Assembly (NCBI GenBank): GCA_001515955.1
Contig: LOES01000116.1
Span: 1 to 31,297 of the forward strand
Reading direction: 5' to 3'
Length of the DNA stretch: 31,297 nucleotides
Source: Clostridia bacterium BRH_c25
Lineage (GTDB): Bacteria > Bacillota_A > Clostridia > Lutisporales > Lutisporaceae
Shown: positions 1 to 31,297 of the stretch, piece by piece
Layout of the letters: every line of letters starts with the position of its first letter
Numbering within the stretch: position 1 is the stretch's first letter
Position numbers and translations under genes: made by a program
The notes under the pieces: generated by a model
What the model was told of the DNA's origin: nothing
Seen by the model: the letters and a program-made list of their open reading frames with translations, nothing else
The model's database searches: none

Positions 1-49
1 ATCTCGAATCTCGTATCTCGAGTCTGAAGAATGCTTCGCATTCTCCTAC
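1..49. repeat. Interspersed repeat with small hairpin
   Basis: Bases 1-20 are the exact reverse complement of 28142-28161 (CGAGATACGAGATTCGAGAT on the other strand), and a related word lies at 31218-31239. Just inside is a 7-bp hairpin, AGAATGC-ttc-GCATTCT, immediately after the rocA stop codon. It has no U-tract, so it is not a convincing intrinsic terminator. This looks like a dispersed intergenic repeat cut by the window edge. Confidence 0.6.
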
Positions 50-1597
50 TTAGTACTTTTCCGTAACTGACTTCAGTTGCATGAATAAAGTCAAATAATC
101 AGGCCCACCTGCTTTTGAATCAGTGCCGGACATATTGAACCCGCCAAAAGGATTGACTCCTACCAATGCTCCCGTGCACTTTCTGTTTAAGTAAAGGTTT
201 CCTACATAAAACTCACGCTTCGCTTTTTCCAGTACACATCTGTCATTTGAATATACAGCACCTGTCAATCCGTATACCGTATCATTTGCGATATCCAACG
301 CATCACTAAAGTCCACAGCTTTGATGATTGCAAGCACCGGACCGAAAATCTCCTCCTGTGCTATCCTTGAATTCCTGTCAACATCAGAAAATATGGCAGG
401 GTAAATAAAATAACCGCCTTCCTTACCCCGTTCCCCACCTATAATCAATCTCCCCTCATCCTTGCCTGTTTCAATGTATGCCGTTATTTTTTCATATGCT
501 TTTTCGTCTATTACAGGCCCGATATTTACATCAGCTTCAACTGGATCCTCTATTTTAAGAGTTTTTGTCCTTTCAACTATCTTCTCAAGCATTTTGTCGT
601 ATACATCTTCAACAATTATTGCCCTGGAACAGGCTGAACATTTTTGTCCCTGGAAACCGAAGGCTGAAGTAACAATACCGTCGGCAGCAGCATCCAGATC
701 AGCATTCTTATCAACTAATATTGCGTCCTTACCTCCCATTTCAGCCGTTACACGCTTTATCCATTTTTGCCCCGTGCTTATTTCTGCTGCTAATCTGTTG
801 ATTCTCAAACCTATATCTTTTGAGCCTGTAAAATTTATAAACCTGACCTTAGAATGGGTGACCAGATAATCACCAACCTTTGATCCTGAACAAGGCAAAT
901 AATTCACCACTCCTGATGGAAGGCCAATCTCTTCCCATATCTCCATGAGCTTGGCTGCAATCACAGGTGTCGTGCTTGCCGGCTTCATTATTATTGTATT
1001 TCCTGTAACGATAGCAGCTGCAGACATCCCTGTCAGAATAGCAAGGGGAAAATTCCAGGGAGCTATAATCAATCCCACTCCCAAAGGTATATAATAGCAT
1101 TCGTTGTTTTCACCCTGCACCTGTGATATAGGCACACCGGAGGAAAGATCAAGAATTCTTCTTCCGTAGTACTCAAGAAAATCTATTGCTTCAGCCGTAT
1201 CAGCGTCTGCTTCAATCCATGTCTTCCCCGCCTCCTTAATCAACCATGCTGAAAACTCATATTTTCTCCTGCGCATAATTGCTGCTGCTTTGAAAAGATA
1301 ATTCGCCCTTATTGCAGGAACCTCATACTTCCATGTCCTAAATGCAATATCTGCTGCTTTTACAGCTTTATCGGCCAATTCAATGGAAGCACCTGATACA
1401 ATACCTATAACCTGATCATACTCAGATGGATTCAATGATTTTATACTATTTTCAGTGGTGTATCTTTCACCGCCTATTACCAGCGGATATTCCAGCCCTA
1501 TCTGCTCATTCACCGCATCCAGAGCAGATTTCATAGCCGCAATATTATTTTTCCTTGTAAAGTCTGTCAGTGGCTCATTAATATAATTTGTTAACAT
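50..1597 (-). CDS. rocA: 1-pyrroline-5-carboxylate dehydrogenase (RocA family)
   Basis: NAD+-dependent oxidation of glutamate semialdehyde (open form of pyrroline-5-carboxylate) to glutamate, the last step of proline and arginine/ornithine breakdown, in the cytoplasm. The 515-residue protein has the full aldehyde dehydrogenase set: PWNF (180-183, including Asn182), Lys205 in MKPAS, the FTGS glycine motif (256-259), general base Glu286 in AEMGGK and nucleophile Cys320 in GQKCSACSR. It is collinear with Bacillus RocA from the N-terminal NEPLTDF to the C-terminal FGGFNMSGTDSKAGGPDYL, which marks the P5C dehydrogenase group rather than a generic aldehyde dehydrogenase. The ATG at 1597 follows a strong GGAGGAG site. 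No proline dehydrogenase is fused or adjacent. The unusual feature is a 300-nt structured leader resembling a Moco riboswitch. Confidence 0.93.
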   Translation of the reverse strand: MLTNYINEPLTDFTRKNNIAAMKSALDAVNEQIGLEYPLVIGGERYTTENSIKSLNPSEYDQVIGIVSGASIELADKAVKAADIAFRTWKYEVPAIRANYLFKAAAIMRRRKYEFSAWLIKEAGKTWIEADADTAEAIDFLEYYGRRILDLSSGVPISQVQGENNECYYIPLGVGLIIAPWNFPLAILTGMSAAAIVTGNTIIMKPASTTPVIAAKLMEIWEEIGLPSGVVNYLPCSGSKVGDYLVTHSKVRFINFTGSKDIGLRINRLAAEISTGQKWIKRVTAEMGGKDAILVDKNADLDAAADGIVTSAFGFQGQKCSACSRAIIVEDVYDKMLEKIVERTKTLKIEDPVEADVNIGPVIDEKAYEKITAYIETGKDEGRLIIGGERGKEGGYFIYPAIFSDVDRNSRIAQEEIFGPVLAIIKAVDFSDALDIANDTVYGLTGAVYSNDRCVLEKAKREFYVGNLYLNRKCTGALVGVNPFGGFNMSGTDSKAGGPDYLTLFMQLKSVTEKY

Positions 1598-1662
1598 TTT
1601 GCTCCTCCTATTTTTTTCCGCTGTATTTATCCTTTTTCAGCAGTATTTTGACTATCTATAGC

Positions 1663-1767
1663 AAAACAGCTCCTACAAAATTGGCAGGAGCTGTACTATT
1701 TTGCACAACATAAATTAAACCGCTTTCAAATGAAGGCGGTTGCAGCACAAAAACAACCTAACAGGTT
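1663..1767 (-). terminator. Expression platform with tandem intrinsic terminators in the rocA leader
   Basis: Downstream of the aptamer on the minus strand are three hairpins. CAACCU-guu-AGGUUG followed by UUUUUG (1767-1749) sits only about 10 nt after P1 and looks like the switch terminator. AACCGC...GCGGUU (1741-1718) follows. ACAGCUCCU...AGGAGCUGU followed by UUUU (1694-1663) is a second terminator-like hairpin, ending 66 nt before the rocA start codon. The layout implies control by premature termination, but the alternative antiterminator pairing was not established. Confidence 0.6.
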
Positions 1768-1776
1768 GCATACGCT

Positions 1777-1868
1777 GCTCCTTTCCAACGGGAGGCATTA
1801 CCGTTTCCAGCAATACCCTAACGGTCTATATCCCGTAGCCCAATGCTTTAGGTATATAAACTCGGAGC
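1777..1868 (-). promoter_or_regulatory. Moco (molybdenum/tungsten cofactor) riboswitch-like aptamer
   Basis: Read on the minus strand, the leader of rocA has the MOCO_RNA_motif architecture. P1 is GCUCC (1868-1864) with GGAGC (1781-1777). A second helix is formed by CCUA/UAGG enclosing ACGG-n8-CCGU. Immediately after it comes a 10-bp stem capped by a GAAA tetraloop (GGUAUUGCUG-GAAA-CGGUAAUGCC). The most conserved stretch, GCCUCCCGU followed by UGGAAAGG, is at 1796-1780. As I recall the E. coli moaA leader, it shares the CCUCCCGU...UGGAAAGG block, the ACGG-n8-CCGU hairpin and the abutting P2/P3. Known Moco RNAs control cofactor synthesis, Mo/W transport and Mo/W enzymes. A covariance search (Rfam RF01055) would decide the call. 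Confidence 0.8.
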
Positions 1869-1902
1869 TATTCAATTTTTTTTGCAGTCTACTCTTACAT
1901 TT

Positions 1903-1931
1903 ATTTTAGCATCTTTATCAGCAAGTATCAA
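1903..1931 (-). promoter_or_regulatory. SigA-type promoter of the rocA leader
   Basis: On the minus strand, TTGATA (1931-1926), a 17-nt spacer and TAAAAT (1908-1903). The predicted start near 1896 would give a leader of about 300 nt that contains the whole aptamer and both terminators. Confidence 0.65.
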
Positions 1932-1986
1932 GTATACAGGATACAGAAATAAAAATTTATATTCATATGCAAGCATTAACCATCGG

Positions 1987-3075
1987 TCATAACTCAATTA
2001 TATCAGGGTCATAATTTAGGTCCAGACCATAGAAATTTATATAGCAGTAAATGAATTCTCTCTTGTATGGTCCCTCCCGAAGCAGTCTTTTCAGTTTTTT
2101 CCTGTATTTATCCTCATTCCATTTCTTATCCCTTACATAGCGTTTTTTACCAAGTTTCCAGAACTTATGAGGAAAGACCAGCATTGCCAGCAGTATCTCA
2201 TATTCCTCCCTTGCCATGGGACGTACCTTGCAATAGCTCTCGATCATCTTTCTGCACAAGTCAAAATCCCATTTGAATCTTTTCTTTGTAAGCACCCTTC
2301 TTATCAGCTTTCCAAGATCACTCACAGGAATATCGTATTGGCAGGACTCCAGATCAATTATGAATAATCTGTCATCCTTGTCAACAAGAATGTTCTGATA
2401 ATAAAAGCTGTCATGGCAGACATAGGCTTCATGCATATAATACTCGCAGAGCTCCTTGTATCTGCTGTGATCAAGAATTTCCAAGGCATACTCTGCCTCC
2501 TTGCGGAAATGATCGATACTGCTTCTATATGTATAATCAAACTCAGCCTTTAGCTTTAGCTTATCTATATAATCCTTGAATTCTCCCAACTCATTCCTGC
2601 ATTTTGTAAAGCTTTTGCTCCATTTTTTTACATGGGATTTTATTTTCACATGCTTTGGCTCTTTAAAGTCCTTTGCCATGATATGAAAACTCGCCAGCAG
2701 CTCAGTACATCTGAGTATTTCATCCGCATTTGAAAAGCTTGCTTCACACCCATCAATCCAACAGGTAAGATAGAAAGCTGCATTACTGTGCTTGATCAAT
2801 GCCTTTCCTTCCTTTGTGTAATAATACTCCGCTATGTTGTCACAGCCTCTTTCCTTTAAATACTTCATTATGTAAAAGCTTTTTTTTGCTTTTCTATAAC
2901 CGTGACTTACCCGTTTCAAACAAAAGACTCCTCTGTCGGTGTGAACCATATATGCGCTTCTTACTTTGTCCACCGTATCTGCGTAAAATTCATAATGCTT
3001 CAATACTTCTGAAAGCATCTTCTTCTCACTTTGACTTATATTCGAGGTAAATTGGGTTTCTGGTCCTGTCTGCAT
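1987..3075 (-). CDS. CotS-family spore coat protein (kinase-like fold)
   Basis: The 362-residue protein has the aminoglycoside-phosphotransferase/CotS-type kinase fold. A small N-terminal lobe carries a candidate ATP-lysine (Lys54 in FCLKRV). A C-terminal lobe has the catalytic-loop-like HDSFYYQN (221-228) and metal-binding-like IIDLES (Asp241). The canonical loop in this family is closer to HxDLxxxN, so His221-Asp222 with Asn228 is a slightly altered version. Whether it is an active kinase is uncertain. CotS-type proteins are deposited in the spore coat and several may phosphorylate small molecules or spore proteins. I chose ATG 3075, preceded by GGAGTG, over an upstream TTG at 3129 that has no good ribosome site. 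It is transcribed towards the rocA leader but has no visible terminator. Confidence 0.8.
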   Translation of the reverse strand: MQTGPETQFTSNISQSEKKMLSEVLKHYEFYADTVDKVRSAYMVHTDRGVFCLKRVSHGYRKAKKSFYIMKYLKERGCDNIAEYYYTKEGKALIKHSNAAFYLTCWIDGCEASFSNADEILRCTELLASFHIMAKDFKEPKHVKIKSHVKKWSKSFTKCRNELGEFKDYIDKLKLKAEFDYTYRSSIDHFRKEAEYALEILDHSRYKELCEYYMHEAYVCHDSFYYQNILVDKDDRLFIIDLESCQYDIPVSDLGKLIRRVLTKKRFKWDFDLCRKMIESYCKVRPMAREEYEILLAMLVFPHKFWKLGKKRYVRDKKWNEDKYRKKLKRLLREGPYKREFIYCYINFYGLDLNYDPDIIEL

Positions 3076-3218
3076 TATACTCACTCCAATTACGAAATTT
3101 GATTGAACAAAGCAAAGGGTATTTCGCAAAACACATATTATATTATATTTTGGAGTTGTATAATATATAATTTAAATATTAAATTTATTATTGTTGTGAA
3201 TAATTTGTTCTGTTTATG

Positions 3219-3247
3219 TTGACAAACGCTCAAAAATAATATAAAAT
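3219..3247 (+). promoter_or_regulatory. Promoter of the tRNA pair
   Basis: Consensus TTGACA (3219-3224), a 17-nt spacer and TAAAAT (3242-3247), with initiation expected about 12-15 nt before the first tRNA. Confidence 0.75.
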
Positions 3248-3266
3248 AATATTCGTTGCTGTATTT

Positions 3267-3343
3267 GGGCCTTTAGCTCAGTTGGTTAGAGCAACCGGCT
3301 CATAACCGGTTGGTCCGGGGTTCGAGTCCCTGAAGGCCCACCA
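3267..3343 (+). tRNA. tRNA with CAT anticodon (Met or lysidine-type Ile2)
   Basis: A 77-nt cloverleaf with encoded CCA. It has a GGGCCTT acceptor stem paired with AAGGCCC, a D-arm GCTC, anticodon CAT at 3301-3303 flanked by CT/AA, and a T-arm GGTTCGAGTCC. A CAU anticodon can be elongator Met or the Ile2 tRNA converted by TilS. The body (GGnCCTTTAGCTCAG..., GGCTCATAACCG) looks closer to Firmicute tRNA-Ile2 than to elongator Met as I remember them. It is not an initiator, because the first pair is G-C. Confidence 0.92.
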
Positions 3344-3347
3344 TAAT

Positions 3348-3423
<76 letters not shown>

Positions 3424-3435
3424 TTTAGAGAACTA

Positions 3436-3459
3436 ACGTAGTGGAAACTGCGTTTTTTT
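3436..3459 (+). terminator. Intrinsic terminator of the tRNA pair
   Basis: A 7-bp stem, ACGTAGT-ggaa-ACTGCGT (one G-U pair), followed directly by seven T residues, 12 nt after the tRNA-Phe CCA. Confidence 0.85.
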
Positions 3460-3471
3460 GTTTTTTGAAAA

Positions 3472-3575
3472 GGGAACGGATAACAGGTCACACACTGAAA
3501 TCCGCGGAAATACACGATATCATAGCCAACCGTGTCTTCCGTGTAACATCCGTGTCTCCCGTGTTACCCGTTCCC
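3472..3575. repeat. Inverted-repeat element, GGGAACGG family
   Basis: The arms GGGAACGGATAACA (3472-3485) and TGTTACCCGTTCCC (3562-3575) pair at 13 of 14 positions. Next to the left arm is AGGTCACACAC. The right half contains CCGTGT four times, arranged as two near-identical 20-nt units (3530-3549 and 3550-3569). The 15-nt word TAACAGGTCACACAC and the block CCGTGTTACCCGTT recur at 28173-28370, so this is an interspersed element. On the minus strand the hairpin is followed by TTTT and may also end cheR transcription. Confidence 0.65.
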
Positions 3576-3584
3576 CCGTCACCC

Positions 3585-4367
3585 TTATGCTTGTCCGCTT
3601 CTTTTGTAAAAGAATGTCTTCACCGGCTCCAGCTTGTATCTCTGCGGAAGTATTATCTGCTCTGTGCTACCTACAAATAACACACCGCTGCTGTTTAAAG
3701 ACCCCCTGAACTTATGGTACATTACCGACTTAGCTTCCTCTGTAAAGTAAATCATCACGTTCCTGCATACTATAAGGTCACAGTTTTCCGGATATTTATC
3801 ATCCAATAGGTTGTGGTGCTTGAATTCTATGCAGTTTTTTATCTTATCGCTTATTTTATAACTTTCTCCTACGCTAGCGAAATAATTACTTACAAAATCC
3901 TTAGGTAGGTTTACTAGACTCTTTTGTGCATATATTCCCAGCTTTGCCTTGCTTACAGCACCGTCGTCTATATCTGTTGCGAGTATTTTAAGACAGCCCA
4001 GATCAACGAACCGGCTCATCATCATAGCCAGGGAGTATGGCTCCTCCCCTGTAGAACAGGCGGCACTCCATATTTTGGGCCTTTTGTTGAGTTTCATAAT
4101 ATTGGGCATTATTTCCTTTTCAAGCATCTCCCACTGAGCAGGATTTCTATAAAACTCAGACACGTTTATTGTGAGATAATTGATAAATTCATTATATAGC
4201 TTTGAATCCTGTGTCAGCGCCTTAAAATACAAATCATAATCATCATGATTGTTTCGCCGTATAAGCGAGTCTATCCTTCTTCTCATCTGCCGCTCCTTGT
4301 AGCTGGACAGATCAATTCCGGTAAGCTTCAGAATCTTCTCTTTGAATCCCTCATAATTTGTCAGCAT
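3585..4367 (-). CDS. cheR: CheR-type protein-glutamate O-methyltransferase
   Basis: S-adenosylmethionine-dependent methylation of glutamates in methyl-accepting chemotaxis receptors. The 260-residue protein has an N-terminal all-helical domain with the basic KERQMRRRI stretch, then TINVSEFYRNP (67-76), the SAM-binding CSTGEEPYSLAMM (104-116), LATDID (129-134), LPKDFV (154-159) and CRNVMIYF (201-208). All are diagnostic of CheR. ATG 4367 follows AAGGAG with an 8-nt gap; a longer open frame to 4427 has no ribosome site. No other chemotaxis gene is nearby, so this is an orphan copy. It converges on the tRNA pair, and its stop codon lies just outside the inverted-repeat element. Confidence 0.92.
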   Translation of the reverse strand: MLTNYEGFKEKILKLTGIDLSSYKERQMRRRIDSLIRRNNHDDYDLYFKALTQDSKLYNEFINYLTINVSEFYRNPAQWEMLEKEIMPNIMKLNKRPKIWSAACSTGEEPYSLAMMMSRFVDLGCLKILATDIDDGAVSKAKLGIYAQKSLVNLPKDFVSNYFASVGESYKISDKIKNCIEFKHHNLLDDKYPENCDLIVCRNVMIYFTEEAKSVMYHKFRGSLNSSGVLFVGSTEQIILPQRYKLEPVKTFFYKRSGQA

Positions 4368-4473
4368 TCCACTTCTCCTTATGCAGTTTTTATAATAATA
4401 AACAAACAGCGCGTTTCTACAATTCATACTATTTTTCTACAATCAATTCTATCATACTGCAAAAAGAAAAAAA

Positions 4474-4497
4474 AGTCGTGATATTATTACATATCAC
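4474..4497 (-). terminator. Hairpin with U-tract upstream of cheR
   Basis: A perfect 9-bp stem, TCGTGATAT-n6-ATATCACGA. On the minus strand it is followed by CTTTTTTTTCTTTTT, a textbook intrinsic terminator shape. It lies 107 bp before the cheR start and about 130 bp beyond the speD terminator. It may be a second terminator for speD or an attenuator in a cheR leader. The rest of 4368-4680 is AT-rich and holds nothing else I recognise. Confidence 0.6.
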
Positions 4498-4615
4498 GAA
4501 AATATAATGTAAAGGGGGTCTCAATGTATTTTGTGAGGTCAGTACTATTGTTGACAATATAAAAAAATTTATACATGCAAATTGCTAACGATAAAGATTT
4601 TATTCAGACTTTTTT

Positions 4616-4654
4616 CATCAAAAAACACATAACTTGCAAAATTTAAGTTATGTG
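4616..4654 (-). terminator. Intrinsic terminator of speD
   Basis: On the minus strand, a perfect 10-bp stem CACATAACTT-n9-AAGTTATGTG followed by TTTTTTGATGAAAAAAG, 26 nt after the speD stop. Confidence 0.9.
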
Positions 4655-4680
4655 CCTGTATTAAAAACTATTTATGTTGA

Positions 4681-5055
4681 TTATAAGCTTGCTACCTTGA
4701 CCGGCTGTTCGAAAATTCCTCTCTTTACCTCTGTTGCTGTCATATGCCCGGCTTTCAGCTTTTCCGCCAAATAATTGCAAGCATCCCAAGGGTTAACACT
4801 TTCACCGCAAGTAAAAACATCTACTGCAGCATATCCCAATTCCGGCCATGTGTGTATGGTAAGATGGGATTCTGAAATCACTACTACACCACTGACACCC
4901 TGAGGGCTGAATTTGTGGAATGCAATTTCCCTTACCTCTGCTCCTGCTTCCAGTGAAGCATCTACCATTATTTTTTGTATTCTGTCCCTGTTGTTCAAAA
5001 TATCGAAGCTGCATCCATAAATCTCTGCAAGAATATGACGGCCCAAAGCATTCAT
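4681..5055 (-). CDS. speD: S-adenosylmethionine decarboxylase proenzyme (prokaryotic class 1B)
   Basis: Makes decarboxylated SAM, the aminopropyl donor for spermidine synthesis. The 124-residue proenzyme self-cleaves between Glu62 and Ser63 (SES at 61-63). Ser63 then becomes the pyruvoyl group. His68 (TIHTWPE) and Cys83 (FTCGE), the processing and proton-donor residues known from the short bacterial enzymes, are in place. Length and sequence match the Bacillus/Thermotoga type. The start ATG follows AAGGAGG with 8-nt spacing. It is monocistronic, with its own promoter and terminator. No spermidine synthase (speE) gene is in the window. Confidence 0.96.
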
Positions 5056-5133
5056 CTATTTTTCCTCCTTTTATCCAGTCTATCTGTAAGGCTTTAGGTT
5101 ATGCATTATAGAATAAAAAGTGAAATTTTATCC

Positions 5134-5175
5134 TGTCAATAAAAATAATTTTATCATTATCAATGAAAAAGTCAA
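5134..5175 (-). promoter_or_regulatory. Likely speD promoter(s)
   Basis: On the minus strand, TTGACT (5175-5170) with a 16-nt spacer to TAAAAT (5153-5148). A second candidate uses TTGACA (5139-5134) with an 18-nt spacer to TATTCT (5115-5110). Either would give a leader of about 50-90 nt. Confidence 0.45.
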
Positions 5176-5286
5176 TACATTTGATTGAATTTCATTAAAT
5201 TCATGCATATATTTATAATAGCTATATAAAACATAGGATTTATTTGATTATACTTAGATTTACTGCTCAGAATAAGCTTTAATTAT

Positions 5287-5339
5287 AACGAGTAGGGGCG
5301 TATATTCCACCTTAATTCGTCACGCCCCGTTAAACGAGT
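5287..5339. repeat. GC-rich inverted repeat between 7-bp direct repeats
   Basis: In the 446-bp gap between speD and ispH-rpsA, GGGGCGT (5295-5301) and ACGCCCC (5322-5328) form a perfect 7-bp inverted repeat. Direct repeats of AACGAGT lie at 5287-5293 and 5333-5339. The GC content stands out against very AT-rich surroundings. No promoter or gene is evident in it. The rest of the gap holds the speD promoter and the rpsA terminator. Confidence 0.4.
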
Positions 5340-5450
5340 TTCAAATAAGTCTTCCTTGATTGTTAAGTATTACAATATTAGGCTTATTTATTATACTATA
5401 TATTACATAAATTATGCATTTAAGTAGAAAGTGACATTGATTTCAAATAG

Positions 5451-5490
5451 AAAAATCCTCCTATATCAATATCCGTATAGAAGGATTTTT
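5451..5490 (-). terminator. Intrinsic terminator of the ispH-rpsA transcript
   Basis: On the minus strand a 13-bp stem, AAAATCCTTCTAT...ATAGGAGGATTTT with one U-G pair, ends in TTTTT 12 nt after the stop codon. It is nearly symmetrical and could work in both directions. Confidence 0.8.
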
Positions 5491-5501
5491 ACTCTCTGCT
5501 T

Positions 5502-7511
5502 TTACTCTTCTGTTGGTTCGATAAGCTCTCTGATACTCAAGCTCATTTTCTTTTCTTCCGGTTTTATATCAATTATCTTTGCTTTAACAGTATCTCCTAT
5601 ATTCAACGCATCTGCCGGCTTGGAAATCCTTTTGTCAGATATCTGTGAAATATGAACAAGTCCGTCGATGCCAGGTTCAAGCTCTACAAAGGCTCCAAAG
5701 TTCGAGAACCTTAATACCTTTACATCTACTATGTCCCCTACCTTATACTTATCTCCTGCAGCTGCCCAAGGCTCAGGCAATGTCTGTTTCAGCCCAAGAG
5801 AAATCTTCTTCTTATCCTTATCAACTGCCAGCACCACTACTTCAACCTTATTACCGGGCTTAACAACCTCTGAAGGATGTTTTACCCTTGACCAGGACAG
5901 TTCAGATATGTGTATGAGACCATCTACTCCGCCGATATCGACAAAAGCGCCAAAATCGGTAAGTCTCTTAACCTCACCGGTTAACCTCTGTCCTGCTTCA
6001 ATACTTTCCCATACTGCTTTTTCTTTGATTTCCTGCTCTTTCTTCAAAAGCACTTTTCTGGATACAACAACTTTTCTCTTTTCAGGATCATATTCTATCA
6101 CACTTACCATTACTCTTGTATTAACATAACCGCTAAGGTCCTCAGAGTATCTTATATCAAACTGGGATGCCGGCATAAATGCCCTGATGCCCATCAATTC
6201 AACTATCGCTCCGCCTCTGACTATCTCTTTGACGTAACCTTCTATAGGGGTCTTTTCATTGAACGCTGCCTCTATCTTATGCCAATTCTTTTCTGCATCA
6301 AAAAGCTTCTTCGAGAGTACTACATTGCCTTCGCCGTCATTGATGCTTACAACGACCACTTCCAGTTCGTCCCCTGCTTTTATAAGCTCTTTGAGATTAG
6401 CTTCAGGCTCCCATGTATAGTCTTCCTTCTTTATTATACCGTCGGATTTATATCCAATATTGACCATGACCTCATCATCCGTAACCATGATTACGGTTCC
6501 CTTTACTGTATCACCTGCGTAGACTGTTCTCATGGTCTTCTCATATTCTTCCATCATATTTTCCTGATTTTCAGTAATACCTTCCTGGTTCTCAACAATG
6601 TTTTCCTGATCCTCAATAATACCTTCCTGGTTCTCAACAATGTTTTCCTGATTCTCAGTCATGTTGTCATTAATCTCTTGCATCTTTCCGATAACCTCCT
6701 TAATTACCCAATCAGGTGTGGATGCACCCGCTGTAATGCCAATTCTCCCTAATCCCTTCAGCACATCTATGGGCAAATCCTCTGCTTTCTCAATATGAAA
6801 AGCTTTATTGCAATTTTCCTTGCATATTTGGTAAAGCTTGTTCGTATTGGAACTCTCCCTGCTTCCGATTACAATCATGCAATCAACATTCTTCGAAAGC
6901 TGTTCCGCCGATTCCTGCCTCTTCTCGGTTGCGCTGCAAATAGTATTAAATATAATTGCATTTTTGTATTTTTTTTGTATAGCATCCACTACGCTGTCCC
7001 AAATTTTTTTTGTAATTGTAGTTTGTGCAACTAAACATATTTTATCATATATAGGAAGTTTGTCTACTATTTTTTCGTCTTCCAATATGTGAGCAGTGTA
7101 ACCGCACCATCCGTTGGTTCCTATAACCTCCGGGTGGTTTTTATCCCCAACAATGAATATTTTATATCCTTTTTGATAATAATCCCTTACTTTTTTGTGT
7201 ATCGCCGAAACATACGGACAAGTGCAGTCAATATACTTAAAACCCTTTTCTTCAAACAGTCTGTATTTTTCCTCAGCAATTCCATGGGAACGAATTATAA
7301 GCTCTGCTTCTTTATCCTTGATTTCATCAATATCGTCAATGGAATGTACACCTTGCTCCTCAAGCTTTCTTATGACTTGTTTGTTATGTATAAGAGGCCC
7401 GTAAGTAAAAATCTTTCTCTCGTATATATTATCTACTTCATTAAAAGCTTTATCCACAGCTTTTTTTACTCCAAAACAAAAGCCTGCATTTTCATCAAGA
7501 ATTATTTTCAT
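5502..7511 (-). CDS. ispH: HMBPP reductase (IspH) fused to ribosomal protein S1-like domains
   Basis: Bifunctional 669-residue protein. Residues 1-280 are IspH, the iron-sulfur enzyme that reduces HMBPP to IPP and DMAPP in the last step of the MEP isoprenoid pathway. The cluster cysteines are Cys12 (GFCFGV), Cys98 (CTCPY) and Cys192 (ICSATEKRQ). His42, His76, His126 and Glu128 match the known substrate-site residues. About 285-320 is a linker of five heptads of the type (I/V/T)-E-N-Q-E-(N/G)-(I/M). Residues 333-661 hold four S1 RNA-binding domains. This fusion is common in Clostridia, although the heptad linker seems unusual. ATG 7511 is preceded by AAGAGGG and matches the family N-terminus MKII; it overlaps the end of plsC by 17 bp. 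Upstream in-frame ATGs at 7520 and 7535 are less likely. Confidence 0.94.
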   Translation of the reverse strand: MKIILDENAGFCFGVKKAVDKAFNEVDNIYERKIFTYGPLIHNKQVIRKLEEQGVHSIDDIDEIKDKEAELIIRSHGIAEEKYRLFEEKGFKYIDCTCPYVSAIHKKVRDYYQKGYKIFIVGDKNHPEVIGTNGWCGYTAHILEDEKIVDKLPIYDKICLVAQTTITKKIWDSVVDAIQKKYKNAIIFNTICSATEKRQESAEQLSKNVDCMIVIGSRESSNTNKLYQICKENCNKAFHIEKAEDLPIDVLKGLGRIGITAGASTPDWVIKEVIGKMQEINDNMTENQENIVENQEGIIEDQENIVENQEGITENQENMMEEYEKTMRTVYAGDTVKGTVIMVTDDEVMVNIGYKSDGIIKKEDYTWEPEANLKELIKAGDELEVVVVSINDGEGNVVLSKKLFDAEKNWHKIEAAFNEKTPIEGYVKEIVRGGAIVELMGIRAFMPASQFDIRYSEDLSGYVNTRVMVSVIEYDPEKRKVVVSRKVLLKKEQEIKEKAVWESIEAGQRLTGEVKRLTDFGAFVDIGGVDGLIHISELSWSRVKHPSEVVKPGNKVEVVVLAVDKDKKKISLGLKQTLPEPWAAAGDKYKVGDIVDVKVLRFSNFGAFVELEPGIDGLVHISQISDKRISKPADALNIGDTVKAKIIDIKPEEKKMSLSIRELIEPTEE
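6552..6659 (-). repeat. 21-bp coding minisatellite in the IspH-S1 linker
   Basis: About five in-frame 21-bp units encode heptads such as VENQEGI and TENQENI. Units alternate NI/GI, giving a strong 42-bp super-period (for example VENQEGI-IEDQENI-VENQEGI). Copies are near identical at DNA level, suggesting recent expansion by slippage. The repeat is in frame, so copy-number change would lengthen or shorten the linker without breaking the protein. Confidence 0.85.
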
Positions 7512-8094
7512 CTTCTGCATCCCTCTTAAGTTCATTAACTTTATTCATAATATCAAGACTGATTTTAAGATAATCGTTATTAAACAACTTTTTGTCATAA
7601 TACTCCGTAAGCTCAATGGGCTTTCCAATAATAACCCTTGTCCTTCTAAAAAACTTATAACTGCTTATAATTGCTACCGGTAGAACAGGTACCTTTGATT
7701 TTACAGCAAGCATTGCAATACCAGGTTCAGCTGCCGCTTCGCTGGTTTTCATCCTTGTACCCTCAGGAAAAAGGCCAAGCACCTTTCCACTGCCTAAAAG
7801 CTTAAGAGATGTTTTTATGCTCCTTATGTCGGCTTCCCCTCTCTTTATTGGAAATACGCCCAGCCCATGCATCAGTGCTCCGATCAATTTGTTCCTGAAT
7901 AATTCAACCTTTGCCATGAAGTACATTCTATGCGGAAGTGATATGCCGACAAATATGGGGTCTATCGCACTCATATGGTTCGCACATGCGATATATGCCC
8001 CGCCTTTCGGAACATTTTCCTTTCCTGTTACTCTGTAATTGTAGAACAATAGGAATATTGGTATAAGCAATGCTCTGGCAAAGCTATACAGCAC
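7495..8094 (-). CDS. plsC: 1-acyl-sn-glycerol-3-phosphate acyltransferase (PlsC)
   Basis: Acylates lysophosphatidic acid to phosphatidic acid at the inner face of the membrane. The 199-residue protein has a hydrophobic N-terminus (about 6-20), the catalytic NHMSAID (His40 and Asp45 of HX4D), and the substrate motif FPEGTR (109-114). A basic GVFPIKRGE block lies between them. The start appears to be GTG at 8094, seven nt after GGAGG. The nearby ATG at 8098 is out of frame. It lies between cmk (18-bp gap) and ispH-rpsA (overlap), the usual clostridial order cmk-plsC-ispH-rpsA. Confidence 0.92.
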   Translation of the reverse strand: MLYSFARALLIPIFLLFYNYRVTGKENVPKGGAYIACANHMSAIDPIFVGISLPHRMYFMAKVELFRNKLIGALMHGLGVFPIKRGEADIRSIKTSLKLLGSGKVLGLFPEGTRMKTSEAAAEPGIAMLAVKSKVPVLPVAIISSYKFFRRTRVIIGKPIELTEYYDKKLFNNDYLKISLDIMNKVNELKRDAEDENNS

Positions 8095-8112
8095 TCATAC
8101 CCCTCCTTTCAC

Positions 8113-8757
8113 TTATATTTTACTAATAACTTCATCAAGGACTTCTTCAACCTTTTTTCCCGTTGTCTCTATAATAATTGCATCAGAAGCTACCATCAGA
8201 GGAGATTCACTCCTTGTAGAATCTATGTGATCTCTTTTTTCTATCTGGGATTTTATATCCTGAATTTCTGCATCATAGCCCTTCTGTTTCAATTCATTGT
8301 ATCTTCTCTCTGCTCTCTCCTCAACTGAGGCAGTAATATAAAACTTTATATTTGCAGAAGGAAAAATTACTGTTCCTACATCACGTCCATCCATAACAAC
8401 ATTCTTGTTACGGGATATCTTTCTCTGAAGCTCTACCATCAGCTTTCTAACCTCAGGTATTGCAGCAATGTAGGAAACATTCCTGTTGACATTCTCTTCC
8501 CTTATCTCTGCATCAGCAGCTTTTCCATCAAGATATATGCTGTTTTCCCTGAAGTCTATGTCTGTTTTCACAGCCATATTGATTATGCAGTCCAATTCCT
8601 TCAGTGGAATATTCTCTCTAAGAACCTTCAATGTGAGCGCCCTGTACATTGCACCCGAATCAATATACGTATATCCTATACAATCAGCTAATTTTCTGGC
8701 TATAGTACTCTTGCCTGCACCGGCAGGTCCGTCTATAGCTATGATTTTGTAATCCAT
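8113..8757 (-). CDS. cmk: Cytidylate kinase
   Basis: Phosphorylates CMP and dCMP with ATP in pyrimidine nucleotide salvage. The 214-residue protein has the P-loop GPAGAGKST (10-18), the cytidine-binding YIDSGAMYRALT, the VMDGRDVGTVIFP core and the RAERRYNEL/DSTRSESPL lid region. Length is normal for the short bacterial CMP kinase. ATG follows GGGGG with 7-nt spacing. First gene of the cmk-plsC-ispH-rpsA run. The 184 bp upstream, before the membrane protein gene, is AT-rich and holds only short imperfect hairpins. Confidence 0.95.
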   Translation of the reverse strand: MDYKIIAIDGPAGAGKSTIARKLADCIGYTYIDSGAMYRALTLKVLRENIPLKELDCIINMAVKTDIDFRENSIYLDGKAADAEIREENVNRNVSYIAAIPEVRKLMVELQRKISRNKNVVMDGRDVGTVIFPSANIKFYITASVEERAERRYNELKQKGYDAEIQDIKSQIEKRDHIDSTRSESPLMVASDAIIIETTGKKVEEVLDEVISKI

Positions 8758-8941
8758 ATCGGGTATCCCCCTAAACTCGTTTAATCCATAAAGAAGCTTG
8801 TTTCCACAGGCATCATATATATTACATTTTATCAGAATGCTTCTGAAAATAAAAGTTTATATTATTTTCAAGACTCAACCTTCTATAAAGCAGAGTAGAG
8901 TCTCCATCTGAATCCTTGAGATCAGCCATGGCTGAAGGAAT

Positions 8942-9427
8942 TCACTTTAATCTCACACGGTCAATGAGCACCAGATTATTATTAACATATATCAGCTTGC
9001 CCGGCTCCGGTACAGTTATATTATCTGATACGGAGGTAACCTTGAGTATGACAGTATCATGGTAATTCGCACCACTTGCCTCTATTACATCGTTGTCTTT
9101 TACTTGAAGCCATACAGAGTTGCCTGCAGAAGTACCGGCACTTTCCCCATTGACATAGAAAACCAGGGGGCTCATGCTTGAAAGATTCTCAATAGTAATC
9201 TCGATTTCCCCTTTTCTTATAAAAAGCTGGCTGTCTGCTATAGACTTACCTTCCAGTCTGTCAGTTCTGCTAATAAAGGTCTTTAATGTCTGGTTCATCA
9301 GCAGAACCTGCGAAGCTATAAGTCCGGCAAATAATAAAACAAGTGCCCTGTTTATCAAAATGTTGATTCTGTTCCACCAGTCCTGAAAGCTTTTGTTCAA
9401 TTCCATTCCTCCCTTATTTATCTTCAT
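8942..9427 (-). CDS. Unrecognised single-pass membrane protein
   Basis: I do not recognise this 161-residue protein. It has a short positively charged N-terminus, one membrane segment (about 27-46) and a predicted extracytoplasmic C-terminal domain of about 110 residues, rich in beta-strand and Asn/Val (VNGESAG, VWLQVKDNDVIEASG). The topology suggests it is anchored in the membrane with the domain outside. The start at 9427 has AGGA at a 9-nt distance. An internal ATG at 9406 lies too close to its GGGAGG. It sits between the BaiN-like gene and cmk and is probably co-transcribed with the former. Confidence 0.7.
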   Translation of the reverse strand: MKINKGGMELNKSFQDWWNRINILINRALVLLFAGLIASQVLLMNQTLKTFISRTDRLEGKSIADSQLFIRKGEIEITIENLSSMSPLVFYVNGESAGTSAGNSVWLQVKDNDVIEASGANYHDTVILKVTSVSDNITVPEPGKLIYVNNNLVLIDRVRLK

Positions 9428-9462
9428 ATAGATAATTCCTATTATGGGAGGTGTTTATTCAA

Positions 9463-10704
9463 TTATGCATTCATACCTGCGGCATAACCTGTAGAAAATG
9501 CAATCTGCAGGTTGAAACCTCCTGTAAAAGCATCAAGATCAATTATTTCACCGGCAAAATACAGTCCATTGATAAGCTTTGATTCCATAGTCTTGGGGTT
9601 TATTTCCTTCAGATTGACTCCTCCTGAGGTAACAATAGCCTCTTCTATTGGTCTTGTGCCCGATATAGTGATTGTAAAGTCCTTAAGCAGCTTTACGAGA
9701 GCTTTTCTCTCTGCTTTTGTAATCTGATGAACCTCTTTTGTCTCATCTATGCCCGAGAGAACAATAACAACAGGTATCAGCTTCTGCGGCAGCAGCTCCT
9801 CAAGTGAATTTTTAAACTGCTTGTTTGTATACTTTTCAAAATCACGTATTATCCTTTTGTCCAGCTCTTCTTCCGAAAGAGCAGGCTTAAGATCAATGCA
9901 TATTTTTATCTCCTTATTTTTCCGAAGGTAATCCGAAACATAAAAGCTTGACGACAATATTACAGGCCCTGAAAGCCCGTAATGAGTGAATAGCATTTCT
10001 CCAAAGTCCTCATATACCTGTTTCCCATCAGCAATTGCTCTAATTGAAACATTTTTCAGTGAAAGTCCCTGCAATTCCTTTATGAATGCGTCTTTGACAA
10101 CTAGCGGCACTAAAGAAGGCATAAGGCTGCTAATATTATGTCCTGCTCTTCTGGCTATTTCATATCCTTCACCTGTTGACCCTGTCTGAGGGTAAGATAC
10201 TCCCCCGGTACAAAGGATGACCGAACTGCAAACAATAACCTCTCCATTGCCAAGTAGTACTCCGCTGACTGCACCATCCTCCTGCCTGATGTTCAACACC
10301 TTGCTGTTAAGCTTCACATCAACCCCATGCTTGTTAAGATATCTTTCCAGAGCTTTGATTACATCCCTTGATTTGTCGGATTCAGGGAAGACCCTGCCGC
10401 CTCTCTCCACTTTGGTTTTAAGTCCCAGGGTTTCCAGAAGTTTTACAAGATCATTATTGGAAAAATTATTGAATGAGCTGTAAAAGAATTTGGAATTCTT
10501 AGGTATATTCTTCATAAACTCGTCAAAATCAGCTGAATTGGTTACGTTACATCTTCCTTTTCCGGTAATAAACAGCTTCTTGCCGAGTTTTTCATTCTTT
10601 TCTACAAGTATGGTCTTTCTCCCCATTGAGGCAGCTGTTCCTGCAGCTATCATTCCTGCCGGACCTCCCCCAAGGACTGCTACATCATATCTCAAAGAAA
10701 TCAT
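9463..10704 (-). CDS. BaiN/RdsA-type (HI0933) NAD(P)/FAD-dependent oxidoreductase
   Basis: Cytoplasmic flavoprotein of the HI0933 family, 413 residues. It has an N-terminal FAD-binding GGGPAG (12-17), Glu35 for ribose binding, the family signature ITGKGRCNVTN (46-56), a central insert domain, and a C-terminal FAD-contacting GEIIDLDAFTGGFNLQIAFSTG. Family members are annotated as aminoacetone oxidase or BaiN; the true substrate is usually unknown and cannot be read here. ATG overlaps the TGA of the upstream phosphatase (ATGA), so the two are translationally coupled. Confidence 0.9.
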   Translation of the reverse strand: MISLRYDVAVLGGGPAGMIAAGTAASMGRKTILVEKNEKLGKKLFITGKGRCNVTNSADFDEFMKNIPKNSKFFYSSFNNFSNNDLVKLLETLGLKTKVERGGRVFPESDKSRDVIKALERYLNKHGVDVKLNSKVLNIRQEDGAVSGVLLGNGEVIVCSSVILCTGGVSYPQTGSTGEGYEIARRAGHNISSLMPSLVPLVVKDAFIKELQGLSLKNVSIRAIADGKQVYEDFGEMLFTHYGLSGPVILSSSFYVSDYLRKNKEIKICIDLKPALSEEELDKRIIRDFEKYTNKQFKNSLEELLPQKLIPVVIVLSGIDETKEVHQITKAERKALVKLLKDFTITISGTRPIEEAIVTSGGVNLKEINPKTMESKLINGLYFAGEIIDLDAFTGGFNLQIAFSTGYAAGMNA

Positions 10705-11339
10705 CCTTTCCTGCTGCTGTTAATACACCTCAAGTGACTTGTGTCATTGAGGCAAAACACTACCGGTTTTTCCGGTACATTATCGGAAAAACCGATAACA
10801 GATATGGAAGCGTTATCTATTCTGAACTTGGTATAGTTAACGATATCAATCCCCAGTATTCTGATTATTGCAGCTTTTATTGCGGTACCGTGAGAAACCA
10901 ATAATATGTTTTTGCCAATGTGTTTGCTTACTATTTCTAAAATGGCATTATAAGTGCGTTCTGTAAGGTCTAAAAAAGTTTCTGCTCCTGGCAGCCTGAA
11001 ATTGGCAGGGTCCTCTCTGTAAACCCTGAAATGCTCGCTGTACTTCTCTTTTATTTCGTTTATAGTCATGCCTTCCCAGGGGCCAAGACATATTTCATGA
11101 TACTTCTCAGATTTAACAATACTGCAGCTTCTGCAGTCTGCTACAATTTCAGCTGTTTTCAATGCTCTTCTAAGGCTGCTGGAGTAAATAACATTTATAT
11201 CTTCCCCGGCGAGCCTTTCTGCCAGCTGATGTGCTTGTATTATACCTGCAGTGCTTAGCTCGATATCAGTACTTCCCTGCACTTTGCTTGCTTTGTTCCA
11301 CTCTGTTTCCCCGTGCCTTACAAGATAAAGCCTTGTCAT
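10701..11339 (-). CDS. Histidine phosphatase (phosphoglycerate mutase-like, CobC type)
   Basis: The 212-residue protein is a branch-1 histidine phosphatase. It has the phospho-acceptor His9 in RHGETEWN (8-15), Arg57-Arg58 in SSLRRALKTA, the proton donor region Glu82 in HEICLGPWEGM, and the second catalytic His150 in VSHGT. Such enzymes in Clostridia act as alpha-ribazole phosphatases, broad phosphatases or rarely true mutases. No cobalamin gene lies nearby, so I do not assign a substrate. ATG has a strong GAGGGGGG site. A possible TATAAT (11371-11366) lies between the rpiR terminator and the start codon, so this gene may begin its own transcript. Confidence 0.88.
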   Translation of the reverse strand: MTRLYLVRHGETEWNKASKVQGSTDIELSTAGIIQAHQLAERLAGEDINVIYSSSLRRALKTAEIVADCRSCSIVKSEKYHEICLGPWEGMTINEIKEKYSEHFRVYREDPANFRLPGAETFLDLTERTYNAILEIVSKHIGKNILLVSHGTAIKAAIIRILGIDIVNYTKFRIDNASISVIGFSDNVPEKPVVFCLNDTSHLRCINSSRKG

Positions 11340-11386
11340 TTAATCCCCCCTCATTTTTCCATATTATTATATCACATAATAAATAA

Positions 11387-11419
11387 AAAAATCCTGCTTT
11401 GATATAAAGCAGGATTTTT
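11387..11419 (-). terminator. Intrinsic terminator of the kor-rpiR operon
   Basis: A 13-bp stem, AAAAATCCTGCTT-n7-AAGCAGGATTTTT, with T-runs on both strands, immediately after the rpiR stop. On the minus strand it ends the kor operon. Confidence 0.92.
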
Positions 11420-11420
11420 G

Positions 11421-12290
11421 CTATTCGTCCTTACCCCCGGAAAAGATGTTATATTTGTTCCATATCTCCTCCAAACTTGCAAAAGAAGTTGATATATTCT
11501 GCTTCTCTTTTATGCCGACAGCTACAATAAGTGCGTTCATAACACTCATGGGTGCTACTATTGAATCAACGAAGGACTCCATGTTGCTCTTTGCAATAAG
11601 TGTATTATCGGCATGAGAGCAAAGTGGAGACAGCATGCTGTCTGTTATTGCAATTGTATTAGCCCCTCTGGATTTTACATACTCCAGAGCCTTCACAGTC
11701 CTTGATGAGTATCTCGGGAAACCTATCGCAATAACAAGATCATCTTTACCAATCCTGAAAAGCTGCTCAAATATATCCCCTATGGTATATGTTACAACAT
11801 ATACATTATCTCTAATCAGGTTGAGATAGAAGCCGAGGAATTCCGAAAGAGCTGTAGAGCTTCTCAAGCCTATTATATATATGCTCTTGGCTTCAGATAC
11901 GCTTTTTACTGCCTGATCGAAGCTCGCATTATCTATCTCTTCCATTGTTCCCCTTATATTTTCCATGTCTGATTTCAGTACATTCTTCAATATGCTGTCC
12001 TTGTTTGTATAATCCGAACTCATTTCTATTCTCTGGACTGTAGTAAGCTTTGTCTTTACCATTTCCTGCAGCTGCTTCTGCAGTTGGGGATATCCGATAT
12101 AACCTATGGCAATTGCAAATCTCACCACTGTGGATTCACTTACCCCAACCTTTTCACCAAGCTTGGCGGCAGTCATAAATGCGGCTTTATCATAGTTGTT
12201 CATTATGTACTGTGCAATTATCTTCTGCCCTTTGCTCAGCTTATGGAAATTTGTCTGTATGACCTTCATCAAATCAATAACTTCACTCAT
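11421..12290 (-). CDS. RpiR/MurR-family transcriptional regulator
   Basis: The 289-residue protein has the two RpiR-family domains. Residues 1-77 are an HTH_6 DNA-binding domain (KLSKGQKIIAQYI..., AAKLGEKVGVSESTVVRFAIAIGYIGYPQLQKQL). About 125-260 is a sugar-phosphate isomerase (SIS) ligand domain (IYIIGLRSSTALSEFLGFYL, DLVIAIGFPRYSSRTVKAL, TIAITDS). Such proteins sense phosphosugars or related metabolites. It is the last gene of the kor operon, 14 bp after korC, with its own GGAG site. By context it may control the operon, but SIS-domain regulators of 2-oxoacid oxidoreductases are not a standard pairing. Confidence 0.9.
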   Translation of the reverse strand: MSEVIDLMKVIQTNFHKLSKGQKIIAQYIMNNYDKAAFMTAAKLGEKVGVSESTVVRFAIAIGYIGYPQLQKQLQEMVKTKLTTVQRIEMSSDYTNKDSILKNVLKSDMENIRGTMEEIDNASFDQAVKSVSEAKSIYIIGLRSSTALSEFLGFYLNLIRDNVYVVTYTIGDIFEQLFRIGKDDLVIAIGFPRYSSRTVKALEYVKSRGANTIAITDSMLSPLCSHADNTLIAKSNMESFVDSIVAPMSVMNALIVAVGIKEKQNISTSFASLEEIWNKYNIFSGGKDE

Positions 12291-12304
12291 ATCTATATCT
12301 CCAA

Positions 12305-12844
12305 TTACTGCATTGAATTTTGAGCTATTATGTATCCCATTGAAAGAGCTTTCCTGTTAAGTTCTTCCGTACCCTTCGGAACTCTGGCAAGCACTGCCTT
12401 TTCCAAGGATTCCTTCGATACCATTTTTGTTATCTCAACTATCGCTCCAAGTGCAACTATATTAGTTACCATTGGCTTTCCCAGTTCTTTAACTGCCGTA
12501 TCAAGTATAGGCACGCTGTATATTTTCTTGTTTCCTTCTACTTCTACATTTACAGAGTTATCTATAATAAGTATTCCATCATCCTTGAGACCCAAACTGT
12601 ACTGTTCATAAGACTTTTGAGTCAAAGCAAGCAATATATCACAGCTTCTCACCTTAGGAAAGTCTATAGCATCATCGGATACAATTACTTCTGATTTGCT
12701 TGCTCCTCCTCTTGCTTCCGGACCATAGGACTGTGTCTGCACTGCGTTCTTTCCGTCATTTATGGCACCTTCAGCAAGGATAATCCCTGCCAGCAACAAC
12801 CCCTGTCCGCCGGATCCGCTGAGTCTGACCTCATATTTTCCCAT
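12305..12844 (-). CDS. korC: 2-oxoacid:ferredoxin oxidoreductase, gamma subunit
   Basis: Gamma subunit of the four-subunit CoA-dependent 2-oxoacid:ferredoxin oxidoreductase. It begins with the family motif GSGGQGLLLAGIILAEGA and continues with QTQSYGPEARGGASKSEV, then an Asp-rich domain ending in KGTEELNRKALSMGY. About 179 residues. I place the start at ATG 12844, after AGGAGA. A GTG one codon earlier overlaps the last base of the korB stop (TAGTGATG). The complex oxidises a 2-oxoacid to acyl-CoA and CO2 and reduces ferredoxin. Substrate is most likely 2-oxoglutarate by subunit layout, but a branched-chain 2-oxoacid cannot be excluded. Confidence 0.88.
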   Translation of the reverse strand: MGKYEVRLSGSGGQGLLLAGIILAEGAINDGKNAVQTQSYGPEARGGASKSEVIVSDDAIDFPKVRSCDILLALTQKSYEQYSLGLKDDGILIIDNSVNVEVEGNKKIYSVPILDTAVKELGKPMVTNIVALGAIVEITKMVSKESLEKAVLARVPKGTEELNRKALSMGYIIAQNSMQ

Positions 12845-12846
12845 CA

Positions 12847-13668
12847 CTATCTCTCCTTCTTTAATTTATCGACAATTTTCTGGTACTCACTGGTATATTC
12901 CGGTTCCGGACTATTCTTAAATTCACCAATGAAAAATTTGCCTTCAAGTGCTTCAGGAGATAGCTTTGATGCTGCAGAGACGTTAACTGCATGGTTTTTC
13001 TGCCATTCCATCATATCAACCGCACTGCCCTTCTTATTCTTTCTTCCATAATACGTCGGGCACATACTCATCGCTTCTATAAGTGAGAAGCCGTCATTGT
13101 TCAATGCATTCTGAACGAGTGATGTCAAGAGGTTTGCATGATAAGCAGTTGCCCTTCCTACATAAGTAGCTCCTGCTGAAGCTGCAAGGTTGCATATGTC
13201 AAAGGCTTTGTCAATATTTCCGTAGGGAGCTGTAGTCCCCTTATCAAATTTAGGAGTTGTGGGAGAGTACTGTCCCCCTGTCATTCCATAAATATTGTTG
13301 TTATATACAATAGCTGTTATGCCTATATTCCTTCTGCATGCATGTATCAGATGGTTCCCGCCTATAGCAGTGGCATCACCGTCACCCATAATTACTATTA
13401 CCTTAATGTCCGGCTTTGCCATTTTAATACCTGTAGCAAAAGCCAGGGCCCGTCCATGGGTGGTATGAAGAGTATTAAAATCCAGATAGCCGGGTGCTCT
13501 TGATGAACAGCCGATACCTGATACAACACATACCTTGTTTTTATCAAGGCCTGCTTTTTCAATGGCCAATGCTATTGATCTCGTGATGGTTCCGTGGCCA
13601 CAGCCCGGGCACCATATCTGCGGAAGCTTATCGGTTCTAAAATAATTCTCAATTAAAGTGCTGGGCAT
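12847..13668 (-). CDS. korB: 2-oxoacid:ferredoxin oxidoreductase, beta (thiamine diphosphate) subunit
   Basis: The 273-residue catalytic subunit carries the cluster- and cofactor-associated CPGCGHG (20-26), GIGCSSRAPGY (51-61), the thiamine diphosphate motif GDGDATAIGGNH (95-106) and NNNIYGMTGGQ (123-133). These are the hallmarks of the Kor/Vor beta subunit. ATG follows GGAGGT, and the gene starts 1 bp after the korA stop and ends at the korC start, so the operon is tightly packed. His71 (TTHGRA) is the usual active-site histidine of this family. Confidence 0.92.
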   Translation of the reverse strand: MPSTLIENYFRTDKLPQIWCPGCGHGTITRSIALAIEKAGLDKNKVCVVSGIGCSSRAPGYLDFNTLHTTHGRALAFATGIKMAKPDIKVIVIMGDGDATAIGGNHLIHACRRNIGITAIVYNNNIYGMTGGQYSPTTPKFDKGTTAPYGNIDKAFDICNLAASAGATYVGRATAYHANLLTSLVQNALNNDGFSLIEAMSMCPTYYGRKNKKGSAVDMMEWQKNHAVNVSAASKLSPEALEGKFFIGEFKNSPEPEYTSEYQKIVDKLKKER

Positions 13669-13669
13669 T

Positions 13670-14803
13670 TTAGAGTACCTCCTCTATCTTCCTGATTATC
13701 TCTTCAGGATAAATAATCTCACCGTTTACCTTGTTGACTCTTTCAATTTTGGTTATGTTATTGCATATTCTTTCTACTTCAAAAACCAGCTGTCCAAGGT
13801 TCATTTCTGCTACTACGATGGTCCCAATCTTTTCAGCCAGCTCTCTAAGCCTTTTTTCCGGGAAAGGCCAAATGGAAATCGGTCTGAATATACCCGCCTT
13901 AATGCCGTTTTTTCGCAGAGTGTTCATTGCAGATTTTGCAGCTCTGGCCACACAGCCGTATGATAGTATCAATACCTCTGCATCTTCCGTATTTTCTTCT
14001 TCCCAGGATATAATATCATCCTTATGCTCTTCTACTTTATTGCAAAGCCTTCTTATTAGTTTATCCGCTACTGCACCACTGTTGCTTGGAAAACCTGTTT
14101 CATCGTGTACAAGCCCTGTAACATGATATCTGTAGCCGGTGCCAAAATCAGCCATCGGGGGTATTAAATCCTCTTCAGCCTCGTAGGGCAGATATTCCTC
14201 GCTGCTGCATTCCGGTCTTTTCCTGTCTATTATTTCAATTTCTGAAGGGTCAGGTAACTGTACTTTTTCTCTCATATGTCCTATTACTTCATCCATCAGG
14301 AGTATTACAGGGGTTCTATACCTTTCAGCCATATTAAAAGCCTTTACAGTCAAATCAAAGGTTTCCCTTACTGATGAAGGTGTAAGCGCTATTACAGGAT
14401 GATCTCCATGGGTTCCCCATCTTGCCTGCATTACTTCCCCCTGTGCCGGTGATGTTGGCAGGCCTGTGCTTGGGCCTCCTCTCTGGACATTTACTATTAC
14501 ACAAGGCACTTCTGCAATTGCAGCATAGCCTATATTTTCCTGTTTGAGAGAAAAACCGGGTCCACTGGTTGCAGTCATACTCTTTGTACCTGTAAGAGAA
14601 GCGCCTATAACAGCAGCCATACCTCCGATTTCATCTTCCATCTGAATAAACCTTCCGCCTACTATCGGCAGCTTCTCTGCAGATAGTTCCGCTATTTCTG
14701 TAGATGGTGTTATAGGGTAGCCTGCATAGAATTTCATTCCGGCAGCAATCGCACCTTCAACGCAAGCTTCATTTCCTTGCATTAACCTAACCTTGCTTTT
14801 CAT
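13670..14803 (-). CDS. korA: 2-oxoacid:ferredoxin oxidoreductase, alpha subunit
   Basis: The 377-residue alpha subunit begins MQGNEACVEGAIAAGMKFYAGYPITPSTEIAE, followed by QMEDEIGGMAAVIGASLTG and TATSGPGFSLKQENIGYA, the classic pyrimidine-domain motifs. QRGGPSTGLPTSPAQGEVMQARWGTHGD and a C-terminal transketolase-like domain with NLGQLVFEVER follow. Together with korB it forms the thiamine-dependent core. ATG has a GGGAGG site and overlaps the korD end by 17 bp. Single alpha and beta genes with a separate small ferredoxin match 2-oxoglutarate oxidoreductase of anaerobes, which feeds succinyl-CoA and reduced ferredoxin or runs in reverse for 2-oxoglutarate synthesis. Confidence 0.92.
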   Translation of the reverse strand: MKSKVRLMQGNEACVEGAIAAGMKFYAGYPITPSTEIAELSAEKLPIVGGRFIQMEDEIGGMAAVIGASLTGTKSMTATSGPGFSLKQENIGYAAIAEVPCVIVNVQRGGPSTGLPTSPAQGEVMQARWGTHGDHPVIALTPSSVRETFDLTVKAFNMAERYRTPVILLMDEVIGHMREKVQLPDPSEIEIIDRKRPECSSEEYLPYEAEEDLIPPMADFGTGYRYHVTGLVHDETGFPSNSGAVADKLIRRLCNKVEEHKDDIISWEEENTEDAEVLILSYGCVARAAKSAMNTLRKNGIKAGIFRPISIWPFPEKRLRELAEKIGTIVVAEMNLGQLVFEVERICNNITKIERVNKVNGEIIYPEEIIRKIEEVL

Positions 14804-15026
14804 TCTTCTTCCTCCCTACATATATCGCATAATCCGGACACCTGAGTTCACACATTCCGCACTGTATGCACTTATCAACATCTGGCATTACTACCTTGTC
14901 ATTTTCAAGTGCCAGAGCCTTGGTAGGACAAAATGCAACACAGATACCGCAGCCTTTGCACCACGCAGGTTTGATTACTACTTTACCATTATCTGTTTCC
15001 CCTGCTTTAACGTCCTTATTCTTCAT
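14787..15026 (-). CDS. korD: 2-oxoacid:ferredoxin oxidoreductase, delta (2x[4Fe-4S] ferredoxin) subunit
   Basis: A 79-residue ferredoxin with two complete CxxCxxCxxxC clusters: Cys23/26/29/33 and Cys53/56/59/63, the second run ending in CPDYAIYVG. It passes electrons from the thiamine centre to free ferredoxin. I choose ATG 15026, preceded by GGAGGT at 8 nt. The open frame extends to 15116, but that part has no ribosome site, overlaps repeats and lies in the leader. First gene of the korDABC-rpiR operon. Confidence 0.92.
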   Translation of the reverse strand: MKNKDVKAGETDNGKVVIKPAWCKGCGICVAFCPTKALALENDKVVMPDVDKCIQCGMCELRCPDYAIYVGRKKNEKQG

Positions 15027-15059
15027 TTCCCCGACCTCCAAAAACATTCTTTGAGATAA

Positions 15060-15123
15060 TGCAATTTTTATTTCATTTTTTAGGGCAATAATAAAATTTT
15101 GCAATTTTCCCTTCATTTTTTAG
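15060..15123 (-). repeat. Tandem 24-nt repeats in the kor leader
   Basis: Two copies of a 24-nt sequence (15060-15083 and 15100-15123, 21 of 24 identical) lie 40 bp apart between the kor promoter and korD. Each begins TGCAATTTT and ends TTCATTTTTTAG on the plus strand. The upstream copy reaches the -10 region and the predicted start site. Placement suggests binding sites for a regulator, possibly the operon's own RpiR protein, but no palindrome is obvious. Confidence 0.5.
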
Positions 15124-15150
15124 TATATATGAAAATATAGTCTAATGCAA
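15122..15150 (-). promoter_or_regulatory. Promoter of the kor operon
   Basis: On the minus strand, TTGCAT (15150-15145), a 17-nt spacer and TATACT (15127-15122). The start would be near 15115, giving a leader of about 90 nt that contains both repeat copies. Confidence 0.6.
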
Positions 15151-15212
15151 TATTGAAAAGCAAATTAATTGCATATTTTTACTAAGTTATATGTAAATAC
15201 TGCTACTATGTA

Positions 15213-15380
15213 CTAGGTTTCATATATGGTTATTATTCTCCTGTTCCCATTTTTTCTTATTCCAAAAATTAGATTTTTATCTTTTAAGGACTTGTTCAAA
15301 AAATCCACAACATTATATAGCTCCTCGCCCTCATCAAATTCTTTGACTGCTTTCAGCTTCAGCTCTTCTTTTTTTGACAT
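15213..15380 (-). CDS. Small YpmA/DUF4264-like protein
   Basis: A 55-residue reading frame not obvious in a long-ORF scan. It begins MSKKEELKLKAV, contains LYNVVDFLNKSLKDKNLIFGI and ends RIITIYET. The pattern (Y-x-VVD-x-LN-xx-LK-x-K-x-L-x-FG, then TIY near the C-terminus) resembles Bacillus YpmA, a small protein of unknown function (DUF4264). ATG 15380 is preceded by AAAGGAG at 11 nt. It is divergent from the plus-strand gene at 15488. Stop codon and spacing to the kor promoter are clean. Confidence 0.72.
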   Translation of the reverse strand: MSKKEELKLKAVKEFDEGEELYNVVDFLNKSLKDKNLIFGIRKNGNRRIITIYET

Positions 15381-15487
15381 TGGGTTTTCAGCTCCTTTCT
15401 ATTCTTCAAGTAATATGCTAAGCACTAATTATATTACATCCGGGTCATACCTCATATGTTGCACATAATATGAAAGGGGGGATATGT

Positions 15488-15949
15488 ATGCCAAATGGCT
15501 TAACTGCATTAGATTCAAATCATCCGGCGGAAAACACAAGCCAGGATGATTTATTTGAACTGGAATTAATCAGGGATGATATAATAAGCGATATACTCTT
15601 TCTCATAGGAACTCTAATATCTATTCACGTAAACTTTGAAGCAGAAAAGGAAATAGTCTGCCCTGAAGAAACGCAGACTTCCGTTCAGAGTACAGCCGCA
15701 GTGGAAGCTACACGTATTGGGCGGATAATCATAGTTATCCTGCTTTTTCTTGCAGGAACGATAATAATTGCATATACCACTTATTCCAGATTAAGCAAAC
15801 AAAAAGCTGAACTCAGTGAAAGCTCCGGTCAAGTAGTTTTAAATAATATCAAAGGCGGTGAATTAGTACTCGCCGGACTCCTTGTCAGAATAGCCGGCTA
15901 TGTATTATCTTATGCGGGATCCCGCATCAGGGCTGAAAATCCTGTTTGA
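15488..15949 (+). CDS. Unrecognised small membrane protein
   Basis: A 153-residue protein that I do not recognise. After an acidic, soluble N-terminus come three hydrophobic stretches: about 36-51, 79-98 (clearest, IIIVILLFLAGTIIIAYTTY) and 124-142. The second is followed by the basic SRLSKQK. ATG 15488 has a strong AAAGGGGGG site at 6 nt; an upstream ATG at 15470 would put that site inside the gene. It is one of only two protein genes on the plus strand. Its last 23 bp overlap the end of surE on the opposite strand. Confidence 0.72.
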   Translation: MPNGLTALDSNHPAENTSQDDLFELELIRDDIISDILFLIGTLISIHVNFEAEKEIVCPEETQTSVQSTAAVEATRIGRIIIVILLFLAGTIIIAYTTYSRLSKQKAELSESSGQVVLNNIKGGELVLAGLLVRIAGYVLSYAGSRIRAENPV

Positions 15950-16706
15950 AGCTCCAATCCTTAAGCCTGTTTATATCCTCATAGCCTGTAAAGTCGACAT
16001 TCAATGGAGTTATTGAGACATATCCGTTCCTTACAGCATATATGTCGGTATCCACCCCTAGTTCGTCTTCTATAAGCTCCCCGGCAAGCCAGTAATAGCT
16101 ATCCCCCCGGGGATCCTTCCGTTCCTCAAAATTGTTCTTGTACTTTTTCACCCCCAGCTTTGTTATCTTTGTTCCCATCAGCTCTTTGACATCTTTTATT
16201 TCCGGAATGTTTATATTCAGCAATGTACCAACTCCGGACCCATATTCCAGAACTTGCTCTATAATATCTGCAGCAACCTCGGCGGCAGGTGAAAAATCAG
16301 TCTCTCCATGCTTCTCGTAAGACACTGCTATAGACGGTATTTTAAAAATCGAGCCTTCAATAGCAGCAGATACTGTTCCTGAGTATATTATATCCGTTCC
16401 CAGGTTTTCCCCATCGTTAATGCCTGATACAATGAGATCAGGCCGTGATCCCAACAGTGTTTCTACACCTAGCTTTATACAGTCTGCAGGTGTACCGTTT
16501 ACCCACCATGCTTCAATATCCAGATCATAGAGCTTTATCTTCCTGCATCTTAATGGCTGATGCATGGTAATGGCATGGCCTGTGGCACTCTGCTCCTTAT
16601 CAGGGGCAACAACTGTCACCTTACCCAGCCTTGTCATTCTCTTAGCAAGCTCATATAATCCCCGGGAATAAATTCCATCATCATTTGAAATAAGTATGTT
16701 TAGCAT
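15927..16706 (-). CDS. surE: 5'/3'-nucleotidase SurE
   Basis: Metal-dependent phosphatase that removes phosphate from nucleoside 5'- and 3'-monophosphates and short polyphosphates, linked to stationary-phase survival. The 259-residue protein shows the metal-site residues Asp9-Asp10 (SNDDG), Ser40 (KEQSATGHA) and Asn97 (SGINDGENLG), plus NGTPADCIKLG and SGTVSAAIEG. Residue spacing matches the E. coli enzyme. ATG follows AGGAGG at 6 nt. It is single and convergent with the membrane protein gene at 15488. Confidence 0.95.
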   Translation of the reverse strand: MLNILISNDDGIYSRGLYELAKRMTRLGKVTVVAPDKEQSATGHAITMHQPLRCRKIKLYDLDIEAWWVNGTPADCIKLGVETLLGSRPDLIVSGINDGENLGTDIIYSGTVSAAIEGSIFKIPSIAVSYEKHGETDFSPAAEVAADIIEQVLEYGSGVGTLLNINIPEIKDVKELMGTKITKLGVKKYKNNFEERKDPRGDSYYWLAGELIEDELGVDTDIYAVRNGYVSITPLNVDFTGYEDINRLKDWSFKQDFQP

Positions 16707-16804
16707 TTGTGTCCTCCTAAAATATAATTTATAACATTAATCACAGTTTAATTGCATTCCAATATGGTTATACTAAATTCAGTTTGTGCTGCGCAGGTGA
16801 TATA

Positions 16805-17443
16805 ATGATACAGATAGATGATGCAGGAAGCGGCAGCTTGGTTGGCGGCACCTGCATCGGCGTGTTGAGAAAGGAAACAGGTGAATACCACTACGAAATT
16901 ATTCCTGTACACTTGTTCGACGAAGCCAACTTTAAAAATAAAACGTATATATATTATACTACAGAAATTGTAAAGAATGCTTTTAAAGAGCTTTCAGTAA
17001 AAAAGAAGGAAAAAATATTTATCTGCCAGGGTTATATGTTTGAGGATACAAGAAAATATATGAGTCAGGCAAATTATAACTTTTCCAATTCCAAAATAGA
17101 AGAGCCACTTCAGTCACTTATAGAAAAAACCTTTGAAAACTATACCATATCCCTGGGCTTGCCAAGGGACTTCATAACATACACAAAATATCCCTTCCAT
17201 TTCCATAGGCTGCTGAAATGGGTATATGCCGATTATGACAACCGTATAAAGCTTTGCAAGACCGGCTGGAAGAGCTGGCACAAATACAGCAATATTGAAG
17301 TGGAAGTATATTATGATAAGCTGTTGAAAAGCAACTTCGTCTGTCTAAAGTGCGGCAAGAAAATATCCGATAACTCCAGCGTAAAAGTCATTAAATTTTT
17401 TTCTAACCGGAACAATTATGTGTATGTACATAAGCACTGCTGA
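16805..17443 (+). CDS. Unrecognised protein with RNase HII-like N-terminus and C-terminal zinc-ribbon-like motif
   Basis: A 212-residue soluble protein on the plus strand. The N-terminal IDDAGSGSLVGGTCIGV (4-20) resembles the RNase HII signature IDEAGRGxLAGPVVAAxV, including two adjacent acidic residues (Asp5, Asp6) and the glycine spacing. This hints at an RNase H-like fold. The rest (for example LPRDFITYTKYPFHFHRLLKWVYADYD) is not RNase HII as I know it. The C-terminus has CxxC (180-183) and HKHC (209-212), possibly a zinc site. ATG 16805 follows AGGTGAT; an ATG at 16784 has no good site. Function is unknown to me. Confidence 0.8.
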   Translation: MIQIDDAGSGSLVGGTCIGVLRKETGEYHYEIIPVHLFDEANFKNKTYIYYTTEIVKNAFKELSVKKKEKIFICQGYMFEDTRKYMSQANYNFSNSKIEEPLQSLIEKTFENYTISLGLPRDFITYTKYPFHFHRLLKWVYADYDNRIKLCKTGWKSWHKYSNIEVEVYYDKLLKSNFVCLKCGKKISDNSSVKVIKFFSNRNNYVYVHKHC

Positions 17444-17514
17444 CGATGAATGGTTACGCATTGCGCGTTACGGGTTACGCGAGTTTAGCAAGGCTTTGGG
17501 GCTATTTATGCGAA

Positions 17515-17550
17515 CAGCCATGTTATAGAATGTATTCTATAACATGGCTG
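17515..17550. terminator. Long perfect palindrome between convergent genes
   Basis: Two 17-nt arms (CAGCCATGTTATAGAAT and its complement) are separated by 2 nt, between the plus gene ending at 17443 and oadA ending at 17559. Location suggests a bidirectional terminator, but there is no T-run on either side. Next to it, at 17454-17480, is a GC-rich stretch built of the words GTTACGC, GCGTTACG and GGTTACGCG. Confidence 0.5.
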
Positions 17551-17558
17551 CTTATAAA

Positions 17559-18956
17559 CTATACCGGGTATGTCTTATCAGCTTTATCGACCAGATTGCT
17601 GTCTATGCCATATTTCTTTGCCTGTCTGTCCTTGAAGAATTTAAGAGCCACGGTCGGGAATAGTGCATAGCTTAGTACATCCTCTTCCTGCTCGTAGTAC
17701 TCCTTCATTTCCTGCTTCACCGACTCAAGCTGCGGCTCCAGCAAGTCTGCCGGCCTACAGGTTATAACTTCCTCGCCTCCAATAATTGTCTTTCTTATTT
17801 CCTCAGAAATGGGAACACTCGGTTTTCCGTATTTGCCTCTGACATATTCTTTTATTTCATTAGGTATCATTTTATATCTGCTGCCTGATACCACATTAAA
17901 AACCGCCTGAGTGCCCACGAACTGGCTTGAGGGTGTTACTAGAGGCGGGTAACCCAGATCCTCTCTGACCCTCGGTACCTCTTTCAGCACTTCACCGTAC
18001 TTATCCATTGAATTGGACTGCTTCAACTGAGACATCAGATTGGAAAGCATTCCACCCGGCACCTGATAAGAAAGTACATTTGTATCCACATTAAAAACAT
18101 TTACATTTAATAATCCGTTAGCAATATATTTTTCCTTTATCCCTTTGAAGTGATCGGCTATTTCACACAGTAATTCCAAGTCCAGACCGGTGTCATACTC
18201 CGTACCCTTCAATGTAGCAACCATCGGTTCAGTAGGTGGTTGTGAGGTTCCAAGGCCGAAGGGGGACATTGCAGTATCAATTATATCGACACCTGCTTCG
18301 ATTGCCTTCAAATAAGTCATATCCGTCATACCGCTTGTAAAGTGTGTGTGCAGCTGTATCGGTATGCTGATATGCTCCTTTAATGCTTTAATAAGCTCAT
18401 ATCCGTAATAAGGAGCCAGTATTCCCGACATATCCTTTATGCAAAGAGAGTCACAGCCCATGTCCTGCACTTTCTTTGCCAGTTCAACATAAAGCTCTAT
18501 ATTATGAACAGGGCTTATGGTATATACAACAGTGCCTTGAGCCTGTCCACCATACTTTTTGGTGGCTTTTACTGCTGTTTCAATATTTCTCAAATCGTTC
18601 AGCGCATCAAATATTCTTATTATATCTACACCATTTTTTATTGAGAGCCTGACAAACTCTTCAACCACATCATCGGAATAGTTCTTATACCCGAGAATAT
18701 TCTGTCCTCGAAGGAGCATTTGCAGCTTTGTGTTCTTAAGCTTTGATTTGATAACCCGAAGCCTTTCCCATGGATCTTCATCAAGGAATCTGAGACATGC
18801 ATCGAAGGTAGCTCCACCCCACATTTCCAATGAGTGATAGCCCACCTTATCCATCATTTCAAGAACGGGAAGCATTTCGTCTGTTCTCATCCTCGTAGCG
18901 ATAAGGGACTGATGACCGTCTCTCAATACTGTTTCAGTGATTTTAATTTTTGCCAT
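17559..18956 (-). CDS. oadA: Carboxyltransferase subunit of oxaloacetate decarboxylase / transcarboxylase 5S type
   Basis: Biotin-dependent carboxyl transfer between oxaloacetate/pyruvate and biotin. The 465-residue protein has the TIM-barrel signature TVLRDGHQS (metal-ligand Asp13), MLLRGQN, the carbamylated Lys174 in CIKDMSG and metal-ligand histidines in LHTHFTSG (203-205), followed by the post-barrel PYC/OADA domain. It stops before a biotinyl (AMKM) domain, so it needs a separate biotin carrier protein. Neither a carrier nor an OadB/OadG membrane subunit nor a biotin carboxylase is in this window. Start ATG has GGAGG at 10 nt. Upstream lie CGCG-centred palindromes that may be operators. 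Confidence 0.9.
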   Translation of the reverse strand: MAKIKITETVLRDGHQSLIATRMRTDEMLPVLEMMDKVGYHSLEMWGGATFDACLRFLDEDPWERLRVIKSKLKNTKLQMLLRGQNILGYKNYSDDVVEEFVRLSIKNGVDIIRIFDALNDLRNIETAVKATKKYGGQAQGTVVYTISPVHNIELYVELAKKVQDMGCDSLCIKDMSGILAPYYGYELIKALKEHISIPIQLHTHFTSGMTDMTYLKAIEAGVDIIDTAMSPFGLGTSQPPTEPMVATLKGTEYDTGLDLELLCEIADHFKGIKEKYIANGLLNVNVFNVDTNVLSYQVPGGMLSNLMSQLKQSNSMDKYGEVLKEVPRVREDLGYPPLVTPSSQFVGTQAVFNVVSGSRYKMIPNEIKEYVRGKYGKPSVPISEEIRKTIIGGEEVITCRPADLLEPQLESVKQEMKEYYEQEEDVLSYALFPTVALKFFKDRQAKKYGIDSNLVDKADKTYPV

Positions 18957-19064
18957 GAGTATTCATCCTCCCATCAATAGTTCAGCATATATTGCATATA
19001 TTCTGAAACATAATATTTATTCTATATATAACATATTTCAAAATAAAAATATACATGTAATATA

Positions 19065-19112
19065 TATTTCGCGAAATACATTTTATATTCTTTATTCAAA
19101 TTTCGCGTAAAT
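19065..19112. promoter_or_regulatory. Candidate operator: CGCG-centred palindromes upstream of oadA
   Basis: A perfect 14-bp palindrome, TATTTCGCGAAATA (19065-19078), and a partial copy, ATTTCGCGTAAAT (19100-19112), have centres 34 bp apart. They stand out in a 239-bp gap of more than 75% A+T. On the minus strand a TATAAA (19087-19082) lies between them, so a factor bound to both would frame a promoter for oadA. The -35 is weak, so promoter position is uncertain. I do not recognise the cognate regulator. Confidence 0.45.
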
Positions 19113-19195
19113 GTTTCCTTGAATGTTATTGAATTCGCACTTTGCCCAAAATAATTATTTTTGTGCGTTCAATTTAGCAAATAATGATATATTTT

Positions 19196-19642
19196 CTATT
19201 TGTGTGAACAAGGCCTGAAATAATCCTTCAGAGAAACCTTATAGCATTTCCGGGCATTTATATCTCCCAGTACTTCCTTTATCTCATTCATGGAAGACTT
19301 GTTTTCTGTCTCTTCAAAGCCCATTGCTTTCAGGAAGTCTTCGCAAATTCCTGCTGCATATACCTCCCCTATACCTTTCCGATCTGCTATATTAAGCAGT
19401 GACTTTGTTATTGCACCACCCAGCTTTTTTCTTCTATGGTTTTCGTCTACAATCACCCAACTCATGTAGCCTTTACCATTTAATGGTACAAGACAGCCGC
19501 AGCCGCATTTTATATTATCATTCTCACATATCAGGATGTTTTCAATATTTGACAGCAGCTTGACCCCTGTGCCGACCTTCTCTGCAGCAAGCTCCATAAC
19601 GAAGCTTATGTCCTCCGGTCTTATCTTTCGTATCTGAAGCAT
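19196..19642 (-). CDS. GNAT-family N-acetyltransferase
   Basis: A 148-residue acetyl-CoA-dependent acetyltransferase. It begins MLQIRKIRPEDISFVMELA, has the beta-strand pair around CGCGCLVPLNGKGYMSWVIVDENHRRKKLGGAI (acetyl-CoA pyrophosphate loop RRKKLGGA) and a closing segment EDFLKAMGFEETEN. Substrate is unknown. I choose ATG 19642, 1 bp after the rluB stop, with GGGGG at 8 nt; an in-frame TTG lies at 19657. It is coupled to rluB. Confidence 0.85.
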   Translation of the reverse strand: MLQIRKIRPEDISFVMELAAEKVGTGVKLLSNIENILICENDNIKCGCGCLVPLNGKGYMSWVIVDENHRRKKLGGAITKSLLNIADRKGIGEVYAAGICEDFLKAMGFEETENKSSMNEIKEVLGDINARKCYKVSLKDYFRPCSHK

Positions 19643-19643
19643 G

Positions 19644-20420
19644 TTAAAAACCCCCAAGTGTTTTTAGATATTTTATTTCCGATTCATCAAGATATCGCCA
19701 TTCGCCTGCTTTTAAGGAGCCTAATCCAATTTTCCCAATTTTTATACGCTTCAGCCTTATAACCTCATGTCCTGCTGCAGAACACATTTTCCTTACCTGC
19801 CTGTTCTTTCCTTCATGTATGGTAATGTCTACAATACTGCTGTTCCCCCTTTTTCTGACTATTTCCAGCCTGGCAGGAGCTGTGACATAATCTTCTATTG
19901 CCATTCCTCCAGCAAAGGCTACAATATCATCCTTGTTCATCTCCCCACGCACCAAGGCTCTGTATGTTTTTTCAATGTTGTGCTTTGGGTGTGTAATTCT
20001 GTATGTGAGATCGCCATCGTTGGTAAGAATAATAAGCCCTTCGGTATCATAGTCCAGACGGCCAATAGGAAAGACCCTGATGCTTACACCTTTCACAAGA
20101 TCCAAGACAGTGCGGCCAATAGGAAAGACCCTGATGCTTACACCTTTTACAAGATCCAAGACAGTGGGCCTCCCGAATTGATCCTTTGCACTGGTTATAT
20201 AGCCTGTCGGCTTGTTCAGCAAAATGTACAGCTTTGTGTCCGGGCTTTTAACAATTCTCCCGTCTACTTCGATGGTGTCCTTTTCCTTATCTATCCTGCA
20301 GCCCTGTTCAGTAATCAATCGGCCATTGACCTTCACTTTTCCTTCTGCTATCAGCTCTTCACATTTGCGTCTGGAGGCCACTCCAAACTCCGACATAACC
20401 TTTTGTAGTCTCTCAGTCAT
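19644..20420 (-). CDS. rluB: RluB-family 23S rRNA pseudouridine synthase with internal tandem duplication
   Basis: Converts a uridine of 23S rRNA (position 2605 by E. coli number for RluB) to pseudouridine. The 258-residue protein has an N-terminal S4 RNA-binding domain (about 1-48), LLNKPTGYITS, the catalytic GRLDYDTEGLIILTNDGDL (Asp123) and EGKNRQVRKMC near the C-terminus. Residues 86-103 (TVLDLVKGVSIRVFPIGR) are repeated exactly at 104-121, just before the catalytic loop. The normal family sequence has this block once. The frame is kept, but an 18-residue insertion here could impair activity. GGAG precedes ATG 20420. Confidence 0.9.
   Translation of the reverse strand: MTERLQKVMSEFGVASRRKCEELIAEGKVKVNGRLITEQGCRIDKEKDTIEVDGRIVKSPDTKLYILLNKPTGYITSAKDQFGRPTVLDLVKGVSIRVFPIGRTVLDLVKGVSIRVFPIGRLDYDTEGLIILTNDGDLTYRITHPKHNIEKTYRALVRGEMNKDDIVAFAGGMAIEDYVTAPARLEIVRKRGNSSIVDITIHEGKNRQVRKMCSAAGHEVIRLKRIKIGKIGLGSLKAGEWRYLDESEIKYLKTLGGF
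20059..20166 (-). repeat. 54-bp in-frame tandem duplication inside rluB
   Basis: Units 20059-20112 and 20113-20166 are identical except for one base (C at 20094, T at 20148), a synonymous change. Near identity points to a recent event, or to an assembly error that would have to include one substitution. Confidence 0.97.
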
Positions 20421-20540
20421 TCTCCCCCTACTCCTCGCCTTAAAAAAATCTTTGGGATATACCCAGCTTAAGGTTACCTGCTATAATATAAATACTCTTT
20501 AGGAATAGTGTACTTATTCTGCTAAAGCTGAAGCTTTTTT

Positions 20541-21671
20541 CTAGTACACTTCTGTAAAGTATTCCCTCAGAATTCTCTTCAGATAGAAAAAAGGGCTGCT
20601 GGACTCAATACTTTCAGTGTATTCAAGCTTTATTGACCTCATCAGCTTGCCATCAAGATATACTTCCAGCTTTCCTGCATCATCGCCTTTGATCAAAGGT
20701 GCCTGCGCCATTCCCATATCTTTTGCAGTTAATTTTACCTTTTCTATTTCTCCTGCCTTTAAAGCCATGGAAAAATCCTCCGTTGGTTTTACCGGCACGA
20801 ACTTCTCCTTGCCGTTCCTTACCTCCACTACCTTAAAGATACTGTTCCTGTCCACTACCTTTTCATTTGTATAATTCTCAAAACCGTATTCAAGAAGAGC
20901 AGCTGATTCGTCCCACATAGGTCCGCAGTTCAACACAACGCATACCAGCTGCATGCCATTCCTGGTTGCTGATGATACCAGACATCGCCCTGCTTTATTA
21001 GTAAAACCGGTTTTTACTCCATCTCCTCCGTCGAACTGCCACAGCATTTTGTTCTTGTTAATCATTACCCTGTCCCAGTTTTCATTGGGAGGTCCTTCTA
21101 TTGTCCTTTTCTTACTGCTGACAACACTTGCAAATACAGGATTCCTTAATGCATAAGCAGTTATCAATGCAAGATCATAGGCAGTGGTATAATGTCCTGC
21201 TGCATCCAGTCCATGGGGATTTACAAACCGTGTATTCTTCGCACCAATTTCTTCTGCCTTCCGGTTCATCAATTCCGCAAAACCCTCTACCGAGCCGCCT
21301 ATGTGTTCAGCTACCGCTATTGCAGCATCATTTCCCGACCTCAGCATTATTCCGTATAACAAATCATTAACAGTATGCTTCTCTCCTTCGCGCAAATATA
21401 TGGAAGAGCCTTCCGTACAAGAAGCCTTTCTGCTGACTGTGACTTTTTCCTCAAGCCTTCCGCTTTCTGCAGCAACCAAAGTGGTCATTATCTTTGTAGT
21501 ACTGGCCATTGCCAGTTTTTCATCCATATTTTTTGAATATAGTATCCTGCCTGAATTCACATCCATAATAACTGCAGCTCGTGCAGAGGTATTTTGCGTG
21601 GCAGAAACTGCAGAAAAAACTGATACGGCAATAATTATTACCGATATAACAATAGCTATTCTTCTTTTCAT
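20541..21671 (-). CDS. D-alanyl-D-alanine carboxypeptidase (DacF/PBP5 type, S11)
   Basis: Removes the terminal D-Ala from peptidoglycan stem pentapeptides outside the membrane. The 376-residue protein has a signal peptide (about 1-25, ending SAVSA), catalytic Ser57 in STTK (57-60), SGN (112-114) and KTG (220-222), and a C-terminal PBP5-like beta domain ending with a short amphipathic anchor segment (FFYLKRILREYF). ATG is preceded by GGAGTG. Its place below scpAB and ytfJ and above rluB matches the dacB position of Firmicutes, suggesting a sporulation role. A paralogue lies at 26711-27910. Confidence 0.93.
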   Translation of the reverse strand: MKRRIAIVISVIIIAVSVFSAVSATQNTSARAAVIMDVNSGRILYSKNMDEKLAMASTTKIMTTLVAAESGRLEEKVTVSRKASCTEGSSIYLREGEKHTVNDLLYGIMLRSGNDAAIAVAEHIGGSVEGFAELMNRKAEEIGAKNTRFVNPHGLDAAGHYTTAYDLALITAYALRNPVFASVVSSKKRTIEGPPNENWDRVMINKNKMLWQFDGGDGVKTGFTNKAGRCLVSSATRNGMQLVCVVLNCGPMWDESAALLEYGFENYTNEKVVDRNSIFKVVEVRNGKEKFVPVKPTEDFSMALKAGEIEKVKLTAKDMGMAQAPLIKGDDAGKLEVYLDGKLMRSIKLEYTESIESSSPFFYLKRILREYFTEVY

Positions 21672-21778
21672 TCTATCACTCCGTCAAAATTCAATATTCA
21701 ATCTTCTATTATTATTGACAGAATGAGGTTTTTATATAATTATATATAAATTGAAAATTCTATTGCATTATATATGAA

Positions 21779-22177
21779 TTATTCATTTATAATTTTGCAG
21801 CCGAATTCTTTAGCAATTTTCTGCGCTTCTTTCATGTCATCCTCTCCCCAAATAGTCCAGCCGCCTTTCAATGTTCCGTCTACATATATCTCTATCTTGT
21901 CTTTTTTCAAAATCATCAGCCTGTCATATCTTTTTTTCATTTGTATAATCTGGCGTCTTATTGCTTCTTCAATATCAACATCCATTACCTTCAATGCTAT
22001 GAAAAGGCAAGACAGTGCATCCTCCAGTTCATTTTTTGCCTTGTCATTATCCCCTTTTAAAAGAGCCTTCAGTGACTCAGCCACTTCTTCATTCAGATGG
22101 CTAAGAACCTCCTTTGGATCATCAGTAGCATATTTTCTGTTTTCCCATATCAATTCAACTGCATTTTTTAGCTCCAT
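21779..22177 (-). CDS. MazG-like nucleotide pyrophosphohydrolase
   Basis: A 132-residue protein. Residues 1-90 form the all-alpha MazG/NTP-PPase helix bundle with the metal-binding pattern EE-xx-E (Glu30, Glu31, Glu34) and E-xx-D (Glu50, Asp53). This fold hydrolyses nucleoside triphosphates to monophosphate and pyrophosphate, usually to clean the pool. The 40 C-terminal residues (KIEIYVDGTLKGGWTIWGEDDMKEAQKIAKEFGCKIINE) are an extra tail that I do not recognise. ATG follows AGGGGTG. It lies between dacF-like and ytfJ genes. Confidence 0.8.
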   Translation of the reverse strand: MELKNAVELIWENRKYATDDPKEVLSHLNEEVAESLKALLKGDNDKAKNELEDALSCLFIALKVMDVDIEEAIRRQIIQMKKRYDRLMILKKDKIEIYVDGTLKGGWTIWGEDDMKEAQKIAKEFGCKIINE

Positions 22178-22350
22178 TTAATCACCCCTAAAAATATATC
22201 ATCATAATAAATAGTACTTAATAAATATTAATGCATTTATATGTTTTGCACTAAATCCATAATATAGTAGTTCAATAGTACGAAATGCTCTCATTAATAT
22301 CATAATTATTATATCAAATTTTTGTATTTAATTTGTGTTAAATTTGCATT

Positions 22351-22377
22351 AAAAAGGAAGGAGTCTGTCTCCTTCCT
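22351..22377 (-). terminator. Intrinsic terminator of the DUF2953-ytfJ transcript
   Basis: On the minus strand, AGGAAGGAG-n5-CTCCTTCCT followed by TTTTT. The 5' arm overlaps the end of ytfJ. Confidence 0.92.
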
Positions 22378-22795
22378 ACATTTCTAACTTTTCCTCTTCC
22401 GGGTCCTTCCGTTTGTTTATATAGTTTTCCATATTACTTATTAAATTCGGCACCATATCAACTATTCTGTCAACCGCACTGCTGTACTTGACCGGTATCA
22501 CCTTCAACTGCCCGTTTGTGGTTGCAAGGAAGCCTATTGGCTGTACTGTCACTCCCGCTCCACTTCCGCCCGCAAAGGGATATTTGGAGGCATCCCCCTC
22601 ATCCTTGTCCTGAGCCCCCGAATACTCTCCGCCTCCTGCTATAAAGGCAAAGGACACCTTGGATACAGGTACAATTACAGTACCGTCATTTGTTACTACT
22701 GCATCACCAACTACTGTGTTAACATCTATCATGTTTTTGATATTTTCCATTGTAGTTCTCATTAAGCTTTCTACAGGCTGTTCCAAGCTAAACAC
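22376..22795 (-). CDS. ytfJ: GerW-family sporulation protein YtfJ
   Basis: A 139-residue protein of the YtfJ/GerW family (spore protein needed for normal germination in Bacillus; exact activity unknown). It shows the family features: LMRTTMENIKNMIDVNTVVGDAV, TVIVPVSKVSFAFIAGG, a Gly-rich FAGGSGAGVTVQPIGFL and a charged C-terminus. Start is uncertain. GTG 22795 is only a base away from AAAGGA, whereas TTG 22786 has it at a proper distance. It is paired with the DUF2953 gene, 25 bp upstream, as in most Clostridia. Confidence 0.9.
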   Translation of the reverse strand: MFSLEQPVESLMRTTMENIKNMIDVNTVVGDAVVTNDGTVIVPVSKVSFAFIAGGGEYSGAQDKDEGDASKYPFAGGSGAGVTVQPIGFLATTNGQLKVIPVKYSSAVDRIVDMVPNLISNMENYINKRKDPEEEKLEM

Positions 22796-22820
22796 ATCCT
22801 TTTAATATATTAATTTAATT

Positions 22821-23447
22821 TCACTTTCCCATACCGGACAGCAATGCAGGTATTGCCCTAATTCCAGCATTTATAATATGACCTAATCTCATACTAATTA
22901 TACAACTAAAGTCAACGCTCAGATTAACCTTGCTGAATATTGGGATAACTGCTATTCTTGGCTCGATGATATTCAGATAGCTGCTTGTAAGAGCCATAAC
23001 ATTCCCTATGACTATCCACGCTGCACCATATAAAACTCCCGTTGCCGCTGCATCGCCGGTACCCAGACTTAACTTAAGGTTAAAACCATATATTCTTATT
23101 TTTTTTGAGATGTATTCCACCACAGGCATTACTATTCTTTTATTTTTCTTATATGCCTCATATAGGCCTTCTCCTTCTGTCATACTGAAAATCTTTGTAA
23201 ATCCGGCAAACAGCTTGCTCCTTTTCCCATCCGCTATTTCAGCCTTATATTTTAATACGGGCTTTCCATTTTCAAAAGTTATTTCCAGGATAGGAACCTC
23301 TGTCTTAAGCTTCAGCAGCCCGTACAAGGTTTTCAGCCCTACGGTTATATTATCATTTTCATTGTCCTTGTTCATATCTATACTTACGGCAATAGGCATA
23401 AGATACAGCATCAGCAGTATTAGGACTGCAAAAAAAATATAAAGCAT
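22821..23447 (-). CDS. DUF2953 domain protein
   Basis: A 208-residue protein with an N-terminal membrane segment (about 2-21). A soluble, mostly beta domain follows, with the family-like stretch LSLGTGDAAATGVLYGAAW and a hydrophobic tail ending RLGHIINAGIRAIPALL. DUF2953 genes are almost always next to ytfJ in spore-formers, which makes a sporulation role likely, but no activity is known. ATG follows GGGGAGG. Confidence 0.85.
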   Translation of the reverse strand: MLYIFFAVLILLMLYLMPIAVSIDMNKDNENDNITVGLKTLYGLLKLKTEVPILEITFENGKPVLKYKAEIADGKRSKLFAGFTKIFSMTEGEGLYEAYKKNKRIVMPVVEYISKKIRIYGFNLKLSLGTGDAAATGVLYGAAWIVIGNVMALTSSYLNIIEPRIAVIPIFSKVNLSVDFSCIISMRLGHIINAGIRAIPALLSGMGK

Positions 23448-23571
23448 TATTTATCCTCCCCATATTTTCAAAGGGGTAAACAATATACGTTGCACATTCT
23501 GAGTTCTATTTATAATGTTCAGTGCACAACCTATAACACATGATGTTCCTTCTAGTTTTTCTCAAAAATAA

Positions 23572-23612
23572 AAGAATAATACATCCTTTAGTGCTAAAGA
23601 TGTATTATTCTT
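23572..23612 (-). terminator. Intrinsic terminator of the scpB transcript
   Basis: On the minus strand, GAATAATACATC and GATGTATTATTC form a 12-bp stem (extended by TTTA/TAAA past a bulge), followed by TTTTATTTTT. It lies directly after the scpB stop. Confidence 0.9.
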
Positions 23613-23615
23613 GCT

Positions 23616-24170
23616 TCATGCTCCCGCTTCCTCCGACAACTCCTTCAATACAGGCAGCTCCTTCAGGGTCTTCAGCCCGAACAGCTTGAGAAAATTATCG
23701 GTAGTTCCATATAGTATGGGCCTTCCGGGGCCGTCCATCCTGCCGGTCTCAAATATGAGCTCTTTTTCCATAAGCCTTGAAAAGCAGCTTTCTGATTTTA
23801 CTCCTCTTATGTAATCAACCTGTGATTTTGTTATAGGCTGCTTGTATGCAATTATGGCAAGAGTCTCAAGAGATGCCTGGGAAAGTCCCTGTCTGCTCTG
23901 GGGTTTGACCAGCCTCTCAATATATTCATAATGCTCCGGCTTGGTGCAGAACTGATAACAGTTGTTGACCTCAATAATACGTACTCCCCTGTTCTCTTCA
24001 CTGAAGCTGTCCATCATTTGATTTACAATTCTTCGGAGGGTAGTTTCATCAATGCTGATAATACTGCATAAATCTTTTATTGGTAAAGCATCCCCGGCTA
24101 CAAACAAAAGACCCTCAACAATCGACTTTATCTCTCTAATATCCATAATAAAATCCATCCCTTCATGCAT
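23616..24170 (-). CDS. scpB: Segregation and condensation protein B
   Basis: Kleisin-partner subunit of the SMC-ScpAB condensin, needed for chromosome compaction and segregation. The protein has two winged-helix domains: IKSIVEGLLFVAGDALPIKDL at the start and LSQASLETLAIIAYKQPITKSQVDYIRGV in the middle, then GRPILYGTTDNFLKLFGLKTLKELP. Three starts are possible. ATG 24170 (AAGGA at 6 nt, 184 residues) overlaps scpA by 8 bp. ATG 24158 and 24146 fit the usual MDI N-terminus, with GAAGGG upstream. Translational coupling to scpA is clear. Confidence 0.94.
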   Translation of the reverse strand: MHEGMDFIMDIREIKSIVEGLLFVAGDALPIKDLCSIISIDETTLRRIVNQMMDSFSEENRGVRIIEVNNCYQFCTKPEHYEYIERLVKPQSRQGLSQASLETLAIIAYKQPITKSQVDYIRGVKSESCFSRLMEKELIFETGRMDGPGRPILYGTTDNFLKLFGLKTLKELPVLKELSEEAGA

Positions 24171-24894
24171 CTCTTGTCCTTCTTTTAATAAGTATCCTCG
24201 CAAAATTTCTTTCCTGCTCTATAAAGAGGCTTCTCCTTTTAAGAAGCTCAAGTATTGCCAGAAAAGTTACTATTATTTCATATCTGTTGCAGCAATTCAG
24301 AAACAAATCGTCAAAGAAAAAGGTCGGCTTACTGGCGAGCAGCTTGTTAATAAGCTTTATTTTATCATCAACAGTAATAACCTCTCTGTAAATTTCACTG
24401 AAGTTTGTCCTCTTCTTGGATTCATTCTTGAGAAGTATGTTCCTGAAGCTTATATAAAGCATGTCCAGAGAGACATTGGATATAGCGGTTACATCGTTTA
24501 TATAATCCTCTATGGGCTCAGGAGCCTTATAAAAAACCTTGTCAAATGTCCCCAGCTTATCCTTTAACTCCAATGATGCTTCTTTATATTTCTTGTATTC
24601 AATAAGCTTCTGAATAAGCTCTTCTCTTGGATCTATGGCATCAGCGCCGTCCTCTTCCTTTTTGGGCTTCGGCAGCAGCATCTTGGATTTTATCTCCAGC
24701 AGGGTTGCAGCCATGACAAGGAATTCACTTGAGACTTCCAGATCATGTATCTCCATCATACTGATATACTTCAGATACTGATCTGTTATCTCCGCAATAG
24801 GTATGTCATAAATATCTACTTCAGCTTTTTCAATTAAATGCAGCAGAAGGTCCAAGGGACCTTCAAAGGCGTGCAGCTTGACATTTATAGCCAT
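24163..24894 (-). CDS. scpA: Segregation and condensation protein A (kleisin)
   Basis: Kleisin that bridges SMC head domains. The 243-residue protein begins with the family signature FEGPLDLLLHLIEKAEVDIYDIPIAEITDQYL. The middle contains LLEIKSKMLLPK and a charged variable segment. The C-terminal winged helix (FLAILELLKRRSLFIEQERNFARILI) contacts SMC. ATG has GGAG at 8 nt and lies 4 bp after trpS, so trpS-scpA-scpB are one transcription unit. Confidence 0.95.
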   Translation of the reverse strand: MAINVKLHAFEGPLDLLLHLIEKAEVDIYDIPIAEITDQYLKYISMMEIHDLEVSSEFLVMAATLLEIKSKMLLPKPKKEEDGADAIDPREELIQKLIEYKKYKEASLELKDKLGTFDKVFYKAPEPIEDYINDVTAISNVSLDMLYISFRNILLKNESKKRTNFSEIYREVITVDDKIKLINKLLASKPTFFFDDLFLNCCNRYEIIVTFLAILELLKRRSLFIEQERNFARILIKRRTRDA

Positions 24895-24898
24895 GCTA

Positions 24899-25891
24899 TT
24901 ACTCCAATTCCATAAGTTTCATCTTTTCTCTTACTTCAGCAAGGGTCACTGCAGCCACTTCCCTTGCATGTTTGTTTCCATTCCTGAGTATTTCCATAAT
25001 GCTGCCTTTATCGTTCAGAAGCTTCTGTCTTCTCTCATACATCGGTGCCATGTACTCCACTACATTTTCAGCAAGATCCTTTTTGCAGGAAACACAGCCC
25101 AAACCGCCGGTTTTGCATACACTGTGAGTTTCCTCATGAGTCTTTTCGGAAAATACCTTGTGGAAAGCATATACCGAGCACACGTCAGGATGACCCGGAT
25201 CATTTTTCCTGATCTTTTCAGGATCAGTTATCATCTGCCTTACTTTCTCCCTGATAACATCAGGTGAATCCGACAATGCTATTGTATTGTCATAGCTTTT
25301 GCTCATTTTCCTTCCATCCAGACCAGGCAGCTGTTTTATCTGGTTCATTTTTGCCTGAGGCTCCGGGAAGATATCTCCATATATATAATTAAACCTTCTT
25401 GCAATTTCACGGGAGAGCTCCAAATGAGGAAGCTGATCCTCCCCAACCGGTACGACACTTGCCTTATGTACAAGTATGTCCGCAGCCTGGAGATTAGGAT
25501 AACCCAAAAAACCATAGGTTGCTATGTTCTTCTCCTTAAGCTGTACCAGCTGATCCTTATAGGTGGGGCACCTTTCGAGCCATGAAACAGGAACCGTCAT
25601 TGAAAGCAGCAGGTGCAGCTCGGCTATTTCCTTAACATTCGACTGCAGAAAAATAGTGCTCCTTTCCGGGTCCAAACCGGCACTCAGCCAATCTATAGCC
25701 ATTTCCATCACATTATCCTTTATTTCACTTGTATCCTCATAGCCTGTGGTCAAGGCATGCCAGTCAACTATTGAAAAAAAGCATTCATATTCATCCTGTA
25801 ATCTTACCCAATTTTCCAGGGCACCGAAATAATTACCCAGATGCAGACTGCCCGTAGGTCTCATACCACTCATAATTCTTTGTTTAGTCAT
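24899..25891 (-). CDS. trpS: Tryptophanyl-tRNA synthetase with probable Fe-S or zinc site
   Basis: Charges tRNA-Trp. The 330-residue class I synthetase has the HIGH-type TGSLHLGNYFGA (13-24) and KMSKS (195-199), with PVGEDQLPHLELSREIARRFN between. Four cysteines, Cys238, Cys259, Cys266 and Cys269 (C-x20-C-x6-C-x2-C), resemble the [4Fe-4S] site reported for Thermotoga TrpRS, so a cluster near the anticodon region is likely. Start ATG follows AGGAGGT. It is followed closely by scpA. Confidence 0.95.
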   Translation of the reverse strand: MTKQRIMSGMRPTGSLHLGNYFGALENWVRLQDEYECFFSIVDWHALTTGYEDTSEIKDNVMEMAIDWLSAGLDPERSTIFLQSNVKEIAELHLLLSMTVPVSWLERCPTYKDQLVQLKEKNIATYGFLGYPNLQAADILVHKASVVPVGEDQLPHLELSREIARRFNYIYGDIFPEPQAKMNQIKQLPGLDGRKMSKSYDNTIALSDSPDVIREKVRQMITDPEKIRKNDPGHPDVCSVYAFHKVFSEKTHEETHSVCKTGGLGCVSCKKDLAENVVEYMAPMYERRQKLLNDKGSIMEILRNGNKHAREVAAVTLAEVREKMKLMELE

Positions 25892-25933
25892 ATTGTACCT
25901 CCTGTAGGTAAATTTAAATTGAATGCCGGGATG

Positions 25934-26587
25934 CTATATAAATAGCCCCACAGCAGAATTTATAAACCAATCCAAAGCCAGAATAACAGGCCCTAATATT
26001 GCACCGATGATACCTGTAAAAATCAACATGATTATTATAATATTTGAATATACTGCATATCTTCTCATAAAAAGTCGCTGCTTGTTTGATAAAAACACAT
26101 CCAATATTTTCGAACCGTCCAGAGGCGGTATTGGAATCAGATTAAATACTCCAATGCTGAGATTTATAATATATGCGAACTGAAGGATACTTGTCATTGC
26201 CTTTCCGAAGCTGCCATAAAACAAAGCGTAAATTACTGCAATAAATAAAGCTGTAATAAAATTTGACAAGGGACCGGCTAAGGAAACAAGCAGCATACCC
26301 TTATTCCTATTTTTAAAATTCAAGTCATTGACAGGAACCGGCTTCGCCCATCCGAAGCGCCTTGTTACAATAAGACATAAAAAACCCAGAGGGTCTACAT
26401 GAGCTATGGGGTTAAGAGTAAGCCTTCCAAATTGTTTGGCTGTCTTGTCTCCCATCATATAGGCTGCCAGAGCATGGGAATACTCATGTATTGTAAAGGC
26501 AAGTATTATTCCCGGCAAACTGTATAGTAAAGTTGATACACCAAAGTTTAAATTAAAATAGTATAGAAATTTGTTAAGTAAATCCAT
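25934..26587 (-). CDS. Site-2 protease family (M50) membrane metallopeptidase
   Basis: A 217-residue integral membrane protease of the rhomboid-unrelated M50 (S2P/SpoIVFB) family. The zinc site is HEYSH (His34, Glu35, His38) with the distal Asp157 in NLIPIPPLDGSK. GRLTLNPIAHVDPLG and LLVSLAGPLSNF are typical of the short, PDZ-less group found next to trpS/scpA in Clostridia. About five or six hydrophobic segments are visible. Substrate is unknown. It starts at ATG 26587, after AAGGAG. The gene lies 42 bp upstream of trpS. Confidence 0.9.
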   Translation of the reverse strand: MDLLNKFLYYFNLNFGVSTLLYSLPGIILAFTIHEYSHALAAYMMGDKTAKQFGRLTLNPIAHVDPLGFLCLIVTRRFGWAKPVPVNDLNFKNRNKGMLLVSLAGPLSNFITALFIAVIYALFYGSFGKAMTSILQFAYIINLSIGVFNLIPIPPLDGSKILDVFLSNKQRLFMRRYAVYSNIIIIMLIFTGIIGAILGPVILALDWFINSAVGLFI

Positions 26588-26664
26588 CAAGCTTCTCCTT
26601 TATATAGTCTATATAAATATATTTTCTACTATATTCTAATATATTTATACCAATTACACAAGAC

Positions 26665-26694
26665 AAAGGGGCTTAAGTTATCTTAAACCCCTTT
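26665..26694 (-). terminator. Hairpin terminator of the dacF-like gene
   Basis: A 13-bp stem, AAAGGGGTTTAAG-ataa-CTTAAGCCCCTTT on the minus strand, 17 nt after the stop. It has one G-U pair on the minus strand that would be an A-C mismatch on the plus strand, which favours function on the minus strand. The U-tract is short. Confidence 0.65.
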
Positions 26695-26710
26695 ACTTCA
26701 TATTGTTCAA

Positions 26711-27910
26711 TCATTTCTTTGAGCTTCCGAACCAGTATATAAATGAATTTTTCAGATTGTTTATAAAGGAGGATTTGCTTACATCGGTATCGCATACCAA
26801 ATCATGCCTTCCAACCTCTTTATCATTAATGCTTAATACAAGCTCACCCAGCTTGTCACCTTTCTTAAGGGGTGCATTAACAACTTCAGGCAATTCAGCA
26901 GTCTTTTTGATACTTTTCTCTTCACCCTTGTTCAGCAGTACCGATATGTTCCTGTCTGTAACCGCATTCACCTTCAAGCGGCTGCCCTTTGATACCCTTA
27001 CCTCTTGCATTATGTCACCCTTCTTGGCCACAGTGGAGCTGGTAAAATTAGCAAAGCCGTAGTCAATAAGCTTTCTGGCTTCCTTGTTCCTTATCTCAAC
27101 CTTGGGTGCTCCCATTACTATACTGATAAGTCTCAGATTGTTCCTCTTTGCCGTAACTGATATACAGTAGCCAGCATCTTCGGTCCAGCCTGTTTTTATA
27201 CCATCTACATCGTTGTAAAACCTCACCATTTTGTTCTTGTTTACTAATTCTCTTTTAACATTGTCCTTTTTTCCTACGTACAATGTAATCATGTATTTGG
27301 AGATAAATTCAAATATCTTTTCATGTCTCAGCAGTTCTCTTGACATTACAGCCAGATCATGGGCCGAAGTCACATGTCCTTGAGCCGGCAGTCCGTTGGG
27401 GTTAACAAAGTTTGTATCGGTGGCACCAATCTCTTTAGCCCTTTTGTTCATCAGCTTTACAAATTCCTCTTCGCTGCCGGATATATGCTCAGCCATTGCT
27501 ATACAAGCATCATTTGCCGACTCTACAGCTATACCGTACAGCAGTTCCTTTACCGTCCTGATTTCACCTGCATCCAGCAGCAGCATCGTACCCTTGTTGT
27601 TCTTGCTGGAAGCCTGGGCGCTTATGGTCACCTTGTCCTCAAAGGCTATCTTTCCACTATCCAATGCTTCCATGGTAAGGAGCATTGTCATTACTTTTGT
27701 AACACTTGCAGGGGCCAGCTTCTCATGGGAATTTTGCTCATATATTATCTTACCCGTGCCAAAGTCCATAAGCAGTGCCGATTTACAGTTCAAATTCATA
27801 TCGTCTTCTGCGTATACAGGAATAATTATTCCAAAAGAGGCAATTGCAAAAATAGTAAGGAAACATATCAGCTTTTTAGATAATCTATTTATTCTTGATA
27901 AATAATACAT
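26711..27910 (-). CDS. D-alanyl-D-alanine carboxypeptidase (DacF type, S11)
   Basis: Second S11 D,D-carboxypeptidase of the window, 399 residues. It has a basic N-terminus and signal peptide (about 1-34, ending PVYA), catalytic Ser69 in SVTK (69-72), SAN (131-133) in place of the usual SGN (but common in this group), KTG (239-241) and a C-terminal beta domain with an amphipathic end (SFINNLKNSFIYWFG) that may attach to the membrane. Only about one third of residues match the copy at 20541, by eye. ATG follows GGAGG. First gene of the unit leading to the M50 protease and trpS. Confidence 0.93.
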   Translation of the reverse strand: MYYLSRINRLSKKLICFLTIFAIASFGIIIPVYAEDDMNLNCKSALLMDFGTGKIIYEQNSHEKLAPASVTKVMTMLLTMEALDSGKIAFEDKVTISAQASSKNNKGTMLLLDAGEIRTVKELLYGIAVESANDACIAMAEHISGSEEEFVKLMNKRAKEIGATDTNFVNPNGLPAQGHVTSAHDLAVMSRELLRHEKIFEFISKYMITLYVGKKDNVKRELVNKNKMVRFYNDVDGIKTGWTEDAGYCISVTAKRNNLRLISIVMGAPKVEIRNKEARKLIDYGFANFTSSTVAKKGDIMQEVRVSKGSRLKVNAVTDRNISVLLNKGEEKSIKKTAELPEVVNAPLKKGDKLGELVLSINDKEVGRHDLVCDTDVSKSSFINNLKNSFIYWFGSSKK

Positions 27911-27991
27911 AACAATCCTCCTACTAGATTAGTTTACTTTTATGTTTCCCTTCAGCAGGTTCTGTTATGCAATTCCCAAAAAGCGCAAAAT

Positions 27992-28020
27992 CGCACCGGA
28001 TATTATAACTAACCGGTGCG
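27992..28020 (-). terminator. Intrinsic terminator behind a gene remnant
   Basis: A perfect 8-bp GC-rich stem, CGCACCGG-n13-CCGGTGCG. On the minus strand it is followed by ATTTTGCGCTTTTT. It begins 7 nt after the stop codon at 28028. Confidence 0.7.
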
Positions 28021-28027
28021 CAATTCA

Positions 28028-28138
28028 TTAAATATACTTTTTAATTCCATTTTTATCCACCATTCCCAAAATCAATGGCCTTGCATAGAGTTTATATCCA
28101 GTCAACTCTTCCTTTAAAATGTGCGCAATTTTATAAAG
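28028..28138 (-). pseudogene. C-terminal remnant of an unrecognised gene, cut by a repeat
   Basis: On the minus strand an open frame runs 36 codons to a TAA with gene-like composition (LYKIAHILKEELTGYK, then LYARPLILGMVDKNGIKKYI). A terminator follows at once, as behind a true gene. Upstream the frame runs straight into the GAGATACGAGATTCGAGAT repeat, with no start codon or ribosome site. I read it as the tail of a gene whose front was lost when repeats inserted or by deletion. I cannot name the family. Confidence 0.45.
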
Positions 28139-28170
28139 ATGCGAGATACGAGATTCGAGATGCGAGGGAA
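28138..28170 (+). repeat. GAGATACGAGATTCGAGAT repeat copy
   Basis: Carries the 20-nt word at 28142-28161 that matches 1-20 exactly in inverted orientation. AGATGCGAGATACG (28138-28151) also recurs with small changes at 31218-31237. Confidence 0.7.
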
Positions 28171-28172
28171 GG

Positions 28173-28370
28173 CCCGGGTATTCCTTATGGGTACAGGTAC
28201 GGGTAACAGGTCACACACGGTTGAGAAAAATACTCTGATATATAAATAATTATCGGTAACGAAGCATATATCGAAATTCACTAATATAGCGAAATAAAAA
28301 TAATACTTAACCGTGTTTTTCCGAAGGAAATCCGTGTTACCCGTTACTTTACCTTTAAGGAATACCCCGG
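28173..28370. repeat. MITE-like inverted-repeat element (about 198 bp)
   Basis: Imperfect terminal inverted repeats of 50 bp (28173-28222) and 62 bp (28309-28370) share GGGTATTCCTTA, ACGGGTAACA and ACACGGTT. They enclose an 86-bp AT-rich core without a reading frame. The inner arm words also occur in the element at 3472-3575, and GGGTATTnCTTAAGGGT recurs at 31249-31265. No transposase is present, so if mobile it would depend on another source. Together with the remnant and terminator this accounts for most of the 491-bp gap between 27911 and 28401. Confidence 0.6.
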
Positions 28371-28401
28371 CAGCTTTGCCAATACACGCTCATAAAGCCT
28401 T

Positions 28402-28587
28402 TCATCTATCGAATTCATATAAGGTTGTCAATATGTTATATTTCAGAGCTGCTTTATCCTCAGATTCACTATGGAGCGAAAAGGATAATGCTCCACAACG
28501 AATGTAAGTGATCCAGGGCTTGAAGCCTTTCACTTTTTTGTAAACGCCGATATATTTTGATTTTACTAGAGCGTCCTCTTTTTTCAT
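28402..28587 (-). CDS. Small AP2-like DNA-binding domain protein
   Basis: A 61-residue protein consisting almost wholly of one domain: KYIGVYKKVKGFKPWITYIR, then CGALSFSLHSESEDKAALKYN. It follows the AP2/ERF pattern YxGVxxx...W.A.I...G..LG.F.t.e.AA.aYn, three beta-strands followed by a helix. In bacteria AP2 domains usually occur in phage proteins and homing endonucleases; free-standing ones are small putative DNA-binding proteins. ATG 28587 has AGGAAGG at 10 nt. It lies 19 bp after the large C39-like gene, so they are likely co-transcribed. Its stop lies close to the MITE-like element; truncation of a longer protein is possible. Confidence 0.65.
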   Translation of the reverse strand: MKKEDALVKSKYIGVYKKVKGFKPWITYIRCGALSFSLHSESEDKAALKYNILTTLYEFDR

Positions 28588-28606
28588 AACACCATTACCT
28601 TCCTTT

Positions 28607-31132
28607 TTACCTTGGGAACAGGCTGGCCGACAACTTCCCTAACCCTTTACATACCCAGGCATCGCCGGAATCCGCCCTTGAAAAATATGCCTGGTATTTT
28701 TCAGTTGAACCATCATTTAGCGTCACAACGATTTTTACTCTTGCCTCTTTTGCATCAGGATATACCGACCTATGCGGATCGCTCATAGCCCATAATTCAA
28801 TTTCTCCAACTTCAATTTTGGAGGATTGTGTGCGGATTTTATTCAACAGAGCCGTTGTTTTCATAACATAATCGGCTTTGCCTCCCCTTCTATTGATTTC
28901 ATCCTCTGCTTCGCCAGTTTTTATTTCATTTTCAATATACCGGGTACATGCCTTGTAAACATCATTTCGCACCTTGCTTTCCGGCCAGGTGGAAAATCCG
29001 GTAACATACCACTTGTCTTCTTTTTTCACCAGCTCATGAGGTCCTCTGTAATATCCTCCGGTCAGGATAAGAGACGCTCTGTTACCACTATCATTCAGCT
29101 TTAATGTCATGGTAACATTTTTGCTTATCTCCTGCTTTGTGAATTTCCAAGATTGCGTGTTTTCTGCTTCAAGCAAAATGTTTTCGAGGGCTTCCTGGGG
29201 TATCGGGTTATATGTATTGATAAAAATCTGCCTTATTTCTTCAATATTTGGGGTATCTGAGCTGTATATATTGAGAGCGCGAAACATAATATTCCTGATA
29301 TCAATATTTTTATATTCCTTGCCATGTCCATCGTCGATAAACTTAAAGCTTGCAGTGTCCATAATACAGCTTTCACCGTCTTTAAAAACTGCAAAATGCA
29401 GGATGTTTTCTCCCGGTGTAACAGTGTATAAAGGAGACGGCACCTGGGTAACTGTCCTTTTTCCATCCGGTTCTATGCGCACAAGAAGGTACTTCACACC
29501 ATTGCCGTTAGTCTCAAAGGTTGTATATATTACATCCCCGGTGGTTTTAAGATAAGAAGCCTTATATATCTTCCAGGCACTGTGAATACTGCCTTCATTA
29601 TACAGAACTCTATTCTCACCGGTATTTGCATCATAATCTTCCAGTGTATAGCGAGTACCGCCTCCAGGGTTGCTGCTATTGTAAGAAACCAGAATCCTGC
29701 CTTCATTAACATCATGGATAATAACTTCACCATCAAACAGTAATTTTCCCGGTGATTCCCCACAATAAAGCCCCTTGGCTGTACCAACCCGTCCGCCCTT
29801 GCTGGTTAGAATGTTGCTGCCGGTATTACCCCTGTAAACAGTATCACCATCCTCGAATCTTCCCCTCACCTTTACCATTTCCTTCGAAAGCATGTCGTAA
29901 GCATAGTAGTTGGCAACGGTATCCAGGTGAATATATAACGTACGGTTGTCAGATCCCCAGTTTGTATTGTATATATCGGTTTCATATTGCATAGGCACTT
30001 CAGATAGACTAGCTGCAGCTATATTCAGTATTTTCACCGACTTATGGAAAACAAGAGATAGAAGTTTGCCATCTTCCGACCACCCATGGCTTATTACAAA
30101 TTCCGTTTTCCCTATGTTTACTGCCTTATTTTGACTCAGGTCAACCAGATATAAATCAATTAACTGTCTGGGCATACCTATTAAAACAAGCTCATTCTTA
30201 TCTGACATATTCTCATTTCTGATCTTATAGGCTACAAAATATTTAAGATCCCTGGAAACTGTCAGTGGGATCATTCGTTCTTTCCGGTAAAAATCCGAAT
30301 CCAAAAAGGTTTTTTCTAGGGACTTAAGCTTTATGGCCTCCTCACTTATGAAGGGTTTATATGGGGCTATTGCGGATTTACTTTCAAGTGCTGAGTTTCG
30401 CTCATTTATATTCGTTATGCCTTTATCTGCCTCTTTGCTCCCTGTTTCATCAAGTTTTGGCAGGAGGTCTCTTTCATTTTCCTTATTTTCAATAACTCGA
30501 TATGCATACACATTTCCATGTTCTGAAAGAAACTTTATTGAAATTCCATCATCCAATGGATCGCAAATCAAAAATTCACCACCTTCAGCACCAACAATTA
30601 GAACCCAATGTGTCACACCTGTTTTGTGGTATTTTACATTTACAATAGGCAGCAATCCCTTTTTTAAATCATTTTCAATTGTTCTGCTGCTAAAAATTCG
30701 GCTATACCTATAATTTACTTTAGGTATGGATTCATTTATTTTATACCAAATTAAGTCTGCTCCTTGAAAACCGTTGTTTTGAGTAAGCTTGTTGTTGAAT
30801 TCTTTAGGCGTTATAGGTATATTTAGATTAGAAATCGCAGTGGAAACGGAAGAAATAAGGCAACCTGTACTCCTCATTTTTTGTGCTGTAGTTCCAATTG
30901 TATCTTCGCTCCATTGAGAGTCATTTTGACGGTAGTATTTAGTTATTGTAACAGGATAGTTTTGTGATGGAACAAGCTTTATGCCTATACTTTTTATGTA
31001 GTATACCATTCCTGCATATATAGATAATGCTATGATGGCAATCAGTAATACACATATTATTGAGAATATAAAATATATGATACATTTTTTCGTAGATGGA
31101 TAATTCCTGATTTTTAAAAATGGATTCTCCAT
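28607..31132 (-). CDS. Membrane-anchored C39-like peptidase with beta-propeller-like region
   Basis: An 841-residue protein. A short cytoplasmic N-terminus and one membrane segment (about 18-45) are followed by a papain-like C39-type domain (about 58-210): Gln69 in YYRQNDSQW, nucleophile Cys91 in STGCLISS, His175 in THWVLIVG and Asp191 in CDPLDDG. Residues of about 280-620 contain repeated beta-strand units (for example VISHGWSEDGKLLSLVFH, YNTNWGSDNRTLYIHLD) typical of a TolB/WD-like propeller. The last 200 residues form a further domain, perhaps a DUF4878/NTF2-like fold. The combination suggests a surface protease or peptide-binding sensor. ATG 31132 follows GGAG. I do not know the substrate. 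Confidence 0.8.
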   Translation of the reverse strand: MENPFLKIRNYPSTKKCIIYFIFSIICVLLIAIIALSIYAGMVYYIKSIGIKLVPSQNYPVTITKYYRQNDSQWSEDTIGTTAQKMRSTGCLISSVSTAISNLNIPITPKEFNNKLTQNNGFQGADLIWYKINESIPKVNYRYSRIFSSRTIENDLKKGLLPIVNVKYHKTGVTHWVLIVGAEGGEFLICDPLDDGISIKFLSEHGNVYAYRVIENKENERDLLPKLDETGSKEADKGITNINERNSALESKSAIAPYKPFISEEAIKLKSLEKTFLDSDFYRKERMIPLTVSRDLKYFVAYKIRNENMSDKNELVLIGMPRQLIDLYLVDLSQNKAVNIGKTEFVISHGWSEDGKLLSLVFHKSVKILNIAAASLSEVPMQYETDIYNTNWGSDNRTLYIHLDTVANYYAYDMLSKEMVKVRGRFEDGDTVYRGNTGSNILTSKGGRVGTAKGLYCGESPGKLLFDGEVIIHDVNEGRILVSYNSSNPGGGTRYTLEDYDANTGENRVLYNEGSIHSAWKIYKASYLKTTGDVIYTTFETNGNGVKYLLVRIEPDGKRTVTQVPSPLYTVTPGENILHFAVFKDGESCIMDTASFKFIDDGHGKEYKNIDIRNIMFRALNIYSSDTPNIEEIRQIFINTYNPIPQEALENILLEAENTQSWKFTKQEISKNVTMTLKLNDSGNRASLILTGGYYRGPHELVKKEDKWYVTGFSTWPESKVRNDVYKACTRYIENEIKTGEAEDEINRRGGKADYVMKTTALLNKIRTQSSKIEVGEIELWAMSDPHRSVYPDAKEARVKIVVTLNDGSTEKYQAYFSRADSGDAWVCKGLGKLSASLFPR

Positions 31133-31201
31133 ACATTTATCTCCTCTATTAACATTTCAAGCCGTTGCGATTTACCCCGTAAGACGAAAAATACTAAGAA
31201 T

Positions 31202-31297
31202 GCGCACTAGCGTGCGCAGATGCGAGATGCGAGATACGGGGATGTCTGGGTATTGCTTAAGGGTCAAAGATCCTTCGCGTTGCTCAGGATGACATAT
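31202..31297. repeat. Cluster of interspersed repeats at the window end
   Basis: Contains a GCGCAC-tagc-GTGCGC hairpin (31202-31217), a GATGCGAGATGCGAGATACG repeat (31219-31238), GGGTATTGCTTAAGGGT (31249-31265) and GATCCTTCGCGTTGCTCAGG (31269-31288). The last is a small hairpin (ATCCT...AGGAT) of a type seen dispersed in many bacterial genomes. All are non-coding. The sequence between 31133 and 31201 shows only AT-rich upstream sequence of the C39-like gene. Confidence 0.6.

What the first reader, a model, noticed from the sequence alone, without database searches (positions are those of the whole stretch)
1597..1931. Moco-type riboswitch in front of a P5C dehydrogenase gene
The rocA leader carries what looks like a complete Moco RNA aptamer (1777-1868, minus): P1, a second helix with ACGG-n8-CCGU, an abutting GAAA-capped stem, and the GCCUCCCGU/UGGAAAGG core. 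A good promoter lies upstream. Known Moco/Tuco riboswitches control cofactor synthesis, molybdate or tungstate uptake, or Mo/W enzymes. RocA uses NAD+ and a cysteine, not Moco. One explanation is substitution: some anaerobes oxidise aldehydes with tungsten-dependent AOR enzymes, so a metal-independent aldehyde dehydrogenase may be made when Moco/Tuco is scarce. Another is that an older Mo/W gene was lost and rocA inherited its leader.
Basis: partly seen in the sequence, partly recalled or inferred. Interest (0 to 1): 0.82.

Follow-up and report, generated by a model that had tools for sequence, protein, structure and literature searches.

The report
Molybdenum/tungsten riboswitch controlling a proline-breakdown gene
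An RNA switch of the kind that senses the molybdenum/tungsten cofactor sits in front of a gene for an ordinary NAD-dependent aldehyde-oxidising enzyme of proline breakdown that uses neither metal; the pairing recurs in related bacteria and looks built to make the enzyme when the metal cofactor is scarce.

Summary
Window 1762-1879 (minus) is a complete RF01055 Moco RNA (74.9 bits, gathering score 36) lacking P3, the form tied to the tungsten cofactor. The gene behind it is a genuine P5C dehydrogenase (TIGR01237 over cut-off). The pairing recurs: aptamer plus rocA in two other genomes in unrelated surroundings (one rocA broken), and a different P5CDH family (TIGR01236) behind a Moco RNA in 10 of 25 loci from 386 sampled genomes of one order. 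Most distant rocA genes lack it (30 of 32 loci scanned). In the window and in MAG M1-B18, forcing P1 (the ligand-bound state) raises predicted terminator formation from 0.07 to 0.99 and 0.12 to 0.90; scrambling the terminator arm or P1 abolishes this. So the predicted logic is OFF with cofactor; other P5CDH leaders are less clear. All 9 leaders classed with tungsten aldehyde oxidoreductase in the window's order have the opposite, ON layout, 8 with a variant core. Best reading: a metal-independent aldehyde dehydrogenase made when Tuco/Moco is short, as B12 riboswitches do for B12-independent enzymes. Polarity is computed, physiology inferred. No earlier report turned up in nine open-text searches.

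The parts
1903..1931 (-). promoter-like TTGATA-17-TAAAAT (extended -10)
   Evidence: 10 of 12 matches, but shuffles give a mean of 1.2 such sites, so not significant by itself
1762..1879 (-). Moco RNA aptamer (RF01055), P3-less form
   Evidence: 74.9 bits, E 1.4e-16, model 1-135; P3 columns deleted in the alignment
1864..1868 (-). P1 5' strand GCUCC
1777..1781 (-). P1 3' strand GGAGC
1742..1778 (-). anti-P1 hairpin: GCAGC (overlaps the P1 3' strand), inner stem, UUGU, GCUGC; same layout in L001 and L031
   Evidence: the free MFE leaves P1 as this hairpin completes, between 37 and 45 nt past the start of the P1 3' strand in the window and L031, between 29 and 37 nt in L001
1718..1741 (-). hairpin T1 (AACCGC...GCGGUU) with weak U tract; forms with or without P1
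   Evidence: 0.88 free, 0.89 with P1 forced; role unresolved
1666..1694 (-). terminator T2 (ACAGCUCCUGCC...GUAGGAGCUGU + U tract); its 5' arm resembles the P1 5' strand and its 3' arm the P1 3' strand, so it competes with an open P1
   Evidence: 11 pairs; 2 terminator-like sites found, 0.2 expected in shuffles; P(T2) 0.07 free, 0.99 with P1 forced (0.10 and 0.97); controls; flat
1604..1609 (-). Shine-Dalgarno AGGAGG
   Evidence: sequence
50..1597 (-). rocA, L-glutamate gamma-semialdehyde (P5C) dehydrogenase, 515 aa

Best explanation
The leader is a P3-less Moco RNA, most likely sensing the tungsten (or molybdenum) pterin cofactor, that turns rocA OFF when the cofactor is plentiful. Cofactor binding holds P1 closed, so terminator T2 forms and transcription stops. 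Without cofactor a hairpin just after P1 pulls the P1 3' strand away, the freed P1 5' strand pairs with the T2 3' arm, and rocA is transcribed. RocA, an NAD-dependent cysteine enzyme, then oxidises glutamate semialdehyde (and perhaps other aldehydes) while tungsten aldehyde oxidoreductases cannot be loaded. Shown here: aptamer, gene identity, recurrence of the pairing in two P5CDH families. Computed: OFF polarity and its base-pairing route. Inferred: the ligand, and the substitution for AOR. Step estimates: functional Moco RNA 0.95; real regulatory pairing 0.92; OFF polarity 0.75; substitution as the reason 0.5.
For: Aptamer 74.9 bits. Same unit in L001 (63.6 bits, 69% identical RocA) and L031 (70.5 bits, rocA broken). 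Contexts differ: in the relative G400 cotS is followed after 279 bases by another gene, with no rocA or leader. Second P5CDH family: TIGR01236 798.9 bits, cut-off 613.6; 25 of 386 sampled genomes of the order have it; 10 of these 25 loci have RF01055 upstream on the same strand, one twice; aptamer end to ATG 62-290 nt. Window T2: 0.07 free, 0.99 with P1; L001 0.12 and 0.90 (0.10/0.97 and 0.21/0.71 with other hairpin limits). T2-arm shuffles with a change of 0.75 or more: 0 of 300 and 1 of 300; P1 shuffles reaching the real change: 0 of 114 and 0 of 87. In the other family L246 and L250 are called OFF in the automatic test, L263 and L265 with hairpins that I picked by hand. Five leaders (L246-L250) keep CCUUCUUU, which can pair with both the SD and the P1 3' strand, at 55-223 nt spacing. 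AOR-class leaders of the window's order: 9 of 9 have a terminator whose 5' arm is the P1 3' strand, predicted ON. All 12 leader-carrying genomes searched have AFOR_C matches, one only a 35-bit fragment. A 2025 review says one AOR took over phenylacetaldehyde oxidation when the dedicated enzyme was lost, and proposes glutaric semialdehyde as substrate of the tungsten FOR (PMC12096430, sections 7 and 9 read).
Against: No expression data. With P1 forbidden and a longer transcript T2 was flat (0.91 with P1, 0.88 without); the switch shows only when the transcript ends at T2. Hairpin T1 forms in both states, and in L001 it is followed by six U's, which the model does not explain. L031 (broken copy), L259 and L264 are flat, L247 and L253 show no SD change. 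In the automatic test 6 of 11 P5CDH1 aptamers are flat (L263 among them) and 3 have no terminator found (L265 among them). The L249 sequestering hairpin was flat. SD-type P1 shuffles are weak: 12/115, 25/116, 15/118, 9/115 reach the real value for L246, L248, L249, L250. 30 of 32 scanned RocA loci lack the leader. P5CDH1 genomes without the leader have AFOR_C matches too, 12 of 15. No AOR has been shown here to act on glutamate semialdehyde. The window's own genome is not held.
Confidence: 0.5

Rival explanations
1. The pairing is real and regulated, but for another reason than replacing AOR: P5CDH is tuned to redox or nitrogen flow. With Tuco/Moco, electrons go through ferredoxin and formate; without it the cell shifts to NAD-linked oxidation and NADH-dependent hydrogen release.
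For: In the window's order a NADH-dependent [FeFe] hydrogenase A6 (NF040763 922.6 and 927 bits for two of them, cut-off 765) also follows Moco RNAs in 8 leaders (the other six assigned by BLAST); 3 of 8 are predicted OFF, none ON. In L001 rocA is followed by a gene that reads as glutamine synthetase type III (my reading).
Against: No flux or expression data; it overlaps with the substitution model rather than excluding it. 3 of the 8 hydrogenase leaders are flat, 1 has no terminator, 1 no P1 placed.
Confidence: 0.25
2. The leader is ON with cofactor, or controls translation through the GGAGC-bearing ribosome site rather than through T2.
For: A hairpin overlapping the P1 3' strand follows P1 directly, as in the ON-type AOR leaders; SD accessibility in the window rises slightly with P1, 0.65 to 0.83.
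Against: That hairpin has no U tract; T2 goes from 0.07 to 0.99 with P1 and this depends on the exact arm sequences; none of the 14 P5CDH aptamers was called ON by terminator.
Confidence: 0.12
3. The leader is a relic: an older Mo/W gene was lost and rocA inherited its leader, with no function now.
For: 30 of 32 scanned RocA loci have no leader; the leader of the broken L031 copy shows no predicted switch.
Against: The unit recurs in unrelated contexts and such leaders head a second P5CDH family; aptamer core, anti-P1 hairpin and the T2-P1 match are kept in the two intact copies.
Confidence: 0.05
4. The enzyme itself handles a Mo/W-related step and is misnamed.
For: 90 of 144 leaders examined were classed with Mo/W genes (classes by BLAST as).
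Against: Both P5CDH families pass their equivalog cut-offs; the window's RocA has the Aldedh domain only.
Confidence: 0.03

Closest known systems
Moco RNA / Moco-Tuco riboswitch candidate (RF01055; Regulski et al. 2008, PMC2408646)
   Same: complete aptamer far above the gathering score; P3-less form; platforms with terminators or a hidden ribosome site
   Different: target is an NAD-dependent P5C dehydrogenase, not cofactor synthesis, Mo/W transport or a Mo/W enzyme; predicted to induce a metal-independent enzyme when cofactor is short
Cobalamin riboswitches on B12-independent isozymes such as metE or nrd genes (recalled, not looked up)
   Same: cofactor riboswitch represses an enzyme that can do without the cofactor
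   Different: here the cofactor is Moco/Tuco and the enzyme that would be replaced (AOR or a relative) is from another family with a wide substrate range
Moco RNAs in front of AOR-type operons in the window's order (L154, L158, L159, L161, L163-L166)
   Same: same RNA class, same order, aldehyde oxidation
   Different: variant core (GCAAAG with CUGCC), terminator 5' arm built from the P1 3' strand, predicted ON

Membership tests
Moco RNA (RF01055) | covariance-model score over the gathering cut-off, full length | tested here: met
   74.9 bits against 36, model 1-135
Moco RNA (RF01055) | GAAA tetraloop on P4 and conserved junction (GCCUCCC, UGGAAAGG) | tested here: met
   alignment
Moco RNA (RF01055) | tetraloop receptor in the P2 bulge | tested here: inconclusive
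   CCUAAAG and CUACGGG look like one (motif recalled); not tested structurally
Moco RNA (RF01055) | gene control depends on Moco/Tuco | not testable with these tools
   needs reporter assays
Tuco (P3-less) subtype of Regulski et al. | P3 stem absent | tested here: met
Tuco (P3-less) subtype of Regulski et al. | genome has tungsten-cofactor genes | tested here: inconclusive
   window's genome not held; close relative G400 has AFOR_C matches and MoaA over cut-off and a Moco RNA before genes that I read as a tungstate-type ABC transporter
P5C dehydrogenase TIGR01237 | equivalog cut-off 659.65 bits | tested here: met
   761.4 bits
Transcription-terminating OFF riboswitch | terminator exclusive with the unliganded fold and compatible with P1 | tested here: inconclusive
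   computed only: 0.07 to 0.99 on a transcript ending at T2, controls; flat with a longer transcript

The most novel reading that the evidence does not exclude
In these clostridia the tungsten/molybdenum cofactor runs a two-way RNA regulon. Ordinary Moco RNAs shut off metal-independent or iron-only enzymes (P5C dehydrogenases of two families, NADH-dependent [FeFe] hydrogenase) while cofactor is present. A sub-class with a swapped core pair (GCAAAG/CUGCC), found only on AOR-class operons among the 134 leaders compared, switches tungsten aldehyde oxidoreductases ON and may read a different form of the cofactor.
Probability: 0.4. Interest if true: 0.88.

Novelty: new variant of a known kind. Interest (0 to 1): 0.74.

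Why it matters
It would extend the Moco/Tuco riboswitch from upkeep of the cofactor to a choice between metal-dependent and metal-independent enzymes, linking tungsten supply to proline/ornithine breakdown and perhaps hydrogen release in anaerobes. It also gives a testable handle on an open question, what the AORs of amino-acid fermenters oxidise in the cell: the genes induced when the cofactor is missing point to glutamate semialdehyde. And it offers pairs of opposite switches (P5CDH OFF, AOR ON) in related bacteria for testing ligand specificity.

Tried and rejected
Own-genome search and file: no genome held. Full-length RocA in the window's order: 0 of 22 genomes at E 1e-130, so the pairing could not be traced in close relatives beyond the broken L031 copy. 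RocA in the order of M1-B18: 8 of 393 genomes; class: 5 of 391; the 11 loci besides the M1-B18 one gave no Moco RNA. Not scanned: 10 of the 31 genome-contig loci (L016, L019, L020, L022-L025, L027-L029); L009 and L085 have under 170 nt upstream. The closest proteins P0001-P0003 (81, 95 and 72% identical) come from sources whose contigs could not be fetched here.

Of the 57 Moco RNA matches in the window's order, 55 were read with their downstream genes (G413:C161 and G408:C486 were left out); of the 78 in the family of G001 all were. Classes come from BLAST to seed proteins, of which only some were checked by profile: AFOR domains for L154; NF040763 for L127 and L134; Oxidored_molyb for L147; TupA-type proteins L149 and L153 match NF041772 but below its cut-off, WtpA-type L171 likewise.

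The test with P1 forbidden over a longer transcript was flat for T2 and for most tup, moaA and moeA leaders; the free-versus-P1 test on transcripts ending at the terminator was used instead. In it tup, moaA and moeA leaders are mostly flat (23 of 34, 12 of 14, 14 of 14), so it calls polarity only for part of the leaders. The first class-wide run misplaced P1 in several AOR and P5CDH leaders and was replaced, where P1 was still not placed in 2 of 11 AOR-class leaders (L229, L240, both outside the window's order). In one search P1 of L248 was misplaced; one search repeats it.

AOR presence as the reason for the leader: 12 of 12 carriers against 12 of 15 non-carriers is not decisive. MoaA over cut-off: 26 of 28, missing in G155 (no leader) and G185 (leader, 1.1 Mb assembly).

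Papers: no tie of a Moco RNA to P5CDH or an NAD-dependent aldehyde dehydrogenase was seen in the searches (open-licence PMC only; one search listed 12 of 27); for hydrogenase only and a word search of PMC2408646 (0 occurrences). Regulski's Table 1 and supplementary alignments were not seen, so a listed P5CDH or hydrogenase example there cannot be excluded. Passages only were seen of PMC3766115, PMC4809551, PMC5317091, PMC6239172, PMC9495176 and PMC7653027; sections 5, 6, 11, 12 and passages of PMC2408646; sections 7 and 9 and passages of PMC12096430.

Full report
What is there. Rfam finds a complete RF01055 Moco RNA at 1762-1879 minus, 74.9 bits against a gathering score of 36. Its P3 columns are deleted. 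Regulski et al. 2008 (PMC2408646, section 11 read) report that 58 of 176 Moco RNAs lack P3 and that 17 of the 19 organisms with this form carry genes indicative of tungsten-cofactor metabolism. The gene 165 nt behind the aptamer is P5C dehydrogenase: TIGR01237 and NF002852 over their cut-offs, one Aldedh domain, best solved relative a P5C dehydrogenase. The promoter match is within chance.

Where the window comes from. Its genome is not held. Its IspH-RpsA protein is 88% identical to that of genome G400 and 78-79% to five others (G395-G399) of the order of G394, against about 45-53% in the family of G001. That order has 22 genomes held, all with some RF01055 match and 20 with one over the cut-off. 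One of its members turned up in the class sample of G001, the Clostridiaceae MAG M1-B18 (G412), so the window is of the same class. G394 is the record MX18-03, labelled Calditrichales.

Is the pairing conserved? A scan for close relatives of RocA in one genome for each of 84,980 species gave 31 loci. Of the 21 loci scanned with Rfam, two have a Moco RNA upstream: L001 (M1-B18, 69% identical) and L031 (MX18-03). In L031 the gene is a remnant: the start, then residues 429-514 in another frame. Eleven more RocA loci from the genome search (49-66% identical) had none. In the window the unit lies beside cotS; in G400 cotS is followed 279 bases later by another gene; in L001 a gene that reads as a ROK-type kinase lies upstream. 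The leader goes with rocA, not with its surroundings.

A second P5CDH family. While listing what the 78 Moco RNAs of the family of G001 control, one proved to head a P5CDH of the other type, TIGR01236, 798.9 bits against 613.6, 33% identical to the window's RocA. In the order of G001, 25 of 386 sampled genomes have this protein at E 1e-150; 10 of the 25 loci have a Moco RNA directly upstream on the same strand, one of them two in tandem. At about four Moco RNAs per genome (78 in 20) and some thousands of genes, chance would give far fewer than one (my estimate). On the protein tree the label needs 4 changes (8.1 in shuffles; 1 of 500 as low), starred branches forcing at least 2. The ten fall into groups with different platforms: L246-L250 can hide the ribosome site in a long hairpin, L259 and L263-L265 have terminator-like hairpins, L253 is unclear. 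All 14 P5CDH aptamers are 115-122 nt; 12 of 14 match the P3-less junction pattern used, L001 and L265 differ by a base or so there.

Predicted mechanism. In the window, L001 and L031 a hairpin with GCAGC...UUGUGCUGC follows P1 and overlaps its 3' strand. As the transcript grows, the free fold keeps P1 until this hairpin is about complete and then gives it up in all three. T2 of the window carries CAGCUCCU and AGGAGCUG, near copies of the two P1 strands; with P1 forbidden the window's P1 5' strand pairs with the T2 3' arm. On transcripts ending at T2, its probability is 0.07 free and 0.99 with P1 forced in the window, 0.12 and 0.90 in L001, 0.96 and 0.99 in the broken L031; with automatic hairpin limits 0.10/0.97, 0.21/0.71 and 0.95/0.98. 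Shuffling the T2 5' arm with a matching 3' arm gave a change of 0.75 or more in 0 of 300 (window) and 1 of 300 (L001); shuffling P1 never reached the real change (0 of 114, 0 of 87). So OFF with ligand, depending on the exact arms. Weak points: a longer transcript with P1 forbidden gave no difference (0.91 and 0.88), T1 forms either way, and folding energies are not kinetics. For the other family the automatic test calls L246 and L250 OFF, 6 of 11 aptamers flat and 3 without terminator; with hairpins picked by hand L263 goes from 0.16 to 0.73 and L265 from 0.27 to 0.96, L259 and L264 stay flat. Hiding of the ribosome site on P1 formation is small to moderate (L246 0.13 to 0.02, L248 0.37 to 0.03, L249 0.39 to 0.06, L250 0.23 to 0.02), and P1 shuffles reach these changes in 12/115, 25/116, 15/118 and 9/115; L247 and L253 show none.

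The opposite switch on AOR. In the window's order Moco RNAs also head operons that I class with tungsten aldehyde oxidoreductase: AFOR domains checked for L154, an AFOR_C match just behind the L166 aptamer in G400, the rest by BLAST to seeds. Eight leaders carry GCAAAG with CUGCC in place of GGAAAG with CUCCC; none of the 123 leaders outside the AOR class has both changes. In all 9 AOR-class leaders of this order the terminator 5' arm is the P1 3' strand itself, and forcing P1 lowers it from 0.93-0.99 to 0.51-0.75. That is an ON layout. Among the 144 leaders, 4 outside the AOR class are called so. In the same order a NADH-dependent [FeFe] hydrogenase A6 is headed by Moco RNAs (8 leaders; family confirmed for 2); 3 are predicted OFF, none ON.

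Why P5CDH? A 2025 review (PMC12096430, sections 7 and 9 read) says AORs have a wide aldehyde range, that one took over phenylacetaldehyde oxidation when the dedicated enzyme was lost, and proposes glutaric semialdehyde as substrate of the tungsten FOR. Glutamate semialdehyde is its 2-amino relative (own knowledge). All 12 leader-carrying genomes searched have AFOR_C matches (one a fragment), against 12 of 15 P5CDH1 genomes without the leader; G108 and G099, near the leader clade in the tree, have none, and G155, inside a leader clade, lacks MoaA over cut-off. These are hints, not proof. The best reading is that P5CDH is made when Tuco/Moco is scarce and AOR cannot work; a broader redox shift is the main rival.

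Novelty. The aptamer is an ordinary member of RF01055. The target and the logic are new as far as nine searches of open-licence full text show; supplementary lists were not seen. The logic resembles B12 riboswitches on B12-independent enzymes (recalled). I call it a new variant of a known kind.

Noticed in passing
L154, L158, L159, L161, L163, L164, L165, L166 (AOR-class operons, order of the window): Moco RNAs with a swapped core (GCAAAG/CUGCC for GGAAAG/CUCCC) and ON-type terminators built on the P1 3' strand; seen only on the AOR class among the 134 leaders. Possibly a sub-class with another ligand form.
   Followed up: partly
L127, L131, L134, L135, L138, L168, L170, L174: Moco RNAs in front of NADH-dependent [FeFe] hydrogenase (NF040763 confirmed for L127 and L134, others by BLAST), an iron-only enzyme; 3 of 8 predicted OFF.
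   Followed up: partly
L253 3271-3392 and 3510-3630 minus; L077 7989-8100 and 8147-8263 minus; L196: Tandem Moco RNAs, one pair in front of a P5CDH.
   Followed up: no
L031 6582-7258 (G394): Broken rocA remnant behind an intact-looking aptamer that shows no predicted T2 switch; described only.
   Followed up: partly
L031 / genome G394: Record named Calditrichales bacterium MX18-03, yet it is held in the same order as the window's nearest relatives, whose class includes the Clostridiaceae MAG.
   Followed up: no
L137, L145, L147, L150-L152, L155-L157: Large exported-looking proteins (about 1070-1140 aa, L156 cut short) behind Moco RNAs; an Oxidored_molyb domain was found in L147, the one checked.
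   Followed up: no
L173 (G397): A Mo-dependent aldehyde oxidoreductase (NF045668 over cut-off) behind a weak Moco RNA variant scoring 27.1 bits, below the gathering score, called ON-type.
   Followed up: no
window 5502-7535: IspH-RpsA fusion protein (NF000907 over cut-off), useful as a marker of the lineage.
   Followed up: partly
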